Origin: a virus
IMG/VR virus record: IMGVR_UViG_3300008113_000084
Location: 25,382 to 89,381 of that record
Reading direction: 5' to 3' (one strand)
Length of the DNA: 64,000 nt
The notes beneath the pieces were generated by a model. The model saw only the letters and a list, made by a program, of their open reading frames with translations, did no database searches and was not told the origin of the DNA. Positions within the stretch are counted from its first letter, which is position 1. Each line of letters opens with the position of its first letter. Positions 1 to 64,000 of the stretch are shown piece after piece. The position numbers and the translations under genes are program-made.

Positions 1-207
1 CATAAGGTTTTCGACCACAGCTGCCTTTTGCTTATCGTCCACAGCCTTCTCCTTGGGACCTAAGGCAGAACCGAGCTTACGCATATCAATAACAAACGAC
101 TCACCAAGGTGAGCCCTGTCTGGATCGACCACAATCTCGTAAATCTTTTTGTCTGCAAGAGTTGTTGGTTGAGTCGCGGATGAGACAGAATCGAAGTCAG
201 CGCTCAT
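1..207 (-). CDS. Hypothetical protein, C-terminus beyond left edge
   Basis: Only the first 69 codons lie in the window; the gene runs off the left edge. The ATG at 207 is preceded by AAAGGA at normal spacing, which fixes the start. The visible part is hydrophilic, with a Ser/Thr-rich N-terminus, a segment reading KIYEIVVDPDRAHLGESF and then a Lys-rich region. No signal peptide or membrane segment is seen. Function is not recognised. Confidence 0.7.
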   Translation of the reverse strand, partial: MSADFDSVSSATQPTTLADKKIYEIVVDPDRAHLGESFVIDMRKLGSALGPKEKAVDDKQKAAVVENLM

Positions 208-286
208 CACTGTTCCTTTCTATGGTATGCCCTGAACTAATATAACCGTTTTATTGTAAACGGAAACCTGTGTTTCTCTGATAGCT

Positions 287-327
287 AAAAAAAAGCCCCA
301 CAGACTAGCCCGAAGGCTATCTGTGGG
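287..327 (-). terminator. Rho-independent terminator
   Basis: Read on the minus strand this is a 13-14 bp stem closed by a UUCG tetraloop and followed by GC and eight T residues. It lies just after the stop of the gene at 334-1185 and ends that transcript. Confidence 0.9.
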
Positions 328-333
328 ACTGTG

Positions 334-1185
334 TCACGCTGTAACGGAATCCCCAAAGCTGAGGACTCCATAAGGCGTGATGGCATCTAGGCCCGCCGTC
401 AGGACAGGCTTGCGCTGGGGACGAGCGCAAGCCTTGACCTCCAGGACGTAGCCGCCATGGTTGGGGCTCATCCTGAAGTCTTCTGGGATGAGTTGCAGGG
501 GAACTTCCCCCGCACTCATCAAGCCGTCGATGTAATCCTCGACGAGCCTCTCGGCCTGGGACGAGGCCATGAGTTGCTCCCAGGTGTAGCTCACCTTGGG
601 CAGCAGATCGGCGACGACGGTGCCTTGCTGCACCACGACGCCGATCTTCAGCCAGGGCTTGAGCCTGGCTGTGGGAGGGAGGGACATGACCGGACCCTCC
701 CTGAAGCCGACAAGGGTCTCAACCTCGTCGGCTATGATTTCCTCGACCTGCCCCGTCAGGGGGGCCTTGGAGCTCGGGGCCGGTACCCCGAAGTTGACTC
801 GGCTCAGGATAAAGTCCTGAACCGCTGGATCGTCGAACTCCACGTGGAGTTCGGGTGTGACCCGTGCCACCAGCTGTGGCATCGGGGCTGGGTAGGCCTT
901 GTCGGCAGACCTACCCACTTCGCCCATGAGGGCGACAAGACGGGCCGTGCGCCCGTCCTCGGCCCTGCCGCCGAGGCGGGAGGGCCTTTGCCAGCTGCTG
1001 GACGGGCAGCGCAGAACGCGCTTCGTCCACAGCTGGCCCGTGCGCTGGGAGTGGTGGATTTTGTAACCCTCAACCACCCCAGCGTGGTCGAGGGTCATCA
1101 TCATCCCCTCGTCGAGGGGAAAGGTCCCTTCATCGAAGGGACGGGCGTGGGTCGGCACCCACGCCATGACTTTGGGAGCGCTCAT
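334..1185 (-). CDS. Hypothetical protein, 283 aa
   Basis: Unrecognised soluble protein with no membrane segments. The N-terminal third is basic and Pro-rich; the C-terminal two thirds have alternating hydrophobic and acidic segments. It follows a small membrane protein gene by one base and is closed by a strong terminator, so it is last in its operon. The opposite strand is also open over much of the gene, but that frame is rich in His, Arg and Gly and has no ribosome-binding site, so the minus-strand reading is preferred. Confidence 0.65.
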   Translation of the reverse strand: MSAPKVMAWVPTHARPFDEGTFPLDEGMMMTLDHAGVVEGYKIHHSQRTGQLWTKRVLRCPSSSWQRPSRLGGRAEDGRTARLVALMGEVGRSADKAYPAPMPQLVARVTPELHVEFDDPAVQDFILSRVNFGVPAPSSKAPLTGQVEEIIADEVETLVGFREGPVMSLPPTARLKPWLKIGVVVQQGTVVADLLPKVSYTWEQLMASSQAERLVEDYIDGLMSAGEVPLQLIPEDFRMSPNHGGYVLEVKACARPQRKPVLTAGLDAITPYGVLSFGDSVTA

Positions 1186-1186
1186 G

Positions 1187-1288
1187 TTAGCGCCCTCCCA
1201 GCGACTGGATAATCATCCAGACGCAGAAGAAGACCACAAACCCCCACATGGGGACTACGATCTTCCCTTCAACTTCTTTCTCTTGCAT
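1187..1288 (-). CDS. Small single-pass membrane protein, 33 aa
   Basis: A 33-codon gene not covered by usual length cut-offs. An AGGAG motif lies six bases upstream of the ATG. The product has a charged N-terminus (MQEKEVEGK) followed by one hydrophobic segment (about residues 10-29) and a short Arg-ended tail. Its stop lies one base before the ATG of the next gene, which suggests translational coupling. Function unknown; small phage membrane proteins of this kind include lysis and host-takeover factors, but nothing here decides this. Confidence 0.65.
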   Translation of the reverse strand: MQEKEVEGKIVVPMWGFVVFFCVWMIIQSLGGR

Positions 1289-1308
1289 TCGCTCTCCTAG
1301 CTAAAGAG

Positions 1309-1339
1309 AAATGCCCAGAGCGATAGCTGCTGGGCATTT
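1309..1339 (-). terminator. Probable terminator hairpin
   Basis: A 10 bp perfect inverted repeat (AAATGCCCAG / CTGGGCATTT) followed on the minus strand by a CT-rich run. It separates the gene at 1367-1690 from the small membrane protein gene. Confidence 0.65.
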
Positions 1340-1366
1340 GATTATGACGTGTTTGTAGGGCTGTAT

Positions 1367-1690
1367 TTAGCTGATGAGTCCTGACTCGTTTATCTGGTCC
1401 TCTGGCTCCTCGTCAAACAGCGGTACGCGTACCTTGTTGTCGTACGACACAAGATACGGACTGTGGCCAGAGGTGGTGTGCCAGCGCTTGCCTTCAAAGA
1501 TGTAAGCGTTAAACCTCTTGTGGGACTGCTTGTACTCTTTGATACAGTTAGCCACTTCCTCAGCAGAGCTGAAGGTCAGAAGCTGCGGAGCGTCGAACTC
1601 AGACACCAGAACGATATGCAGCTCAAGAGGCTGCGGCTGTTCCGTCTGTGAAGTCTGCTCCGAGTTCTCTGTACTCTGGGAAGGTTCCAT
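1367..1690 (-). CDS. Hypothetical protein, 107 aa
   Basis: Starts at the ATG at 1690, chosen because GAGG lies nine bases upstream; an ATG 29 codons earlier has no such site. The N-terminus is Ser/Thr/Gln/Glu-rich and looks disordered; the middle (LHIVLVSEFDAPQLLTFSS) looks like a beta-strand followed by helix; the C-terminus is acidic. It overlaps the upstream gene by 68 bases in another frame. Function not recognised. Confidence 0.6.
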   Translation of the reverse strand: MEPSQSTENSEQTSQTEQPQPLELHIVLVSEFDAPQLLTFSSAEEVANCIKEYKQSHKRFNAYIFEGKRWHTTSGHSPYLVSYDNKVRVPLFDEEPEDQINESGLIS

Positions 1691-1943
1691 CGGCTGTGTC
1701 CTCAACAGGCATATAGATAACGACAATAGACAGAATGATAACTTTTCGAGTGTACGTATTGTCAAGCCATTCGGCATGCATGGCTGGCGCAGATACGTTC
1801 ACTATTCGGCTATGAGTACTGTCTACCCAGTCGCTCACCTGCTTGTCGATATCGTCGGTCTTGTTAAGCAGGGACCAGAAGTCCTGCCCTGGACTTCTCT
1901 CCAAAACAAACTGCGACGAGAATGTTTTAGTCTTATGGTACAT
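1623..1943 (-). CDS. Hypothetical protein with one membrane segment, 106 aa
   Basis: The ATG overlaps the last codons of the upstream gene (1933-2622), an arrangement common in this genome and consistent with translational coupling. About residues 68-78 (VIILSIVVIYM) form a short hydrophobic segment. The 3' part overlaps the next gene by 68 bases in a different frame, so one of the two could be spurious; I think both are used. No family recognised. Confidence 0.45.
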   Translation of the reverse strand: MYHKTKTFSSQFVLERSPGQDFWSLLNKTDDIDKQVSDWVDSTHSRIVNVSAPAMHAEWLDNTYTRKVIILSIVVIYMPVEDTADGTFPEYRELGADFTDGTAAAS

Positions 1944-2622
1944 GGTTGTTTATAGCCTCTTGCAAAGCCAGGGTCTCAGGTTCAGGGTCATCATAAACAA
2001 TATACGGCTTTAAACCAGACTTCATGTAAGCCAGACGGTCTGGTCCAGACACGCCCATAACGTAGATTTTGGCGGCGGTAGGATAGTTAGGAAAAGAGAC
2101 GCTGGAATAACGCGCGTCACCGCTCAAGCCCCTATCTGCTTTTTCGCACAGGTCGCCCCAGTCAGATAAAGGAACTGTGATCTTTTCCGTGGAGCCGTTC
2201 CACAGGTAGGGGTCTGGCAGATAGACGTTCTGCACAAAGCAGGAATAAACTTTTTTGTCCAAAGCCTTGAAAAGAATGCTGTTCAAAGCCGTGCGCAAAG
2301 CAGGCCACAGCTCTTTTTTGCAGCCAAATATAACGCTGTTCCAAAACGGGTTGACCAGGTTCCTGAACAGAGGCCTGTCATAGCTAAGAAAAAACACGGA
2401 ATCGCTCTGACCAGACCGGTATACGAACTCCTGTACGGGGTCCGTATCCAGTCTGATCTCGGTGAAGAGGATTCCGTGGTTGAAGAAAACAAAGTCTGAC
2501 TGCATGTCAGACAACTTCAGGGAGATACCAGCCCGATCTATAGCTGGAAGGTTGGAAAGCTCCTGGGCCGACAAGGAGTCGGCTATGCAGATTCCCTCAG
2601 GCTCAGGAAGCTTTCCGTCCAT
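1933..2622 (-). CDS. Hypothetical protein, 229 aa
   Basis: Unrecognised soluble protein, mixed alpha/beta in appearance with several aromatic-rich segments. It sits two bases after a 206 aa gene and before a small membrane-protein gene, in the same minus-strand operon as the RuvC-like and DnaQ-like nucleases. No catalytic motif could be assigned. Confidence 0.65.
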   Translation of the reverse strand: MDGKLPEPEGICIADSLSAQELSNLPAIDRAGISLKLSDMQSDFVFFNHGILFTEIRLDTDPVQEFVYRSGQSDSVFFLSYDRPLFRNLVNPFWNSVIFGCKKELWPALRTALNSILFKALDKKVYSCFVQNVYLPDPYLWNGSTEKITVPLSDWGDLCEKADRGLSGDARYSSVSFPNYPTAAKIYVMGVSGPDRLAYMKSGLKPYIVYDDPEPETLALQEAINNHVP

Positions 2623-2624
2623 GC

Positions 2625-3245
2625 TTAGCCGTTGCTGCCGAAGTTTTTAACGATCTCTTCGTTAAGACCGATGGCTTTGTAAAGCTCATGCTGCTTTTCA
2701 GCCTGAGTTTTGACGTTGGCCAAATCGTCTATGGTTAGGCTTACGCCATAATATTTGAAGAGACCAAACACGCCAATCCTGGACTGCTCCTCAACAGTAT
2801 TGAGAAACAGTTTGGGAAGGTCGTAAACGCAGTTGCGCACGCGGCTGTCGTGCAGAAGCCACAGAAGAGCAAAGGGGTTTGGCTTGATTCGCAGCGACTC
2901 AAAGCAAGCAATTCGCATGAAGTTGCTGCTGTTCATCAAGAAAACTTTTGCGTCGCCGTTGAAGTGCGCGTGCGCAAAGGTGGTGAAGTCGGTTACTGCG
3001 GTGGGACCGTTCCACCAGCGAGACTCCTTGACCACGCCGTCCTTGTCCACCTGCATGAGATAAATCTCCTTCACCTGAGCGGTGAAGGGTTTGGAGGAGG
3101 CAGTTGATAGCTGCTCAGCCACAGCCTTCTCTACATACTCGTCGATCTTGGCCTGGTCTTTGTAATTCCTGGGGGCTTTGACCTCAGACAAGTAGTCGCT
3201 GGCATTTTCGGCAGTAGCTGTTGTGTGACCGATGAAGTAAGTCAT
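2625..3245 (-). CDS. Hypothetical protein, possible remote exonuclease-like fold
   Basis: 206 aa. Near the N-terminus it has APRNYKDQAKIDEYVEKAV, which recalls the NYKDPxKIxxY motif I associate with phage PolB-like 3'-5' exonuclease homologues, but the metal-binding DxE motif that should precede it is replaced by GHTT, so catalytic activity is doubtful. It overlaps the RuvC-like gene by four bases and so is co-translated with nucleases. The similarity is weak and could be chance. Confidence 0.5.
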   Translation of the reverse strand: MTYFIGHTTATAENASDYLSEVKAPRNYKDQAKIDEYVEKAVAEQLSTASSKPFTAQVKEIYLMQVDKDGVVKESRWWNGPTAVTDFTTFAHAHFNGDAKVFLMNSSNFMRIACFESLRIKPNPFALLWLLHDSRVRNCVYDLPKLFLNTVEEQSRIGVFGLFKYYGVSLTIDDLANVKTQAEKQHELYKAIGLNEEIVKNFGSNG

Positions 3246-3904
3246 GTCGTCGTTTCGTCCACTTCTTGTGAGATTGTGTCAAAAGTCAATCCGTTGGCGT
3301 AATGCTCCATGGTGAGCAAACACACAAAGGCGCTGTCCGCAGCGTTGTCAAATCCAGCAGTCTCGTAGTTCTCTGGATCAAACTCAGTGCGGAACAGGGT
3401 GTTGCAAGCCTTGATCATGTCAGACTTGTTGGCATTACCTTTCCCAGTCGCTCGGCGCTTGATGGTACCGATGGGAAAGCTGCCGCAGGGTACGTTGTTC
3501 TCTTCGGCCCACGTGCAGACCGTGGCCTTGAGGGCTCCGAAGAACTCGCAGGACGTGGCGGCTCTGGCCAGAATTGCATGCATGTTGAACTTAGTAAGCT
3601 TCTCGGAAGGCGTGTAACGCACATCTTCAAAAGCCAGCAAGTCTGGTTTCAACGCATGCAGAAACTGCCTAAGCCGAGCGAAACGAATGGCTCCGCTGTC
3701 GTAGGGACCTGCTGACAGGTCCCACTGGCCGATATGCATGTCCAGTTTTTCTGGAACTATCAGCTCGCCTTCGCGAACGTAGCAGTAGCTGTATCCGCAG
3801 TTTGTGCCCAAGTCCAAGCCAAGAACGATATTGGTCTTATCGCTTTTGGTGTTAAGCCCTTCTCTGAAAACCCAAGGATCGCTGGAGATGTTGTACTTGG
3901 GCAC
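3242..3904 (-). CDS. RuvC-like Holliday junction resolvase
   Basis: 220 aa, RNase H fold. The first acidic motif is LGLDLGTNCGYSY (about residues 29-41), the second FEDVRYTP (about 97), and a C-terminal DNAADSAFV supplies the last acidic residues. This is the RuvC pattern, and the length is close to bacterial RuvC with a short N-terminal extension. Resolvases of this type cut four-way junctions made during recombination-dependent replication and before packaging. It overlaps the downstream gene by four bases and follows a DnaQ-like exonuclease gene by seven. Confidence 0.85.
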   Translation of the reverse strand: MPKYNISSDPWVFREGLNTKSDKTNIVLGLDLGTNCGYSYCYVREGELIVPEKLDMHIGQWDLSAGPYDSGAIRFARLRQFLHALKPDLLAFEDVRYTPSEKLTKFNMHAILARAATSCEFFGALKATVCTWAEENNVPCGSFPIGTIKRRATGKGNANKSDMIKACNTLFRTEFDPENYETAGFDNAADSAFVCLLTMEHYANGLTFDTISQEVDETTT

Positions 3905-3911
3905 GCTCTAC

Positions 3912-4667
3912 CTAGCTTTCTGTTGTAGCCAGCTGCTTATATTCTTGAAGCAGATGATGTGTCAGAACGCAGTCGAAGTCAGCTTCGTGGGCCTTCTCCA
4001 TGCTGAGTCCGTGTTTGTTAGGTAAGTCGTACTTGACCGCGCAATGTCGGTCAAGCGACCCTTTTACTTTATGCCCGCCCAGGTGGTAAGCCCTGCGAGC
4101 AAAGTCCAGCCATGACTCGTTTTGGTCGATGTCTGGAAATATCTGGACGCTTTTCTCGATGGACAGGGTGTCAAAATAGTCGTCAGGCTTGAAGCGAAAC
4201 CGCATCTCGCCTCCCGACATGTCGCTTATAACCCTGTCCAATATGGGCTGGTCATGACGCAAGCCGTTATGGGCTATAAACCCAAAACCGTTTTTGCGAC
4301 ATTCAGAAAACAGCCTATAAAACTCAGAAAGAACTTGCTCTGGGTTCTCGCCCTCGGCCATGCGCTCCATGGATACGCTGTAAACGCTGCCCGTGGCGTA
4401 ACCGTTCTTGAACTCAAACTGACGCTTGGTTGTGGCTATCCTGTTTACCAGCCAGCTGTAGTCTTCGCTGGAACAGTTAGCAGCCCAGTTCATAAACCTG
4501 GCACCTGTGTCCACCAGCTTATTTTTCTCGATGATTGCCCAGCCAAGTTGGGCAGGCAAATCAACGTTGACGTTAAGCCCTGTGGTTTCGATGTCAAATA
4601 CGAGGTAGCTGTCAGGTAACGGCCCGAGACGTGTCTGGGCGTACCTGAGCCATTCTCCAGGTTTCAT
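3912..4667 (-). CDS. DnaQ-like DEDDh 3'-5' exonuclease
   Basis: 251 aa. Shows ExoI FDIETTG (about 24-30), ExoII HNGLRHDQPIL (about 134) and ExoIII HEADFDC near the C-terminus, where the H-x4-D spacing marks the DEDDh class. Such enzymes proofread or trim DNA or RNA 3' ends. The phage polymerase already has its own proofreading domain, so this one may act in repair, recombination or RNA turnover. It lies between a gene of unknown function and the RuvC-like gene. Confidence 0.88.
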   Translation of the reverse strand: MKPGEWLRYAQTRLGPLPDSYLVFDIETTGLNVNVDLPAQLGWAIIEKNKLVDTGARFMNWAANCSSEDYSWLVNRIATTKRQFEFKNGYATGSVYSVSMERMAEGENPEQVLSEFYRLFSECRKNGFGFIAHNGLRHDQPILDRVISDMSGGEMRFRFKPDDYFDTLSIEKSVQIFPDIDQNESWLDFARRAYHLGGHKVKGSLDRHCAVKYDLPNKHGLSMEKAHEADFDCVLTHHLLQEYKQLATTES

Positions 4668-4679
4668 TGTTGAAGTCCT

Positions 4680-5177
4680 TTACGCAAAAAGTTTCCACGG
4701 CTTAAGCACGTAGTGGTACCACCTAAGCCTGGACCTTTTGATAAAAGCTTCTTTAGCCTGCTTGCCTATTTCAACGATCTTGGCGTCGTTATAGGGCGGA
4801 TCGTTGGAATCGATGTAAACATCTCTCACAGCATAAAAGAAAGCGCCTGTGGCTACTTGACCCAGCCTGGTCAGAATCACCGCCTGGTGACTGACGGGCA
4901 GGTCAAAAAAGCCACAGGCCGCTAGTGCATCCTCAGGGCGCTTGTATTCCTTGCCGCCCTGAGCCAAACATTCTTTGAAGTAGTTGGCGTAGCGTTGAAT
5001 GAGCTCACCAAGGTCGCGGTCGTTGATGTTGAACTCTTGGATAAGGAATGCCGTAATAGGCTCTCCCTTTTCCTTCTCAAAAGCAACCAGAGCAGCCTGC
5101 ATAAGATTAGGCCAAGCGTAAGCTATGTCTCTGCTCGGGTTGTATCTGCGTGTGTCAACGTGCCCCTTGATGTTCAT
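4680..5177 (-). CDS. Hypothetical protein, 165 aa
   Basis: Follows thyX by 13 bases. The ATG at 5177 is the best in-frame start downstream of the thyX stop; a GTG six bases earlier is an alternative with an AGG before it. The protein is largely helical with a conserved-looking Trp/Tyr-rich C-terminus (RWYHYVLKPWKLF). No family recognised. Its place between thyX and the DnaQ-like gene suggests a DNA-metabolism role, but nothing in the sequence proves it. Confidence 0.6.
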   Translation of the reverse strand: MNIKGHVDTRRYNPSRDIAYAWPNLMQAALVAFEKEKGEPITAFLIQEFNINDRDLGELIQRYANYFKECLAQGGKEYKRPEDALAACGFFDLPVSHQAVILTRLGQVATGAFFYAVRDVYIDSNDPPYNDAKIVEIGKQAKEAFIKRSRLRWYHYVLKPWKLFA

Positions 5178-5190
5178 TACCACGGCAAAC

Positions 5191-5895
5191 CTAGCCTTTC
5201 TCTCCGTCACTATTGTATCCGTGCAGCTCGCGCCACAAAGACATAGTAACAGGGAAATGCTGTTCTGCAAGCTTAAGCATAGCTTTAGCGTACTGCCTTA
5301 TCTCAAACTGGGCGTCTGAGCTAAGTCGTAGGTCTAAGAAATGCATCAGAGAACGCAGGTTGCATGTGGCCCACATTGAGCTGTACATGCCTACTGGCAA
5401 TACAACTCTGGCTAACTCCCTGGCAACACCGTTCTCTATCAGTTTCCTGTAGGCTCCAGCAGAAGCTGAATAAGTGGCCAGAACAGCCAGAGTCAAAGAC
5501 TCATCGACGAACGATTCACCAGAAGCCTGTCGGTTGGACTTAGACTGCCTGCGCATCCGAACGGGCAGGTAGAACTCAAGCTCGATGTCCTTGCCACCCT
5601 CCAAGTAGCGCATCGACCATTCGTTGTAGCTCCAGCCGACCCTGTGACGGTGCCATTCGCGAAACACGAACAGTGGAGCCTTGACCTCGAACACAAGCTG
5701 GTTGTGCTCGAAGGGGGTCTCGTGCTTGTGCTCGATGAGAAAGCGCATCAGCTTCTCATCGCGCTCCGTCATGGCATCTACCTTTTTGGCTCGGCTGACG
5801 CGAGCGGAGTTGACGACATCGATGTCGGCCCCAGATACCCGCTCAAGCCTGACCAGGGATCGCTCGTCATTCAGCGGGTCGATTTCCGTCAGCAT
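5191..5895 (-). CDS. thyX: FAD-dependent thymidylate synthase ThyX
   Basis: 234 aa from the ATG at 5895, which is preceded by GGAG; the open frame upstream is non-coding overlap with the previous gene. ThyX makes dTMP from dUMP using FAD and methylene-tetrahydrofolate. The signature is RHRVGWSYNEWSMRY (about 83-97); the gap between RHR and the Ser is eight residues, not the usual seven. Other ThyX features are visible: HETPFEHNQ, and ELARVVLPVGMYSSMWAT near the active site. Works with the dCTP deaminase at 15 kb, which supplies dUMP through dUTP. Confidence 0.95.
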   Translation of the reverse strand: MLTEIDPLNDERSLVRLERVSGADIDVVNSARVSRAKKVDAMTERDEKLMRFLIEHKHETPFEHNQLVFEVKAPLFVFREWHRHRVGWSYNEWSMRYLEGGKDIELEFYLPVRMRRQSKSNRQASGESFVDESLTLAVLATYSASAGAYRKLIENGVARELARVVLPVGMYSSMWATCNLRSLMHFLDLRLSSDAQFEIRQYAKAMLKLAEQHFPVTMSLWRELHGYNSDGEKG

Positions 5896-6784
5896 TCTCG
5901 GTAAAGCTCCTGAAAAGATATGCGCCAGTCGTATCCTCGTGCCGCTGGCAATTGACGCACTTGTCAACGGCATAACCCACGGACAAGGGATCGAACACCG
6001 ATTCCTTGCCGCAGTATTGACAGAAATCGCTCTCAAAGTCTTTGACGTGAACAGAGGCCAGGCAGGATTCCGTGCCGCGCCAGCAGCGAAAGCACGGAAG
6101 CTGCTCGGCTGTCTTGTCCAGCGGGCAGTTGAAGTTCCACTTCTGCATCGAGGTGGTGACGCAGACCTCCTTGAAGCTGGGCTTGTTGTCCCTGGCCAGG
6201 TCGGGCGTGCAGAGAGCGCCAAAGCGCATTCCGAACAGCTCGCGCTCGTCGCGAAACGGCATGTTCTTGAACGGCGGCGTGAACCCCAGGTCAGCGGCCA
6301 TGTAGCGCAGGTGCTTCAGGGACATGAACTTGTCGATGGTGATGCCTGCGGCGTGGCCACATAAAATGAAGCAAGTCAGAATACAGCCACGCTGCCTCTT
6401 GTCTTTGGACTTGGCGTTGCGCAGGTAAGGTCGGCAGTAGGTGACCTGCACGGCGCACCAGCCAGCCTTGCGCACGGAGATGTCCTGCGTGATAATCTCG
6501 CCTCGTCGCAGCATCTCGGTGTTGCCAGCCAACCGCCAGGCCGTCTCGCTGAGAACCTGCTCGGTGAGAGGCCTGCCGAACAGGTGAGCCATAGAGTCCT
6601 GTATCTTGACCATGGATAGGTCTTGCGGTAGCACCTCCAGCGACCGCTTCATCAAAGACTTGAGCTGATCCTTGTCGAGGGTCAGACCGACGTAATCCCG
6701 AAAAGTCTGTTTTAGCTTGGTGACACGAGTCTTAGTCTCCGATATATCAAAATACTTTTTTATTTCAGTAGTTTGATCTTCCAT
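5867..6784 (-). CDS. Hypothetical protein with C-terminal zinc-binding cysteines
   Basis: 305 aa. The C-terminal third carries a series of cysteines (FNC, CFRC, CQYC, CVNC) that could hold one or two zinc ions; the middle is helical with further Cys and His residues. It overlaps the start of thyX by 29 bases. The order of paired CxxC motifs suggests a nucleic-acid-binding or scaffolding zinc ribbon. No family recognised. Confidence 0.6.
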   Translation of the reverse strand: MEDQTTEIKKYFDISETKTRVTKLKQTFRDYVGLTLDKDQLKSLMKRSLEVLPQDLSMVKIQDSMAHLFGRPLTEQVLSETAWRLAGNTEMLRRGEIITQDISVRKAGWCAVQVTYCRPYLRNAKSKDKRQRGCILTCFILCGHAAGITIDKFMSLKHLRYMAADLGFTPPFKNMPFRDERELFGMRFGALCTPDLARDNKPSFKEVCVTTSMQKWNFNCPLDKTAEQLPCFRCWRGTESCLASVHVKDFESDFCQYCGKESVFDPLSVGYAVDKCVNCQRHEDTTGAYLFRSFTENADGNRPAE

Positions 6785-6786
6785 GG

Positions 6787-7485
6787 TTACAACCTACCTA
6801 TCGGTTTGGCTGTCTTGCTGGCTCCCCTGCGCTCGGCAGCGGACTCTTTGCCTTCAGAGTTGGCATTGATCGCAACGCCTTCCCTGAAATGCTTGAGGCG
6901 CAAGCCGTGTTGATGCAGCAGAACGCCCAGAGCCACATCTCCACCGCAGTGCTGTAGCTCTGGTATGGGCCAGCCAAATGTGTTCAGGACCTGTGTCTTT
7001 ATACACCACCAGCCGCCTGTAGCGAACTGCGGCCTGTCTGGAATAGTTTTGCCTGTGTACCAAGGCTGTTTTACACACCACTGCTTCTGCGACGGCGTGT
7101 AACCTATCGTGTAAACAGAACCCAGCATATCGCATGAAGACATGGCTTTTTCTACAGAGTCAAGCCAGTCAGAAAGGTTGTCAGCCTTGACGTATGAGTC
7201 ATCGTCGAACCACATAACGTAGTCCGTGCTGACAGGTTTGTCGTAGAAAAGCCTGCGCATCATTGGATACTTGAGTATCTGAGGATCGGCTGAGATAATC
7301 TCGGCTTCAGACGGGGCGCTATCCGCCACGTAGTCGCGAGTCTCCTGAGAAACCTCGTTCATGCCTATGCGCAGGTCCACCCGACCGGACCCGCAGAGCT
7401 CGAAAACAGGCTCGAGACATCTGCGGGCCAGGTCTGGGTAGTTTCCGTAGAGAAGCACACAGACAGTGAATTTTCTGTCTGACAT
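6787..7485 (-). CDS. GT-A fold glycosyltransferase (GT2-like)
   Basis: 232 aa. Starts with VCVLLYGNYPDLARRCL (nucleotide-sugar-binding strand and helix), has the metal-binding MWFDDDSY motif near residue 92, then TGGWWCIKT and HCGGDVALG. The same set of motifs in the same order is found in the C-terminal half of the protein at 61762-63780, so the two are paralogues: LLYGNY, YPMMR versus YPCMR, WFDDD, HCGGD versus HNGGD, and RRGAS at the end. Likely transfers a sugar to a surface or virion glycan; the substrate is unknown. Confidence 0.82.
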   Translation of the reverse strand: MSDRKFTVCVLLYGNYPDLARRCLEPVFELCGSGRVDLRIGMNEVSQETRDYVADSAPSEAEIISADPQILKYPMMRRLFYDKPVSTDYVMWFDDDSYVKADNLSDWLDSVEKAMSSCDMLGSVYTIGYTPSQKQWCVKQPWYTGKTIPDRPQFATGGWWCIKTQVLNTFGWPIPELQHCGGDVALGVLLHQHGLRLKHFREGVAINANSEGKESAAERRGASKTAKPIGRL

Positions 7486-7493
7486 AGCTTCTC

Positions 7494-8405
7494 CTACTTG
7501 GCGCGCTTCTCGGAAGTCAGGCGGTTTTGTATCGCCTGGACCTGGTCCAGGTACTCACCCACCTGCCCCTTCAAGGACTCCAGCACCTCGACAGAAGACT
7601 CGAAACCCTTGAAGACTTCCTTCTCGCAGCTGCTACCGTGAATCTCAGCTGTGGCGATGGTGAGGTCACCTACAAGCTCGACCAGCTTATCGCCAAACTT
7701 GGCGGCAGCTGTCACCAGCTTGCGCAGCACCACCTTGGGTCCGTCAGTGGACACCCAATCGTCGCCGCCGTCGGTGGCGTGCTCCTCGGGCAGCTCCTCA
7801 GACTCCTCCTCGGAATAGTCCTCGTTGGTTTCGTGCGCTGGCTGGGACATCTCGACGGGACCGGTGGCAGTCGGAAGTGCGGCATCGGCCCCGTCGGAAA
7901 ACTCAGGCAGAACCTCGTCATCATCGACGGTGATGCGCTTGCTCTTCAGCAGGTCGTGCAGGGCGCGAACAGACAGCTTGTTCTCCAGCGCCTGGCCGAT
8001 CAGCTCCTCACGCAACGCCTCGTCGTTGACATGGACGAGGCAGTTGAAGTGAGACCAGGACAGGTCGAAGTTGCTGTTGTCAAAACTGTCCAACAGGTCC
8101 TGGAACTTGTCATTGTCCTGGTAGATTTCATAGAACGTGGCCAGCTTGTAGGCGTATGATCGGCTCACTCCCAGGCTGTCGGCCAGAATCTCGACAGGAT
8201 TTTGGCCGTAGTCCACGGCTGTCTTACCGTCAAGACTTCGGCCGTTCTTGACGCGATTGATGACCTTGCCACGGTCACGGTGAAAGCGAAGGTTGCGACG
8301 CAACATGATGCTGCGCTCAGCCAGCTCCTGCTCGTAAACCTTGAAAAGGTTCTCGTTCATCGCAACGGGCTTGGTTTCTTTGACGACTACTGCGGTATCA
8401 CTCAT
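7494..8405 (-). CDS. YhcG/DUF1016 N-terminal-like helical DNA-binding protein
   Basis: 303 aa. Residues about 40-155 read like the N-terminal domain of YhcG (DUF1016): YGQNPVEILADSLGVSRSY, then LATFYEIY, LSWSHFNCLVHV and LSVRALHDLL. In YhcG this part precedes a PDDEXK nuclease; here there is no nuclease domain but an acidic linker (about 165-215) and a helical, probably coiled-coil C-terminus. A role in DNA binding or as an adaptor is likely; some ParB-like regulators also share this helical pattern. Confidence 0.55.
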   Translation of the reverse strand: MSDTAVVVKETKPVAMNENLFKVYEQELAERSIMLRRNLRFHRDRGKVINRVKNGRSLDGKTAVDYGQNPVEILADSLGVSRSYAYKLATFYEIYQDNDKFQDLLDSFDNSNFDLSWSHFNCLVHVNDEALREELIGQALENKLSVRALHDLLKSKRITVDDDEVLPEFSDGADAALPTATGPVEMSQPAHETNEDYSEEESEELPEEHATDGGDDWVSTDGPKVVLRKLVTAAAKFGDKLVELVGDLTIATAEIHGSSCEKEVFKGFESSVEVLESLKGQVGEYLDQVQAIQNRLTSEKRAK

Positions 8406-9540
8406 GATGGAGCTTCAACTTTCCTGACAACAACTTGAATGCAACCTGCTCTATGTTGTCTTGAGCAGGTCTATCGTAAATAGGGTTGGCGCTTTCCGCT
8501 AGTAGAGCTACGAACAGGTCCAAGTGATTTTTCTTGGGCCAACTTTCGTAGCTACTGCTAGCTAGACTTGATATCGAATGCTTGGACGCGCCAGACATAA
8601 GCAAGGAAGTGATGACCTTGTCAGCCACTTTCGGTTTAAGTTTGGCACGGCACAGTTTCTTTACAAGTTTTGACTTTGTCAACTTGTCTTTTTTAAACTC
8701 ACCGACAAAGCCCAGTCTTAAGGCCTGCATGCTCTCAAGAAGCGTGACGACCCTATAGCCTTCAAACTGTTTCATGCTGTTACAGCAGGCCGTAAACATC
8801 GCATTCATTCTAAGGCCAAAGTCGTCTATACCCTTCTCGAATCGAATGGGTGGACCTAAGGCTGAACCCAACGAGTCAAAGCTTATGCAGATTTGAAATG
8901 AAATATGCTTGGCCGCATATTCACTGTGCGTAAACACAAACCCAGTCTTAAAACCCAATCTGTCCAAGCTGTAAAACTTGTTTGAGTTTGTAGGCATTAC
9001 CTGAACAAACAGCTTTCTGCCTGACAACTTTGCCTGCGACGCCTCTAGTAAGGTATCGCATCGTTTATTCTCCTTTAGCATTTTGGCTAGCGAGGAGTAT
9101 GCGTCACAAAGAGGTATACGACTATGCTGTTGAGATAACAAAGTCTCAATAACATTTGTCCTTATATTCTTTATGACTTGCTTGCGTTCTAATCCCTGGC
9201 TGAAGCGCCTATTAGCGACCATGTTGTAAACAGACACGGCATCGATGTTGGAGTAAATAATCTTGTCAGACTTTTTACTGAAACTCCTGCCGCACAGATC
9301 AGCCACAACCTTGTAGAACCCAGATGACATGGCGTTGCAGAATTGCCGTAGCGCCAACCAGGTCAGCCTGGAGACGCCGCTTATAGTCGTGAAGTTGTTG
9401 CTCAGCAAAACTTGCTGAGTTGTATCCAGAACAAAAACAGACGTGTTTTTCTCCAAATCGTTCAAAACGTCCATCAAGCTGTTTAGCTTGGCTTTGTCAA
9501 AAACGGCTTCTGGAAGCTCTACGGCAATCTGCTTGTCCAT
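8398..9540 (-). CDS. Hypothetical protein, 380 aa
   Basis: Overlaps the upstream end of the YhcG-like gene by eight bases. Predicted to be a globular alpha/beta protein with a basic, Lys-rich segment near residues 275-300. The early part (VLLSNNFTTISGVSRLTWLAL then RQFC) faintly recalls the DUF932 phage/plasmid family, but I cannot confirm this by eye. No catalytic motif assigned. Confidence 0.6.
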   Translation of the reverse strand: MDKQIAVELPEAVFDKAKLNSLMDVLNDLEKNTSVFVLDTTQQVLLSNNFTTISGVSRLTWLALRQFCNAMSSGFYKVVADLCGRSFSKKSDKIIYSNIDAVSVYNMVANRRFSQGLERKQVIKNIRTNVIETLLSQQHSRIPLCDAYSSLAKMLKENKRCDTLLEASQAKLSGRKLFVQVMPTNSNKFYSLDRLGFKTGFVFTHSEYAAKHISFQICISFDSLGSALGPPIRFEKGIDDFGLRMNAMFTACCNSMKQFEGYRVVTLLESMQALRLGFVGEFKKDKLTKSKLVKKLCRAKLKPKVADKVITSLLMSGASKHSISSLASSSYESWPKKNHLDLFVALLAESANPIYDRPAQDNIEQVAFKLLSGKLKLHHE

Positions 9541-9543
9541 CGG

Positions 9544-10056
9544 TCACCCTGGTAGTTGCCAAGACAGCGTCTTCAATAACTGAGACAGAGGCTCGATTAT
9601 AAATCTTTCCTCAGAGCTGGGCATCTTTCGTGTAATCCAGATACCGTCTGCGTTAGCCAGGTACGACGGAGTGTACTGGTGAATGCAGCAGATACCAAAA
9701 GACGGCCACGTGAAGACGCAGCCCGTGCTGCGCTCCTCATCCTCTGGCTTGGAGTCGTGGACCTCCTCCCAAGCCTTGTAGCACGGAGTCATCGTGAAGC
9801 GCTTCAGCAGCGTACCGAAGACGTCGCGCTGCCATTCGACGCGCCTGGTGCCGAGCCAAATTGGAAAGCTCGGATACCGGTTGACGAACCAGCTCAAGTT
9901 GACGGCGTTGACGCCCGTGTCCTCACGGCACTCGGCGAGCATGCCTTTGAAAGTCTGCGAAGCGTCAGCAGCCTTGAGAATGGCTTTGACGATCTTCTCC
10001 TCGCTGGTAAACGCATGGCTGTCGTCAGTCTCGGCTCTGAAGAAGTCATCAGTCAT
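9544..10056 (-). CDS. Hypothetical protein, 170 aa
   Basis: The ATG at 10056 overlaps the stop of the upstream gene and has GGAG nine bases before it, so it is preferred over an ATG eleven codons earlier. The N-terminus is acidic; the C-terminal half has a Cys-rich stretch (GCVFTWPSFGICCIHQYTPSY). Function not recognised. Confidence 0.6.
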   Translation of the reverse strand: MTDDFFRAETDDSHAFTSEEKIVKAILKAADASQTFKGMLAECREDTGVNAVNLSWFVNRYPSFPIWLGTRRVEWQRDVFGTLLKRFTMTPCYKAWEEVHDSKPEDEERSTGCVFTWPSFGICCIHQYTPSYLANADGIWITRKMPSSEERFIIEPLSQLLKTLSWQLPG

Positions 10057-10393
10057 CGAGCTTGACTCCGCCAGTTGCTGTTTCTTCACAAACCTTATCT
10101 ATCAGCATGCGCATAACACTGCCTTCAAGAAACTGGTCAGCCCAAATCTTCTCAAGCTGATCGCGACTAAACCGCTTGGCTAGCAAAACCTTGAAACTGT
10201 AACCCGACCAGGCCATCACCACGTCAAATCCGTTAGAGCGCTGCATGGGCACTACTGCCAGAACGTAGGCCTTTTCAGACCCGCTGTCTGACGAGTAACG
10301 CAGCGTGCAGCTGATGTGCGTCGTCCTGTCTGTCGGGCTGTTAACGGGGAAGGCCTTGGAGATGCGGCGGTCGGCGCGATTGATCTTAGACAT
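10049..10393 (-). CDS. Hypothetical protein, 114 aa
   Basis: Small protein with a basic N-terminus (KINRADRRISKAFPV) and beta-rich centre. Overlaps both neighbours by eight bases, so translation is probably coupled through 10718-9544. No family recognised. Confidence 0.6.
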   Translation of the reverse strand: MSKINRADRRISKAFPVNSPTDRTTHISCTLRYSSDSGSEKAYVLAVVPMQRSNGFDVVMAWSGYSFKVLLAKRFSRDQLEKIWADQFLEGSVMRMLIDKVCEETATGGVKLDD

Positions 10394-10718
10394 GACTTAC
10401 TCCACTCTTCTTGTGACAGGCACATTCGCAACGACGGGCTTTGCCGTCTGCGTCCAAACCAAAAGTAAACGAGGACCCACCGCAGTACACGCAGCCAGCT
10501 GAGTGGTGGCGAAGCATGTACTCCAGACGCAGGACCTCAATTGACAGCTTTTCTACCTTGTCGTTAGCCTCGGCTAACTTGTGTTGTAGGTTTTCGTTTT
10601 CAAGCATTAGCAAATCCTTTGAGTCTTTTAGCTCTACCCAGCTTTTATTGCAAGCTGTGAACATTGTTTTGAAGGCAGACTCAGAAGCTTCCATTTTCGA
10701 TTTGCGGCAATCACTCAC
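10386..10718 (-). CDS. Coiled coil plus zinc-ribbon protein, 110 aa
   Basis: Residues about 35-70 form a heptad-rich coiled coil (LLMLENENLQHKLAEANDK); the C-terminus has CVYC and a CECAC cluster, a probable zinc ribbon. The architecture is the same as in the next upstream gene (10715-10969), so the two may be diverged copies or partners. The stop and start of the pair overlap by four bases. Function unknown; probably a small adaptor. Confidence 0.6.
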   Translation of the reverse strand: MSDCRKSKMEASESAFKTMFTACNKSWVELKDSKDLLMLENENLQHKLAEANDKVEKLSIEVLRLEYMLRHHSAGCVYCGGSSFTFGLDADGKARRCECACHKKSGVSHV

Positions 10719-10969
10719 CGCTCCTTCTTAAACCAATACTTTCCACAACCGTTGCATCGGTCTAGACCACCAACGTCATCGTCTTCAAAGACGTCCTCTG
10801 TCCCGCAATAAGGACAGGTTCCGCCAAACTGAGCGCCGCTTTGCTCTGAAATAGCCTCTTGCTCAGAAATCGTTTTGCCGATGGCTTTTAGAATAGTGCT
10901 TAAGGCATTTACCTGCTCTTTTAAATTTTGGTTTTCTTGTTCTAATTGAGCTATACGTTCATCGGACAT
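10715..10969 (-). CDS. Coiled coil plus zinc-ribbon protein, 84 aa
   Basis: N-terminal coiled coil (about residues 3-40: IAQLEQENQNLKEQV) and C-terminal CPYC-x(17)-CNGC zinc ribbon. First gene of a coupled set of small genes with the same layout as its downstream neighbour. No function recognised. Confidence 0.6.
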   Translation of the reverse strand: MSDERIAQLEQENQNLKEQVNALSTILKAIGKTISEQEAISEQSGAQFGGTCPYCGTEDVFEDDDVGGLDRCNGCGKYWFKKER

Positions 10970-11017
10970 GTTGTTACTCCGTGTTATTTAAACATGCATA
11001 GCTCTTTGAATAGCCTG

Positions 11018-11218
11018 TCAAAGTGTATCCTCTAGCTTTCTAGCCGTTACGGGCTTTCCCTCAGCTATTTCAAGAATAGCTTTTCTGATCGCTTCGACTT
11101 CCTCGCTGTACAGCGGATCGTCCGAAGACCGCTCTAAACCTTTGGCCAGGGCGATAAGGTCATGCCTGTCAGCCTCTGAGACTTTGGGTTTAAGCCAATC
11201 CGCCAGCCTAATGTTCAT
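11018..11218 (-). CDS. Hypothetical small protein, 66 aa
   Basis: Helical, charged protein (MNIRLADWLKPKVSEADRHD). The ATG at 11218 comes soon after the stop of the upstream gene; no clear ribosome-binding site is visible, so the start is uncertain and translation may depend on coupling. No family recognised. Confidence 0.5.
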   Translation of the reverse strand: MNIRLADWLKPKVSEADRHDLIALAKGLERSSDDPLYSEEVEAIRKAILEIAEGKPVTARKLEDTL

Positions 11219-11228
11219 ACGATGGACG

Positions 11229-11417
11229 TCATAAACAATAAGCGGTATGACGCCTAAGAAGCTTCCAACCTGCCTTCTCCAGAAGTTTGACGATCCGGTC
11301 GTGCCTATCCCAGTATTGCTGCCTGGGACCATAATAAACCCCTTCTTCCTTGTTGTCCTTGAGCAGGCTCAGGACGTGGGCCGCTTCCACCAAGGTAAAG
11401 GTTACCGTTATTTTCAT
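11229..11417 (-). CDS. Hypothetical small protein, 62 aa
   Basis: The ATG at 11417 has AAGGA six bases upstream and is preferred over one 13 codons earlier. The product begins MKITVTFTLVEAAHVLSLL and continues as a mixed alpha/beta domain with basic C-terminus. Function unknown. Confidence 0.55.
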   Translation of the reverse strand: MKITVTFTLVEAAHVLSLLKDNKEEGVYYGPRQQYWDRHDRIVKLLEKAGWKLLRRHTAYCL

Positions 11418-11540
11418 GGCTTTCCTTAAAGCTGAGCGGCCAAAATTACCAAACAATCACGTAAGTGCTTTAGCCTCAACAGCTTGCTTGTTTAAACGCA
11501 AAGCGATAAACTGCTCGTGGGAATGGGGAACCCGTTCGGA

Positions 11541-11576
11541 GCAGGGGTGCAGCGCAAGCCACACCCCTGCTTTTAT
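11541..11576 (+). other. Hairpin resembling a plus-strand terminator
   Basis: A 10 bp stem (AGCAGGGGTG / CACCCCTGCT) followed on the plus strand by TTTTA. There is no plus-strand gene nearby. It lies in the 210-base gap between the genes at 11229-11417 and 11628-11936; otherwise I see no confident gene in that gap. Confidence 0.4.
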
Positions 11577-11627
11577 CCCTGTTACAAAACCTCGGTACTT
11601 ATTGACAAGTACATACTTTTTGTACGA

Positions 11628-11936
11628 CTAGACATTAAACCTGGCCTGGCAGTCCAGGCAGTCAAAGGTGTTCTCGTAAACTGTGCTTTCAGAGATGTGC
11701 TCAGAGCCGCACACCTTACAGGTACCGTCGTATGGCGGTGCTTCATCCTCGGTCAGGTCAATGTCTGGGTAGGCCAAGTAAGGCTCCTTAACAGATACCT
11801 CTGATATATCGACTGTCTCTCCAGCCTCGTTTTCCCATATGAGGTCGTCTCCTACGACAAACTGCTGAGACAGCCAGGATCGTGTATGTGGGTCGTAAAC
11901 CTGGCGCATATAGCCGTGTGTAATCTTGTGCAGCAT
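11628..11936 (-). CDS. Zinc-ribbon protein, 102 aa
   Basis: N-terminal beta-rich part (about 1-60) with an acidic middle, then CKVC-x(16)-CLDC, a typical zinc ribbon at the C-terminus. The frame stays open for 56 codons after its TAG stop. Function unknown. Confidence 0.6.
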   Translation of the reverse strand: MLHKITHGYMRQVYDPHTRSWLSQQFVVGDDLIWENEAGETVDISEVSVKEPYLAYPDIDLTEDEAPPYDGTCKVCGSEHISESTVYENTFDCLDCQARFNV

Positions 11937-11938
11937 TT

Positions 11939-12223
11939 TTACTTCCTAAAAGGATAAGCCCATCCAGTTCCCTCGTAGCGCATGTCGGCAATACCTCGCC
12001 TGTTTATGCGCCCTGGCTTGCGCATACGCATTCGCTGCCTAGCCTCTTCGCTTCTGACGCGTCTATAGTTTTCTTTGGTTTGCTGGACATCTTCGTCGTC
12101 TTCGGCCTCTTCCACCACTATTTTTTCTGCTGGAGTAGGCTCGTACTTTTTGATTACCTTCTCGTAAACTTTGGTATGCCACTTACCAATAATGAACAAA
12201 GTGTCGCTGTAGTCTGTTGGCAT
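11939..12223 (-). CDS. Hypothetical basic protein, 94 aa
   Basis: An acidic patch (EEAEDDEDVQ) is followed by an Arg-rich region (RRVRSEEARQRMRMRKPGR) that could bind nucleic acid. It ends two bases before the zinc-ribbon gene. No family recognised. Confidence 0.55.
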   Translation of the reverse strand: MPTDYSDTLFIIGKWHTKVYEKVIKKYEPTPAEKIVVEEAEDDEDVQQTKENYRRVRSEEARQRMRMRKPGRINRRGIADMRYEGTGWAYPFRK

Positions 12224-12260
12224 GGCTTCTCCTGGTCAGAAAAACCAGAGGTGAATGAAG

Positions 12261-12293
12261 AAACGCTGTAACGCCAGAAGCGCTACAGCGTTT
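12261..12293 (-). terminator. Terminator between uvsX-like gene and small genes
   Basis: Stem of 13 bp with one mismatch (AAACGCTGTA...TACAGCGTTT), followed on the minus strand by a CT-rich run. Symmetric enough to act in both directions. Confidence 0.7.
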
Positions 12294-12310
12294 CAAGTCA
12301 GCCAGCGTTG

Positions 12311-13537
12311 TCAGTCCGCTGACTCTACGTCCAGGCCGCCGAGATATGAAGCATCCAGCTTGGCCTTGTCCACTTGTTCGCAGTAGGGCACGCCCAACTC
12401 AAACTTGCGGCGATTACGCACACCAAAGAACCGGTCCAAGCCCTTGACGATCTCGGGCTCTTCCATGATGGCCTTACCCAGCTCGTGCCAGGAGGTCTTC
12501 TTCAGGCCGAGAGTCGGACAGTCGGCGGTGCGCCTGCTCTTGTCCACGCTCTCGATGTTGATGATCTCGGAGATGCGGCGCTTGCGCGTCGCGTCAAACG
12601 AGGTAAGCAACTCGATGCTAGCGTCGTGCCAGTCCCAGATGGTCTGCTGCTCGCCATTCTCGTCGAAGCGCCAGGTCATGCGAACCTTGAGCTTCTCGTG
12701 GTTGGCTGGAGACAACGAGTTCTTCTCGGTGGCGATCTCGATGTAGCGACCGCTCTCGTTCAGAGTCTCAATGTCGTCCTTGCGCGAAAGGCGCAGCAGG
12801 AAGGTCGAGGCGAACTTGATGGCCGTGCCACCAGGAATCTTACGGTCGATGGCACCATTAGCAGCCCTGTGTTCCTTCAGGTGGTTCACACCGACGAACG
12901 ACACGGGCCAGCGTGCCATCTTGTTGCAAAACACCTTGAACCAAAGGTTGATAGACTTCGCGATCTGGGAGTAGCCTGGATCGGCGAAACCCTGCGACCA
13001 AGTCTTGTCCATCTCGTCCTGGGTTGTCACAGCGGTCAGCGAGTCAACGCCCAAAGCCACGGGGTAAGGCATGGCTCCTAGCTCGAAACGCTCCTCGGCC
13101 TTCTTGACCCAGTCCGTGCAGCTTTTCTGCCAGTCCTCGACAGAGTCGCTCTGGATGACAGGGTAGGGGCTGTACGGCCCAAGTTGAAGAATCGACTCGC
13201 GCAAGTCTGGGCTGTCGCGAGGCTCGACCAGGTTGTGGACGTAGCCGCCGTGCATCTCTGACGGGTCGTAGGCAACGAGGTCGGTGGTGTTGAAGATGTG
13301 CCACCGATAAATCTCAAACAGCAAAGCTGTCTTGCAGCTCTCGGACACGCCCACCAGCTCAGTCACGCGACTGTATGGGAACACGTCGTTGCTGAATATG
13401 TAACGGAGGCTGATGGCATTCAGCGGAAGGCCGATCACAATTTTGTCGAAGTTCTCCTTCTCTCGCTGTGCCAGCTGCGTGGCGAAAAAGTCATTGTTAT
13501 TGAACTGCTCAACTGCGGTCGTCTTACGCTTGGCCAT
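12311..13537 (-). CDS. UvsX/RecA-like recombinase
   Basis: 408 aa from the ATG at 13537 (AGGAG eight bases upstream). RecA-fold ATPase: P-loop GVSESCKTALL (about 70-80), Walker B VALGVDSLTAV, an FVGVNHLKEH segment, and the DNA-binding loop region GGTAIKFASTFLLRLSR. Like T4 UvsX (GPSKSFKS) the P-loop lacks the usual Gly before Lys; here it is Cys. Catalyses strand exchange and supports recombination-dependent replication with the UvsW-like helicase and SbcCD-like nuclease. Flanked by terminators on both sides, so it is a monocistronic unit. Confidence 0.85.
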   Translation of the reverse strand: MAKRKTTAVEQFNNNDFFATQLAQREKENFDKIVIGLPLNAISLRYIFSNDVFPYSRVTELVGVSESCKTALLFEIYRWHIFNTTDLVAYDPSEMHGGYVHNLVEPRDSPDLRESILQLGPYSPYPVIQSDSVEDWQKSCTDWVKKAEERFELGAMPYPVALGVDSLTAVTTQDEMDKTWSQGFADPGYSQIAKSINLWFKVFCNKMARWPVSFVGVNHLKEHRAANGAIDRKIPGGTAIKFASTFLLRLSRKDDIETLNESGRYIEIATEKNSLSPANHEKLKVRMTWRFDENGEQQTIWDWHDASIELLTSFDATRKRRISEIINIESVDKSRRTADCPTLGLKKTSWHELGKAIMEEPEIVKGLDRFFGVRNRRKFELGVPYCEQVDKAKLDASYLGGLDVESAD

Positions 13538-13567
13538 GTAACAACTCCTGAGGCAAAAGGGGGCAAG

Positions 13568-13601
13568 GAACACACGCAGGAATTTCTTCCTGCGTGTGTT
13601 C
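13568..13601 (-). terminator. Strong terminator after the putative SSB gene
   Basis: A perfect 15 bp inverted repeat closed by a four-base loop (GAAA on the minus strand). The run after the stem is CTTGCCCCCTTTTGCC, so the T-tract is imperfect. Confidence 0.75.
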
Positions 13602-13620
13602 TGTCAACAGTCAAAGGTGA

Positions 13621-14994
13621 TTAGTTGCCTGCGGGGCGGGGAACAGAACCGCCGCGCATGGCCTCTTGACGAGCGCGCATAACCAGGTTGAGCGCGTTGG
13701 ACATGTCGTCCTGGTTGGCCAGGGTCTCTCGGACTACGGGAGCACCTGTCGGTTGCACCCCTGGAAAACTAGTCCCAGGGGTATTTGTAGGGGGATCGAT
13801 GCTTTCGCTGCTCCTAGGTGCTGGAGCGCCAAAGCCCGAAGCCCTAGGTCGGGCAGGGGCCGGTTGGCTGGCCGCTGGAACGTGCTGCACAGGAGCCTGG
13901 GCAACGGGAGCTTGAACAACCGGTGCCACCTCGGGAGGACGAGTGCGCCCAAGGCGAATATTGCCCTCGCGGCGGATGGTCGGATCGAGCACGTCGCCGT
14001 AGACGTCGTCCAGAGCGTAGACCAGCAGGTCAGGATAGGGTCGGAACACCTGCTCCAGGTATTTGACCTGCTCCTCGTTGCTGGGGAAGTAAACGGCATC
14101 CTCCCAGTTCTTGACGTGAGCACGGACGATGTCTTCGTACTCAGCCAGATTGGAACCAATACCGTTCCAATCTTTGGTGAGGAAGGCGTCGTAGCCGATA
14201 ACTTCACGACCGGAGCGGCTTTCTCGGGACTGGCCGAAGCCTCCAAGATGCTGCTGCGCGTTGCGGGGGTCCTTGCCCTTCGGGAACAGTACGACAAAGC
14301 AACCGTCATTCAAAGCGATGGGGTCGCCGTGAAGATAGTGGCCAGCGATGTTCTCGGGATCGCCACGGAACTCTGGGTTGCGCTGATCCATGGCCGACTT
14401 GATGGCCTGGACAGCGCTAACCGGAAGCAGCATGAACACAGTCTCGTCGTCGGCACCGCCGCCGCGAGGAGGGTTGTAGGTGTTGCCCTTGTGCTCAAGG
14501 AGCGCCACCTGGACCAGCCAGCACTCCTTGGCCTCAGCCAACTCAGCGCCGCGTCCCTGCCCGCCCTGCATCATCGATATCCAGTTGACGGAGAAGGGCT
14601 GCTTCTGGGCCAGCGCCGACTTGACTGCCGTGCGCATGAGTACCAAGGGGTTCCTGCTCATGTCGTATCGGTTGTCGAGAGGGTGGCACAGCGCCCACGC
14701 CCTGCCCATGCCGGAAGCCTGGCAGCTGACATTGGCCGTGACGATGGGAAAGAACCACTGACCGTAGTTGTCAGCGCGAGTGTCGAAGCGCCAGGGATCG
14801 AACTCGACAGGGTTGTCGGGGTTTAGACCTGGGTAGATGCGAAAGACGTTGGGCTTCCCGCTGAAGTCTGGACGCCACAACTCGCCATAGCCGCGCTTCA
14901 GAATCATCGTCTGAAACGGGCGATCCGAGGTGTTGAGAGCGCTCAGGGTTGCGGAAACGCGACGGGAACGAGACATACCATCATTCGTAGACAT
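13621..14994 (-). CDS. Putative ssDNA-binding protein
   Basis: 457 aa; the ATG at 14994 has AAAGG at good spacing. The N-terminal half is a compact beta-rich domain with the segment GKPNVFRIYPGLNPDNPVEF; the last 110 residues are Pro/Ala-rich and disordered. Placement between dCTP deaminase and the UvsX-like recombinase suggests a gp32-like ssDNA-binding role, but there is no recognisable OB-fold motif and the C-terminus is not acidic. The identification rests on position and general look. Confidence 0.45.
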   Translation of the reverse strand: MSTNDGMSRSRRVSATLSALNTSDRPFQTMILKRGYGELWRPDFSGKPNVFRIYPGLNPDNPVEFDPWRFDTRADNYGQWFFPIVTANVSCQASGMGRAWALCHPLDNRYDMSRNPLVLMRTAVKSALAQKQPFSVNWISMMQGGQGRGAELAEAKECWLVQVALLEHKGNTYNPPRGGGADDETVFMLLPVSAVQAIKSAMDQRNPEFRGDPENIAGHYLHGDPIALNDGCFVVLFPKGKDPRNAQQHLGGFGQSRESRSGREVIGYDAFLTKDWNGIGSNLAEYEDIVRAHVKNWEDAVYFPSNEEQVKYLEQVFRPYPDLLVYALDDVYGDVLDPTIRREGNIRLGRTRPPEVAPVVQAPVAQAPVQHVPAASQPAPARPRASGFGAPAPRSSESIDPPTNTPGTSFPGVQPTGAPVVRETLANQDDMSNALNLVMRARQEAMRGGSVPRPAGN

Positions 14995-15004
14995 GCTATA
15001 CCTT

Positions 15005-15526
15005 TCAAGAAAAATCTTTATACAGGCAGCTGGGCATGACGCCCTTTTGCCCTGAATACTTACCAGAGTATGGAACAATCTTTCCGTACGGTGTCTCGTA
15101 AGAAATCTGACAGACACACGTACCGGCGTACACCTTCAAAGGATGCACAACAGTAATTTCCAAAGTCCACTTGCCTTTGAAGCCCACGTCGCCGAAACCG
15201 GCTGTAACGTGAACCTGCATACCAAGCCGACCAACGGAACTGCGCCCCTCTATGTGAGGAACGTGATGAGGGGTCTCGGTGTACTCCTCAGTCTCACCCA
15301 AGTATAGGACTCCTGGGTTAAGGTATAAACCCTCTTCGGGTATTTTTATCTCCTGGACCGGATTGTCTCTGCGCATGTCCAAAATAGCGCTTTTGTAAAC
15401 AAGCAGCCTTTTGCCAAGGCGCAGGTTGTAACTGTTTGGGTTCACCTGCTCCAGCTTAAACGGCTCGATCACAATTCTTTTTTGGGCAATCTCTTCGACA
15501 ATAGCCGATCCAGTGAGAATTGACAT
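15005..15526 (-). CDS. dcd: dCTP deaminase
   Basis: 173 aa, usual length. Shows the family core: NPNSYNLRLG, EGRSSVGRLGMQVHVTAGFG, FKGKWTLEI with the catalytic Glu, and the C-terminal YSGQKGVMPSCLYKD that closes over the nucleotide. Converts dCTP to dUTP; with a dUTPase or pyrophosphatase this gives dUMP for ThyX. It directly follows the polymerase gene and precedes the putative SSB gene. Confidence 0.92.
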   Translation of the reverse strand: MSILTGSAIVEEIAQKRIVIEPFKLEQVNPNSYNLRLGKRLLVYKSAILDMRRDNPVQEIKIPEEGLYLNPGVLYLGETEEYTETPHHVPHIEGRSSVGRLGMQVHVTAGFGDVGFKGKWTLEITVVHPLKVYAGTCVCQISYETPYGKIVPYSGKYSGQKGVMPSCLYKDFS

Positions 15527-18500
15527 TTACACTCCGTAGCTTTCACTGATGCCCATCTGCTGACACTCCTCCTTGGTAACAGGAACCGACCATTTGCGGA
15601 AGATGTCGGGAGGAGGAACCTGCAAATGAAAAGGTCCAGCTTGAGTGTATCTCGTGCCATCCAAGTGACAAGGGTAAACCTCGACTCTTTTACTCATGCA
15701 CGTTGGAATGACGTCGGTTATCACCCAATCGACGCAGTGATATGGGACTTCCAGAACCACGGCATCATGCACCTGTAGGACGATGTCGTACCACAGGTCT
15801 GGGTTTTCCTGCTCATACCTGTACCAGTACAGGTGGTCCAGGGCGCGGGACATGGCGTCTGCCACAGCGCTCTGGATGGGGAAGTTCATCGCTTGCCTCT
15901 GCTGCTCGCTGACAACGTCCCTTTCTCGCGTGGGGACGAATCGACGATATCGGCCAAAGCAGTTGACGATGTAGCCAGGGTTCTGGCTCATCTCCCTACA
16001 GCTGTGGAAATAGTGAGGCAAAGCTTCATACATAGCCACCAGCCCGTCGATGAGGCGCTGGGCCTGCTCGACGCTGACGTCTGCACCTTCTTGCTTGGCT
16101 TTGCGTGAGGTTGCTTCAGCTTGCTGGCCGTAAGCGTAGCCGAATACCACAGCCTTGGCCGCAGTACGCAGTGCCGCCTTGCCGATGCTAGCCAAGCCTT
16201 TCTTGGTGGCTGGGCAAGCCAGACCGAAAGCAGACACGGCCACATTGCTGTGGATGTCGTAGTACTCTGGATCGGACTCGTCCAAACCAGAGCGACGTAC
16301 ATGGTCGATCATGTTCTTGTCGCCAGACTGCCACGCCATGATAGCCAGCTCAGCACCTGTGTAGTCGGCATCGACGAACACATGGCCAGGTCTGGCCTCG
16401 ACAATGGAGCGCAGGGGAAACTTGTACCGAAGGCCAGTCTCGTCGCCGTGTCGTTTGAAGACCGCCTTGTACTTCTCCTCAGCCGTCTTTCCCAGATTCT
16501 GCAACGGAGGACGAGCGCTGGAGGCTCGCCCCGTCTCCTTGGTCTGGAAGAACTGGCTGCGCACCCTGCCGTCGATATGGACATACGACAGCAGGCCTGA
16601 CTCGTATTCAATGCGCCCGTCCTCGTCCCTGACTGCCTCGCCCTCCTCAACGCCCTTGCCTGGCCTGAGCACGTACTTGGTCAGCTGGGCAACATAGCGA
16701 ATATCCCGCAGCAGGGCCACGCACTCGTGCTGATCGGCCATGATCTGCAAGACTTCCTTGTCGGTGGAGACTTGATTCTCGGCCTCCTGGCCCTTCTGCA
16801 TGATCTCGCGCCACAGTTTGGGGCGCTTGCCCGTGGACTTGTAGGGAGTCAGCTCCAGGGAAAGCGCACCCTCGGGTCGGACACGCCTAGGGCCGAAGGT
16901 CTCCTTGTCGAATATGCCGTTGTACTTGACGCCGAAAAGCATCTCGCGGCAGTGCGACACGCTGTTGGGATTGAAATCAGGCCAGTTCAGTTTTCTGCGC
17001 AGAATTTCCAGAAGACTGTCCCTGGTGCGGACATAATGCTCGGTCAGCTCCTCGGCGGAATCCAGGTTGATCTTCAGGCCGGTCATGTGCATCTCGCCGA
17101 AAGCGAGGGCGGCGCGAGCAGACACCCAGAAGGGAATACGACAGTTGTTGCCGTAGGCGTCGCGGTCCAGCAGGCCAGGGCTGTCGCCCACGCCGTTGTA
17201 GACATCGAAGAGCCGTCGCGTCGTGTCGGCGTCGTAATTGCCGTACGGCACGATGATCTCGTCTGGGCAGTCGCCGTAGCCCTCCAAGCCGTCCGAGTCC
17301 AGCTTGTTCTCCTCGCAGTAACGCTTCTTCCATTTCTGTAGTTCAACGTCGTAGCGAGGAACACCGACGAGGCGAGTGCCCAAGACCTCCAGCTTGAAGT
17401 CGCCCGTCTCGTTGACCGAGTGGGCCGCAAGCAGGGTGTCAAAGCCGCCTTGTGTCTTTGTCTTCTGGTAACCGAAGAGCTTGGTGGTCCCGTCAGCCTC
17501 ATAGTCGTCAATCGGAGCGCAATACTCCTCGCGGATATCCAGACCCACGCTCATCAGCCACGGCATGTCGGCGTTGAGGTAATGGCCGACAACACGGACT
17601 GGACGCTCAGGCGTGGACTTGAGTATTTTGCGCAGTTCTTGCACAGCGGCTGGGATGCCGCCCGCTATAGGCTCCTTTCCGCCCTGGGTGTGCATGATGA
17701 CAGCAGCTGCCTTGCCTGGCTTCCAGCTGATCTGGATGGTGCGAACGTAGGAGTTCTTCTCGCCAGGAAAAGCGCCATTCCACTCAGCGTCTATGGCTAT
17801 GACGTCGTTTGTCTTATCGCTAAGAATTTCTTCACGCAGGTCTGCCAGCTCCTCCACGGAACGTATAGTCCTGTGGTCGATCTGGTCAACGACTACGCTG
17901 CTGCCGTTAACGCACCTGGCCAGGTACTCTACAGAACATTTGATCTCGTCGAACTTCTCGGGCTTCTTGACGGCGATACTGGGACTGATCGAGGTTATGG
18001 CGTTGGCCTCGACAATTTCTCCATCTATGGCCGTGTACGTGTACTTGAGCACGCGTCCTTGGGTGTTGCTGATAGTGTGGCCTCTGCCGAGCACGGCGGA
18101 GATGGCTTCTGACCCAAGCAGAAGAATGTGCTTGGGTTTGACGATGCGTATCTCCTGGTGCAGAATAGGCAGGCAGTTCTTCATCCAGCATGCCTTGAAG
18201 TTGGTGCTTCTGGGGTCTGGGTGATCGTGCTTGATCACGGGAGTAGCGTAGACAGGCACGGTGTTGTCCAGACCAGCGCCCATGAAGCACCTGTCCAGAA
18301 TGTCATGAACGCTGCCTGTGATGGGCCTGCCCTCACGAATGTCGGTCTTCGTGGCATGCTTGTAGATCATCATGATGTCGCAAGGCTGCGGCCCCATGAC
18401 AACATCGGCGTCCCAAATGCCACCGATCAAAAACGGCAGAGTATGCATTCGGGCCATGTAGGCGACGGGCATGGCGAACATATCATCGTACATCGCTCTG

Positions 18501-18724
18501 TAGTAGAGCTGCTGCAACTCAAACTCTTTGGTCTTGTAGAGAATTCCTTTGTTCTCAAGCAGACTGGAATAATTGTCGAAGTCAGGTCCTGGTCCTGGCA
18601 TCTCGTCCGAATCGATAGGCAGCATTGGAAAGAGTGAACCTAGACCCGCCTCTCCGTTCTCCTCTCCGCGCAGCATGTGCAAGAACTTGATCTCGGAATA
18701 AACACTTCTGAACAGGTGACTCAT
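15527..18724 (-). CDS. Family A DNA polymerase with N-terminal UDG-like domain
   Basis: 1065 aa, three parts. About residues 105-270 resemble family 4 uracil-DNA glycosylases (SVHDILDRCFMGAGL, KPKHILLLGSEAISAVLG) but the usual C-terminal HPS motif reads SISPS, so glycosylase activity is doubtful. About 290-510 is a DEDD proofreading exonuclease (VIAIDAEWNG, GHYLNADMPWL, YDADTTRRLF). About 600-1040 is the polymerase: motif A VFVDADYTGAELA, motif B RTAAKAVVFGYAYG, motif C VHDAV. A polymerase with a UDG-like N-terminus is known from SPO1-type phages. Overlaps the primase gene by four bases. Confidence 0.92.
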   Translation of the reverse strand: MSHLFRSVYSEIKFLHMLRGEENGEAGLGSLFPMLPIDSDEMPGPGPDFDNYSSLLENKGILYKTKEFELQQLYYRAMYDDMFAMPVAYMARMHTLPFLIGGIWDADVVMGPQPCDIMMIYKHATKTDIREGRPITGSVHDILDRCFMGAGLDNTVPVYATPVIKHDHPDPRSTNFKACWMKNCLPILHQEIRIVKPKHILLLGSEAISAVLGRGHTISNTQGRVLKYTYTAIDGEIVEANAITSISPSIAVKKPEKFDEIKCSVEYLARCVNGSSVVVDQIDHRTIRSVEELADLREEILSDKTNDVIAIDAEWNGAFPGEKNSYVRTIQISWKPGKAAAVIMHTQGGKEPIAGGIPAAVQELRKILKSTPERPVRVVGHYLNADMPWLMSVGLDIREEYCAPIDDYEADGTTKLFGYQKTKTQGGFDTLLAAHSVNETGDFKLEVLGTRLVGVPRYDVELQKWKKRYCEENKLDSDGLEGYGDCPDEIIVPYGNYDADTTRRLFDVYNGVGDSPGLLDRDAYGNNCRIPFWVSARAALAFGEMHMTGLKINLDSAEELTEHYVRTRDSLLEILRRKLNWPDFNPNSVSHCREMLFGVKYNGIFDKETFGPRRVRPEGALSLELTPYKSTGKRPKLWREIMQKGQEAENQVSTDKEVLQIMADQHECVALLRDIRYVAQLTKYVLRPGKGVEEGEAVRDEDGRIEYESGLLSYVHIDGRVRSQFFQTKETGRASSARPPLQNLGKTAEEKYKAVFKRHGDETGLRYKFPLRSIVEARPGHVFVDADYTGAELAIMAWQSGDKNMIDHVRRSGLDESDPEYYDIHSNVAVSAFGLACPATKKGLASIGKAALRTAAKAVVFGYAYGQQAEATSRKAKQEGADVSVEQAQRLIDGLVAMYEALPHYFHSCREMSQNPGYIVNCFGRYRRFVPTRERDVVSEQQRQAMNFPIQSAVADAMSRALDHLYWYRYEQENPDLWYDIVLQVHDAVVLEVPYHCVDWVITDVIPTCMSKRVEVYPCHLDGTRYTQAGPFHLQVPPPDIFRKWSVPVTKEECQQMGISESYGV

Positions 18725-19740
18725 GCCAAACCCCTTTTCTCAATCTCGTGATTGATGAGGCCCCAGCACTCCTCCCTGGTCATGCTTCCTGGGTCCTTGG
18801 CCGTACTGACCACGGGAAAAACCCTTCGACCCAGGTACGGGTACAGCGCCGACGCGAAGCCGACAGACTTGTCGGAAGCGTCGGCATCGAGAAAGATGGC
18901 GACGGGCTTGTCAGCAAAGCCTTCCTGAATCAGCTTTTTCTGGTTGTCGGTCATGTCCGACCCCAGCAATGCCACAGCTTCAGGACCTACTCGCCAAACG
19001 TCAGCTGCGCCCTCGACCACAACGCAGATATTTCTGGTCTTGGCCAGGTCGTAGTTGTAGAGCATGTCTTTCTTGGACATGCCCCTAAGGTTGAAATACT
19101 TCTGTACGTTGCTCTCCTTCCAGTTGGGATCGCCAATATAGCGACCCTGCCAGCCCACAAGCATTCCCTTGAAGGCTATAGGTATGAAAATGCGATTGGT
19201 CAGCGGATAATAGGTGCGGTCAAAGACGCTCTCACAGTAACCTACTCCGAAATTCGACTCAAGCTCGTAGGGGTCGTAGCCCCTGCCTTGCAGATAGGTT
19301 ATCGCGTGGTGCTCTGGCGGCAGCTCCGAGAAAAGCCTTATGACACCTGGAAGAGGTTTTTCTTCCAGGGGTTTAGACGGGTCTATCTCAGAACCTTGCG
19401 TGACTTGCAACACAACATGACGCTGGCCGTTGAAGATAATGTTGTACAGCTCCTTGCGGTTCTCCGATCCGAAGATACCGTCAAGGCAGCGAGTTTCGTT
19501 GTAGCAGACTGCCAACCATCGATGCTCGGCAAACCTGTGATTAACCCACAGTCGCTGTTTCCTGTCTCCACAGAAGGGACAGTTGACGCGATAGTATTCG
19601 CCAGGGGACAAAACCTCGGTAACAACCCTGTAGCCGATTAGCCTGTCGCGCATCTGTAGCGACATGCCTTGGTTGGCGATCTTGACTACACCGAATTTCT
19701 CCTCAAGTCTTGCATACAGCTCTCGACATAGTACTCGCAT
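18721..19740 (-). CDS. DnaG-like DNA primase
   Basis: 339 aa. N-terminal zinc ribbon (NCPFCGDRKQRLWVNH, then CYNETRC) and a Toprim catalytic domain (VVVEGAADVWRVG with the conserved Glu, AIFLDADASDKS with the DxD, and STAKDPG). Makes primers for the phage replisome. The stop overlaps the polymerase start and the DnaB-like helicase gene lies ten bases upstream, so primase, helicase and polymerase form one operon. Confidence 0.9.
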   Translation of the reverse strand: MRVLCRELYARLEEKFGVVKIANQGMSLQMRDRLIGYRVVTEVLSPGEYYRVNCPFCGDRKQRLWVNHRFAEHRWLAVCYNETRCLDGIFGSENRKELYNIIFNGQRHVVLQVTQGSEIDPSKPLEEKPLPGVIRLFSELPPEHHAITYLQGRGYDPYELESNFGVGYCESVFDRTYYPLTNRIFIPIAFKGMLVGWQGRYIGDPNWKESNVQKYFNLRGMSKKDMLYNYDLAKTRNICVVVEGAADVWRVGPEAVALLGSDMTDNQKKLIQEGFADKPVAIFLDADASDKSVGFASALYPYLGRRVFPVVSTAKDPGSMTREECWGLINHEIEKRGLA

Positions 19741-19749
19741 GGTTCACTC

Positions 19750-21390
19750 TCAGTTTGGGTTCATGTCGTCAGCCGTGACGGATGGGACCCTGGCTGAGCG
19801 TGTCGCCCTCCTCTGTGGTGCTTCGTTAGTAACGGCAACGTTCCTAGCTTCTACGTGTTGTAAAGAATTGTTTACTATGCGGAACTCGTCGGTGAGGCGC
19901 AGACCCTGGCAGTAGGGAATGTACTCAAGAGACGGCATCTTCCTGGGTGGCTCGACGTCGCGTGCCTTCGACATGTTCATGTTGACGACAAGTTTGTCGT
20001 CGCTGTCCTTGGTGGGCTGCGACAGAGTGAAGCAGAACCAGCAGTTTTCGCCGAAGTCGGAAGCCTCGGACGAGTCTATGTGCGACAACAACGTGCCAGG
20101 CTTCTTGCTCAACGCAGCCTTGTTCATCTGCTGCAAAATCAAGGATGCGCAGTTAAACTTGTCAGCCACCTGCCGTCTGACGTAGTCGGGCAACCTGCCC
20201 AGGTGGTGTCGAATCTGCTCGGCGGAAATGCCGTTCAGGTCCATGTACCGCCTGGTGAAGGCCTTCGCATAGTCGAGTATGAACAGCGACACGCCCTTGC
20301 CGGACTCCTGGCAGTACGTGTCCGTCATCATCTCCAGGTCGGACACATAGCCCTTGCCGAGAACGTCAGACCCTTCGGTTGCCCCAGACAGATCGATGAT
20401 CTTCAAAAACTTATCGATCTTTTCTATAGCCTCTTCCAGCCGAACGGTCTCGGGAAGGGCTATGCCGTACTTGACTTGGTAGTCGTCTGGGTCGGTTGGA
20501 ACATAATCACGCAGTGGGTTGATGGAGTTGAAATGATCGCGAATGCGCCTAGCCGGAATCTTGGACAGGAACGACAGCACCCTAAACGATATTTCCTCGG
20601 GAGCGCCCTCGCAGTTTGCGAATACAACAATCTCAGACTCTTCTCCACGCAGGTGCTTGTTCCACTCTAGGCTGATACGGCAGGCAGCCGCCTGTGTGGC
20701 AACGGTGGTTTTACAGCCGCCGAACACGCCAAACAGACCGCTGACTGTCTTCCTGTGCAAACCGCCCTGGGTCAGCGCGTTCAGAAAATCCATGTGCTGG
20801 TCGAAGGACACATAGTTGTTCAGCCGCTGCCGTACTTGAGGAACAGAAGATATGGTGCTGCGATTCAACAACCGCTGAACTTCCAGCAGATTGCGACTGG
20901 CCGCCTCAAAGATATCGCCTGGGTTGGCTAACGACGCGTTAGAAGCGTTGAGCAAAGCGCTGCGCGTCGGCATGACTACGCGACGATCAATAATCAGTTC
21001 GCGCAGCAGCTGCGTTGCCACAAATTCTGTGGAACGCACTTCCTCTGGTGTCGAGATAGCCAGTAGCGAGTAGATGGCCAAGGTTTCTTCGCTGGCCACT
21101 TTCTCAGAAAAGCCTGAGTGGTTCTCCCTTGCCAGACTGGTCATCTCGGCTACCGCCAAGCCCTGCACGGGCAGTTCGTTGGTAGCGTCGAAGTGCGACA
21201 GTAGCATGCGTAGGAACGCTGCGTGAAATTCTTCGCCAGGGTTGTTGAGAATCTCAGGAAGAAATGAAGGCTTTACCTTGACGAACAGTACTTTGTTTCT
21301 GACCAGAACACCGAATATGACTATCAGATGTTCTGGTGTTATTGCCCTCTTTACAAGCGGCTGTCGATTGCCAGGTCTCTGGCCAAACAT
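19750..21390 (-). CDS. DnaB-like replicative helicase
   Basis: 546 aa. Helical N-terminal half and a RecA-like C-terminal ATPase: P-loop FGVFGGCKTT (about 215-225), Walker B LFILDYAK, and sensor segment LILQQMNKAAL. The Gly just before the P-loop Lys is Cys, as in the phage's own UvsX-like protein. Unwinds the fork and works with the primase encoded next to it. The C-terminus (after about 500) is basic and looks disordered. Confidence 0.82.
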   Translation of the reverse strand: MFGQRPGNRQPLVKRAITPEHLIVIFGVLVRNKVLFVKVKPSFLPEILNNPGEEFHAAFLRMLLSHFDATNELPVQGLAVAEMTSLARENHSGFSEKVASEETLAIYSLLAISTPEEVRSTEFVATQLLRELIIDRRVVMPTRSALLNASNASLANPGDIFEAASRNLLEVQRLLNRSTISSVPQVRQRLNNYVSFDQHMDFLNALTQGGLHRKTVSGLFGVFGGCKTTVATQAAACRISLEWNKHLRGEESEIVVFANCEGAPEEISFRVLSFLSKIPARRIRDHFNSINPLRDYVPTDPDDYQVKYGIALPETVRLEEAIEKIDKFLKIIDLSGATEGSDVLGKGYVSDLEMMTDTYCQESGKGVSLFILDYAKAFTRRYMDLNGISAEQIRHHLGRLPDYVRRQVADKFNCASLILQQMNKAALSKKPGTLLSHIDSSEASDFGENCWFCFTLSQPTKDSDDKLVVNMNMSKARDVEPPRKMPSLEYIPYCQGLRLTDEFRIVNNSLQHVEARNVAVTNEAPQRRATRSARVPSVTADDMNPN

Positions 21391-21404
21391 AAAAACCTCC
21401 GTGA

Positions 21405-22088
21405 CTACACGGCAGAAAGCTCAGCCTCTTCAACAATGTCTTTGGGAATAATTTCTTTCCACAAAGAACTGTCGTAAGACCTTTTCTGCCTGAGATATTC
21501 GATGACAGCAGGCGACCTTGTTACCTGTGCTACAGCGTCTATTCCGTTGACGAGAGCAAGGTGGTGCCTAAACAACGCAGAAAAAGGCAGGGTTAAGTCA
21601 CGAACAATACTGTCGATGACTTTCTCTGGAGTCCAACCGTAACGTGATATGTAAACACTTCTGTTCTCCGCTTCTATCTCTAGGTTTTTAAAGTATTGGT
21701 ACAACTGTTGGTTTAGCGCGTCAACAGGTACCTCTTCTTTTCTACACAAATCCAGCGCAGCGCTGGACATGCAATCTGTCGGTTCTGGAGCGCGGGGGCC
21801 TCTAGTGTGTGTAAATCTTGTCTTGATCAGCTCTATGGGGTCCACGCCTGACTTAAAAGCAAACTGAGCTATCTTTGGCCATATAGGCTTATAGCTTTTA
21901 CCGTATTTGTCTTGCACTGGTCTTCTAGTAGAGCCAGGCCTGACATCGTCTGTTCCGTCCCATTTAGGTATAGGTGATAAACCATAGGAGCTAGGCCGAC
22001 CGCTCAGTCTCGACTCAAACTTTCTCCTTTCTGTAACGTATGTCTGCCGTATGCGCTGGTGCAGCTCTGTCTCTGCGTCTCTTTGCAT
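21405..22088 (-). CDS. Hypothetical replication-region protein, 227 aa
   Basis: Starts at the ATG at 22088 just after the stop of the UvsW-like helicase gene; an AAGGGG lies upstream. Helical protein with an N-terminal basic region and a segment PIWPKIAQFAFKSGVDPIEL. It lies between two helicase genes, so a replication or helicase-loading role is possible, but no family is recognised. Confidence 0.6.
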   Translation of the reverse strand: MQRDAETELHQRIRQTYVTERRKFESRLSGRPSSYGLSPIPKWDGTDDVRPGSTRRPVQDKYGKSYKPIWPKIAQFAFKSGVDPIELIKTRFTHTRGPRAPEPTDCMSSAALDLCRKEEVPVDALNQQLYQYFKNLEIEAENRSVYISRYGWTPEKVIDSIVRDLTLPFSALFRHHLALVNGIDAVAQVTRSPAVIEYLRQKRSYDSSLWKEIIPKDIVEEAELSAV

Positions 22089-22089
22089 A

Positions 22090-23595
22090 TCACAGCTTAC
22101 CCCTTGTCCTGGCTGGAGGCTGCTCCCAGCCCTGTCGAACATACGTCCGTTTGCGCTCTTGGCTACGCCTGAAGAAACCGCTGTCGAAGTAGTCCATACA
22201 GTCTATGACCAAACCGTGATCTTTGCCAGAAGCGTCATGCCTACGAACAACACGGCCAGGAGCCTGTATGTCCATAATCTCACTGGCACGAGCGTCTGCT
22301 CGTATCAGTACTGACAGCTGAGGAAAGTCCACGCCTGTGGACCATACATCTGTAGCTATCACCTTCTTCAAGGTACCAGCTTCAAAATCCTTAGACATCT
22401 TGTCTCGAATCTGCGGTGTCATGGCAGGCTCGGTTAGCTTGTCGAGCATACCCTTCTTGACAAGCGCCTCGTACTGGTCGGTATCCATTTTGTCGTAGCA
22501 AAGTTTGAAGTCTGGCAGCTCTTGCTTGAGATAAACGGCATGCTCGAGCGTGCGCACCAAGATAAGCACCTGGTCGTCAGAGTCAAACTCGTTTGCCTTC
22601 TGGGCAATGAGGTTGTTCCTGAACTGGTTGCGCCAGATGCCCCAGCGCTCCTTGGCGGTGTCCTTCTTGAACTCGCATGGATTAACCGGCATGCGCACGT
22701 CAATCCACTCAACCTGAACAGGCAAAACCAGTCCGTGCTGTACAGCCTCCTGGTAAGTCATCTCAAAGATGCGTGGGCCGAACAGGCCTTCCAGTCGGTG
22801 GTGAGCACCGTCGAATCGACCCTCTGGTGTTGCCGTAAACCCGAACATGCGAACATGCTGGTACTTGGCTAGCTCGACGGAATAAGACGGGGCCGCTGCT
22901 TCATGCACCTCGTCGTATAGGACGATGTCAGCGCACTCGCCTGGCGTGTGGTCAACCAGATGCAGCGAGTCAGCCGTGATAACGGTAACCCGACCCCACC
23001 GACGCTGACCGCCGCCGACTTGACCGACGTCAGGAATGAACTTGACCAGATGGCGCAGCAATCGCTGCATAACATCTTTGCGCTTGGTGATGACGTGGAT
23101 ACGGGCGTTGGGATGCATCATGCAGATAGCGCCGAACAGGAACGACTTGCCGAAGCCTGTCGGTGCGACAATGATGCCTCCCTCGCTAACGGATATGGCA
23201 GCTATACACTCGTCCTGTTTGGCCTTCAAGTCCATCCGCGCGAAAACACGATTAAAGTCTGTGTGAAAGCGCTCAGGGTTTGGCAAAGGTGGAGGGTAGT
23301 CCACAATCTCAACTGGCGCGCCGAATTCCTGACACAATCCGTAAACCCTGTGGCTGAAGCCTTTGGGAAAAATTAGACGGCCTGTCTCGTCGTAGGCGAA
23401 GAGCTTTACTTCCTCGGATTGAAAGGGGGCGTATCCGCCTCGCTGATAGGCGTCCTGTCCGCGCAACTGGGATACGTGGGTGTAGGTCAGCTGGCTTTCA
23501 ATCTTCTTGATCATGCCAAAAGGCGGTTCACCACTGACTACTTCCAGCTCCGCCAGGTTGCCTTTTCTGTGCAGTCTGAAACGTGAAGACGACAT
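22090..23595 (-). CDS. UvsW-like SF2 DNA helicase
   Basis: 501 aa from the ATG at 23595 (GGAG six bases upstream). Superfamily 2 motifs in order: Q-like region, motif I APTGFGKSFL, motif II LYDEVHEA, motif III FGFTATP, and in the second domain VIATDVWSTGVDFPQ and QAPGRVVRR (motif VI). T4 UvsW remodels branched DNA in recombination-dependent replication; this protein likely does the same with the UvsX-like recombinase. A terminator lies upstream. Confidence 0.88.
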   Translation of the reverse strand: MSSSRFRLHRKGNLAELEVVSGEPPFGMIKKIESQLTYTHVSQLRGQDAYQRGGYAPFQSEEVKLFAYDETGRLIFPKGFSHRVYGLCQEFGAPVEIVDYPPPLPNPERFHTDFNRVFARMDLKAKQDECIAAISVSEGGIIVAPTGFGKSFLFGAICMMHPNARIHVITKRKDVMQRLLRHLVKFIPDVGQVGGGQRRWGRVTVITADSLHLVDHTPGECADIVLYDEVHEAAAPSYSVELAKYQHVRMFGFTATPEGRFDGAHHRLEGLFGPRIFEMTYQEAVQHGLVLPVQVEWIDVRMPVNPCEFKKDTAKERWGIWRNQFRNNLIAQKANEFDSDDQVLILVRTLEHAVYLKQELPDFKLCYDKMDTDQYEALVKKGMLDKLTEPAMTPQIRDKMSKDFEAGTLKKVIATDVWSTGVDFPQLSVLIRADARASEIMDIQAPGRVVRRHDASGKDHGLVIDCMDYFDSGFFRRSQERKRTYVRQGWEQPPARTRGKL

Positions 23596-23610
23596 GTTGA
23601 CTCCGTGGAC

Positions 23611-23648
23611 AAAAAGACATCTATGTCGGCAGGGGTGTGCCGACATAG
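23611..23648 (-). terminator. Terminator upstream of the uvsW-like gene
   Basis: An 11 bp perfect stem (CTATGTCGGCA / TGCCGACATAG) followed on the minus strand by ATGTCTTTTTG. It ends the transcript of the gene at 23677-24678 and separates it from the helicase gene. Confidence 0.8.
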
Positions 23649-23660
23649 GAGAGTATGCGC

Positions 23661-23691
23661 CTGTAAGAAAAACAGTCTAGGTTTTCTTACA
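23661..23691. repeat. Inverted repeat at the 3' end of the 333 aa gene
   Basis: An 11 bp inverted repeat (CTGTAAGAAAA / TTTTCTTACAG) spanning the stop codon of the gene at 23677-24678. Together with the terminator just downstream it forms a tandem hairpin pair that may protect the mRNA 3' end. Confidence 0.55.
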
Positions 23692-24678
23692 GAAAGTTTC
23701 CCTAAACCGAACTACTTCTTCAGGGCTGGCGAAGAAGTGCTCTGGAACGAACAGGGACTCGTTCCAGGGATTGGGCATAGGGTACAGCAAGTTTAGCCAG
23801 CAGCCGTGTAGATACGATAGGAATTTCTGGCACGTGGCAAGAACAGCCTCGTCAAAATATTCTTTACGCTCTAGAGGGCTGCCGCTGATAAAAGACGACG
23901 CGACGTTAAAATAAGTGCCTAGCAGGAAATCCGTCTTGCCTGAGTCAGGCGTGATTAACATGGCGTCCCAGTTCTTGTAGGCCTGCCAGGAGCTGACCAC
24001 AAAACCTCGGCGCTGTGCCTTGGTGATAACGCCATCGTGGCCCTGCTCTTCGGACAGCCCGTGCTTGAGCTTGTTGACACCCATGTAGTCGTAATACTTC
24101 GACAGCTTGTTGGGGAAGAAAGTGTCAACAAACCAGCGAGGATCAATAGTCTGAGCGACGACCAGCATGCACGCATGATCGTTGACGCCTGGGACAAAAC
24201 GCAGGTATTTAGCCAGAGGAAGCTGCTCGTACAGGGCCATCAAAACATCCAGGTTAGCCGACACTGAACCAGGCTCAGCCAGGATGTGCGACATCGTGTA
24301 CACGATGTGATCGTCTTTGGTAACGCTGTGAAAGCCACCCAGAGTCGATGGATACTTCCAGCGACGCATGTTGAGCAAAACTTTTTCTGGGCAATATTCA
24401 TCGAGATTGATCAGCTCGACTTGAGGGCTGCAAACCTGTACGTCTTTCAGCTCTCCCTTAACTTTGGCTTCATACAAAGCCGTTATCATCCTGGCATTTC
24501 TGCTGTCACCAACCAACCGAACAGTCAGTTTCTTGTTTAGAAAAGAAGGGCTGTCGCAGTAGTCCTCGTAGAGTATGTTGGACGGCCTTGGTGTGCCGTT
24601 ACCTGAGATATACCACACTTCATCGTCGAGAGAGTTGTACAACTTGAGTGTGGTTGTTTCATCGGTAAGGACACCCAT
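23677..24678 (-). CDS. Hypothetical protein, 333 aa
   Basis: Globular protein, mixed alpha/beta, with a Trp/Tyr/Phe-rich C-terminal half. It lies between the SbcC-like gene (15 bases upstream) and a terminator pair, so it is last in the SbcD-SbcC operon. No motif recognised; a role in DNA repair or recombination is guessed only from the operon. Confidence 0.6.
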   Translation of the reverse strand: MGVLTDETTTLKLYNSLDDEVWYISGNGTPRPSNILYEDYCDSPSFLNKKLTVRLVGDSRNARMITALYEAKVKGELKDVQVCSPQVELINLDEYCPEKVLLNMRRWKYPSTLGGFHSVTKDDHIVYTMSHILAEPGSVSANLDVLMALYEQLPLAKYLRFVPGVNDHACMLVVAQTIDPRWFVDTFFPNKLSKYYDYMGVNKLKHGLSEEQGHDGVITKAQRRGFVVSSWQAYKNWDAMLITPDSGKTDFLLGTYFNVASSFISGSPLERKEYFDEAVLATCQKFLSYLHGCWLNLLYPMPNPWNESLFVPEHFFASPEEVVRFRETFCKKT

Positions 24679-24693
24679 GGTGCCTCCTCAGAC

Positions 24694-26820
24694 CTAATGC
24701 AGGTCTATTGTATGGTCGAATAAGTGTCCAATGTTCTTCTCGTGAGTTACCACGAGAATCTGCACACCGTTAGAGGCTGAAAATTGTTTTAATCGGTCAA
24801 AGGCTTTCTCCAACGCGCCCAGGTTAGCCTCGTCCAAACCCACCGTGGGCTCGTCAAGGCAAAGTAAACCCAAGTTAGCAGCGAAAGTGGAATTAACAGC
24901 CAACCTGTAGGCGATGGTCAGGATAACCTTTTGACCGCCCGACAACCTGGCTGCTGGTACTTTCTTAGACCCAAAATTCGCTGTGAATGATAGGTCTTGC
25001 TCTAACTCTATATTAAACGGAACGCCAATCTGAGCCAATGTGTTATTTAGCTCTGTGACAACCTTAGCCATGTACTTGTACGACAGCACCATAGGAAGCG
25101 CGTTGTACTTGAATACCTTTTTAAGGTTGTCAATGCGCTCGTTCCAAGAGTCGTGCAGCGCTGCGAGGCTGAGCTGGTTGCGCGCCGCTTCTATCTTTTG
25201 ATTGCAATTTTTGACCTCAGCTTCAGACAGGGCAATGTCCGTCTTCAGCTTCTGGATGCGCGACTTGGTGATTTTCAGCTCGGAAATCACGGTGTTTGCC
25301 GAGTTGACGCTGCTCTCGTCCAGGTCGGAGTAGCCCTTCAGCTCATCCAATTCCTTCTGCATTTCAGCTGTCTGGTGGTCCAGAGAGGTGCCAAGCCTGC
25401 CGCCCAAGACATCCAGGGCGTTGATTTTGTTACCAGTGGCGACGAACGAATCTTTCAGGATTTTCTTCTTTTCCAGTATTCCCTTGGCCTCGTCCCTGGA
25501 GACGGAGGGTTGGGCCACCTCAACCAGATCGGCCAGAGTTTTGTTGGCTGTCTCCAGTCGCTTGACGAAGTTGGTCTTCCAAGCCAGGTGCAGCACCTTC
25601 TTCTTGTCAAATGCCGCCGTGCTGGCGATCTGCTCCGTCAAGGCCGTGATGCTGTCGGACAGAGCCAGCAGCTCCTCCTTGGCCTCAAGCCACTTGTCCT
25701 TCAGGTTGCTGGCTGGAGTACCGCAGGTGGGACAGCTGGCTGACTCGTCCTCTGGGTTGATGGACGAGATGAACTGGTTGTGTTGGCGCTGCTTGAACTT
25801 CAAGCTGTCCAGAGTCAGGGTCACGGACTCCAAGTCCGTCAGGTAGTCGTAGGGTTGCTGGGGTTCTGGATTCAGCAGCTTCTCGGCCTCCAGGATGTTC
25901 AGGGCCTTCTGGGCCTGCTGCTGCTGGTGGAGGTAGCTGTCGTACTTGATCCACAGCGCCTCGACTTTCAAAGCCTCCTCAGCTGACGGCTCGATCTGGT
26001 CTATGGCGTCATGCAAAGCCAGCAGCTCATCGGTGAGCTCCTGGGTCTTGGCATCGTGCTCCGTCTTATCCTGCTCCAGCTTTTTGATCGCCTCCAGTCG
26101 GCTGGCTACAGAGTTCTCCAGCTTTACCTTTCTTGCCCACAGGCTGACGATGTTGCTGTACTGCAAAATTTCAGAGTCGAGATCGGTCTCGGAAGGCAGT
26201 GCTTCCAGGGCAGTCGTGAGGTCCTTGACAGCCTGCACCGCCTTGCTGAAATTGTCGTTAAGCTCCTGGAGGTTCTGCGAGGCGATGCCGACGGTGGACA
26301 GCTTGAGGCTGCCGTCAGACAGGTTGTCGCCAATCTTGTTCAGCTGCTCAATCTTGAACAGCTTCTGGAAAGCCGAGATTCGCTTCGCTGCCGACAGCGC
26401 CAGAGGACCAAAGTTGTCCCACTGCTCGACGAAAACGTATTGCCCGAGAATCTCCTTGTCTACCTCCAGGATGTGCAGCAGCTTCTCCAACACTTCCTTG
26501 TCCGAGGTGTATATCTTGTCGTTGACAAACAGCTGGCGGTCCACGGGCTCCAGCCGACGTAGCAGCCGCAGGTCCTGGCTGTTGTGTGAGAAGTGCAGGT
26601 CCACACTGCACTCTCCGCCGTCGGTGTTCAAGGAGATGTTCTCGGCTGCCTTGCCCGCATTCCTGCCGAAGTCGCCAGTCAAAGCGCCGTAGACGGCGTT
26701 TAGGATGTTTGACTTTCCCGAACCGTTAGGACCGACGATGACGTTCAGACCCTTCTGGAACTCGACGGTCCTGCTGATGTGCTGGCAGAAGTTGCGCAGT
26801 TTTACCTTCTTAAGAAACAT
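24694..26820 (-). CDS. SbcC/gp46-like recombination ATPase
   Basis: 708 aa. ABC-type SMC-like ATPase: Walker A VGPNGSGKSNIL (about 29-40), long coiled coil (about 190-620) broken by a CPTCG zinc hook (about 365), ABC signature ARLSGGQKV and Walker B LLCLDEPTVGLD near the C-terminus. With the SbcD-like nuclease upstream it forms a Mre11/Rad50-type complex that trims DNA ends and supports recombination, as T4 gp46/gp47 do. The two genes overlap by eleven bases. Confidence 0.92.
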   Translation of the reverse strand: MFLKKVKLRNFCQHISRTVEFQKGLNVIVGPNGSGKSNILNAVYGALTGDFGRNAGKAAENISLNTDGGECSVDLHFSHNSQDLRLLRRLEPVDRQLFVNDKIYTSDKEVLEKLLHILEVDKEILGQYVFVEQWDNFGPLALSAAKRISAFQKLFKIEQLNKIGDNLSDGSLKLSTVGIASQNLQELNDNFSKAVQAVKDLTTALEALPSETDLDSEILQYSNIVSLWARKVKLENSVASRLEAIKKLEQDKTEHDAKTQELTDELLALHDAIDQIEPSAEEALKVEALWIKYDSYLHQQQQAQKALNILEAEKLLNPEPQQPYDYLTDLESVTLTLDSLKFKQRQHNQFISSINPEDESASCPTCGTPASNLKDKWLEAKEELLALSDSITALTEQIASTAAFDKKKVLHLAWKTNFVKRLETANKTLADLVEVAQPSVSRDEAKGILEKKKILKDSFVATGNKINALDVLGGRLGTSLDHQTAEMQKELDELKGYSDLDESSVNSANTVISELKITKSRIQKLKTDIALSEAEVKNCNQKIEAARNQLSLAALHDSWNERIDNLKKVFKYNALPMVLSYKYMAKVVTELNNTLAQIGVPFNIELEQDLSFTANFGSKKVPAARLSGGQKVILTIAYRLAVNSTFAANLGLLCLDEPTVGLDEANLGALEKAFDRLKQFSASNGVQILVVTHEKNIGHLFDHTIDLH

Positions 26821-27946
26821 TGGCTACTCCCTGTAAATGCTCGTTGCGCATCTCTAACAGCTCCTGCTCGACATTTCCTGAATTGAAGATGCGCACGGCA
26901 TCCTTGTGGGCGACAGTGCTTTCGGAGAACCCTGTCTGTTCCACGCATTCAGATATGTCAACAAGCTCTTGTATGTGTTTACGTTCCACAGCTGCCGTGA
27001 CTTCACTTGAGTTGAAGTCAGTCGGAATGATTTCGTAATTCCAGTTGCGGAACTTGTCACACAGCAAGTCGTAAGCGTTAGGAATGTTGTTTTGATATCG
27101 CACACATACCAGCGGAGTGGCTATGTGTTCTGGCAAATCCCTGTGCGGCCATTCGATCAGTAAGTCCTCGTTAGTCAGGTTCATCAGTATGTCAAAATGC
27201 TTTTCAGACTTGAGCTCAAATAGAGCGAATGGCCTAGTCTTAAGACGATACTGAGTCCAACTAAGATCACTGTTCAAAATGAATATGAACTTGTGAGGAG
27301 GCTCATTAGTCGCCTGCATATTAATGGAGCCAGAAGACAAACACTCTGTGCCGTCTATGCGCAGAATCTCAGTCTTGTGGTAATCGCCAGTGTAGATAAC
27401 CTTGGCGAAAGCGGCGTTTTTGAACATAAAGTTCTCGTCGCTTTTCTTTATAAAGTCAGCCCATACCTGGTGCGTCACGTATAGGTCAAAGCGGTCCTTG
27501 CCTGCATAAGAGTGCATGACGCGACACTGATCGGCAAAGCGGTTGCCTGAGAACTCGATGTCTTGACCGACGACACGAAGACCCTGTATCTCAAACTCCT
27601 TGAACGGCTGGGAAGTCTTGAAGCTGTCAATATGGACGGCGTTGGAGCACAAGCTCATCCACGGAACTTCTGACAGCTCATGCTGGCCTTGCACGTAGAA
27701 AACAGGAATGCCGACGCGCTCCAACCGTTTCATCTGCTCAAAGCAGAATACGACAGACTCACTGGGCGGCTGTTTGATGTCGAAAAGATCGCCAGCAGCA
27801 ATTAGAGGAACATCCAGCTTTATGCAAAGATCAACGATCTGTTGCAGAGAGTAATAAGAATCCCTGTGAACATTTGGATGTTTCTTCCAAGAAAAAGGAC
27901 TCAGATGCCAATCGGACGTCAGCACCAGCAGGGGTTTTACAGCCAT
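26810..27946 (-). CDS. SbcD/gp47-like exonuclease subunit
   Basis: 378 aa from the ATG at 27946 (AGGAGA upstream). Metallophosphoesterase motifs: SDWHLS, AGDLFD, GQHE and TGDYHK supply the metal-binding Asp, His and Asn-position residues (Gln in GQHE where GNHE is usual). Nuclease subunit of the end-processing complex with the SbcC-like protein. First gene of the minus-strand block, divergent from the csrA gene; the 75-base gap must hold both promoters. Confidence 0.9.
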   Translation of the reverse strand: MAVKPLLVLTSDWHLSPFSWKKHPNVHRDSYYSLQQIVDLCIKLDVPLIAAGDLFDIKQPPSESVVFCFEQMKRLERVGIPVFYVQGQHELSEVPWMSLCSNAVHIDSFKTSQPFKEFEIQGLRVVGQDIEFSGNRFADQCRVMHSYAGKDRFDLYVTHQVWADFIKKSDENFMFKNAAFAKVIYTGDYHKTEILRIDGTECLSSGSINMQATNEPPHKFIFILNSDLSWTQYRLKTRPFALFELKSEKHFDILMNLTNEDLLIEWPHRDLPEHIATPLVCVRYQNNIPNAYDLLCDKFRNWNYEIIPTDFNSSEVTAAVERKHIQELVDISECVEQTGFSESTVAHKDAVRIFNSGNVEQELLEMRNEHLQGVANVS

Positions 27947-27962
27947 AAATCTTTCTCCTGGG

Positions 27963-27990
27963 TTGAAGTGCTGATGCGGGTCTATACAAT
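27963..27990 (+). promoter_or_regulatory. Possible sigma70-type promoter for csrA
   Basis: TTGAAG, a 16-base spacer, then TACAAT, about 30 bases before the csrA ATG and pointing to it. The match to TTGACA/TATAAT is four and five of six. No other promoter candidate for the two plus-strand genes is visible in this gap. Confidence 0.4.
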
Positions 27991-28021
27991 GTCCCAAGAG
28001 GCACGTTGAAAGGAGTTCAAA

Positions 28022-28201
28022 ATGCTCGTTGTGACGCGGAGACCTAAAGAGATTATCAGAATAAATGAGAACATAGTTGTAGAGGTTTTAATCATCAACA
28101 ATGGAAGTGTCAAGATAGGCATACAGGCTCCAAAAGATATACCGGTGATGCGTGGTGAATTAAGAGGTTCGTGCAGAAAGACTAGAAAGGATAGCGAATA
28201 A
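28022..28201 (+). CDS. csrA: CsrA/RsmA-family RNA-binding regulator
   Basis: 59 aa, usual CsrA length. Begins MLVVTRRPKEIIRINENI (CsrA N-terminal strand with the RNA-contacting LTRR-type motif), continues with VKIGIQAPKDIPVMRGEL, which matches the GIxAPKxxxVxREE core; the key Val and Arg are kept but the first Glu is Gly. The C-terminal helix is replaced by a basic tail (CRKTRKDSE). AGGAG lies six bases upstream. CsrA dimers bind GGA motifs in mRNA leaders to block or stabilise translation. The stop overlaps the next ATG (TAATG), so the two genes are coupled. Confidence 0.88.
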   Translation: MLVVTRRPKEIIRINENIVVEVLIINNGSVKIGIQAPKDIPVMRGELRGSCRKTRKDSE

Positions 28202-28833
28202 TGTCAATCAAGTGCGCTGTTGTCGTGAGTCATCCTGCTGGCGGCGGCAGTCTTATCGCTAAGACGCTTATGGCCATGGGCTTCAAAACTCCAGGCATTC
28301 CGTCAGACGAAACCAACGACTGGAACCTGGTGGCTGTCAATCAGATCATGTGCGACAGAGCGCACAAACCAAAGATATCCCTAGGCATGGCCAAGCACGC
28401 CATGGAGCCTATGACGGGATACATCGACGACAAGATCAAAGAGGGCCAAAACTGGATCATGCACGATCCAATGCTGTGCATGACATTTTTCGAGTTCGCG
28501 CAGCTGCTGAAGGAAAAGGGAGTAGACTACAAAATAATAATAGCCCTGCGTAAGCCCCACTACAGCGCGCTGGAAATTGTCAGGTCAGACAAAGAATGGA
28601 CGCTTGAAGAAGCCTCCAGCCTGTTGGGAAAATACATCGTAGCCAGGTCTCTAAACACAGACCGCTTCTATCTGGAGAACAAAGAAGACGTGTCGCGTGT
28701 GCTGCATCTGGACGTCAACAGTCTGCTGGACGACACAGACAAGGCAGTAGAGCTGTTGGCTACAGAAATTGGCGTCGAGCTGACTGACGAGGCTAAGGAA
28801 GCAATTGGAAAGCTGCTCAAGCCTGCGTCTTGA
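28201..28833 (+). CDS. Sulfotransferase-like P-loop protein
   Basis: 210 aa. The N-terminal strand and loop VVVSHPAGGGSLIAKTLMAMG match the phosphosulfate-binding loop of sulfotransferases; a second typical segment IIIALRKPHYSALEI is near residue 117. Would transfer sulfate from PAPS to a sugar or other acceptor. Translationally coupled to csrA, and its 3' end overlaps the facing hldE gene by 17 bases. The family call is by pattern and needs a profile search; a kinase-like P-loop protein is the alternative. Confidence 0.6.
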   Translation: MSIKCAVVVSHPAGGGSLIAKTLMAMGFKTPGIPSDETNDWNLVAVNQIMCDRAHKPKISLGMAKHAMEPMTGYIDDKIKEGQNWIMHDPMLCMTFFEFAQLLKEKGVDYKIIIALRKPHYSALEIVRSDKEWTLEEASSLLGKYIVARSLNTDRFYLENKEDVSRVLHLDVNSLLDDTDKAVELLATEIGVELTDEAKEAIGKLLKPAS

Positions 28834-30274
28834 CGCCTTCAGCCGTTCTGGTGGTAGACATGTCAGGAACCATGTCTACCAGCATCAGCTGACCGCCGCT
28901 GTTCACAACGAACTCTGCGCCAGGAACAACAGAAGACACGTACTCGGAACCCTTGACAAGGATGTCCGGTTTGACCGCCTCGATCAGAGGCACCAGCTCT
29001 TCCTGCTCAAATGTGACAACGGCATCAACGCACTCCAGGGCCGCAACCATACGCGCCCTGTTGGCAGCGCCGACAAACGGCCTGCCTTCCCCTTTGAGTG
29101 CCTTGATGCTGGCGTCGCTATTCACACCAACGAGAAGATAGCCACCAGCGAATTTAGCCTGCTCGAGCAGATGCACGTGGCCTGCGTGCAATAGGTCGAA
29201 GCAGCCGTTGGCGAATACAATCTTCTCGTTGGTAGATCGGAGTTGCTGCGCCCAAGACAGCGCAGCCTGCTGAGACATCAGCTTGGACAGAGAGCTAACC
29301 TGCGTGGGTCGGGCCATAAACAGGTCCAGCTCCATGCGGTGAACAACAGTAGTGCCAGGCTTGGACACAGCCAAAGCGCTGGCCGCGTTGGCAAAGACGA
29401 TAGCGTCCCGAATCGAGCGGCCCTCGCAGATGGCTACAGACAGCGCGGCTATAAAAGTATCTCCAGCTCCTATGACGTCTGTCTTGCAGGTTGTGAAGGC
29501 AGGCAAGCTGCCAGCCGTTTTGGTGTTGTTGTCGTACCAGCTGCAACCGTTTTGCGCCCGAGTTACCACGGCCAGGGACAGGTTGGGCAGACGCTGCGCC
29601 AACTGCGCGGCAAGAGACTCGCAAGCGGAGTCGCTTTTGGAAGACACGGCTCTGGCATCGACACCAAGCACAGCACAAGCCTCGTTGAAATTGGGCGTGA
29701 TACAGTCGGCGCTGTGCCAGTCCAGCATGCCCGACGGCTTGGCGTCTACGAACAGAAAAATATTGGGGTGGCTTGAGCGTATATCCTGTAGGGCCTGGCG
29801 CAGCTCTGGGCTGACAGCTCCCTTGGCGTAATCAGAAACAATGATGGCCTTGATGTCCCTGCTAACGCTTCTGAGCTTGAACAGAACATTCTCCTGAAAC
29901 TTGCCGTAAGTGGGCGAGGCGTCTGCCCGCATCTCTCTGTCGGTGCGCAGCACCTGGTAGCCTCCGACCATAATGCGCGTCTTGACAGATGTGTGGTACT
30001 CAGACAGCGTCGTAACATCTGTCGAGACATTCATAGTGTCGAGGCTGAATGTCAGGCGCTTGGCTTCGGGGTCAGCTCCGACCGGCGAGAACAGGATAAC
30101 GGGGCTGTTGAGAGCCTGGATCGACGAAGCGACGTGGGCGGCACCGCCTGGGCAAAACATCTCGTACTTGGTGGTGACGACAGGAACGGGGGCCTCTGGC
30201 GATATCCTGTGTACGTCGCCGTGGACGTAGTGATCCAGGATGGAGTCGCCGACAACCGCGATAATGGTAGACAC
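28817..30274 (-). CDS. hldE: Bifunctional heptose kinase/adenylyltransferase HldE
   Basis: 485 aa, full length. N-terminal PfkB/ribokinase domain (about 1-320): GDSILDHYVHGD, CPGGAAHVASSIQAL, and catalytic DVIGAGDTFIAAL. C-terminal cytidylyltransferase-like domain (about 345-475): FANGCFDLLHAGHVHLLEQA with the HxGH motif, VGVNSDASIKALKG. Phosphorylates heptose-7-phosphate and adenylates heptose-1-phosphate, giving ADP-heptose, the donor used by LPS heptosyltransferases. The GT9-containing protein at 61762-63780 is a plausible user. Confidence 0.93.
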   Translation of the reverse strand: MSTIIAVVGDSILDHYVHGDVHRISPEAPVPVVTTKYEMFCPGGAAHVASSIQALNSPVILFSPVGADPEAKRLTFSLDTMNVSTDVTTLSEYHTSVKTRIMVGGYQVLRTDREMRADASPTYGKFQENVLFKLRSVSRDIKAIIVSDYAKGAVSPELRQALQDIRSSHPNIFLFVDAKPSGMLDWHSADCITPNFNEACAVLGVDARAVSSKSDSACESLAAQLAQRLPNLSLAVVTRAQNGCSWYDNNTKTAGSLPAFTTCKTDVIGAGDTFIAALSVAICEGRSIRDAIVFANAASALAVSKPGTTVVHRMELDLFMARPTQVSSLSKLMSQQAALSWAQQLRSTNEKIVFANGCFDLLHAGHVHLLEQAKFAGGYLLVGVNSDASIKALKGEGRPFVGAANRARMVAALECVDAVVTFEQEELVPLIEAVKPDILVKGSEYVSSVVPGAEFVVNSGGQLMLVDMVPDMSTTRTAEGVKTQA

Positions 30275-30286
30275 GTCAGTCCTTTC

Positions 30287-30463
30287 TCAGCTGTCGCCGC
30301 CGTCGCATTTGAAAACTCTTGGGGTTCTTTCCCTGGAGTTCGAGTCGCTACAGTTGCCACAAATCCTGTTGGCGGTCATGTCGTACGACTTGAACTTCTT
30401 GCCACACTTCAAACAGTTGCGCTCACCTGGCTTTCTGTTGGGAAAATACCCTTTGTCTTTCAT
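30287..30463 (-). CDS. Small zinc-ribbon protein, 58 aa
   Basis: Short gene with CLKC-x(15)-CGNC, a clear zinc ribbon, plus a basic N-terminus (KDKGYFPNRKPGER) and a C-terminal Cys. The ATG at 30463 follows the stop of the upstream gene by 12 bases, with GAGG ten bases before it. Probably binds nucleic acid or a protein partner; function unknown. Confidence 0.65.
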   Translation of the reverse strand: MKDKGYFPNRKPGERNCLKCGKKFKSYDMTANRICGNCSDSNSRERTPRVFKCDGGDS

Positions 30464-30475
30464 TCCTTGGGAACC

Positions 30476-30922
30476 TCAGTCGGACAAGTCATCGGCGTCC
30501 TCTGACTCGTCGTGCGCAGCAAACAGCCTGCCCCCAAGCCCGTCTTTGCGCTTTCGGTTCCTGCAAAACTTCTCAAGCATCACGGAAGCGTCCTTGTAGT
30601 TCTTGAACTCCGTGAGCGTGAAAGTCACTTCAGGATCACCGACGGCCTTGGCGTAGGGCTCAGTCCAAGCGTCCGCTCTTGTATGCTGCCATCTACTGTT
30701 AAATATTTCAAGAACATCTATTGCTTCTTGATATGTGTAAGTCTGTTCATCAAGCGGAAACGTTTTAAGCTTAATAAACACATATATTTCCCTGTCGTCT
30801 TTAACTTGGCCGTAGTTTACTTTGACATCCTGGTCTGACGGCAGATAAGGAATATGAGGAACAACCACTTTAAACTGTCGTCCCTTGAAGTTCTTGAGGA
30901 AGTCTTCAATAGATGGCTGCAT
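30476..30922 (-). CDS. Hypothetical protein, 148 aa
   Basis: The start is taken as the ATG at 30922, since the region just upstream is a terminator and its T-run. The protein has a beta-rich centre (KVVVPHIPYLPSDQDVKV) and an acidic C-terminus (ESEDADDLSD). No family recognised. Confidence 0.55.
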   Translation of the reverse strand: MQPSIEDFLKNFKGRQFKVVVPHIPYLPSDQDVKVNYGQVKDDREIYVFIKLKTFPLDEQTYTYQEAIDVLEIFNSRWQHTRADAWTEPYAKAVGDPEVTFTLTEFKNYKDASVMLEKFCRNRKRKDGLGGRLFAAHDESEDADDLSD

Positions 30923-30933
30923 AAGCTGACCCA

Positions 30934-30970
30934 TAAAAAAATAGGCTTGAGTTTGTCGTCTCAAGCCTAT
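30934..30970 (-). terminator. Rho-independent terminator
   Basis: An 11 bp perfect stem (ATAGGCTTGAG / CTCAAGCCTAT) followed on the minus strand by seven T residues, just after the gene at 30978-31283. Confidence 0.9.
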
Positions 30971-30977
30971 AGGTGGA

Positions 30978-31283
30978 TCACTTTGTTGTCAAAAGTTTAC
31001 TGCGAATAGCTTCTACAACTTTGTTAATACCCGAACTGTTTGGCACATCCGCTCTCAAGTTAGGCTCGTCGTAAATGCCCAGGTGAGCCAGAAGGTTCTT
31101 CAAAAATATCATGTCATAGTACAGCTCAACCAGATACTTCTCTGACTGGGCTGAACCAATGGTGACATCAAAGTAAGAGCCTTTGAGCCGCTCCCGCATG
31201 TCGCTCAGTCGAGCAAAAGGATCAGCGAAATGTCGGCTAATCAGCGTCGGGTCGTCTGGGTTGTGGTCAACCGTCGTGCTCAT
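30978..31283 (-). CDS. Hypothetical protein, 101 aa
   Basis: The ATG at 31283 has GGAGG five bases upstream and lies inside the end of the previous gene. Helical protein with a conserved-looking segment SEKYLVELYYDMIFLKNLL. No family recognised. Confidence 0.6.
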   Translation of the reverse strand: MSTTVDHNPDDPTLISRHFADPFARLSDMRERLKGSYFDVTIGSAQSEKYLVELYYDMIFLKNLLAHLGIYDEPNLRADVPNSSGINKVVEAIRSKLLTTK

Positions 31284-32046
31284 TCGGGCCTCCGCTGCCG
31301 TAGAACTCCCCGAAGGATTTGAAACCTCGATCATTTTTTGTCTTTCTTTTCAGGAAGTAAACCAACTTCTTAGTGCCAGCGTTGGCGTTTAGAAAGTTGA
31401 ACGGGTACAGGCCGAAAACAAAAGCGGCCCTTACTTTGTTTCTTGACGCCAGGTTTGGCGTGAAGTCTTCCAAAGGCTCGAACGCCTCGGAGTCGCTGGC
31501 GATCAGATAGCGCGTCACAAGGCTGAAGCCCCCGTGAGAGGGCTCGAAGTAAACCAAGCTAAATCCACCTTTTATGTGTTTACGCCTAGTTAGTTTTCTA
31601 GACATAACTACAGCTGTTTGCAAGGCTTCTTTGTATAGCTTTATGCAATTCTTTACTGATTTGTTGCCATACCTAACCTTGCGATACATCGAGTAAAAGA
31701 TGTAGTTGTCTGACTTGAGCGTGCGCTTGAGCACCTCAGCAGCATATCGTCTAGACCAGCACCAAGGGCATGAGTAGAACTTGCAGGGTCGCAGCTGTTC
31801 GTTGGTCTTGTCAAACTTACCCAGGCTAGGTGGGCAGTTTCTCAGGTACTGCACCCTGACAGGCTTGTCGGTAAACATGCCGTACTTCATAAGCTTATAG
31901 GTTTTGACGCGCCACAGGCTGAGCACCTTGGCGATGCCCATGCGCAGCTCTCTTTTGCTGCGCATGGTTTTCTTGAATAGCGTTACAGACTTGCAACGGA
32001 AAAACGCGCTGCGACGAAAAGACGCCAGCTTGAACTCCACATCCAT
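31267..32046 (-). CDS. Hypothetical protein with CPWC motif, Rep-like look
   Basis: 259 aa, strongly basic. The segment CKFYSCPWCWSRRYAAEVLKR (about 88-108) resembles the zinc-binding part of some plasmid and phage replication initiators (CPxC...RR), but the histidine-hydrophobic-histidine motif of HUH nucleases is not present. The central region has repeated aromatic and basic residues. Could bind DNA or RNA; identification as a Rep protein is not supported beyond the Cys motif. Confidence 0.55.
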   Translation of the reverse strand: MDVEFKLASFRRSAFFRCKSVTLFKKTMRSKRELRMGIAKVLSLWRVKTYKLMKYGMFTDKPVRVQYLRNCPPSLGKFDKTNEQLRPCKFYSCPWCWSRRYAAEVLKRTLKSDNYIFYSMYRKVRYGNKSVKNCIKLYKEALQTAVVMSRKLTRRKHIKGGFSLVYFEPSHGGFSLVTRYLIASDSEAFEPLEDFTPNLASRNKVRAAFVFGLYPFNFLNANAGTKKLVYFLKRKTKNDRGFKSFGEFYGSGGPNEHDG

Positions 32047-32090
32047 ACGGACCTCCGTGAAAGCCCAAGCTGGCGTCTTTGGAAAAGGCG

Positions 32091-32450
32091 TCAGGTTTGG
32101 GTCATCAGTTTTTTGACGTGTTCAATAAGGCTGTCCTCGTCAGAAGACAGGGCATGGATAGGATTGAAAAACTCAGTGACGTCCTGGTTGGACATCCTAT
32201 GCCAGGGACGAAACTGGTCGTCATCCCGCTCAGTCCTCACCCCGTGGCAGGAGCAGTGATCGAGATACTTGTACCAAAGCTCGCCATTACGATCCCTGGC
32301 AACAGCCTTACCGAAACCCTCCAAGAAGCCAGCGCTTTCGTACCAGTAGACTACCCAGACAAAGCTTTCGTCGCTGACAAGGTCTTCAAGAGTCAACGAG
32401 GAAGGACCCGCCTTGTGCAGGGCGGGTTTGGTCGAGGTAAGCATGTTCAC
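32091..32450 (-). CDS. Hypothetical protein, 119 aa
   Basis: Beta-rich with many aromatic residues (FVWVVYWYESAGFLEGFG) and a CSCHG segment. The ATG overlaps the stop of the upstream gene by four bases. No family recognised. Confidence 0.6.
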   Translation of the reverse strand: MNMLTSTKPALHKAGPSSLTLEDLVSDESFVWVVYWYESAGFLEGFGKAVARDRNGELWYKYLDHCSCHGVRTERDDDQFRPWHRMSNQDVTEFFNPIHALSSDEDSLIEHVKKLMTQT

Positions 32451-32722
32451 TCCTGGTTGAAGTCAGTCAAAACAAAGACAGGCGTTCCTTCTCCGACCCA
32501 GGCTGACGTGACGTTGAAAGACATGTACTCTTCCGCGTCTTCCTCGGTCATGCCGTCTCGTTTCATCAAGATAGCTACGCACTTGCTGTGGTCGTAAGCG
32601 ACGGTCTCGTGCTTAGAGGCCTGTACGCTGACGCCAATAATAGCGTCGTCAAATCCGTCCGCGAATAGAAGCTCTATACCTGTGTCTTCCGCGTACTCTT
32701 CAAGCTTTTGTCGCATGCTCAT
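32447..32722 (-). CDS. Conserved phage hypothetical protein, 91 aa
   Basis: The ATG at 32722 has GAGG nine bases upstream. The pattern AEDTGIELLFADGFDDAIIG, YDHSKCVAIL, DGMTEEDAEEYMSFNV and WVGEGTPVFV is a widespread small phage family of unknown function that I recognise from other large phages. Overlaps the next upstream gene by 23 bases. Confidence 0.75.
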   Translation of the reverse strand: MSMRQKLEEYAEDTGIELLFADGFDDAIIGVSVQASKHETVAYDHSKCVAILMKRDGMTEEDAEEYMSFNVTSAWVGEGTPVFVLTDFNQE

Positions 32723-32957
32723 GCTGTTGCGCCTCTTCTTCAGTGGGGTTAATGTGGGCAAGGGCTTGGTCTAGCAACTCGACAGCTTTGTTGAACCTGT
32801 CTGGGTCTAGCCCTACTTTGTCAAAGTCAGCAGCCACGACCTTCAAGTAATCTTTTACAACCGACAAGACGTCATGCGGAGTAACCTCTTCGCACAGACG
32901 CATGACTATCTCGTCCCACTTTTCAATCAAATGTTTAAAGTTATAACCCTTGCGCAT
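32700..32957 (-). CDS. Hypothetical helical protein, 85 aa
   Basis: Mostly helical with an acidic C-terminus (NPTEEEAQQHEHATKA). Overlaps both neighbours, so translation is likely coupled along 33396-32091. Function not recognised. Confidence 0.6.
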   Translation of the reverse strand: MRKGYNFKHLIEKWDEIVMRLCEEVTPHDVLSVVKDYLKVVAADFDKVGLDPDRFNKAVELLDQALAHINPTEEEAQQHEHATKA

Positions 32958-33396
32958 TCTTGTCCCTTTCGATAGCCAATAGCTCGGTCAGCTCTCGAAC
33001 TTTAGCAATCAACTTTGGAACTGCGTACTTGGCTTCACAGATAAACTCCATGTTGCGGTCGTAGCAGTCGTTTACGTCTGCCAACCTTGGAGACTGCAAC
33101 AAAGTGATGGCAACGCACTTGTCAGATGGATGTTCATAAATAAACCCGTTGTGTCGATAGCCTACGCCTGGGTCGGTAGAAATCCATCTTGCATTCATGC
33201 ACATGTCATCATCCCCAGCCCTGGGATACCACGGGCCTGGCGTTGTCTTGGAACAGAGCTTGTCAAGCATTGCGAGGTAATCTTCGTCAAGATTCTGCCG
33301 ATGATGCGAGACATCAACCTGTTTGTCTTCTTGCTCGTTGAGTCCTTTGAGAAGCTCTTCCAAATCGCCGTCAGTTAGATCGGAGTCAGAAGACAT
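32941..33396 (-). CDS. Ead/Ea22-like protein, 151 aa
   Basis: The ATG at 33396 has an excellent AAGGAGG site. The sequence TPGPWYPRAGDDD, CVAITLLQSPRLAD and FICEAKYAVPKLIAKVREL follows the pattern of Ead/Ea22-like phage proteins, which carry a TPGPW motif and an FIAxA...AVPxLL motif. Their function is unknown. The N-terminus is acidic and probably disordered. Confidence 0.7.
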   Translation of the reverse strand: MSSDSDLTDGDLEELLKGLNEQEDKQVDVSHHRQNLDEDYLAMLDKLCSKTTPGPWYPRAGDDDMCMNARWISTDPGVGYRHNGFIYEHPSDKCVAITLLQSPRLADVNDCYDRNMEFICEAKYAVPKLIAKVRELTELLAIERDKNAQGL

Positions 33397-33496
33397 CGGT
33401 GCCTCCTTATTTGTCAAGAAACTTATCTCGACAGTTCGTAAGACTTGATCTTAGGTACACGTTTTGAATCTGTTTCAGCTTTGCCTTCAAACTCAG

Positions 33497-33976
33497 CTAT
33501 GGTGAGTCAGGGTCTTTTCGGTCTAATTTGCGATAAGGACTTGAGTAGACAGTTGGGACATAATCGCAGTGCTCAACGCAAATTAAGCATGTCGATATGC
33601 CTTCGCCTTTAAGGTTCATATCACGCATAATCAAGTCTCTGTCGCACCTAGGGCATGTGGAGTTGCTCTGAACGCCGTAACCAAGCGCGTTTTGTTCTTT
33701 AGCCCACTCTTCTTCGTCTTGTCTTAGTAGGTGCTCAGATACTTCTGGAGATATCCAGTTTTCCGGTTCGGTTATCGCTAGTTTAATATCGTCTAGCATT
33801 GTCAAAAAATCTGAGCCATCACGATACATTTTACCTTTGAACGCAATTTCAGGCGTTCCTAAGATAATATTTCCAAATCTGGGAGAAGCTGAAACACTCC
33901 AGTTCCAGGTTTTATCGTTTAAAAAAGGACCGTACATCCAAATTTTAAAATCGTATTTGGTTAAATCTAAACGCAT
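33497..33976 (-). CDS. Hypothetical protein with zinc-ribbon segment, 159 aa
   Basis: AAAGG precedes the ATG. N-terminal beta-rich domain (FKIWMYGPFLNDKTWNW), then a CPRC-x(17)-CLIC-x(3)-C zinc ribbon near the C-terminus. The 100 bases downstream of it hold no gene. Function unknown. Confidence 0.6.
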   Translation of the reverse strand: MRLDLTKYDFKIWMYGPFLNDKTWNWSVSASPRFGNIILGTPEIAFKGKMYRDGSDFLTMLDDIKLAITEPENWISPEVSEHLLRQDEEEWAKEQNALGYGVQSNSTCPRCDRDLIMRDMNLKGEGISTCLICVEHCDYVPTVYSSPYRKLDRKDPDSP

Positions 33977-33997
33977 AAATTGCCTTTCTTAAAAGCT

Positions 33998-34112
33998 AAC
34001 CCTGGAGGGACTCAGACCCTCATTTCCCCTTACGCGTTGGGGGTGTCCTCGTTGCGGCTCTCAGGCGACGCGCACGCTGATCCGCAACATGCCTCAATTA
34101 GACGACAGGGTT
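33998..34112 (-). ncRNA. Candidate structured RNA in an intergenic gap
   Basis: A 115-base segment between two minus-strand genes closes on itself with a 7 bp stem (AACCCTG / CAGGGTT). Inside it are three hairpins: GAGGG with a 7-base loop (34005-34021, directly abutting the closing stem as a T-arm abuts an acceptor stem), CCCC/GGGG (34026-34042), and a long nested hairpin GTTGCGG...CCGCAAC with inner TCAG/CTGA and GCG/CGC pairs (34051-34088). It resembles a tRNA cloverleaf in layout but has no proper T-loop or anticodon arm. Not a known family to me. Confidence 0.4.
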
Positions 34113-34121
34113 TACGGGAAA

Positions 34122-34535
34122 TTACTCAGAGTCTTTCTTGGGTGTTTTTGGCTGCTTGGGGAACTCGCCCACAGCCTTGACACGCATCGGCACGGCCACG
34201 GGCAAGCCTCGGTTATCGCGCCAGAGACGCTTGTCCCAAATAGCCAGGTACGGTACTTTGTCGCTGAAATAAATAGCAACGTACCACTGATTGGCTACAG
34301 CGTCCTCAGGGTGACGCCACATGTCGGCCTCGGCTCTGGGAGAAGGAATAGGGATAACCGTGGAAAACGTCCTGGCGGCAGGCCTGACTTCAGCCTGCGC
34401 AAAACCAGATTTTTCTAATTGCGTTTCTGCCTGCGGTCTAGAGACAGTGGCAACCTGCTCTGGTTTGCCCTCAGTCAACTGGGCAGTTCTATCAAGCTTT
34501 TTTAAGTTGTTTTCTGCTTTCAAAGATTTAGGCAT
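34122..34535 (-). CDS. Hypothetical protein, 137 aa
   Basis: Disordered, basic, Gln/Pro-rich N-terminus (about 1-55), then a compact aromatic domain (NQWYVAIYFSDKVPYLAIWD) and a Lys-rich tail. GAGG precedes the ATG. A terminator lies upstream. Function unknown. Confidence 0.6.
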   Translation of the reverse strand: MPKSLKAENNLKKLDRTAQLTEGKPEQVATVSRPQAETQLEKSGFAQAEVRPAARTFSTVIPIPSPRAEADMWRHPEDAVANQWYVAIYFSDKVPYLAIWDKRLWRDNRGLPVAVPMRVKAVGEFPKQPKTPKKDSE

Positions 34536-34576
34536 ATGTACCTCTTACGTACTCCTATAGCTTGTGCAATATAAAC

Positions 34577-34612
34577 ACAACAGCGTAGCCTTTTGACGGG
34601 CTACGCTGTTGT
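34577..34612 (-). terminator. Rho-independent terminator
   Basis: A 14 bp perfect stem (ACAACAGCGTAGCC / GGCTACGCTGTTGT) followed on the minus strand by GTTTATATTG. Ends the transcript of the HTH-type gene at 34643-35041. Confidence 0.8.
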
Positions 34613-34642
34613 AGTAAAATCTTAGCTGTTAAGACAGCTGGC

Positions 34643-35041
34643 TCACACTTCTTCAGAAACGGGCTCAAGAGCGCTCGTAATCCGTTGGCGAGGCACAGGC
34701 GGCTTTACGGCCTCCGCGACCACCACGCGCGATTTCTGAGGCACAGGAACGCTAGTCTGAGACTGTGCTTGAACTTGAACGAACTGGCGAGTCTGCTCGG
34801 CCAGCTGGTTCAGCTTCTTGACATCCACCAGGTGGCGGATACGCACCGGCTCGGAAAGTCGCACACCGCAAGATGTCAACTTTTTGTACCGAGCGTTCAC
34901 GGAAACAACCGCCATTCCGAGAGCGTTGGCAATAGCTCGCCTGCCCTTGGAAGCGTAAGTTTCCCAGACACGGACAAAAGTCTCGTCGTCGCACTTGCGC
35001 GCAATCTTCTCAGCCTTGCGAGCCTTGGGGTCGTTCAACAT
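34643..35041 (-). CDS. HTH-type protein, 132 aa
   Basis: Residues about 20-65 form a helix-turn-helix-like region: DETFVRVWETYASKGRRAI, ANALGMAVVSVNARYKKL, then CGVRLSEPV. The same pattern occurs in the protein at 39109-39483 (DEYFVYVWTMLH..., IAQELKISKAWVYYRYLRL, EGVPLEEP), so the two are paralogues. The rest is Gln/Val/Pro-rich and looks disordered. Probably binds DNA; first gene after an AT-rich intergenic region. Confidence 0.65.
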   Translation of the reverse strand: MLNDPKARKAEKIARKCDDETFVRVWETYASKGRRAIANALGMAVVSVNARYKKLTSCGVRLSEPVRIRHLVDVKKLNQLAEQTRQFVQVQAQSQTSVPVPQKSRVVVAEAVKPPVPRQRITSALEPVSEEV

Positions 35042-35314
35042 AACCTACTTCCTTTCTGGGACGTGTTTAAATTAGCGAAGATAGGGACATAAAACCGTAT
35101 GCCCTATTTCCGAATACGTCAACTATCAAACAAACGCACCCAAAGCGGAACTGTTGAAGTTGTGACTTTATTATATTTTATTTTCAATAAAATATATTCT
35201 ATTTTTTTCTTGCATTGCCTGGGTCCAGACAATGACAAAAAAAGGTCTAGTACACTCATCTTATTAATAAGATGAGTGTATTAAACGCACAACCTCTACA
35301 TCTCCGCCTGTGGG
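35042..35314. other. AT-rich intergenic region
   Basis: 270 bases without a gene. It contains a very AT-rich stretch (about 35165-35210), a run of seven A at 35237-35243 (T on the minus strand) and a perfect 30-base palindrome. Likely to hold the promoter of the HTH-type gene and the terminator of the gene at 35315-35683, but I cannot place a confident -35/-10 pair. Confidence 0.5.
35251..35280. repeat. Perfect 30-base palindrome
   Basis: TACACTCATCTTATT followed at once by its exact reverse complement. It can form a 15 bp stem (with a few loop bases) in the transcript of the upstream gene, or serve as a dimeric operator. On the minus strand a T7 run follows seven bases after the stem, so a terminator role is possible. 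Confidence 0.6.
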
Positions 35315-35683
35315 TCATACTACTCCTGAAGAGTAATATTTAGTTATACTACCGACCAGTATCTGTGCTTGTTCTTCTTGGCTCAGTTTGTTTCTGGCAC
35401 GTGTGATAGCTTTCAAAAGCTCCAAGTCTTTTGCGATGTCGTACAGAAGTTCAAGGCAGAACACACCACGAATGGAATTAACCTTTTCGTGATTCTTGTC
35501 CAGGACGGCAGCCTTGCCTTTCCTTTTCCTTCGATGTGTGTCGGTTACCCGATCAATCAGTAAAGCTGGAAATCCTTCTTGCTTCAAAAGCTCGGAGTCC
35601 AGTACTGCCCATCCGTCGCAAAATTCCAAAAGCGCCATAACCAGTTCAGGTTTCACACTCAGCCAAGTCGCCAGAGTTTTCAT
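35315..35683 (-). CDS. Hypothetical protein, 122 aa
   Basis: Helical protein with a basic segment (TDTHRRKRKGKAAVLDK) in the middle. AAGGA lies before the ATG at 35683, inside the end of the upstream gene. No family recognised. Confidence 0.6.
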   Translation of the reverse strand: MKTLATWLSVKPELVMALLEFCDGWAVLDSELLKQEGFPALLIDRVTDTHRRKRKGKAAVLDKNHEKVNSIRGVFCLELLYDIAKDLELLKAITRARNKLSQEEQAQILVGSITKYYSSGVV

Positions 35684-35969
35684 CGGTAGTTCCTTGCACC
35701 TCGCTAGACGCGTGTCCTACGTCAGCAAAGTTCTTGGTTGTTACTTGGCTCGTCGTCTCTATCCAGACGCGAGCTCCGCAGGACAGTGGTTTGTCCGGTC
35801 GATAAATTATTTTACAAGGCCCAGAGATTTCGACCTCGTGGGCGTAAACGTTGGTCTTGCTTGTCTTGACTGTTAAGACAGGCTTCTGCTCTCCTTTCTT
35901 TTTGTTGGCGCGGATGACGTGCTGGTTTACGTGTATTACGGTCTTGCTAACTTGTTCTTTTGAAGGCAT
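35646..35969 (-). CDS. Conserved phage hypothetical protein, 107 aa
   Basis: The ATG at 35969 begins MPSKEQVSKTVIHVNQHVIR. The core IHVNQHVIRANKKKG, PVLTVKT, NVYAHEVEI and IYRPDKPLSCGARVWIET is a well conserved small phage and plasmid family whose function is unknown. Overlaps the upstream gene by 23 bases. The C-terminal 30 residues look disordered and are not part of the core. Confidence 0.75.
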   Translation of the reverse strand: MPSKEQVSKTVIHVNQHVIRANKKKGEQKPVLTVKTSKTNVYAHEVEISGPCKIIYRPDKPLSCGARVWIETTSQVTTKNFADVGHASSEVQGTTDENSGDLAECET

Positions 35970-37155
35970 TGACGTACTCCGTAGCCGCTGTAACATTCTC
36001 TTTCTGCAAGAACGCATGTTCAATCACAGCGTATCGCTTGTTGTACTTGGCTATGTACTTGAAAAAGTTAGCGGCTCGGCTCAAAATATTACGCGCCGTT
36101 TGCCAACCAATTTCGTCTTTGCTGGCTTCTTTAACTAACTCAGCTGTGTACACAGCCATAGAGTTTAGAGTTGAGTCATTTATTTTGTGATCCAAAGTCA
36201 AAGATATGCATGCGTACTCAGGCCATAAACGTGGTTCTTCAGCGTACCCCTTCTCGATTTCTGGTGGTAAGGCGCTTACAGTTTTGTTGAGATACTTTGC
36301 CAAGTTTTCTGTAGCCGAGTCAATGTAAGACGCGCTGTCTGTGTCTTTTGACAAAAACTTTACTGCTGCTTTCAAATATCTAACAACGTTTTCCGCTAAA
36401 CGAACATTGTAAATAAAAAAGATGTCATCTAAATAGTTTGCAAACCTAAAGCTTGCTTTTAACGTTTCGTTATAACGCTTCGCTTCCTTATGCTCTGGAG
36501 CGTCTGTATCCTCGTACCTGCTTGCGATTCTGGCATTGTACTGTTCTTTTGTTAAGCTGCTTTGTTCTAGCTTTGTGTTGATCAAATCCCAAGCAGCCGC
36601 ATACGCGTCCGTTGCGGCGTTTAAACGAGCATCGTCTTTAGTGACTTTAAGGTACGCCACAACCTTAGCAAACTCGTTTACTACCCTGTGCGTTCTGTCG
36701 TCTCCAAAAAGAGACGCAAACCACTTTTGCCGCCTGCCGCACATCTCGATGATTTTGTTGAACTTTCGTATTTTTTTGTCTATGCTTTTGTCTATAGCTT
36801 CGCTGTGTTTGTTTTCGCTATAAGCTTCTTGAAAGTATATAAATAATTTTTCTAACCCCCAGTAGTATCCGAGCCGTTCGTTTACTGGTACAACATACCT
36901 ACTTTCAAATTCAGGCCATGGTGTTTTCCTTACCTCGCTGACATATTTTGCGCACTCATAAAACTCTTCAAGCAACGGGGTCTCAAACGCCGCATCGCCG
37001 ATCAGCTCTGGGTTTTCTTTCAGGTATTTTATAATACCGTAATTGCTCCAGTTTGATGGCGGCTTCTTTAGCTTCTTTTTCTGCTTGGTTTTTGCTTCGT
37101 CTTTTTTGTCCAAGCTAGTAAGCAACCTCGATATCGTGTTGAATGCTTCGCTCAT
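35947..37155 (-). CDS. Hypothetical helical protein, 402 aa
   Basis: Starts at the ATG at 37155 (GGTGGA upstream). Almost entirely helical, Lys- and Tyr-rich, AT-rich codons compared with the replication genes. A basic segment (KTKQKKKLKKPPS) follows the first helix. It could be a scaffold- or membrane-curving-type helical bundle, but no family is recognised. Confidence 0.6.
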   Translation of the reverse strand: MSEAFNTISRLLTSLDKKDEAKTKQKKKLKKPPSNWSNYGIIKYLKENPELIGDAAFETPLLEEFYECAKYVSEVRKTPWPEFESRYVVPVNERLGYYWGLEKLFIYFQEAYSENKHSEAIDKSIDKKIRKFNKIIEMCGRRQKWFASLFGDDRTHRVVNEFAKVVAYLKVTKDDARLNAATDAYAAAWDLINTKLEQSSLTKEQYNARIASRYEDTDAPEHKEAKRYNETLKASFRFANYLDDIFFIYNVRLAENVVRYLKAAVKFLSKDTDSASYIDSATENLAKYLNKTVSALPPEIEKGYAEEPRLWPEYACISLTLDHKINDSTLNSMAVYTAELVKEASKDEIGWQTARNILSRAANFFKYIAKYNKRYAVIEHAFLQKENVTAATEYVNAFKRTS

Positions 37156-37615
37156 ACTTCCACCATTCTGGTATGTCCCTGTCTCGCCACGCTGCCATGC
37201 TGGCTTTGTCGTGTATGTAGTAGGCACGATAAGCGTCTACTGCGTCGTGGCACTTGTATTTGTCAGGCATCGCCTGAGCAAAGTCTGTAAAGCTGCTTTC
37301 AGGTATGTGCTTGGACAGCCTGAAGCATTGATTGATTATGTGGTAACACTTGTGGACTTTGCCGTACCTAAACCTGTACTCGTGGCACAGTTCTAGTCCC
37401 AGGTCAACCAACCATAGGAAGTTCTGACGTGTCTCCCTTGTCCATATTGAACATGGGTGGTTCTTGTGCGCTTGTTTGTACGGAGCGGTGCCGCCATGAA
37501 AAATAACGGCCGTACACAGCATCTGCGCTGATTCCAGGGGCATCTTGACCACGTGCTTGTCCAGGTGATACCTGGCGCACAGCTGCGTGTCCCTGTCCAG
37601 GATGAATATGTTCAT
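37115..37615 (-). CDS. Conserved phage protein, possible pyrimidine-dimer glycosylase-like
   Basis: 166 aa. The N-terminus MNIFILDRDTQLCARYHLDK, then HVVKMPLESAQML, AHKNHPCSIWTRE, FAQAMPDKYK and DIPEWWKYE follow a family common in large phages and often labelled as T4 endonuclease V-like. I see the conserved His/Asp/Lys pattern but cannot confirm glycosylase activity. Overlaps the neighbours on both sides by a few bases. Confidence 0.65.
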   Translation of the reverse strand: MNIFILDRDTQLCARYHLDKHVVKMPLESAQMLCTAVIFHGGTAPYKQAHKNHPCSIWTRETRQNFLWLVDLGLELCHEYRFRYGKVHKCYHIINQCFRLSKHIPESSFTDFAQAMPDKYKCHDAVDAYRAYYIHDKASMAAWRDRDIPEWWKYERSIQHDIEVAY

Positions 37616-37818
37616 TCAACATCGTCTTCAGACTCTTCCAGTAGCTCTTCCCTAAAGATTGCCACCTTTTCTGACGCGTTGAACCGAAGAGAAACTTTTC
37701 TCGGGTCGATCCAGGTCACGGTTATCCATATCTTTTCGTCTCCTATCATAAGCATTACTTTCTGGCCAGGTTTGCGAGTAAGAACCAGTCCTGGCTTTGC
37801 TTCGTCTTCTTCGTCCAT
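37612..37818 (-). CDS. Second CsrA-family RNA-binding protein
   Basis: 68 aa. After an acidic 10-residue extension it reads GLVLTRKPGQKVMLMIGDEK, then RKVSLRFNASEKVAIFREELLEE, which follows CsrA throughout: the N-terminal LTR, IGD turn, and the C-terminal REE core with its key Arg. Second residue of the RR pair is Lys and the APKxV turn reads ASEKV. A strong GGAGG precedes the ATG but is base-paired in a hairpin. Overlaps the next gene by four bases. Diverged from the plus-strand copy at 28 kb; the two share only the family core. Confidence 0.8.
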   Translation of the reverse strand: MDEEDEAKPGLVLTRKPGQKVMLMIGDEKIWITVTWIDPRKVSLRFNASEKVAIFREELLEESEDDVE

Positions 37819-37823
37819 GTTTT

Positions 37824-37843
37824 CCTCCGCAAGTTTTGCGGAG
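37824..37843 (-). promoter_or_regulatory. Hairpin hiding the csrA-like ribosome-binding site
   Basis: Minus strand: CTCCGCAA, a three-base loop, then TTGCGGAG, an 8 bp stem whose 3' arm contains the GGAG of the ribosome-binding site six bases before the ATG at 37818. The site reads GCGGAGGAAAAC, which also contains two GGA motifs of the kind CsrA binds. This looks like a translational switch, probably autoregulatory. Confidence 0.55.
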
Positions 37844-37875
37844 CTTGCGTCACTATTCTCCGCATTTTGGCTGCG

Positions 37876-38076
37876 TTAGTTACCCGACCTTTCGTTTAAC
37901 ACTTCCATGACTATGTCGATAAGCACGTCAGTGAACCCTTCGTTGTAATAGTCCATCAACCTATCAACAATTCTTTTGAACTCGTCGTCACTGATGTTGG
38001 AAGGTTTGATCTCTATTAGCTCCAAGTCCTCGTCTGATACGAACAGAAATGGAGTGCCTTTTCTGTCAATTTCCAA
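37876..38076 (-). CDS. Hypothetical protein, 66 aa, TTG start
   Basis: The TTG at 38076 has AAGGAG six bases upstream. Longer starts would run through a terminator, so they are rejected. The protein is acidic and helical, ending FKRIVDRLMDYYNEGFTD. It precedes the csrA-like gene by 57 bases and probably shares its transcript. Function unknown. Confidence 0.6.
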   Translation of the reverse strand: MEIDRKGTPFLFVSDEDLELIEIKPSNISDDEFKRIVDRLMDYYNEGFTDVLIDIVMEVLNERSGN

Positions 38077-38093
38077 TACCGTCTCCTTGTGTG

Positions 38094-38127
38094 AAAAACC
38101 CCACCCAGCCGAGAAGGCTGGGTGGGG
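38094..38127 (-). terminator. Strong rho-independent terminator
   Basis: 12 bp perfect G/C-rich stem (CCCCACCCAGCC / GGCTGGGTGGGG) followed on the minus strand by five T residues. It lies right after the structured RNA element and just before the 66 aa gene. Confidence 0.9.
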
Positions 38128-38142
38128 GTGGCGTCCTGTGTG

Positions 38143-38249
38143 TTGCAAGGGCATCACCCACGATCCTTGGGTGATTTTGGTGGCTTGGCTCGACACCTTG
38201 CGGCAGAGCCAGTCGTTGGGTACGAAAAGTTTACCCCCTACCCTTGCAA
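38143..38249 (-). ncRNA. Candidate structured RNA with CsrA-type loop
   Basis: A 107-base non-coding element in the 235-base gap upstream of the csrA-like operon. A perfect 9 bp closing stem (TTGCAAGGG / CCCTTGCAA) encloses three hairpins: GGGTA/TACCC (38218-38236), TGGCTC/GAGCCA (38186-38211) and ATCACCCA/TGGGTGAT (38153-38175). The last has a 7-base loop AGGATCG, so AAGGAU sits at a hairpin tip, the form preferred by CsrA. A strong terminator follows 16 bases later, so it can be released as a separate small RNA. Confidence 0.5.
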
Positions 38250-38312
38250 GAGCTATTGACCATGTAACCAGCTCTCCACACAGGTGATCGTCTCCAGGCT
38301 GGGCCTGGTGTT

Positions 38313-38936
38313 TTACAGAGCTTTGAACGGATAAGCTACTCCACTCATCATCAGCTTTTTGCCGTCCCTGCTAGTTCTCAGTGTAGTTGAAGACTGTTTC
38401 CGCTTCTTCAAAAATCTAGCCAGAAACGCAGTGTGGATCAAGAACCTGGTTTCGTTTTTCTTGAGAAGGACGTAATTTTTGCTGGCGTTTACAACCCAAC
38501 CTTTGCTGTTCTGGTTGTACTTTACGACGTCCAGGTGCTCTGGGTTTATTCCCTCAGACTCTTTGACCCTTTGCTTTTCAGCCAGTTTTTCCAGCCTGGT
38601 CTTTCGGTTTTTGGTGTCAGCGACCGACACAGAACTTACGACTTTTCTTTCGTATTTTCTGGCGATATCGTCTTGGGTCTCGTCAAAGTTGAACAGCTTT
38701 TCTAGACACCCAATTTCATTGAGGATGTTTTGGAAGTCAGCTGTGCTTTCTGCTTTTGGTTCTGGCTTGGCTGTCTTGCTTGGATCGACAGCCCAGAAAC
38801 TGTTTGCTGCCTTGTTTTCTTCCGGTAGCGTTGAGGGCTTTGGTTGTGCTGGTTTTGGCTCTGTAGGCTTTTCTTGAAAGACTGGCTTCACAAAATACAC
38901 GTTGACCAAGTCTCTAGCAGTCATGAACTTTGTCAT
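38313..38936 (-). CDS. Hypothetical protein, 207 aa
   Basis: Starts at the ATG at 38936 with AAGGA upstream. N-terminal part Pro/Lys/Glu-rich and disordered (about 15-75), then a basic helical domain with KNRKTRLEKLAEKQRVK. No family recognised. It is followed by the structured RNA gap. Confidence 0.6.
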   Translation of the reverse strand: MTKFMTARDLVNVYFVKPVFQEKPTEPKPAQPKPSTLPEENKAANSFWAVDPSKTAKPEPKAESTADFQNILNEIGCLEKLFNFDETQDDIARKYERKVVSSVSVADTKNRKTRLEKLAEKQRVKESEGINPEHLDVVKYNQNSKGWVVNASKNYVLLKKNETRFLIHTAFLARFLKKRKQSSTTLRTSRDGKKLMMSGVAYPFKAL

Positions 38937-38993
38937 GGCTCTTCCTTGACTTATGTTTAGTGGTGACAAGACCAGAGCTGTAGCGCTGGTCAT

Positions 38994-39066
38994 TGGGCTC
39001 CCTGGGATTCGAACCCAGAACCAAAGGATTATGAGTCCTCTGCTCTAACCGTTGAGCTAGGAGCCC
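38994..39066 (-). tRNA. tRNA with CAU anticodon, probably Ile (k2C) rather than Met
   Basis: Complete cloverleaf of 73 bases: 7 bp acceptor GGGCTCC/GGAGCCC, D-arm GCTC/GAGC, anticodon stem GAGGA/TCCTT with loop CTCATAA, T-arm CTGGG TTCGAAT CCCAG. CCA is not encoded. The D-loop and the TTGGTT after the anticodon stem look more like tRNA-Ile2 than elongator tRNA-Met, but the assignment is not certain. Confidence 0.9.
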
Positions 39067-39108
39067 TGTGTACGCCACACCCGTTTAGACGAGCGTACAC
39101 CTTAGCCG

Positions 39109-39483
39109 TTACCGGCTGTTTTTTCTTTCCTGGGTCAATCTAATAATATCCTCCAGCTTGGCTACGTCTGCCCTGGGCCACGGACCATCGAACGCAGGTT
39201 CTTCTAGGGGCACACCTTCTTCTTTCAGCCTGAGGTACCGGTAGTAAACCCAGGCCTTGCTGATTTTAAGTTCTTGGGCGATTGCGTCTATACCCTCTGC
39301 GTGTAACATTGTCCAAACGTAAACGAAATACTCGTCTGTGACCTTTCTACTAAACTCTTTACCTTTTCGGGTTTTACCGTTAATTGATATAGGGTTGTTG
39401 AAGTCACAGTTTTTGTTGTTGATGTAGTTGTTTAAAATTACGTAGCTGTCTTCGATATTGATGTTGTCTGTAGAGATGTTCAT
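39109..39483 (-). CDS. HTH-type protein, 124 aa
   Basis: Paralogue of the protein at 34643-35041; the shared region is the helix-turn-helix core (DEYFVYVWTMLHAEGIDAIA, QELKISKAWVYYRYLRLK, EGVPLEEP). N-terminal 40 residues are Asn-rich. GAGGAA precedes the ATG. Likely a DNA-binding regulator or terminase-small-like HTH protein; no specific role assigned. Confidence 0.65.
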   Translation of the reverse strand: MNISTDNINIEDSYVILNNYINNKNCDFNNPISINGKTRKGKEFSRKVTDEYFVYVWTMLHAEGIDAIAQELKISKAWVYYRYLRLKEEGVPLEEPAFDGPWPRADVAKLEDIIRLTQERKNSR

Positions 39484-39524
39484 CCTTGATTCCTCGTGTT
39501 GTGGTTGTTTAAATTGACGCTAAC

Positions 39525-40433
39525 TTAAACATTCAGGCTGATAAGGCTACTCAAAGTTTGTTTGACTTGTTCGAGATTAGCTGGCTTTAACTTCCTACTG
39601 CTCTGGTCTTCTTGGGTAAACACTGGAATAGCCTTCAAAAATAAATCTTGGCTAAGCTTAAACTCGCTGGACGTGGCTTTGCTGGTTATGCGTTTAAATT
39701 CAGCCATCAAAGGTGTTTCTTCAGGGTTGCTTATTAGGCTTTCCTGAAACTCTTCCTGGGTCAAAAGAAGCCACTTATCTAAAGCTAACTGCCTTTTGTG
39801 CATATCTCCGTTTGCAAGAAGCCAGGCGTAGACAAACGCTGAGCGCAAACCTCGTGAAGGACTTCCGCTTATAAACTTATTTCCTAAGCAGGAAGCGGTA
39901 TACGCTTCTGAAATCTGTTCAGCGATAGCCCCGCTGACCAGAGTTTTTGTTCTGCTTAGACCAGTCATAGTTCTGTAGAACAAGGTACACACTTCGTCGT
40001 GAGCCTTGTCGATACCGTTGGAGACCGCGTTGCTGCGCAAACGCGGTTTGTCCATGATCTTAAACTCTTCCCACGGAGCGTCCCACTTCAGGATGATCGG
40101 TATTTTTTCCAATTTGCTGAGTTTAAATCCATAGAGCCTGCTTTGGCCATTCGTGACGATAAGATCGTACGAGACGCAGATAGCGTCATTACTAACTTTC
40201 CAGCGGCCAGCCAGCATCTCTTCAGCGTAATCTTCCTCTCGGGCTTTATCCCGCCTGCGGTTGTTGGTGTTGAGGCTGAGAATATAGTCTGCCAATTCCT
40301 GAGTTAGCCAAACCATCCTGACATTACCAAAATCTTCCACAGGCACAGGCGCGAATTTTTCAATCATTGACAGGTGAAGTTTGCGAGCTTCGTCTGAGTA
40401 AGAACCGTTCGGCACGACGACTTTGGTAGACAT
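39525..40433 (-). CDS. ParB-like domain protein, 302 aa
   Basis: Starts at the ATG at 40433 with AGGAG eight bases upstream. The segment NTNNRRRDKAREEDYAEEML, AGRWKVSNDAICVS, VTNGQSRLYGFKL has the pattern of phage ParB-like nuclease-domain proteins (NxRN...YAxxMxxGxW...NGQHRLxA). The rest is helical. Probably involved in DNA binding or processing; function in phages is unknown. Confidence 0.65.
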   Translation of the reverse strand: MSTKVVVPNGSYSDEARKLHLSMIEKFAPVPVEDFGNVRMVWLTQELADYILSLNTNNRRRDKAREEDYAEEMLAGRWKVSNDAICVSYDLIVTNGQSRLYGFKLSKLEKIPIILKWDAPWEEFKIMDKPRLRSNAVSNGIDKAHDEVCTLFYRTMTGLSRTKTLVSGAIAEQISEAYTASCLGNKFISGSPSRGLRSAFVYAWLLANGDMHKRQLALDKWLLLTQEEFQESLISNPEETPLMAEFKRITSKATSSEFKLSQDLFLKAIPVFTQEDQSSRKLKPANLEQVKQTLSSLISLNV

Positions 40434-40476
40434 TTTAAAATCTCCTGTTCTTCTGAGTTGCGGTCCTGTTCTTGTA

Positions 40477-40752
40477 TTAGTCGCAAGATTTGAATCTGTG
40501 GAACAGAAGGCCAGTCTTGCCTTCGCTGTTGATTGCTCTGACGCTTGAACCGTAACCGGCTGGGTCATACCAGTGGTAGAACCAGTCGGTAAGTTCTTTT
40601 TCCTTGTCTGTCACGCCGTCACCGACAACGGTGATCTCGACGATTCCGCCGTAGTCATACTCGTAAACATCCCAGCCCTTGACGGCTTCAGGATTTTTCT
40701 CCGAGTATCCGCGCAGCCAGCTGATTCTTTCGGCAGGTACTTTTAGGCTCAT
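40477..40752 (-). CDS. Hypothetical protein, 91 aa
   Basis: The ATG at 40752 overlaps the stop of the upstream 63 aa gene by four bases. Begins MSLKVPAERISWLRGYSEKN; beta-rich core with many Tyr and Trp residues (YEYDYGGIVEITVVGD). No family recognised. Confidence 0.6.
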   Translation of the reverse strand: MSLKVPAERISWLRGYSEKNPEAVKGWDVYEYDYGGIVEITVVGDGVTDKEKELTDWFYHWYDPAGYGSSVRAINSEGKTGLLFHRFKSCD

Positions 40753-40940
40753 TGGTCGTACCCCAGGATTTCGTTGACTTGGTCGAGCAGGCTTTCCTCT
40801 TCCAGCCCTTCGCTCAGCTCCCCTACCGTGTGCCTCAGGTTGTTCGTGTGCCTGGCCAGCTTTTTGACCAGGTCTTTCTTGTCCTCGGTCAAGCCTTCCA
40901 AAATGTCGTTGACCAAGTCTTCCAACGCTGCATCGTCCAT
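40749..40940 (-). CDS. Hypothetical acidic helical protein, 63 aa
   Basis: Very acidic helical protein (MDDAALEDLVNDILEGLTED), with overlapping ends on both sides. Two bases separate it from the YubB-like gene upstream. Possibly an adaptor or inhibitor; function unknown. Confidence 0.6.
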   Translation of the reverse strand: MDDAALEDLVNDILEGLTEDKKDLVKKLARHTNNLRHTVGELSEGLEEESLLDQVNEILGYDQ

Positions 40941-40942
40941 GC

Positions 40943-41662
40943 TTATCCTCCTCGACTACCGCAGTAGTCCCAAGTTCTGTCTTCGTAACACTTTTCGCCC
41001 TTGAGACGCAGACGGCCCTGGAACCCAATGCCGCCTTCGTAGTACCGTAGCTGTATAAGCAGCTCGGGGTATTGCTTGGCCAGTTCTCGAATTACAGGTT
41101 CTGGCGGAGACCAAGCTGTACTGAAGCTGAGACCGTAAATAGACTTGCCGTCTTTTTCCTGGTAGCTGGAACCAGAACAGTCGGCGTTCCACTTTGTGCC
41201 CCAGTTCTTAACTCGCCAGTCGTACCAGTTCAGCACGCCATACGTTTTCATGTTGAAGTTGTAATTGTTAGCCATACGCTCGTACGACATGACCTTTTCT
41301 TCTGTCAGCGTGTCGCTGCCGTCGTCAATAGACGCATGACTTCCGATAACTGCCAAGAAAGCTTTGAGTCTATTTTCTGGATAAGCTATGGTTAGAGCTT
41401 CTGGAACAGCCAGATTTATTTTTCTTTTTTTGTCGCCGTCGTACTTATTGAGAACTTCTTGCACGTCCTCTTCTGTACCAAACAACGCTGTATAAACTGA
41501 CTCTAGGCTTCCTGAAACTGTGTCCTTTATAGTTATCGGCGTCGGTATTATCTTTTCAAAGTCTAGCGCTATTTCGCTTTCTCCTTTAATTCTCTTGCGC
41601 AGCTTCAGCACTACCTGTGGTTTTCCCTTTACTAGTAGATCGTTTTCGCACCAGTTCGGCAT
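40943..41662 (-). CDS. Api92/YubB-like (DUF1281) protein
   Basis: 239 aa. Begins MPNWCENDLLVKG, and later shows NWGTKWNA and FSTAWSPPEPVIRELAKQYP, the pattern of the DUF1281 ferredoxin-like family found on phages and plasmids. Function unknown; the conserved Trp/Asn residues may line a ligand pocket. Overlaps the next gene's end by 77 bases. Confidence 0.75.
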   Translation of the reverse strand: MPNWCENDLLVKGKPQVVLKLRKRIKGESEIALDFEKIIPTPITIKDTVSGSLESVYTALFGTEEDVQEVLNKYDGDKKRKINLAVPEALTIAYPENRLKAFLAVIGSHASIDDGSDTLTEEKVMSYERMANNYNFNMKTYGVLNWYDWRVKNWGTKWNADCSGSSYQEKDGKSIYGLSFSTAWSPPEPVIRELAKQYPELLIQLRYYEGGIGFQGRLRLKGEKCYEDRTWDYCGSRGG

Positions 41663-41963
41663 TTTTAATATTGCCTTTCTTATCGATGAACCCTACCCAC
41701 TCGTGTATGCAGTCAGCAACGTGCATACGCAGCACGCTGGTTGGACAGGTGGTTAGCATGTTTTCAAACATATACGTGACCCACTTCAAGTCTTTTAAAA
41801 CTTTCTTGTGGTCGTTCCAGTAGACTTTCAACTCCGCAACTAGGCTTTCGTGTTCGTTGCGGAGTGATTCTCTTTTTGCTTTGTAAGCGTCTTCGTGAAA
41901 TTTGTAATGCACCTGCTGCCACTTCTCCAGCTTTTCTCTAAGCTGCTTCTCATCCTTGATCAT
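41586..41963 (-). CDS. Hypothetical protein, 125 aa
   Basis: Helical, Lys/Glu-rich protein (EKLEKWQQVHYKFHEDAYKA), ending in a Ser/Lys/Thr-rich tail. The 3' end overlaps the start of the DUF1281 gene by 77 bases in another frame. No family recognised. Confidence 0.55.
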   Translation of the reverse strand: MIKDEKQLREKLEKWQQVHYKFHEDAYKAKRESLRNEHESLVAELKVYWNDHKKVLKDLKWVTYMFENMLTTCPTSVLRMHVADCIHEWVGFIDKKGNIKNAELVRKRSTSKGKTTGSAEAAQEN

Positions 41964-41971
41964 TGGAACTC

Positions 41972-42301
41972 CTAGCTGTAGGCTTTGAATGCCACTATCG
42001 CTGCTACCGCTACGGCTAAGCAGACAAGAGCTTGAACGCTTATTTTCTTGTCAGTTAGCATCAGCGGTAGCGCCGAGTACATGACTGTTATGATTAGGTC
42101 CCAGATCAGCGATGCCGCCACGATTCGTTTCGTGTCGTTTAAGTGTCTTACCAGTAAGACCCACAGTGTTGCGGTCGCTAGAGTTAAAACCCAAGTAGCC
42201 GGAAAGACAAACCAAGCGTTTCTCAGGTTTTGGCTGTAGGTCAACCAGCTGAGCAGGCCATACAGGGCTATGGCCGAAGAGAAACACAAAATGACATACA
42301 T
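41972..42301 (-). CDS. Four-helix integral membrane protein, 109 aa
   Basis: Four hydrophobic segments of about 20 residues (about 3-20, 28-50, 60-82, 88-106) separated by short polar turns; the N-terminus starts straight into the first helix. Its ribosome-binding site GAGG lies in the 3' arm of the upstream terminator. Resembles small multidrug-resistance-sized proteins in length and topology, but no family motif is visible. Confidence 0.65.
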   Translation of the reverse strand: MYVILCFSSAIALYGLLSWLTYSQNLRNAWFVFPATWVLTLATATLWVLLVRHLNDTKRIVAASLIWDLIITVMYSALPLMLTDKKISVQALVCLAVAVAAIVAFKAYS

Positions 42302-42340
42302 AAAAGCCTCGGGGGAAAGAACTTGCGCTCTTTCCCCCGA
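42302..42340 (-). terminator. Rho-independent terminator
   Basis: A 12 bp perfect stem (TCGGGGGAAAGA / TCTTTCCCCCGA) followed on the minus strand by GGCTTTTA. Ends the transcript of the secreted-protein genes. Confidence 0.8.
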
Positions 42341-42393
42341 TAAGCTTATTCAGGTTTTATGTCAAGTTTTTATGTCAAAAACCTGACCGAATC

Positions 42394-42735
42394 TTAGTAT
42401 CGGCAGCATGCGTAGAACATGCCATTTGCCCCTTGCGCGATTCCGACTTCACGCGGTGCCCACTTATGCCTAAAACAGCAATTCATCTCAGCCTGGTGCG
42501 GGGTGACCCCACAGCCCACGCCTTCATAGCCGCTATTGCCGCCGAAGTGGCCGATGCGGCAGAGCGAGGCCATGTAATTGGCTGCGTGCTGCGCTGTTCC
42601 GAGAAACGGGCGATTGGTTTGTTGCGCGTTATTGGTGCCATATGTTCTGCGATTAACCAGTCCGAATGGTCCGGCAGAAACAACAGAAACGCTGGTCATA
42701 ACCAACAAAGCTGCAAACGCAACGCGACTACGCAT
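42394..42735 (-). CDS. Secreted Cys-rich protein, planctomycete-like
   Basis: 113 aa. Signal peptide (MRSRVAFAALLVMTSVSVVSA, cut before GP). The mature part has GHFGGNSGYEGVGCG, ECNCC-like NCC, and VGIAQGANGMFYACCRY. I recognise this GGNxGYEGxG...NCC...VGxAQGxNGxWYxxxRY pattern from families of small exported proteins in Planctomycetes. Four or more Cys could form disulfides. Unusual for a phage; possibly acquired from a host. AAAGG precedes the ATG. Confidence 0.72.
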   Translation of the reverse strand: MRSRVAFAALLVMTSVSVVSAGPFGLVNRRTYGTNNAQQTNRPFLGTAQHAANYMASLCRIGHFGGNSGYEGVGCGVTPHQAEMNCCFRHKWAPREVGIAQGANGMFYACCRY

Positions 42736-42788
42736 ACTAAATTCCTTTCTTTACCATCCTTGAACTAAGGAACCTAACGGCAAAGCAG

Positions 42789-43082
42789 TCAGTTCTTCAG
42801 CTGAATGTCAGGCTGCTTGCCACTCTGGTGTACCTTAACGCCCTTCTCCTTGGCGGGAATCGTGGCGCTAAGTTTGCCATCCTTGCTGGTGATAGGAGCC
42901 AGTGTCCCATCTCGCAGCAACAGGGCGGGTTTGCCGCTCTTGTCCACCACCACAGACACGGGCTCATGGTGACGGGTTTCAACCCGAGACTCACGACGCT
43001 CGCGAATACGGTCTAAGGGCCCTGCAACTGCAAAGTTAGCGCTGCTCAAAGCAAGAACCGCAATCAAAGCAAACTTACGCAT
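42789..43082 (-). CDS. Secreted small protein, 97 aa
   Basis: Signal peptide (MRKFALIAVLALSSANFAVA, cut before GP), then a basic stretch with Arg/Glu repeats and a compact C-terminal domain (VSVVVDKSGKPALLL). Located right before the Cys-rich secreted protein gene and, like it, begins its mature part with GP. AAGG precedes the ATG. Function unknown. Confidence 0.65.
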   Translation of the reverse strand: MRKFALIAVLALSSANFAVAGPLDRIRERRESRVETRHHEPVSVVVDKSGKPALLLRDGTLAPITSKDGKLSATIPAKEKGVKVHQSGKQPDIQLKN

Positions 43083-43135
43083 TTAACTACCTTCCTGGAA
43101 CAAACAAAAAACAGACAAGGAATACTTGCCTGCAA

Positions 43136-43208
43136 TGGACCTGGCAGGAATTGAACCTGCGACCAGACGTATATAAGACGTCCGCTCGTACCACTGAGCT
43201 ACAGGTCC
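43136..43208 (-). tRNA. tRNA-Ile(UAU)
   Basis: Complete 73-base cloverleaf: acceptor GGACCTG/CAGGTCC, D-arm GCTC/GAGC, anticodon stem GACGT/ACGTC with loop CTTATAT (anticodon TAT), T-arm GCAGG TTCAATT CCTGC. Reads AUA. Bacteria usually read AUA with a lysidine-modified CAU tRNA, so a direct UAU anticodon is unusual. Confidence 0.9.
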
Positions 43209-43245
43209 AGTCAGACTATGGTATCGAATATAATACCGTAGTCAA

Positions 43246-43319
43246 TACTCTCGGCGGGAATTGAACCCACAACCTACGGAGTAGAAATCCGTTGCTCTAT
43301 ACAGTTGGGCTACGAAAGC
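43246..43319 (-). tRNA. tRNA-Arg(UCU)
   Basis: 74 bases. Acceptor GCTTTCG/CGAGAGT (with two wobble pairs), anticodon stem ACGGA/TCCGT with loop TTTCTAC (anticodon TCT), T-arm GTGGG TTCAATT CCCGC. The D-stem has one mismatch (GCCC/GAGC). Reads AGA/AGG. Confidence 0.85.
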
Positions 43320-43325
43320 CTTGGT

Positions 43326-44006
43326 TTAAGATAAGTTTTCTAAAGTTTCAAAATAAACGTTAGCTCTGCGTACGTTATCTTCTGACGCTGGTAATCCTAC
43401 GCTTACAAAATAATTAGGCTCTATACCTAAAGCTTGGTTAACCGCTATTCTGCCTTCTTGAGACGCTTCAAAATAAATATATTCCATATTAAAATCATCG
43501 TCCCAAAGTATTCTTTCTTGCATACACTCTATTACTTCTTCCCAAGCTTCGTTATTAGTGTCTTTAATTCCAGTTATTTCTACTTCTTTGTCTAAGTATT
43601 TGATATTACACTTGTTTAACCAATGTCTTAGTGATTTATTTTTCCAAGTTGCGTATTGAGGTTTGTTCGTTTTAGGATCATATAGCTCTATTTCGTCGTT
43701 AACCGTTTGTTTTAAAATGCAAAACACAGCGTGTACTATAGCCTCTGACCACGCGTACAGTTCTTTTGGTTCTGTTTCATCTACAAGTTCTTTGACCACA
43801 TAAGCTAAATTTACTATTTTTTCTTCGTCTGGCATTTTGTTAAAAACTTCTGAACAATAATCAACGGAGACAGGTTCATTTTCATCGTCTTCTTTTAAAT
43901 CTGTATAGAGTAGTATAGTGTCATAAAGACAGAATGCGCCGAAAAGAAACAATTCTTTTTCAGGGCCTCTTAAAACTCTAACTCCTGCGGAAGTTGCCCA
44001 GCTCAT
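43326..44006 (-). CDS. Hypothetical AT-rich protein between tRNA genes, 226 aa
   Basis: Acidic, helical protein (EDDENEPVSVDYCSEVFNKM) with very AT-rich codons compared with neighbours. AAGGAG precedes the ATG. It sits between tRNA-Arg and tRNA-Thr, a common insertion place, so it may be a later arrival. No family recognised. Confidence 0.6.
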   Translation of the reverse strand: MSWATSAGVRVLRGPEKELFLFGAFCLYDTILLYTDLKEDDENEPVSVDYCSEVFNKMPDEEKIVNLAYVVKELVDETEPKELYAWSEAIVHAVFCILKQTVNDEIELYDPKTNKPQYATWKNKSLRHWLNKCNIKYLDKEVEITGIKDTNNEAWEEVIECMQERILWDDDFNMEYIYFEASQEGRIAVNQALGIEPNYFVSVGLPASEDNVRRANVYFETLENLS

Positions 44007-44034
44007 AAAAACTCCTTTTCAGTTAAAAACATAT

Positions 44035-44106
44035 AGCCACCGATGGGAATCGAACCCACAACCCCTGGTTTACAAAACCAGAGCTCTACCGTTGAGCTAC
44101 AGTGGC
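44035..44106 (-). tRNA. tRNA-Thr(UGU)
   Basis: 72 bases. Acceptor GCCACTG/CGGTGGC (one wobble), D-arm GCTC/GAGC, anticodon stem CTGGT/ACCAG with loop TTTGTAA (anticodon TGT), T-arm GTGGG TTCGATT CCCAT. Reads ACA. No encoded CCA. Confidence 0.9.
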
Positions 44107-44140
44107 AAGACCGTGCGGAATGCCGGTTCCGCACGGTCTT
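44107..44140 (-). terminator. Hairpin between coiled-coil gene and tRNA-Thr
   Basis: 14 bp perfect stem (AAGACCGTGCGGAA / TTCCGCACGGTCTT) right before the tRNA-Thr 5' end. The T-run is weak, so it may act as a terminator or as a processing signal for the tRNA. Confidence 0.55.
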
Positions 44141-44143
44141 AGA

Positions 44144-44506
44144 TCAGAAGGGCAGTTCCATGTCAGTCTTGATACCGTTTATGGTATCGGAGAGTTTGAC
44201 AATCAGCTTGAACAGCTCGTCCTTCTTTACTGCGTAGTGTGAGGCTGTGACAATCTCCTTGTCAACGTGCATCACACGCTCCGTGAATGTCTTGATTACG
44301 GAGTTTACTTCAGACTTGTACGCCTCGAGGGCTTCCTTGAAGCTCTGCTCCTTTTCGGCGATGCTGTGCTCCAGCTCGGTGTAGTGATCCTCCAGCGCCC
44401 GCAGCCTCCTTTCCAGGTTATCCAGCCGCTGTGACGTAACAACGTCTGGCGCTGCCAGCGCTGGGATGGGTTGCGTAACCGTCTTCTCTTTCCTCAAGCT
44501 GAACAT
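44144..44506 (-). CDS. Coiled-coil protein, 120 aa
   Basis: Predicted coiled coil over most of its length (RLDNLERRLRALEDHYTELE and onward), with a Pro-containing N-terminus. AAGGAG precedes the ATG. Such proteins in phages are often structural or scaffold parts; no evidence decides here. Confidence 0.6.
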   Translation of the reverse strand: MFSLRKEKTVTQPIPALAAPDVVTSQRLDNLERRLRALEDHYTELEHSIAEKEQSFKEALEAYKSEVNSVIKTFTERVMHVDKEIVTASHYAVKKDELFKLIVKLSDTINGIKTDMELPF

Positions 44507-44517
44507 GTTTACTCCTT

Positions 44518-46227
44518 TTAGAAGTCGATAAACCGCGACAACTGCGGCGCAGAGACCGTCCTGGTCTGAACCTGCTCTCTCTGTATATCTCGAACAGTTA
44601 CCGTACTCCTTTCTGGAAAGATATCAAAACTCATAAACACCTTCTCGTCAAGGCACACGGTGACACACACCTCTCTGACGGAGGTGCCAGGGAAACAGTT
44701 ATCCCTGTTGTTTTCCTCCGTAATGCTAACAACGGAGGATCGGAAGTCCGTAATTCCGTTTGAGAAAGATTTCTTGAAGATCAAACGCCCACCCAAGTAA
44801 ACATAAAGCGCATCAGACTTGTGCTGCCTGTTCTGGCTAAGCTCTCCAAACCGGAGAGTATGCACGCACATCATCTCGAAAGGATCAGAACCCTGTACTG
44901 ATACGCTGGCGACATTCTCATCCGCGAAAGTGTAGACAGTTGCTGGATCACCCAGATTCAATTCGTTAACATTGTCCAAGCTGCCCGTGTAGTTATGCTT
45001 GAGCACGTCTTCCCACGACCGGCTGTAGTAGCTAACGTCAGCAGGGTCGGTGGGTAGCAGGCTTTTGACGGTAGCTTTTCTGTCTTCCTCGTTGATCACA
45101 CCTTTGTTAGTCGAAACAGCTTCGGTGTAAATTCTTTGGAAGTCGTCGTAAACCCGCACCTCATTATTGACAGCGGCATACACTTTGTTCCTGCTGCAAG
45201 ACAGAGACAAAGTGTCGTCTGGCAATTTGAAGAGCATCATCGCCTTTTCCAAGGCGTACTCCGAATAACGAATCGATGGGTTGCGGTATGGGAAAAAGCC
45301 GTAAGCTTCCTTGCCCATCGTGTTTTGCGAGTCGCAGCTTCGAAGCAGCATACACACCCAGTGCTGATTCGAGTCTATTTCAAGCAGCGTCCTGCGGCTG
45401 GTGTGGATGAACTTGCTATTCAACCTAGCTGAGTCAGAAGCGCTCAGCATGCAAGTTCCCCGACGATACCTGCTTACCAGATTCAACTCACTAAGCTGAA
45501 TAAACTTGTTTCTGTAACCGTTGTAGCTGTGTTTGAAAAACTGAACTATGCGAGCTGCTGACATGTTTCTAGCTACGACGTGTTGGGCTGTAACAGAGCA
45601 TTCGTCTGCGCCTATCCAGCTTCTGAAAGAAAAATGCGACAGCGCCCTGGTCATATTCTTACAGTCGCTGGTGAAGAACTCGTCTGGCGTAATCGACAGA
45701 TCGCCCATCATTAGAGTTGACATTGCGAATATGTCCTGGCTGTCTAGCCTGGAACCTTTTACCGTCTCTCCCGTTTTCTGGTCTACGTAGGACGGATTAG
45801 CGCAAAACGTGTCGAACAATATGTCTGGGTAACGCCGCAAAGACTTTTTCTCAGCGTCGTACTTTAGAATACAGGCGTGAAACTTTAAAGGGTTGCCAGG
45901 GTCTTCGTAAAAAGCCAGGATTTGGCCGTTGCCAAAGAAATTCTCGTGAATGGCAACGTGCAGCACTTTGCCAGGCAAGTCCACTTTCTTGATAACTTCA
46001 TTGGATGTCTCGTTCACCAGGTGCAGGCGCTTGGGAGTGTCAGCACCAACGATGACGCAGCTGGGCCATTTGTTGCTCAGGCTGGTCTCGCGCCAGACTC
46101 TGGCGCGTTTTGACTTGGTTAGAACACCTTGGGCGGTATCGCTTGAGCTGATCTGGAACGACGATATCTTTGCCAAATCAGCCTTGATCCTCACCGCTTC
46201 GTGGAACGTGTTCACTTGCGTGTTCAT
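44518..46227 (-). CDS. Hypothetical protein, 569 aa
   Basis: Long beta-rich protein with many repeated hydrophobic/Arg patches; the repeating strands suggest a beta-propeller or virion-type fold, though no WD signature is clear. AAGGA precedes the ATG. It overlaps the 120 aa gene upstream by 50 bases. Could be a virion or adhesin part; not recognised. Confidence 0.55.
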   Translation of the reverse strand: MNTQVNTFHEAVRIKADLAKISSFQISSSDTAQGVLTKSKRARVWRETSLSNKWPSCVIVGADTPKRLHLVNETSNEVIKKVDLPGKVLHVAIHENFFGNGQILAFYEDPGNPLKFHACILKYDAEKKSLRRYPDILFDTFCANPSYVDQKTGETVKGSRLDSQDIFAMSTLMMGDLSITPDEFFTSDCKNMTRALSHFSFRSWIGADECSVTAQHVVARNMSAARIVQFFKHSYNGYRNKFIQLSELNLVSRYRRGTCMLSASDSARLNSKFIHTSRRTLLEIDSNQHWVCMLLRSCDSQNTMGKEAYGFFPYRNPSIRYSEYALEKAMMLFKLPDDTLSLSCSRNKVYAAVNNEVRVYDDFQRIYTEAVSTNKGVINEEDRKATVKSLLPTDPADVSYYSRSWEDVLKHNYTGSLDNVNELNLGDPATVYTFADENVASVSVQGSDPFEMMCVHTLRFGELSQNRQHKSDALYVYLGGRLIFKKSFSNGITDFRSSVVSITEENNRDNCFPGTSVREVCVTVCLDEKVFMSFDIFPERSTVTVRDIQREQVQTRTVSAPQLSRFIDF

Positions 46228-46540
46228 GTTTTTTCCTTAATGCCTCTATCTGTTGGGCCAGCTCTGCTGCGGCAATGTCCGCAGCTTCAAACATCTGGTT
46301 AATCTGGGCAGCCTGGTGCATCAGCATTTTGGACGTCTGTCCGCTGATGCCGACCAAGCTGGTGGGGTTGCTGACCGAGCCATCTCGGCCCAGCAACAAA
46401 CCGAAAGGAAGGTCGGTATTTCCGACCTTCCAGTTAAAGACAATCGCTACCGTGTCCAGGTACGGGTCAGTCGAAAAGCCCGCCTTGGTCGCTTCCTCGA
46501 AGTGGGTCAGGGTTTTCTGGACCGGCAGCATCTCTGACAT
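46178..46540 (-). CDS. Hypothetical protein, 120 aa
   Basis: GAGG precedes the ATG. Mixed domain (DTVAIVFNWKVGNTDLPFG), then a helical Gln/Ala-rich C-terminus (AAELAQQIEALRKKHEHAS). Overlaps both neighbours in other frames. Function unknown. Confidence 0.55.
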   Translation of the reverse strand: MSEMLPVQKTLTHFEEATKAGFSTDPYLDTVAIVFNWKVGNTDLPFGLLLGRDGSVSNPTSLVGISGQTSKMLMHQAAQINQMFEAADIAAAELAQQIEALRKKHEHASEHVPRSGEDQG

Positions 46541-46862
46541 GTTCGTCCTCTGTCTTGTCGGTAAGACTTTCCAGGGTATCTAAGAACCCTGTTGTTGTGC
46601 GCACAGCCAACCACCAAGGTATGACCGACCACCAAGGTAATATAGGGAGGCACAGCAGAGTTAGCCAGAGAGACGAGTGATATGAAAAACAGAACCGACA
46701 AGACAGAAGCTCACCGAACTTTCGAGTTACCCACCATTTGCCTTCGTCTCTGAATAACTCAGCCCAGGCTCTGTAGTATGCGAATATTGATCCATCAAAC
46801 CAGACGTCGAGTATGGCTTTGGAACCTAACACGCACAATACAAAAGCCATGGGCTGAGTCAT
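46467..46862 (-). CDS. DUF1360-like membrane protein, 131 aa
   Basis: Hydrophobic N-terminal and central segments with LLSCRFCFSYHSSLWL, similar to the CxYC/CxxC motif of DUF1360 membrane proteins, followed by an acidic soluble tail. AGGAG precedes the ATG. Function unknown; probably in the inner membrane. Confidence 0.55.
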   Translation of the reverse strand: MTQPMAFVLCVLGSKAILDVWFDGSIFAYYRAWAELFRDEGKWWVTRKFGELLSCRFCFSYHSSLWLTLLCLPILPWWSVIPWWLAVRTTTGFLDTLESLTDKTEDEHVRDAAGPENPDPLRGSDQGGLFD

Positions 46863-46873
46863 CAGGCTATCTC

Positions 46874-47185
46874 CTACGCAACTTCTTCAGGCTTCTTGAC
46901 AGTTTCTTTGCTGCACACAAAGACAACGCTTTCAGCGTCGTCTAGGTCGTCTTTCACTGCCAAGACGTAGTCGGTAGAGTAGTTTACCTCGAAGAACTCT
47001 TGAGAGCAAAACTTCCTCCAGGTTTCCACCAGCCGAAAAACAAAGCCAGCATAGTCTCCATATTTTGACTCAGGCTTTACACACTCTTCGTAAAACGTGA
47101 GGCCGTCAATTTTCTCTGCGATCTGTTTGATCAATTCCTTGACAGGGAGCACAACGGCGCGTTGGTAGTCATAGTACTTGTTCAT
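46874..47185 (-). CDS. Hypothetical protein, 103 aa
   Basis: Starts MNKYYDYQRAVVLPVKEL with AAGGAAGG upstream; longer starts lack a site. Helical, with an acidic C-terminal part (DDLDDAESVVFVCSKE). No family recognised. Confidence 0.6.
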   Translation of the reverse strand: MNKYYDYQRAVVLPVKELIKQIAEKIDGLTFYEECVKPESKYGDYAGFVFRLVETWRKFCSQEFFEVNYSTDYVLAVKDDLDDAESVVFVCSKETVKKPEEVA

Positions 47186-47477
47186 TTTTTCCTTCCTTCT
47201 GATTTTGCAGGTGATACGATTTGACCGAGCTGCTGAATGACAGCAGTCGCTCAAACTTGTCCTCGTACTCTTCTGGGAAGTCCAGAACAAAGTAACTTCC
47301 CGTGCCCTTGTATAAATACTCAGCCAGGTGCGCTCCGTCGATGGCCATTTCCAGGATTCTTCCCAGATAGCCAGCGTCAGTTTCCAGCTGGGTGTAAACT
47401 CGGTAGCGGATTCTGCCGTTCCCACTCTCGCCAGTAGGCGCTGGACGGCCCGACTTCTGGACGTTCGACGCAGTCAT
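47169..47477 (-). CDS. Hypothetical protein, 102 aa
   Basis: Starts at the ATG at 47477 with GAGG eleven bases upstream; it overlaps the next upstream gene by 101 bases and is the weaker of the two. The C-terminal half has a plausible fold (AGYLGRILEMAIDGAHLAEY, YFVLDFPEEYEDKFERLL). Function unknown. Confidence 0.5.
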   Translation of the reverse strand: MTASNVQKSGRPAPTGESGNGRIRYRVYTQLETDAGYLGRILEMAIDGAHLAEYLYKGTGSYFVLDFPEEYEDKFERLLSFSSSVKSYHLQNQKEGKNEQVL

Positions 47478-47655
47478 CAAGGTCACGGTCCTCGATAAAT
47501 TCGCGTACAAACTCAAGAGGCGACAGGCCAGCTTGGATCGCACGCTCCATCTCTTCTTCGCTGATGTCTGCATCATTTTTCGTAAGGAGAGTCCTTCTCC
47601 GTAAGTGCCACTCGCACTGGGCTTTCCATAAACCCGTTTCAAGCTGTTCGCTCAT
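47377..47655 (-). CDS. Hypothetical protein, 92 aa
   Basis: Starts at the ATG at 47655 with AGGAG directly upstream. Helical and acidic (AQCEWHLRRRTLLTKNDADI, EEEMERAIQAGLSPLEFV). No family recognised. Confidence 0.55.
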   Translation of the reverse strand: MSEQLETGLWKAQCEWHLRRRTLLTKNDADISEEEMERAIQAGLSPLEFVREFIEDRDLDDCVERPEVGPSSAYWREWERQNPLPSLHPAGN

Positions 47656-47674
47656 AAGGCTCCTGTAAATACTA

Positions 47675-47698
47675 GCGGCCAGGGTCTCCCCTGGCCGC
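47675..47698. terminator. G/C-rich hairpin
   Basis: 10 bp perfect stem (GCGGCCAGGG / CCCTGGCCGC) with a four-base loop, between the small membrane protein gene and the gene at 47377-47655. No T-run follows, so it may be a weak terminator or mRNA-stabilising hairpin. Confidence 0.5.
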
Positions 47699-47703
47699 AT
47701 CGT

Positions 47704-47859
47704 TCACTTGGTTTTGTCCTGCACGTATGAAAAGCTATAAAGCGTGCAGTACAGAATAACACCAGCAAACACGATAGGTACAAAGCCGCCGGTTACGAAA
47801 CAAAGCAAAGCACAACCGGCCAGCGTGAAGATAAAGATTCCGCCCAGATCGCCTAGCAA
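47704..47859 (-). CDS. Small membrane protein, 51 aa, TTG start
   Basis: AGGAG lies five bases before TTG at 47859. The product has two hydrophobic segments (IFIFTLAGCALLCFVTG and VPIVFAGVILYCTLYSF) and a charged C-terminus. The size and topology fit a small phage inner-membrane protein; a holin or antiholin is a possibility but no lysis gene is nearby. Confidence 0.55.
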   Translation of the reverse strand: MLGDLGGIFIFTLAGCALLCFVTGGFVPIVFAGVILYCTLYSFSYVQDKTK

Positions 47860-47870
47860 GGTAGCTCCTG

Positions 47871-48074
47871 CTAGTTTGGCCACTCAGCAGATGTGGCTCT
47901 ATCCGGCACCGGTTCTCCTTGGGTATAACCCTGGGTAGTCGCGGAGGGTAAAGGCGGCTCCAGTGGATAATCTCTCAGCCTAAGAGCTGGAAGACTCACG
48001 GTACTCATGGGCTTGCGATAGGTCCCTACAAGCCCCCGCCTTTCAAGCCAACGTCTGGGTGAGCGACTGGTCAT
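47871..48074 (-). CDS. Hypothetical basic protein, 67 aa
   Basis: Arg/Pro-rich, disordered-looking protein (MTSRSPRRWLERRGLVGTY). An AGG lies eight bases before the ATG. It follows the small membrane protein gene at 48084-48206, and the next gene's TTG lies 12 bases after its stop. Function unknown and coding status uncertain. Confidence 0.4.
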   Translation of the reverse strand: MTSRSPRRWLERRGLVGTYRKPMSTVSLPALRLRDYPLEPPLPSATTQGYTQGEPVPDRATSAEWPN

Positions 48075-48083
48075 ATGACATAC

Positions 48084-48206
48084 CTATGAGGCCCAATACA
48101 GAATTATCACAATCACCAGTATAACAGGCCAACACTCAATAATGATATTGTTGGTATCATTGAATAGACTTTTAACAAACCCTTCCTCGTCTTGGCTGTT
48201 CTTCAT
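48084..48206 (-). CDS. Small single-pass membrane protein, 40 aa
   Basis: A GGGGGAG site lies seven bases before the ATG. Acidic N-terminus (MKNSQDEEGF) and one C-terminal membrane segment (PVILVIVIILYWA). Its ATG abuts the ATG of the plus-strand terminase gene (CATATG), so its ribosome-binding site lies inside the terminase reading frame. Function unknown. Confidence 0.6.
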   Translation of the reverse strand: MKNSQDEEGFVKSLFNDTNNIIIECWPVILVIVIILYWAS

Positions 48207-50042
48207 ATGGACTCCCCCGAAAACGACATCGTCAAAGGCCTAGTTCAGAAAGAAATGAGCAGGCTATCCGACAGCGAAAGAATGAACGTCTTTCTGGACA
48301 TCATCAAGCAGGGACGCATACCCAACTTCTCTCCACTTCTGCCTCTCGTCCTTACTCTGGACGGGAAGCCATATTCACTTGACAACCACTTCCAGTTCGA
48401 GACTTTGTTCTACGTCAGAATGCCGAAGAACACAGTGCTCAAAACTGGTAGACAGGTGGGCAAGTCTACAGTCGGCTCTGCTCACGGTGTCATAACTTGC
48501 ACCTCCATTCCGTACTTCCGCACTTTGTACATTACCCCGTTGTTCGAGCAGGTGCGGCGTCTGTCGAACAACTATGTGCGACCGTTCGTTGAACAGTCGC
48601 CTATACGTTCCCTGTGGTTGGGGAACAATACGGAAAACTCCGTTCTCCAGAGGTCTTTCCGTAACCATTCAATGATGCAGTTCAGTTTCGCATCACTGGA
48701 TGCAGACCGCGTTCGCGGTATCCGAGCAGACAGAATCGTTATCGACGAGGTTCAGGACATGAACCGCGACCTGTTGCCCGTCATCAAAGAGACCATGTCC
48801 GCTAGCAAATGGGCGCTGAGTTCGTTCTCTGGCACGCCAAAGACGCCCGAGAACACCATAGAAGGTTTGTGGCTGATGAGCTCGCAAGCCGAATGGTGCA
48901 TTCCGTGCCGGTCGTGCAAGAAGTTGAATGTCTCATCGATAAGACACGACTTGGAAAAGATGATCGGTCCATATAGCGACGACATCTGCGACACGAGACC
49001 AGGCACCGTCTGCGCCAAGTGCTCCAGGGTTATCTATCCTGGCGACGGTCGCTGGATTCACAGGTACCCCGAGCGTCGCTTCCAGTTTGCCGGTTACCAC
49101 GTTCCTCAGCCCATCATGCATATCCACTACGCCGACAGGGCGAAGTGGGGCGAGCTGCTGGCCAAGCGCGAGGGCTATGGCAACTACACGCCTGAGAAGT
49201 ACATGAATGAAGTCCTCGGCGAAAGTTGCGGCACGGGCGTTCAGCTGGTGTCGATGTACGAGTTGCAGGACGCCTGCACGCTCCAGCACGATAACGACTC
49301 GCGCAACCCGCGCAAGTGTCCCGTGGACTTCAAGAAGTACCGGCACACTATGCTCGCGGTTGACTGGGGTGGCGGCGGAGAAGAAGGCATCAGCCTGACC
49401 GTCGCCGTCGTTCTGGGAATCACCAACAACGGCACCATTGATGTGCTGTGGGGCAAACGCCTCATGACGCCGCACGACCATATCGAAGAAGCTAAACAGT
49501 GCCTGGAGTTTTACAACATATTCAAGTGCTCGTTCCTGGCGCACGATTACACGGGAGCGGGCGCTCTGCGTGAGACTTTTCTGTGCCAGGCTGGAGTGCC
49601 GTACAACCGGCTGATTCCCATCCAGTACGTGCGGGCTGCGACGGCCAAGATCATGTCGGTTGTCAAGCCTACGGCCAACAACCCACGTACCTACTACCGA
49701 GTGGACAAGACTCGCTCGCTGCTGACGGTCTGCGCGGCCATCAAGCTCAAGAAGATTCGGTTCTTCAAGTACGATTATCGCTCGACCGATGACCCAGGTC
49801 TGATTCACGACTTCCTGGCGTTAGTCGAGCAGAAGACCGAGACGCGCATCGGGTCGGACATCTACACCATCACGCGCAATCCGCAGCTGAGCGATGACTT
49901 CGCTCAAGCCGTTAACATCGGGGCGTGCGGCCTGTGGTACACGACTAACTCGTGGCCCAGCCTAAACACGCCCAACAAGTTCATTATTTCAGATGAGATG
50001 GAACGCCATCTTAACCCATCTACGACTTGGGAGGCTGAGTAG
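48207..50042 (+). CDS. Terminase large subunit
   Basis: 611 aa. ATPase: Walker A LKTGRQVGKST (about 75-85), Walker B RIVIDEVQDM (about 175), and a coupling motif near SFSGTPKT. A zinc-binding insert (CIPCRSC, CAKC) lies between. The nuclease begins with AVDWGGGGEEG (about 388) and ends with a C-terminal Asp (DDFAQAVN). It drives DNA packaging. An in-frame TTG lies five codons upstream, and no strong ribosome-binding site is seen for either start. Confidence 0.92.
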   Translation: MDSPENDIVKGLVQKEMSRLSDSERMNVFLDIIKQGRIPNFSPLLPLVLTLDGKPYSLDNHFQFETLFYVRMPKNTVLKTGRQVGKSTVGSAHGVITCTSIPYFRTLYITPLFEQVRRLSNNYVRPFVEQSPIRSLWLGNNTENSVLQRSFRNHSMMQFSFASLDADRVRGIRADRIVIDEVQDMNRDLLPVIKETMSASKWALSSFSGTPKTPENTIEGLWLMSSQAEWCIPCRSCKKLNVSSIRHDLEKMIGPYSDDICDTRPGTVCAKCSRVIYPGDGRWIHRYPERRFQFAGYHVPQPIMHIHYADRAKWGELLAKREGYGNYTPEKYMNEVLGESCGTGVQLVSMYELQDACTLQHDNDSRNPRKCPVDFKKYRHTMLAVDWGGGGEEGISLTVAVVLGITNNGTIDVLWGKRLMTPHDHIEEAKQCLEFYNIFKCSFLAHDYTGAGALRETFLCQAGVPYNRLIPIQYVRAATAKIMSVVKPTANNPRTYYRVDKTRSLLTVCAAIKLKKIRFFKYDYRSTDDPGLIHDFLALVEQKTETRIGSDIYTITRNPQLSDDFAQAVNIGACGLWYTTNSWPSLNTPNKFIISDEMERHLNPSTTWEAE

Positions 50043-50265
50043 CTTCCTTCTCGTCCTCAAGCTCAATCAGCCTGTCTATCAGCCACCTGGCTTTCTTCAG
50101 GTCGATCTTGCCGTTCTTCTTGGGCCAACGCCACATATATTTAAGAACGTTGCCCCACAGGAAACCCCTGAACTCATCCTCTGTCAAGGCATTGCGAATA
50201 GCCTCTATGCAGGTGACTCCCCTGTAGCCGTCGTAGTGGTCTGGATTCTCTGGGGGCTTAGGCAC
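50020..50265 (-). CDS. DUF3310 protein, 81 aa, GTG start
   Basis: The GTG at 50265 has AAGGAG eight bases upstream, better than the ATG 17 codons earlier. The core DHYDGYRGVTCIEAIRNALT, then RGFLWGNVLKYMWRW and KKARWLIDRL matches DUF3310, a small phage family sometimes labelled nucleotide kinase-like. The 3' end overlaps the terminase gene (plus strand) by 23 bases. Confidence 0.8.
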   Translation of the reverse strand: MPKPPENPDHYDGYRGVTCIEAIRNALTEDEFRGFLWGNVLKYMWRWPKKNGKIDLKKARWLIDRLIELEDEKEATQPPKS

Positions 50266-52945
50266 GCTTGGGTCTCCTTCTCTTGATGGGTCTGTTGGCT
50301 TCGATGTTCTGCACATACTCTACCACTTGCTCGTCCCACCATTCTCTGGAGACAATCCACCTGTCCGCTGGGCAGTGCTCAGGCAGAAACATGTCACGCA
50401 GGCGATCTCCGATTTCCAGGTGGTCTATGAACTTGAAGCCTATCTCCTGGTAGGTTTTGAGAATCTTAGCTTTGTCGATCAATACGTGTTTATCCTTGAG
50501 CCACACGTTGTTGACAAAGCTCAGGCCGCTACGCAACTCCTTGGCCTGCACCAGCTGTCGGCAAATGCCAGCCAGGCACTCCAGCATCGTCTCGGTCGAG
50601 TTATTGTCGTCGATGCTGATTCGCTCTTCGGCGGCATCGAGCGCAGTTGTGTTCTCGCAGCCGTTGACGCGCAGCCACTCCTTCATGCGTTCCAGCACGC
50701 TTAGTAACGTGTTCTCCCTGGGCGGCAGCTTCAGGCCGTGCGTCTGCAAAGCCCACAGAAGGAAGTGAGGTAGCATCTTGGGATAAGACGCTATGTTGTT
50801 CAGGCCGCGTAGTGAGGCGTCCAGATTCATGACCGTGTAGTTCTTCAGTAGACGCACCATGGCGACTTCCTGAGGTTTCAGCTCGATGAGGCAGTTTGGC
50901 TTGGCGTCTGCAACGAGCCAGACCTCGAACGAGTTTTTCAGCCTGCGCCTATGGTTCGAGGGCAGCAGCATAGGCCAGCGCCTGCTGGAGTCGCTAAACT
51001 TCTCGCCGTCCTCCTCGACTATGCCGAGCCAGCTGCATATCTTGTGGATTAGCTCCTCTGACTGCTTAGCTGTGGAGAAGAAACACGGCATCGGATTGAG
51101 GCCTATGGCAGGACCAAGCACGGCCCTGGCTGTGTAAGCTGCCAGCAGCCAGAACGTTGAGTTCATCGGCGCATCGTCGGTCACCGCCAGGAAGTCTGAC
51201 AGCGTCGGCTTGCTTAGATCGTCTGGAGGCAGGATATTCGATCCTGGCGCTACGGTCTTTTGCAGCACCGCCATCTCGTCAAGCACCAGCTCTCCGTCGA
51301 TGCTGATAGAAAAGCCTTTGAATCGGAACACCTGCTCAGAGCTGCTCCAGCCGAAGTTGTCTGACACATGCACAACCCTGGGCGTGTGAAAAGCCACAGC
51401 GATGTCGTACAGGAACCGGCTGAACCGCCTGTCAGTGTCCACGCCTGTGATGTTGTGCTCGACCAAAACGCCTTGAATGAAATCTATGCCTGAGTCCTTT
51501 AGCTCTTGGGCAAACTTGAAGAAGGAATAGCGCTTATCCTTGTATTGAACATATCCTGCTATTTTTTCTTTGCCTTCTCTATCGTTAAATATAGCCTGGA
51601 TTACCACTATCGCCGCAGAAACAATCGAGTGCTCCTGCATCAGCAACCAGCCTTCGCTGGTCTGGTAGAACTTCTCACCCATGACAGTGACGACACGCCT
51701 GTTGTGTTTGTCCAGGCTTTCCAGCGTCGAGTAAATCCTGGGGTAAACCCCAGACTGTATGTCCTGTAGGTCGCCGCTGGTGAACTCGATGTTGCCAACC
51801 GTGGCCTGCTGCTCAGGCAGGCGCACTGTGCCGAGCCAGTCCTCCAACACCTGCTTCCAGTCCTTAGAGCCAGACCGCACCGCGTCGAGCCAGACGCTGC
51901 TAGAGGTTCTAGCTAAAACAGTGTCGCTGCCGCCATCCACGTAAACACGCGACTTGGACGCCTTGATTGCTGGAAATGTCTCGATGCCCAGCTTGGGATT
52001 GCAAAGCGTGAACTTAAAGGGGAACAGCGCCTTGAGAAAGTCCAGCTGGCTCAGGTCAGCTATCGACACGACAGGAAGCAGGGGTTTACCCTCGCGCAGC
52101 TGCTTGGCGTGTAGCCGTATGGCAGCTTCCAGCGTGTCCAGCACCACCAGGTCCTCGTGGGCCGTGTGCTTGACAATCTGGTCGAAGAACGACAGGGATG
52201 CCGACTTCTGGTGTATCTTTCGGTGGTGCAGAACCTTGTTGGCGTAAACCAGCTTGCCTTCGTGCAGGCTGATAAACTTGAACTCCCTAATGCGTCCAGG
52301 CAGGTCGAAGAACGGCACTACCACAACCTTTTGCCAATGCTTTCCGACAAACGTTCGGTATTCGCCCGAGTGTCGCTTGTACTCGGTCGGGTCTTCCTCT
52401 TCGTGCATCTTGGGAGGAGCCGTGGCAGCTTCCGCGTCCTCTTTGGTTGCGAAGCCGATGAGCCTGCCCATGCCTCGCTGCCAGGAGGCTGCGTCTTTGG
52501 GAGTGGCGATACCCAGCTTTTCGCAGATGGCCCGTATATCTGCTGATGTGAATATCAGATCGCTGGTTCTGCACTTTTCCCAGAACGCATTGTGCTTGAG
52601 CTGCGCTTTGTAGCACTTATATTGATATATGTCTAAAGCAGCTGTAAAGTAAAAGTACGGCTCAATCAGATCGACAGCCTTCAGATTGAAGGCAGTCTTT
52701 CTTATATCCTCGTTCATTTTTTTAGCGACCAGCATGATAGGATCGCCAGCTGCTTTACAATTATTGCAGTGGAACCACACGCTGCTGTAGAATGGATCAG
52801 GGTAAAGGGTGTTTGTTTTAACACCCCCACAGAATGGGCAGTCGATCAACGCTGGTAAGGCATTAACGTTTTCGGCAAAACCGAAACGTCTAATAAGCGG
52901 TTCCCACTTGACCAGTTCAAGCAAAGGCGAGGTGGCTCTAATCAT
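50258..52945 (-). CDS. Large primase-like protein with zinc finger, 895 aa
   Basis: N-terminal zinc ribbon CPFC-x(20)-CNNC (about 36-63) similar to primase CHC2 fingers. The remaining 800 residues are less clear; about 530-660 (FGWSSSEQVFRFKGFSISID, LLAAYTARAVLGPAIG) recall DUF927-type phage replication proteins, but the P-loop is missing (TAKQSEELI in its place). It is distinct from the DnaG-like primase at 18.7 kb. Divergent from the long plus-strand gene; their start codons overlap (CATG). Confidence 0.6.
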   Translation of the reverse strand: MIRATSPLLELVKWEPLIRRFGFAENVNALPALIDCPFCGGVKTNTLYPDPFYSSVWFHCNNCKAAGDPIMLVAKKMNEDIRKTAFNLKAVDLIEPYFYFTAALDIYQYKCYKAQLKHNAFWEKCRTSDLIFTSADIRAICEKLGIATPKDAASWQRGMGRLIGFATKEDAEAATAPPKMHEEEDPTEYKRHSGEYRTFVGKHWQKVVVVPFFDLPGRIREFKFISLHEGKLVYANKVLHHRKIHQKSASLSFFDQIVKHTAHEDLVVLDTLEAAIRLHAKQLREGKPLLPVVSIADLSQLDFLKALFPFKFTLCNPKLGIETFPAIKASKSRVYVDGGSDTVLARTSSSVWLDAVRSGSKDWKQVLEDWLGTVRLPEQQATVGNIEFTSGDLQDIQSGVYPRIYSTLESLDKHNRRVVTVMGEKFYQTSEGWLLMQEHSIVSAAIVVIQAIFNDREGKEKIAGYVQYKDKRYSFFKFAQELKDSGIDFIQGVLVEHNITGVDTDRRFSRFLYDIAVAFHTPRVVHVSDNFGWSSSEQVFRFKGFSISIDGELVLDEMAVLQKTVAPGSNILPPDDLSKPTLSDFLAVTDDAPMNSTFWLLAAYTARAVLGPAIGLNPMPCFFSTAKQSEELIHKICSWLGIVEEDGEKFSDSSRRWPMLLPSNHRRRLKNSFEVWLVADAKPNCLIELKPQEVAMVRLLKNYTVMNLDASLRGLNNIASYPKMLPHFLLWALQTHGLKLPPRENTLLSVLERMKEWLRVNGCENTTALDAAEERISIDDNNSTETMLECLAGICRQLVQAKELRSGLSFVNNVWLKDKHVLIDKAKILKTYQEIGFKFIDHLEIGDRLRDMFLPEHCPADRWIVSREWWDEQVVEYVQNIEANRPIKRRRPKRA

Positions 52946-54113
52946 GAGTAATATCCGTTTCGACCAGCAGGGTGATGCTAACGGCCAAACCCTACACAGG
53001 CTGGTTAAGCTTTACGGAGCGCCTGAGTTTGTTAAGGCTGCTTCTTCGACTGCCATCAATTACGTGGCGGAAGAAAGAAATCCGACAGCTTTCGCCGACC
53101 CCACCACCCTTTCGTTTCCGTGTCACACGGCTCCAGCCACCTACGTCTCCATGATGTACTTGCTGGATAACGAAGGAAGCCTCGGTAAAAAAGCTTCCCA
53201 CATTCGTGAGCGTATTGTCAAGGCAGCTAGCTTTTTCGGTATCAAGAAGCATGTTGATAACCTGCTTGAAAAACACGCTGCCATGAACTCCGATAACCTC
53301 GATACCCTTCCAGACGAGAAGTTCGCTTTTGTTGTCGCATACGACAATGGCACCAAAGAGCGCCATATGCCTCTGCGCAACTCTGGCGAAGTCAAAGCTG
53401 CCAGCGAGTATCTGCAAAAATACCGCGACGACTTTGTTTACTCGGATCGCGTCAAGATTGCCCAGAAAATTCTGAAGGTTGGCATGTCAGAAAGCCTGTC
53501 CGAGTCTGACAAGACCTACCTGTACAAGCAGGCTGGGGCTGCGCTGGGTAGCGCCAAGAACGCCGCCGAGCTGCTGTACAAGCGGGCTGTTGTGCTGCGC
53601 CGACTGGGTCGCGACCTGGATGTCCAGAAGACTTTGGCCAAGACAGCCGAAGCTTTGCTGGTCAACAAAGAGTACGCCCACGACATGGGCAGCATGACCA
53701 AGATCGCCAGTCTTATCGATAAGATTGACCGCGAGTACAGGCTTCAGCGCATTACCTCCATCGGCAAGCCTGAAGACCTGTTCCAGTTCACGGTCAAGCA
53801 AGCTAGCGACTTTGATAGCGACAGCGTCCAGCTGACCACAGGCAGCTTCTACAAGAAGTCCGACCTGGAAGCCCTGCCCGTGGACGGGCTCAGGGACATC
53901 CTTGGGTCGGAGTTTGTGGACAGGGTTTCTGCTGGCGGTCTGATGCTGGACACCGAGAAGCTTGCCGAAGAGCTGCGCACGCTGCCTCGCGGAGACGCCC
54001 GTATGTTTGAGCGTCTGGCTGAAGCCGCCAACGTCAAGCCCTTCGGAAAGGAAGCGTCTGTCAAGAAGGACGTGCTGCTGAAAATGGCCGAGGCTTACAG
54101 GGCTGCGAAGTAA
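52944..54113 (+). CDS. Hypothetical protein, 389 aa
   Basis: Plus-strand gene; GAGGTGG precedes the ATG. Mostly helical, Lys- and Ala-rich, with an extended N-terminal half and helical repeats in the centre. Like the terminase it is on the opposite strand from most genes, so it may be a virion or packaging-related protein. No family recognised. The 3' end overlaps a minus-strand gene by 53 bases. Confidence 0.55.
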   Translation: MSNIRFDQQGDANGQTLHRLVKLYGAPEFVKAASSTAINYVAEERNPTAFADPTTLSFPCHTAPATYVSMMYLLDNEGSLGKKASHIRERIVKAASFFGIKKHVDNLLEKHAAMNSDNLDTLPDEKFAFVVAYDNGTKERHMPLRNSGEVKAASEYLQKYRDDFVYSDRVKIAQKILKVGMSESLSESDKTYLYKQAGAALGSAKNAAELLYKRAVVLRRLGRDLDVQKTLAKTAEALLVNKEYAHDMGSMTKIASLIDKIDREYRLQRITSIGKPEDLFQFTVKQASDFDSDSVQLTTGSFYKKSDLEALPVDGLRDILGSEFVDRVSAGGLMLDTEKLAEELRTLPRGDARMFERLAEAANVKPFGKEASVKKDVLLKMAEAYRAAK

Positions 54114-54339
54114 GCCTGTCTTCCTCGACCTGCTCCTGAATCTCGTCAATCATCTGAACCACGCCCTCCAAAAGATGGGCGTGGCTTCTTTTTAGAATCT
54201 CGGACAATGACAGCAGCAGCTTCTTCTGGTCGTGCAGCTTGTTCAAGTCGATATACAAGCTGACGAACACGTCATCAGACTTTCTCTTTGACTCGTCCCT
54301 TACTGGGGTCGAAACTGAAACGATACTTGTCTCCGTCAT
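54061..54339 (-). CDS. Hypothetical helical protein, 92 aa
   Basis: Helical with a segment KKLLLSLSEILKRSHAHLLE. Overlaps the end of the GNAT gene upstream by 65 bases and the facing plus-strand gene by 53. The ribosome-binding site (GAGG, ten bases before) is modest. Coding status is likely but not certain. Confidence 0.45.
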   Translation of the reverse strand: MTETSIVSVSTPVRDESKRKSDDVFVSLYIDLNKLHDQKKLLLSLSEILKRSHAHLLEGVVQMIDEIQEQVEEDRLTSQPCKPRPFSAARPS

Positions 54340-54745
54340 CCTTATCGTTCCTCACTAGCTGTGCTTTGAAACCCATGGAAGCAAACAGCTTCTGTGCCGC
54401 TGTGTTGTTCTCAGACACGTCAGCCAGGATGAGTTTCTTAGTGTCTGGATAGCTTTCTATAATCCAGTTTAGCAAAGATTTAGCCGCACCCTGGCGGCGG
54501 TCATTTTCATGCACAGCGACGTGCTTAATCTTGATTTCCTTGTCGTTGTGCCGGTACAGTGTGTAGCCGATGATGCTGCCTTCGTCGTCCTCGACTACGA
54601 CAGCCGCATGGTCGCGTGGCCCGCCTGGAAGGCAACGCTTCAGCAAGCCTAGCGTTTTCATCGGGCTTCTTTTTAGCACTGTCACAGCCAGGCTTACCAC
54701 AGCCTCGAAATCCTGCGGGCTAATCTGCATCCACCTGGCTTTCAT
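54275..54745 (-). CDS. GNAT-family N-acetyltransferase
   Basis: 156 aa from the ATG at 54745 (AGGAG upstream). The acetyl-CoA-binding motif appears as HVAVHENDRRQGAAKSLLNWI (R/Q-x-x-G-x-A), followed by ENNTAAQKLFASMGFK. Transfers acetyl groups to a small molecule or protein; the substrate is unknown. Phage acetyltransferases may modify host proteins or DNA bases. Confidence 0.85.
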   Translation of the reverse strand: MKARWMQISPQDFEAVVSLAVTVLKRSPMKTLGLLKRCLPGGPRDHAAVVVEDDEGSIIGYTLYRHNDKEIKIKHVAVHENDRRQGAAKSLLNWIIESYPDTKKLILADVSENNTAAQKLFASMGFKAQLVRNDKDDGDKYRFSFDPSKGRVKEKV

Positions 54746-54746
54746 G

Positions 54747-55007
54747 TCAGTTGCTCCTGAAGTTAAAATAGAATCGCGGCGAATGGGTGAATTCAAGAAC
54801 TCCAACCACGCCATCTATTTTACGTTCTACCGTTACAGTAGGCGCGTGAAAAGCCTTGAAGTTGAACTTTTCAGTAGCCTCAGCCGTGGTAAACACGTTG
54901 TCTTTACCGTGCAGGTCTTCCAGTGTCTTTCGCAGCTCTTCAGCCGACTGCGCCTGGGACACAAGTAATCTGGAAGAAGCTGAGTCGTAGTTGCGGATCG
55001 ATACCAT
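54747..55007 (-). CDS. Hypothetical protein, 86 aa
   Basis: The ATG at 55007 overlaps the stop of the upstream gene (TAATG). Beta-rich small protein with a basic N-terminal half. Function unknown. Confidence 0.55.
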   Translation of the reverse strand: MVSIRNYDSASSRLLVSQAQSAEELRKTLEDLHGKDNVFTTAEATEKFNFKAFHAPTVTVERKIDGVVGVLEFTHSPRFYFNFRSN

Positions 55008-55252
55008 TACTTGTCTCCAAACTTGTTGTCCCACAACCAGTTCTTCTCTGCGTCGAGTGCCTCTTCGCGCAGGTTGAAAGGGCCAAGAATAGGACCGCCG
55101 ACCCGTGTTAGGTCGGCGGTCCATCCGCCCTTTCCGTCAGGTTCGACGTCAGATGCCCTTTTGACTTCTGTCTTTCCCTGCTCCATGAGGCTCTTCAGGG
55201 AATCGTCGTAGAGCATCTTCAGAGAACCGTCAGGTCGGACTTCAATAAGCAT
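55007..55252 (-). CDS. Conserved small phage protein, 81 aa
   Basis: MLIEVRPDGSLKMLYDD, GKTEVKRASDVEP, GGWTADLTRVGGPILGPF and EEALDAEKNWLW match a small, widely spread phage family of unknown function that I have seen in unrelated phages. The core is a beta sheet. Coupled to the next gene by a TAATG overlap. Confidence 0.7.
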   Translation of the reverse strand: MLIEVRPDGSLKMLYDDSLKSLMEQGKTEVKRASDVEPDGKGGWTADLTRVGGPILGPFNLREEALDAEKNWLWDNKFGDK

Positions 55253-55259
55253 CGCTACC

Positions 55260-55829
55260 TCACAGACGGGTTTGAATGCGCTGGTCCTGGGGCTTGTTGT
55301 AGAACTCTGGCTTGTAGGTTTGCTCGGTGGTCTTGCCGAGCGCCTCCTCCAAACCCTTGGTCAGATTGGTGCAACTGCCGCCAGAGCCGCCTTCCACCTC
55401 AACCTTGGTGTCGCCAGTCGGGCTGATCGTCACGATAATTTCTGCTGCCATTTTCTTTATCCTTATGCTGAGTCGCTCGTTGTTGACGTAAACACTGTAC
55501 GAGTAGTCCAAGTCACCGCTTAGATATTCTAGTGTTCGCAGGGCAATCGCTTGTCTAAGCGACGCCCCACACGGCCCTATAGCTGCGTACAGGGCCGTTC
55601 CGAAAGTCTCCTGCCATACAAGCTCAAGAGACTGATTGTTCTCGAATACGCCAATGGTGGGGGTCGAGGGGGCGTGGAAGCGTTCCACTCGCGGGACCAG
55701 AACGCCTCGACTACGCCCCCTCGGCTTGTAACCCGTCAACGGCCATGCCCTGACTTCCTTGTGGGTCAGGTAGCAGTCTGTGCAGACAGCTGACAAAACC
55801 CGCTCACTGGCTATGACCGTGACCAACAC
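55260..55829 (-). CDS. Possible fusion with C-terminal DUF2997 domain, 189 aa
   Basis: The last 63 codons (from an ATG at 55451 with AAGGA upstream) form a DUF2997 protein: EIIVTISPTGDTKVEVEGGS, GGSCTNLTKGLEEALG. The upstream 126 codons are open in the same frame (CTDC, SLELVWQETFG, YSYSVYVNN) but their start is unclear; GTG at 55829 has no ribosome-binding site. So either it is a fusion, or the DUF2997 part is made alone. Its gene follows the DUF1257 gene by one base. Confidence 0.55.
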   Translation of the reverse strand: MLVTVIASERVLSAVCTDCYLTHKEVRAWPLTGYKPRGRSRGVLVPRVERFHAPSTPTIGVFENNQSLELVWQETFGTALYAAIGPCGASLRQAIALRTLEYLSGDLDYSYSVYVNNERLSIRIKKMAAEIIVTISPTGDTKVEVEGGSGGSCTNLTKGLEEALGKTTEQTYKPEFYNKPQDQRIQTRL

Positions 55830-55830
55830 G

Positions 55831-56199
55831 TTAGCGGCCCAGACGCATCTGGATAGTGCCGTCCGTGTTCAGGCTGCGATGCAGGACTCGGTAGCCCTGG
55901 CGCTGCGCGTGCTCCACGGCTACGTTCTCCGCATACTTTTGACGGAAAGCGTCAAAAGCTTTTTGCTCCCCCCACTGGCCGTTGTAGTTATCAAGCATCG
56001 CCGAGCCGTCTTTCATAACGGCCACGGGATACTGCCAGCCCTTAGGCCTGAAAGCGAACTCGCATTGCAGGTTCTTGTGCTCGCTCTGAAACAGGCTGAC
56101 CTTCTTGACATCCATGAACTCGTAGCCGAGTTCCTCGCAAGTCTTCTTGGCGATCTCGCGGTCGGAAATCTGGGTCTGGATTGTGGCGGTGTGAGACAT
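55831..56199 (-). CDS. DUF1257 (Ycf35-like) protein
   Basis: 122 aa from the ATG at 56199 with AAGGA upstream. MSHTATIQTQISDREIAKKT, then WQYPVAVMKDGSAMLDNYNG, FDAFRQKYAENVAVEHAQRQ and GTIQMRLGR follow the DUF1257 pattern. In cyanobacteria and planctomycetes DUF1257 and DUF2997 genes are next to Ycf46 AAA+ genes, as here. Function unknown. Confidence 0.75.
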   Translation of the reverse strand: MSHTATIQTQISDREIAKKTCEELGYEFMDVKKVSLFQSEHKNLQCEFAFRPKGWQYPVAVMKDGSAMLDNYNGQWGEQKAFDAFRQKYAENVAVEHAQRQGYRVLHRSLNTDGTIQMRLGR

Positions 56200-56253
56200 G
56201 GGAATCCTTCTTCCTTGTAAAGTGTTAACGCTAAGACAAAACAAAAACCAAAA

Positions 56254-57426
56254 TCACAGGTCCAACCCACGCATGAACTGACCGAAGACAGCACTGTGCG
56301 TCTCCTCTGAAGTCAGGTCCTCGCGGATGTTCTTGAAGTGACCTGCCAGCTCTCGGCTGGCAGTCTCGGAGCTGTTGATATCTTTCGTATCGACAGCTCC
56401 GATGATGGCAGCGGCATTGCGCAGGCGCTGCTTCAGGTCGTTAGGAGCCATGAACGAGAAACCTTGCAGCTTCTCGAACGAGGCGCGCAGGCTGTTGAGC
56501 GTGTTGCTCTTCAGCGAGGACCCACGAGCCAGTATACCTTCAATGTTCGCCAAAGACTCGGCGAACTCCTTCAGGGGTTCCTGGATCATGGTCTTGATGG
56601 CGTCGGCAACAGCCTGGCTGGTCTGCTGCTGCGCCTCGACAAGCCACGCCTCCGAGGCGCTCTCGCTCAGGGCCGTGCCTGGGTCGGAAGCGGCCTCGTT
56701 GACCACGCCAAGAATCTCGGACAGGTGAGCCCGAAGCGTCGCCTCATCGGCGCTGCCTCGGAAGGTCTTTACAAACCCCTCCTCCAGCCTTTCCTGAAAG
56801 TTGGCAGGTAGCCCAGCCCCCAGAGGAAAACGGATTGAGGATACAGTGTGAGCTGCAACGAAGCTCTCACCATTCGGAAGGTACTGGCGGAGCGCCTCGT
56901 ACTCGAAGGGGTACTCGGATTGGATTTTGGCGACGTGTGCCTCCCAGAGGGGACGCAGTTCAATAGCCTTATCTCGGTACTCACCTCGAATCTCTCCGAG
57001 TCGAGTAAATGCCTTCTGTGCTGGAGAACTTCCATGCCTGTCCCTCGCAATCGGAATTAGATAAGCCCCTCCGATAAAGGGCGTCCCGTAGGAGTACGGT
57101 ACTTGTCGGGCATGACCAGCAATGCGGCCAAGAGGATTCTTGATGTTGTTTGGAACAACCTTGAAGCGAGCGCCAGCCAGGAACTCTGGGGCGATCTCGT
57201 GCTCGCCCACGGCAACCGTGGCGTTCTTCACCAATCGCTCGTAGCCGACGGCGCTGACACTGACCTTCAGGGCCAGGCAGTTCTTGGCCAGAGTGCGCAG
57301 CATAACGTCGCTGCGTGCGCTGCTGAGCTGGGAGATGTCCAGCTCGGGCACGTTGACCGGAGGTGCCTCAGCGACAGGCTCGGTCTGGGAAATGATGGCA
57401 ATATCAGTCGTTGTCTCTGTGCTCAT
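56254..57426 (-). CDS. Hypothetical protein, 390 aa
   Basis: GAGG-type site before the ATG. N-terminal Pro/Val-rich disorder (about 1-35), a globular middle and a long helical C-terminal part (about 220-380). Between the AAA+ gene and the DUF1257 gene, so it probably belongs to the same module. It has a general likeness to DUF3150-type phage proteins, but I cannot confirm this. Confidence 0.55.
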   Translation of the reverse strand: MSTETTTDIAIISQTEPVAEAPPVNVPELDISQLSSARSDVMLRTLAKNCLALKVSVSAVGYERLVKNATVAVGEHEIAPEFLAGARFKVVPNNIKNPLGRIAGHARQVPYSYGTPFIGGAYLIPIARDRHGSSPAQKAFTRLGEIRGEYRDKAIELRPLWEAHVAKIQSEYPFEYEALRQYLPNGESFVAAHTVSSIRFPLGAGLPANFQERLEEGFVKTFRGSADEATLRAHLSEILGVVNEAASDPGTALSESASEAWLVEAQQQTSQAVADAIKTMIQEPLKEFAESLANIEGILARGSSLKSNTLNSLRASFEKLQGFSFMAPNDLKQRLRNAAAIIGAVDTKDINSSETASRELAGHFKNIREDLTSEETHSAVFGQFMRGLDL

Positions 57427-57450
57427 GTCTACCCCTAAATATCCCCTTCC

Positions 57451-57484
57451 AAAAGGGGGCGCACTCGAAGTGAGTGCTCCCCCT
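57451..57484 (-). terminator. Rho-independent terminator after the AAA+ gene
   Basis: 12 bp stem with one mismatch (GGGGGAGCACTC / GAGTGCGCCCCC) followed on the minus strand by TTTT. It separates the AAA+ gene from the 390 aa gene, though the genes are still co-directional. Confidence 0.75.
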
Positions 57485-57509
57485 GTTCAAACTGTGTAAA
57501 CAGCGCTGT

Positions 57510-59102
57510 TTAGCGCTTAGCGTTTGGATCGCCCATGGTCATGTCCATGGCGCGAACATGCTGGCGCACGACCTTGCGGCTGCGGCCAGATACGTTGCGA
57601 GCCCGCTCAGCGCCGAACGAACGAATCTGTTCTATGTTGATGGGATCGACTTTGGTGACGGGGTTCACCAGCTTCAGCTCGGAGACGAGCTGGGCCGCTG
57701 TGAACTTGCCCTCGGTCGATGGGTCCATCTCGTATGCGTTCAGCTGCGCGTCGGAGACCGAGTTCTGAATCTCGGCACCTACGAATCCCTCGGAAGCCTC
57801 GATGATCTCGGTCCACTCGTGGGCGTCGAACGAGGTGGGGTCGATGTCACGAGCGCGCATATGAATCTCGAAGATTTGACGGCGCTCGTCGGCGTCTGGA
57901 GTATCGACGAAGAACACCTCGTCGAAACGGCCCTTGCGCAGCATCTCGGGAGGAATACCAGCCACGCGGTTCATGGTCATCACCACGAACGTGCGGGTGG
58001 TTTTCTCAGCCAGCCAGGTCAGCAGCTGGCCGAAGATGCGGCGGGTCACGCCGCTGTCGCCAGAGCTCTCGACCGCACCGCCGAGCGCCTTGTCGGCCTC
58101 GTCGATCAGCAGAACTGACCCGTTCATGACCTGAATCTCCTCACGGGTGCGGCGCTCGGACTCGCCGACCAGGGAGTTGAACAGGGCACCGATGTCCATC
58201 TTCAGCAGCGGCAGGTGCAGCTGCTTGGCGATGGCCCGTGCGCAGACCGACTTGCCGGTACCAGGCACACCCAGCAGAACGATGCCCTTCGGCATGGCCA
58301 GCTTCAGCCGCTCGGCCTCCTCGGTGTAGGCGACCTTGCGGCGGTTCAGCCAGTTCTTCAACTCCAGGAAGCCGCCCAGATCGGTGCTGGACATGATCTC
58401 CTTCTTGGAGACGTAAGTCAGCACTTCGGACTTCTTGAGAAGCAACGCCTTCTCTTCCTCGACCGTGTCCATGACCTCCTCGCAGAACCGCCCGTGAGTC
58501 AGCACCGACTCGGCCAGCACGTCGGTAGCGTCAGGGCAGGTCAGACCAGACAGGCTGTTGACGATCTGGTGTCGCAAATCCTGAGTGCACTCGCGACGGG
58601 ACTCGTCGCGAATCGATTGCTGGATACTCTCAAAGACAGTGGACAGCTGCTGCCGGTTTGGCAGCACCATCTCGACCATCTTCATGTAGGGCATGACGTC
58701 GGGATTCATTACCGACCCCGTGGTCAGGATGAACAGCGGGCGGCGTTGACGGCCATTGTTGAACGCCTGCATCGACACCAGCCGCTTCAGGCTGGAGACG
58801 AGGGCTGGGATTGCGCCCAGGTCGTAATGCAGGTCGTGCATCGCCACGATGGCGTTGCCTTGAACGGCGTTCTCGCCGCTGGCAACGGCTTCGAGCGCCT
58901 GGACAGGGTTGATCATGTTGTTGGTGCCGAACCCCTTCGCGGGGTCCCAGGTCCTGAAGTCCAGGTTAAGGTTGTCCGCAATCTTCTTGAGCATCTGCTC
59001 GGCGGCGTTGATCTGGCCGCCGCACACCAGGTGGACAACCTGGACGCCGCTGCGGATGTAGTTACGAATCTTGTTCTCGACTTCTTGAGCGTCACGAAGC
59101 AT
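57510..59102 (-). CDS. AAA+ ATPase, Ycf46-like
   Basis: 530 aa. N-terminal domain (about 1-220) as in Ycf46, then one AAA+ module: Walker A LLGVPGTGKSVCARA (about 275-289), Walker B VLLIDEADKALGG (about 332), sensor 1 VVMTMNRVAG and arginine finger MLRKGRFDEVF. Such ATPases remodel protein complexes; with DUF1257 and DUF2997 partners nearby this is likely a conserved module. AAAGG precedes the ATG. Confidence 0.88.
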   Translation of the reverse strand: MLRDAQEVENKIRNYIRSGVQVVHLVCGGQINAAEQMLKKIADNLNLDFRTWDPAKGFGTNNMINPVQALEAVASGENAVQGNAIVAMHDLHYDLGAIPALVSSLKRLVSMQAFNNGRQRRPLFILTTGSVMNPDVMPYMKMVEMVLPNRQQLSTVFESIQQSIRDESRRECTQDLRHQIVNSLSGLTCPDATDVLAESVLTHGRFCEEVMDTVEEEKALLLKKSEVLTYVSKKEIMSSTDLGGFLELKNWLNRRKVAYTEEAERLKLAMPKGIVLLGVPGTGKSVCARAIAKQLHLPLLKMDIGALFNSLVGESERRTREEIQVMNGSVLLIDEADKALGGAVESSGDSGVTRRIFGQLLTWLAEKTTRTFVVMTMNRVAGIPPEMLRKGRFDEVFFVDTPDADERRQIFEIHMRARDIDPTSFDAHEWTEIIEASEGFVGAEIQNSVSDAQLNAYEMDPSTEGKFTAAQLVSELKLVNPVTKVDPINIEQIRSFGAERARNVSGRSRKVVRQHVRAMDMTMGDPNAKR

Positions 59103-59156
59103 GGTAGTACCTTTCAGCCTTTCGGGCCTGGTTAAGAGAAACTGTCTTTGAGTTGC

Positions 59157-59867
59157 TTACTTGGGCAAAGACGCCAGCAGCTTTCGGGCAGCGCCAGAAG
59201 CGTCGCCGTTAGCCAGTGGCAGTTTTTCCAGCTGCTGCACCATGGCAGCAAGTCTGGCTTTGATCATGTCGTTGATGTCTTGCGTCTTGGACTGTTCTGT
59301 CTCAAAGATGGCTTGAAACATCTCGGGGTCGTCAGAGAAGTCGTACCTGACCTTCTCGATAACTTCCTTGTAGTCCTTGCGCAGACCGACCTTCAAAATG
59401 TCTGGAGGCGTAAGAATACCCTCAGACTTCAGCATCTCGGAGATATAGTCAACGATCTCCTGAGTAAACGGTTCTTGCTCGTCGTCCTCGGGAGGACTGA
59501 GCATCAAAGCTTCAGTCATGCCCCACGCGCATTCTCCAGCGTCGGCTGGGTCAAACACGGTGGGGTCGAAGCTGTCTCCAGAAAGGACGTTGCACAGATT
59601 GATGAAGTCTGGCAGCGACTGGAAGAACGAGTCTGTAGAGACAATGGCTATAGCTGTCATCAGTCTGTCAAGTATGTTGCGAGGCAGCTTTATACCGTAG
59701 TCACTCTCGATCTCGCTCTCTATCGTCTTGGGGTCCCAATCGAAGGCTTCTGTGCCATAAGTGTCAATGAACAAAGTTAGCAGCGTTGTGGCAAAGCTGT
59801 CGGCGTTAAGCCACACCGCTTTCCTTGCTTCAAACCTTGTTCGCAGATTATGGCGCAGCTCAGCCAT
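59157..59867 (-). CDS. Hypothetical protein, 236 aa
   Basis: The ATG overlaps the stop of the upstream gene (TAATG). Acidic (ESEIESDYGIKL, SPPEDDEQEPFTQEI), helical throughout; no membrane segment. Probably a partner of the AAA+ protein because it lies directly upstream in the same operon. No family recognised. Confidence 0.6.
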   Translation of the reverse strand: MAELRHNLRTRFEARKAVWLNADSFATTLLTLFIDTYGTEAFDWDPKTIESEIESDYGIKLPRNILDRLMTAIAIVSTDSFFQSLPDFINLCNVLSGDSFDPTVFDPADAGECAWGMTEALMLSPPEDDEQEPFTQEIVDYISEMLKSEGILTPPDILKVGLRKDYKEVIEKVRYDFSDDPEMFQAIFETEQSKTQDINDMIKARLAAMVQQLEKLPLANGDASGAARKLLASLPK

Positions 59868-60139
59868 TAGATGACCGCCTCCTGGACAGGGTAGTGAGCA
59901 CGTACCAGTCGTGTGGAGGCGTTCTTGAAGTCCTCGCCCAGGAGAGACTTACCGTTCTCGTCCACCCACTCGGTCCAGCTTCCGCCTGTGAATCCAGGAA
60001 CGGACAGCCCGTTCTTTCGTGCAAAGTCCAGAGCCAGGTTGCGAGCTTCGAGGCCCTTTACCTGCTCCAGGTTGTCAGCTTCGACTACAACGGTAGCCTT
60101 AGGCCCAGACCTCTCGAATGATTCTTCTACAATACGCAT
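59867..60139 (-). CDS. Hypothetical protein, 90 aa
   Basis: Small alpha/beta protein (TVVVEADNLEQVKGLEARNL, GLSVPGFTGGSWTEWVDEN). AAAGGA precedes the ATG. First gene of the operon that leads to the AAA+ gene. No family recognised. Confidence 0.6.
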   Translation of the reverse strand: MRIVEESFERSGPKATVVVEADNLEQVKGLEARNLALDFARKNGLSVPGFTGGSWTEWVDENGKSLLGEDFKNASTRLVRAHYPVQEAVI

Positions 60140-60206
60140 GTTTGTTCCTTTCGTAAAAGACCCGCCTACATCCTACTGTTTTTAAGGTTCTTTTCCAATA
60201 GCTAAG

Positions 60207-60260
60207 GAAAAACCCCGACTAACCCGCAGCTCTCGAAAGAGTTGCGGGTTGTGGGGTTTT
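60207..60260 (-). terminator. Rho-independent terminator
   Basis: Long stem (AACCCC...AACCCGCA.CTC / GAG.TGCGGGTT...GGGGTT) followed on the minus strand by a T-run, just after the 53 aa gene. Confidence 0.85.
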
Positions 60261-60264
60261 ATAG

Positions 60265-60426
60265 TTATTTGCATAACTGGCGCAGGTAGCGCTTTTTAGC
60301 GCCACTGCTGGTAAGGACTGTTGGGCGCATGGACACGCCCAGCTCGATGAGCCTCTGCTGGGTAGCAGTCAGCTCGATCTGGACCTTACCCACCACAAGC
60401 TGATTCTTAAGAACGATAGTCCTCAT
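60265..60426 (-). CDS. Hypothetical small protein, 53 aa
   Basis: AAGGAG precedes the ATG at normal spacing. MRTIVLKNQLVVGKVQIELT, then QQRLIELGVSMRPTVLTSSG and a basic C-terminus (AKKRYLRQLCK). Could be a compact beta-rich plus helix fold. Short but with a good start site and terminator. Function unknown. Confidence 0.6.
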   Translation of the reverse strand: MRTIVLKNQLVVGKVQIELTATQQRLIELGVSMRPTVLTSSGAKKRYLRQLCK

Positions 60427-60470
60427 TAAACGTCTCCTTGACTGAGAGGGCTAATACTACACCAATAGAT

Positions 60471-60507
60471 TATGACCTGAAATCGCTGTGGATTTATTCA
60501 GGTCATA
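60471..60507. repeat. Inverted repeat in the long non-coding gap
   Basis: 11 bp stem (TATGACCTGAA / TTCAGGTCATA) with a 15-base loop, downstream of the strong terminator and upstream of the 53 aa gene on the minus strand. Possible operator or leader hairpin. Confidence 0.45.
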
Positions 60508-60510
60508 GCT

Positions 60511-60559
60511 AAAAACAAAACCGACCAAGCCAGCGCTTAATAGCACTGGCCTAGTCGGT
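60511..60559 (-). terminator. Strong terminator ending the non-coding region
   Basis: Long imperfect stem (ACCGAC.AGGCCAG / CTGGCT.GGTCGGT with a few mismatches) followed on the minus strand by TTTGTTTTT. It closes the 400-base gene-free stretch that lies upstream. Confidence 0.8.
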
Positions 60560-60965
60560 ATGTTTATCCACGACTCATCACGTGGTCCCATTTAACTTAG
60601 GTGGGTTACCTAACGACGTTGACTGCTACACTTCGCAGTAGCTTCCATCAACGCGACCTCATAGCGCCCACCGCTCTCCGCTCTGGTCTGTGGGAGACCT
60701 CCTATGTTTACACCGTAGGTAATGGGAGCCTTGTCGCGGTATCCAATACGACACTGGTTTATTAGGATTGCCAGTGTGTTCCTTGCAGTATGTAGTTACT
60801 GCCAACTGCCCTTTTCAGGTAGGGCACTCTTTCGAGCCGCTAGAACGCGCACCTATCTCGTGTCGGGCGTCAGCCTTAGAGACATGGGGACTGACGGAAC
60901 GCAGTAGGTCTTGTGCGACAGCTACTTAGCATTCATTTTATTCTGACGTGTTTTTTCTTTGAATT
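60560..60965 (-). ncRNA. Candidate large structured non-coding RNA
   Basis: A 400-base stretch without a minus-strand gene, ended by a strong terminator. On the minus strand it holds a chain of hairpins: AGTAG/CTACT, CGTCAG/CTGACG, GCCCT/AGGGC, GCAGTA/TACTGC, ACACTGG/CCAGTGT, GGTCT/AGACC, a long hairpin CGTTGA...TCAACG with inner GCTAC/GTAGC, and CCACG/CGTGG. No tRNA, tmRNA or RNase P signature was seen. The promoter is not obvious; it could be processed from the transcript of the 100 aa gene upstream. Confidence 0.45.
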
Positions 60966-60971
60966 AAGCAG

Positions 60972-61274
60972 TCACATGGTGATCTGCACAAGCTTGCCAG
61001 ACTCGCTGCCGTAGATGACTCGTATCTTGTCAGCGCCCAGCTCCTTCTTCAGACGAGCCAGCGGTTCGCCCCTTAGGTTGGCGATGACTCGCTTGGCTTG
61101 GGCGTAGTTCAAGGACTTGGCAGCAGCTTTCCTGGCGCAAGGCCTGCACGTTGGGCTGCCTGGATTCTTGGAGGAGGCAGCCGTCTTCAGCGAGGGTATG
61201 TCTGCCAACAGCTTAGGATTGGTCAGCAGAGACGTGATGACCGAGTCCTCGACGATTACCAGTTTCTCAGCCAT
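60972..61274 (-). CDS. Hypothetical protein, 100 aa
   Basis: GGAG precedes the ATG. It starts MAEKLVIVEDSVITSLLTNP; a central segment CRPCARKAAAK is basic and Cys-containing. No family recognised. Confidence 0.6.
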   Translation of the reverse strand: MAEKLVIVEDSVITSLLTNPKLLADIPSLKTAASSKNPGSPTCRPCARKAAAKSLNYAQAKRVIANLRGEPLARLKKELGADKIRVIYGSESGKLVQITM

Positions 61275-61277
61275 GGC

Positions 61278-61751
61278 TCACTCCGTCGGGGCGATTGTCG
61301 GCGGGGGGTCGCCGAACTTGAGTTCTGTTTGCGGGGCTGTTACGTCCATTCTGTTGAGCGTATTCACCAAGGCGGCTACTTCCTCGGTAAGCAGCTGCCA
61401 GGCTTCCTCGGCCAGAGACTGGGACCTAAACACCAGGTCCACGTAGTCCAGGCGACAGAACTCTGGGTATACGTTGACCAGAGGCTCGTCCTCTGGAAAC
61501 TCCTCCAGGTCTGAAGGGGAGCAGACGCCGTCAAAGGCCAGTCGGTACGAACCCTCTCTGGCGTTCAGAGCTTCCCTGGTATACCTGAAAATTTTGTCGG
61601 GCATGAGGTTGCCGCCGTAGGCCACAACCTTGAACCTGAAGCCCGTGATGCTGTTGGACCTATATTCTGTCTGGGTGAACCGCTTCAGCCAGATGCCCCT
61701 GCCGTAGTCTGGGTTACCCACGGAGGAACTGATAGACGACGAAGAGGGCAT
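61278..61751 (-). CDS. Hypothetical protein, 157 aa
   Basis: GAGG precedes the ATG. Ser-rich N-terminus, then a compact beta-rich region (FRFKVVAYGGNLMPDKIF) and an acidic segment. It lies between the glycosyltransferase gene and the 100 aa gene. Function unknown. Confidence 0.6.
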   Translation of the reverse strand: MPSSSSISSSVGNPDYGRGIWLKRFTQTEYRSNSITGFRFKVVAYGGNLMPDKIFRYTREALNAREGSYRLAFDGVCSPSDLEEFPEDEPLVNVYPEFCRLDYVDLVFRSQSLAEEAWQLLTEEVAALVNTLNRMDVTAPQTELKFGDPPPTIAPTE

Positions 61752-61761
61752 GCCTCACCTC

Positions 61762-63780
61762 TTAGATGTTGAACAGAGGCTGGCTTGCACCGCGTCGGGC
61801 CGTGCTGGACCAGCAGATGATACGCTTATCGCCATTCCAGTTTTTAAGCGTATATCCATTTTGCCACATCTGCTCGCCGATGCAAATGTCACCGCCATTA
61901 TGACTTAGGCGCACATCTGGAATGTTAGCCTTGTGGATAGCTTCTGTTTTTACGGCCCAGCAGCTTCCTGTAACGAAGAATACTCGACTTCCGTTAACGG
62001 TTGGCTTTCCTTGCTTATCCCTGAAGTATTTTCCTCGATACCAGTCTGCTGACTTAAACCAAGCAGCATGTTTGGGCTGCATTGAGAAGTGGTAGATCGG
62101 CCCAAGCATGCCAAAATCAGAATCAGCAATAGCGTTAGAGTTAATAGCAGAACACAACTTGTTAAACCAAAGAGGGTCCACATCACACATTGTGTCGTCA
62201 TCGAACCACACTGACCATTTCGTTTTGATAGGGTTGTTGGGGTCGTGGAACATCTCGCGCATGCACGGATACTTGAACTTATTGGTTTCAGACCTGTACA
62301 TCGACGATATAACGCCTGCGTTCAGCATCTTCTGGCAAAGCGCGTCAGTATCTGGGCCTACGTTATTGCAGTACACGCGCAGGTCCAAGTCGTCTCTGCT
62401 CGTCGTGTTCTGTATTGCAGACAGGCAGCGCGTGTGCATGCTGGCGTAATTGCCATACAGCAGCAGGAACAGAGTGACTTTTCCTCCCAAAGTCTCCGAG
62501 TCTATCAGTCTGGTGGCTGGTGCTGGGGTGTTTTCTGGCGTTGTTGGAGTCAGAGCAGCCGTAGCAGCCATGTTTATGGCTTTTTTCTTGTTCAAATCCT
62601 CTGTAAGTCGTGGTGGGACAGGCTGAGTACCCAAATTGACCGACACGGGCTGCAAACCTGCCAGTTTTTTAGCTATTTCTGGCTTCTCTTGCGGCATTTC
62701 CAGTATTTTTTGGCTGACACGCGTGTCTTCTTCCTCTTTGAGCATAAACAGGCTGTATTTTTCACCGTTTTTCTCGAGAGTAAGCCTCTGAGTGATGTCT
62801 GGAAGCACCATACCCTCCAATAACGGCAGCGTACCGTCGATGTAGTAGGACAAAACCGAAGAAACTACCCTTTCGACGGAGATCATGTCCATGCAAAGAG
62901 GCACCATCTGCCCACTTTCAGCTGGCACAGCATAGTGGCAGAAGCTTTTATCCCCTTCCATCTTCTGTACTTTGTTCTTCCAGCAGCCTTTTGTGGCGCA
63001 ACAGTCCAGTTTTCCGATGGTGTGCAGGTACTGATGGTTCACAGGCAGCAGATTACGCACAGGATCAAGGCCTGGATTGTCCCTGTGATAGGCTTCCCAC
63101 CACCATTCCTCTCTACCACCCCCTGTTACGACGCAGGGTTTGCCCAAAGCAGCCGCTATATGCATGGCCGACGTGATTGTGCAGATGACCCCTTCGGCAT
63201 TGTTGATGATTCGGAACATCTGGCGCAGGTCAGTCTTACCGACAAGACTGGTGACGTTCTTGAGTTCAGGGTGGAAATGCGTGGGGAACTGACCTTTTCC
63301 GCCGATTTGCACGACGGGAATGCCGATTTCAGCCAGAATATCGACAACTTTTTGGTAGCGCTCGTAAACCCAATGTTTTGTGGTGAAATCACCCTTTCCG
63401 CCAGCCACAACCACCCAGTAACGGCCTTCCAGCAGCGGTTTTTGCTCTTCTGGCGACAGGTGCAGGTCTGGATGCGGGTAAAGCAGAGGCACGTCTATGC
63501 CTGTCTGCGTCTTTAAGTTTTTGTAGAAGGATGTCAGGAAGTGAATCTTTTCTGATGCTGCTTTTCTGATGTACTCTCCGTACGTCAGGTTTACAATCTT
63601 TGCGCCTTTTTTGTCAGGCATTGGTTTGATGTAAGGGTTGTTGCTCCATATTTCTTTGAATGATGTGTCTACGCCTATGTGGTACTTTCCTGGATACGCT
63701 ATAGTCAGATCGCGTACAAGAGCCGTCATGACAATGATGTCACCTGGGGCTCTTTGATGCCTCAACAGTAGGCGTTCCAT
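61762..63780 (-). CDS. Fused GT9-type and GT2-like glycosyltransferase, 672 aa
   Basis: Residues about 1-330 resemble the ADP-heptose:LPS heptosyltransferase family (GT9): MERLLLRHQRAPGDIIVMTA, AGGKGDFTTKHW, and CTITSAMHIAAALGKPCVV. Residues about 430-672 form a second GT-A domain, a paralogue of the protein at 6787-7485 (LLYGNYASMHTRCL, WFDDD, TGSCWAVKT, HNGGD, RRGAS). A Cys cluster (CCATKGCW) lies between. Would use ADP-heptose from HldE, if the GT9 part is active. Confidence 0.8.
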   Translation of the reverse strand: MERLLLRHQRAPGDIIVMTALVRDLTIAYPGKYHIGVDTSFKEIWSNNPYIKPMPDKKGAKIVNLTYGEYIRKAASEKIHFLTSFYKNLKTQTGIDVPLLYPHPDLHLSPEEQKPLLEGRYWVVVAGGKGDFTTKHWVYERYQKVVDILAEIGIPVVQIGGKGQFPTHFHPELKNVTSLVGKTDLRQMFRIINNAEGVICTITSAMHIAAALGKPCVVTGGGREEWWWEAYHRDNPGLDPVRNLLPVNHQYLHTIGKLDCCATKGCWKNKVQKMEGDKSFCHYAVPAESGQMVPLCMDMISVERVVSSVLSYYIDGTLPLLEGMVLPDITQRLTLEKNGEKYSLFMLKEEEDTRVSQKILEMPQEKPEIAKKLAGLQPVSVNLGTQPVPPRLTEDLNKKKAINMAATAALTPTTPENTPAPATRLIDSETLGGKVTLFLLLYGNYASMHTRCLSAIQNTTSRDDLDLRVYCNNVGPDTDALCQKMLNAGVISSMYRSETNKFKYPCMREMFHDPNNPIKTKWSVWFDDDTMCDVDPLWFNKLCSAINSNAIADSDFGMLGPIYHFSMQPKHAAWFKSADWYRGKYFRDKQGKPTVNGSRVFFVTGSCWAVKTEAIHKANIPDVRLSHNGGDICIGEQMWQNGYTLKNWNGDKRIICWSSTARRGASQPLFNI

Positions 63781-63789
63781 TTAAGCCTT

Positions 63790-64000
63790 TCAGACCACTG
63801 GTTCGTATTTATCGCAGCTAGTGCATACAGCTATATCTTTATAGTCACCAGCGCGCCTACATTTTTCAAACAAATTACACTTGTGTGTTACTGCGCCATT
63901 GCAACCGCAGCTTGAAGCTTTTTCTAGCGGTGGTCCTAGATGTACGCAAGGCACTCTAAGCCTTTGAATTTTTTCGTTAGCTGTTCCTTTGACGTTTATA
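63790..64000 (-). CDS. C-terminal end of a protein with a Cys-rich tail, right-edge partial
   Basis: Only the last 70 codons are in the window. The tail reads RVPCVHLGPPLEKASSCGCN then CNLFEKCRRAG and CTSCDKY, a string of CxHLG, CxxC-like and CxxCxxY motifs. I recognise it from C-terminal modules of planctomycetal and phage glycosyltransferases. It stops ten bases before the fused glycosyltransferase gene. The upstream part, and so the function, is not visible. Confidence 0.6.
   Translation of the reverse strand, partial: INVKGTANEKIQRLRVPCVHLGPPLEKASSCGCNGAVTHKCNLFEKCRRAGDYKDIAVCTSCDKYEPVV

What the first reader, a model, noticed from the sequence alone, without database searches (positions are those of the whole stretch)
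60520..60965. 400-base non-coding, hairpin-rich stretch with a strong terminator
This is the longest gene-free run in the window, and its chain of at least eight hairpins ends in a strong terminator. In a genome with genes packed tail to tail this suggests a functional RNA. Giant structured RNAs are known from phages, but I see no match to one by eye.
Basis: partly seen in the sequence, partly recalled or inferred. Interest (0 to 1): 0.65.

Follow-up and report, generated by a model that had tools for sequence, protein, structure and literature searches.

The report
Orphan phage RNA in swappable slot
This phage carries a roughly 420-base stretch between two genes that looks like a self-contained non-coding RNA with its own promoter and stop signal; related phages fill the same slot with unrelated RNAs, one of them a small CRISPR array, so it is probably swappable cargo of still unproven function.

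Summary
The folding excess is mostly the terminator; without it the global fold is ordinary (z -1.3) and local hairpins are modestly better than chance (z -2.4). No Rfam family matches, even at E 10 (one meaningless miRNA hit). Syntenic relatives are more informative. A promoter model trained only on relatives picks this RNA's promoter as the best site in the 89-kb contig. Promoter and terminator recur, but the RNA body is unrelated in every relative found: about 80 bases, about 280 bases, or, in one lineage, a leader plus a type I-E-like CRISPR mini-array (29-base repeats, 31-33-base spacers). I read the locus as a cargo slot for stand-alone non-coding transcripts. The window's RNA is an orphan, seen in two records identical over this stretch. 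Its last hairpin (60585-60560) has the stem and ATAA tail of the relatives' repeats, hinting at a decoy CRISPR repeat (RNA anti-CRISPR), but a covariance-model test gives only E 2.9 contig-wide, so this is a lead. Kinship with giant structured RNAs is unsupported.

The parts
60940..60967 (-). Promoter: TTAATT (60967-60962), 16 bases, CAGAAT (60945-60940), inside the conserved block AAAACACGTCAKAATANNATG; predicted start near 60933
   Evidence: Position matrix trained on 7 promoters of relatives only: best score of the 89-kb contig, 31.2 bits, next 20.0, best in a shuffled contig 7.5. The simple sigma-70 scan picks an overlapping TTCAAA-N17-TAAAAT.
60512..60933 (-). Predicted non-coding RNA, about 420 nt, hairpin chain plus terminator
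   Evidence: No ORF with coding character; bounded by promoter and terminator; ends inferred, no transcript data
60597..60926 (-). Hairpin chain upstream of the repeat-like hairpin, about ten short stem-loops (for example 60896-60868, 60825-60808, 60803-60785, 60779-60749, 60701-60687, 60613-60597)
   Evidence: Local fold with pairs limited to 40 bases, z -2.4, 1 of 200 shuffles as good
60560..60585 (-). Repeat-like hairpin CCACG-TGATGAGT-CGTGG followed by ATAAACAT; stem and ATAA identical to the repeats of the relatives' arrays, loop 8 instead of 4 bases
   Evidence: Only match of CCACGN{3,9}CGTGGATRA in the contig; covariance model 9.0 bits, E 2.9 contig-wide, 0.018 within 561 bases
60510..60559 (-). 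Intrinsic terminator: 18-bp stem (60559-60520) and T-rich tail
   Evidence: folds in both MFE and centroid structure
60972..61274 (-). p100, gene upstream of the slot
   Evidence: Homologues 54-69% identical in syntenic relatives; no Pfam or PHROG family
60265..60426 (-). p53, small gene downstream of the slot; distant relatives in L054 and L141 by tblastn; similar short ORFs in L053, L055 by eye
59867..60139 (-). p90, gene that closes the slot
   Evidence: 53-69% identical in relatives

Best explanation
The stretch is a self-contained non-coding transcription unit on the minus strand: dedicated phage promoter, RNA of about 420 nt made of a chain of hairpins, intrinsic terminator. It sits between p100 and p90 in a slot that this phage group uses for exchangeable RNA cargo. 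Promoter, terminator and turnover of the slot are shown by sequence comparison; transcription is inferred. The most likely role is action as RNA, without translation, against a host defence or a rival phage: one close lineage fills the same slot with a type I-E-like CRISPR mini-array, and the window's RNA ends in a hairpin with the stem and tail of that repeat, which the host's Cas6e could bind as a decoy. I put the transcription unit at about 0.85, the counter-defence role at about 0.35 and the decoy repeat at about 0.15.
For: No coding ORF. Promoter conserved across relatives and top-scoring in the contig. Strong terminator. Same gene order with unrelated RNA bodies behind the same promoter in G008, G009, G011, G012, G013, G020. 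Type I-E-like mini-array in the slot in G012, G013, G020. Shared stem and ATAA tail, unique in the contig. Local hairpins above shuffles.
Against: No transcript data. No homologue of the RNA body beyond an identical copy of the same virus, so selection on the structure cannot be shown. Global fold ordinary without the terminator. The repeat-like hairpin is weak by covariance model and was noticed after the fact. Host and its CRISPR type unknown; two non-periodic matches in bacterial genomes.
Confidence: 0.4

Rival explanations
1. It is a long regulatory 5' leader of the small gene p53: the terminator acts as an attenuator and the hairpins respond to some signal.
For: Promoter, RNA, terminator, then a small ORF in the same order in L053 and L075 with no clear second promoter between them. 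A second promoter-like site in the window (60478-60468) scores poorly with the relatives' matrix (not among the ten best).
Against: In L054 and L055 a separate, well-matching promoter lies between the RNA unit and the small ORF. In the array lineage no p53-like ORF was found. The leader body is not conserved although a sensor should be.
Confidence: 0.2
2. It is a decaying or neutral insert: a transcription unit without present function, kept only for a short time.
For: No conservation of the body; modest folding excess; strong turnover in the slot.
Against: Promoter and strong terminator intact; the array lineage shows that functional-looking RNA can occupy the slot; phage genomes are compact.
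Confidence: 0.2
3. It is a member of a family of giant ornate RNAs (GOLLD, ROOL or similar).
For: Long, hairpin-rich, in a phage genome with tRNA genes.
Against: No meaningful Rfam match at E up to 10; no homologue in relatives; body turns over between close relatives.
Confidence: 0.05
4. It is a CsrA-binding sponge RNA (CsrB/RsmZ type), matching the CsrA-like protein encoded by this phage.
For: CsrA-like gene at 28022-28201; chain of short hairpins.
Against: GGA not enriched: 7 against 8.2 +/- 2.5 in shuffles, 3 unpaired against 2.1 +/- 1.4.
Confidence: 0.04
5. It is a DNA element such as a replication origin; the inverted repeats act at DNA level.
For: Both strands fold about equally well.
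Against: Promoter and terminator frame it in one direction; relatives replace it by unrelated sequence.
Confidence: 0.04

Closest known systems
RNA anti-CRISPRs (Racr, solitary repeat units), PMC10651486
   Same: Intergenic phage RNA with its own promoter; one hairpin with the stem and 3' tail of a type I-E-like repeat
   Different: RNA is several times longer than a repeat; only the stem and ATAA match, loop 8 instead of 4; promoter about 350 bases upstream; cognate host repeat unknown; no activity shown
Virus-borne mini-CRISPR arrays, PMC6858448 and review PMC11656645
   Same: The relatives' occupant of the same slot: repeats and unique spacers without cas6e/cas7e genes in the record
   Different: The window has one repeat-like hairpin and no repeat-spacer-repeat unit
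GOLLD and ROOL RNAs (structures in PMC12286853)
   Same: Large, hairpin-rich non-coding RNA linked to phages
   Different: No sequence or structure match in Rfam; no covariation evidence; body not conserved among relatives
CsrB/RsmZ sponge RNAs
   Same: Hairpin chain; this phage encodes a CsrA-like protein (28022-28201)
   Different: GGA motifs are not enriched
Phage-encoded small RNAs in general (review PMC12197685, abstract only read)
   Same: Promoter, untranslated RNA, terminator in a phage genome
   Different: No described member matches; transcription not yet shown here

Membership tests
RNA anti-CRISPR (Racr) | Solitary repeat in an intergenic region, no other repeat nearby | tested here: met
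   One repeat-like hairpin, none else in the contig; region non-coding
RNA anti-CRISPR (Racr) | Clear match to a CRISPR repeat | tested here: not met
   Model from the relatives' repeats: 9.0 bits over 18 of 29 positions, E 2.9 contig-wide; real repeats score 37-46 bits. No database of known repeats was at hand.
RNA anti-CRISPR (Racr) | Promoter within 250 bp upstream (candidate criterion in PMC10651486) | tested here: not met
   Promoter at 60940 lies about 350 bases upstream of the hairpin
RNA anti-CRISPR (Racr) | Host has a CRISPR-Cas system of the same subtype | not testable with these tools
   Host unknown; tandem-repeat pattern found no array in the genome collection
RNA anti-CRISPR (Racr) | Inhibits CRISPR interference, binds Cas6 | not testable with these tools
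   Needs experiment
Mini-CRISPR array | At least two repeats separated by a spacer | tested here: not met
   Window RNA has a single repeat-like hairpin; the relatives G012, G013, G020 do meet it
GOLLD/ROOL and other Rfam families | Covariance-model match | tested here: not met
   None at gathering score; at E up to 10 only a meaningless miRNA match over the terminator
CsrB/RsmZ sponge RNA | Many GGA motifs in hairpin loops | tested here: not met
   7 GGA against 8.2 in shuffles
Phage-encoded stand-alone non-coding RNA | Own promoter and terminator, no coding ORF | tested here: met
Phage-encoded stand-alone non-coding RNA | Discrete transcript detected | not testable with these tools
   No RNA-seq data available

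The most novel reading that the evidence does not exclude
The slot between p100 and p90 is a dedicated RNA-weapon locus: under one conserved phage promoter, different lineages carry different counter-defence or competition RNAs (mini-CRISPR array, solitary repeat decoy, others unknown), and the window's RNA is a large multi-hairpin RNA inhibitor that ends in a Cas6e decoy.
Probability: 0.13. Interest if true: 0.8.

Novelty: new member of a known kind. Interest (0 to 1): 0.42.

Why it matters
Protein cargo loci for counter-defence are well known in phages; a locus whose swappable cargo is RNA would give a way to find RNA inhibitors by position and promoter instead of by sequence similarity, which fails here because the RNAs are unrelated. 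The shared promoter motif and the flanking proteins p100 and p90 make that search directly doable. If the window's RNA acts on CRISPR or another defence, it would extend RNA anti-CRISPRs from short solitary repeats to long structured RNAs.

Tried and rejected
Rfam at gathering score and at E 10: nothing meaningful. BLASTN of the RNA against phage records and 30 related contigs: only short chance matches. Giant-RNA idea: no homologue and a body that turns over. CsrA sponge: GGA not enriched. tRNA or tmRNA: none here. Degenerate CRISPR array in the window: no second repeat copy. Host array search with the tandem stem pattern in GTDB genomes: two hits, both the same non-periodic sequence and probably coding. 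Pattern CCACGN{3,9}CGTGGATAAACAT in viral contigs: apart from the window's own virus, seven other contigs share one conserved stretch that could be read in frame as HAPGVDKH, probably coding (reading frame judged by eye). Spacers of the relatives' arrays against phage records and held loci: no target. Repeat against phages and plasmids: only weak partial matches.

Full report
What is there. The window is bases 25382-89381 of an 89,381-base virus record; a second, shorter contig (L002) is identical over the whole 545-base stretch. Genes here run on the minus strand. Between p100 (60972-61274) and p53 (60265-60426) there are 545 bases without a credible gene: every ORF of 30 aa or more in it scores clearly negative with a hexamer model of this phage's genes. 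Read on the minus strand, the stretch begins with a promoter (60967-60940), runs through about ten short hairpins and ends in an 18-bp terminator stem with a T-rich tail (60559-60510).

Is it more than chance? The terminator is. Same-length windows across this phage often score similarly (7 of 25, few shuffles each), so the fold alone would not make the case.

Comparison. Using the terminase and the p236 family I found relatives with the same gene order: G008/L053, G011/L055, G012/L056, G013/L057, G020/L058 and, in part, G009/L054 (its contig ends inside the slot) and L075/L141. Flanking proteins are 53-72% identical. The interval between p100 and p90 is unrelated in sequence outside the promoter block and the end next to p90, except that L054 and L055 resemble each other and L056-L058 are nearly the same. 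What is shared is the promoter, about TTAAAT-N16-CATAAT inside AAAACACGTCATAATANNATG, and a terminator-like hairpin behind the RNA. A position matrix made only from relatives puts its best score in the whole contig on the window's promoter (31.2 bits, next 20.0, best in a shuffled contig 7.5). Less close relatives (L083-L085) have only 62 bases between p100 and p90. In L075/L141 the promoter precedes a short hairpin, a terminator and the p53-like ORF only, and other genes separate it from p100. So the slot carries different RNA units in different lineages, and the window's RNA body has no known relative.

An unexpected neighbour. In G012, G013 and G020 the same slot holds a tandem array of 29-base repeats, GTCTCACCCACGCGTGCGTGGATAAGGGG, with unique 31-33-base spacers. 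Two more arrays with the same repeat lie elsewhere in each of these records, and all three are preceded by the same hairpin-rich leader (leader hairpin counted, where two of the expected copies in G012 were not reported although L056 shows at least a truncated one). Repeat length, spacing, palindromic stem and ATAA tail are those of type I-E CRISPR arrays (general knowledge). No Cas6e or Cas7e gene was found in these records; other cas genes were not searched, and the records may be incomplete. These are best read as virus-borne mini-arrays (compare PMC6858448 and PMC11656645).

Does the window's RNA take part in this? Its last hairpin before the terminator, CCACG-TGATGAGT-CGTGG-ATAAACAT, has the same ten stem bases and ATAA as the array repeat. 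The pattern CCACGN{3,9}CGTGGATRA occurs once in the 89-kb contig, at this place and on this strand; two unrelated records of the 24 searched also carry one each, so single matches do arise by chance. I then tested it with a covariance model built from the relatives' and G031's repeats: 9.0 bits, E 2.9 for the contig (second to a chance site inside a gene) and E 0.018 within 561 bases, against 37-46 bits for the repeats the model was built from. It is therefore a lead and not a member: the loop is twice as long and the 5' part does not match. The comparison was also made after seeing the arrays.

Mechanism. Shown by sequence: no coding ORF, conserved promoter, terminator, slot with turnover. 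Inferred: transcription; function as RNA; counter-defence role, from the company it keeps; decoy binding of a Cas6e, from the last hairpin. The main rival is a regulatory leader of p53, which the promoter-RNA-terminator-ORF order in L053 and L075 allows, but which the separate second promoters in L054 and L055 and the lack of a p53-like ORF in the array lineage argue against.

Verdict. A real, orphan, stand-alone phage RNA unit is likely (about 0.85, my judgement); its function is open, with counter-defence the best guess. The interest lies more in the slot than in the fold.

Noticed in passing
L058 8554-8798 and 10082-10232, L069 1035-1249 (G020); same in G012 and G013: Three type I-E-like CRISPR mini-arrays per phage, with a shared hairpin-rich leader whose 3' end (GGTGAGACCTTAG) pairs with the start of the first repeat (GGTCTCACC); no cas6e or cas7e in the records and no spacer target found in phage records.
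   Followed up: partly
L064 559-970, L066 3573-3650 and 5691-5905, L070 (contigs 3300037099_000250 and 3300037108_000024): Other viral contigs with repeats GGTTGTTCCACGCGCGCGTGGATGACGCG at 61-base spacing, as minimal repeat-spacer-(half-)repeat units placed behind similar-looking repeated genes.
   Followed up: partly
window 1300-1350 (minus strand): Second-best copy of the same promoter (20.0 bits) followed by a short terminator-like hairpin and a possible 30-odd-aa membrane-type ORF before the gene at 334-1185.
   Followed up: partly
L069 1558-1700 (G020 about 51729): A further copy of the leader hairpin AGGCTTACCCTTAAGCCT without an array behind it; it may head another structured RNA.
   Followed up: no
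window 28022-28201 (+): Phage-encoded CsrA-like regulator (PHROG 9500, E 1.5e-15); its RNA target is unknown.
   Followed up: partly
L056 compared with L057/L058, start of the slot: Natural 77-base deletion in G012 removes the second promoter just before the array, leaving the first promoter to drive it.
   Followed up: no
L069 about 1266-1340: One of the arrays in G020 runs directly into a tRNA-like gene with a CAT anticodon (recognised by eye); the window's own tRNA-Met at 38994-39066 shares its start.
   Followed up: no
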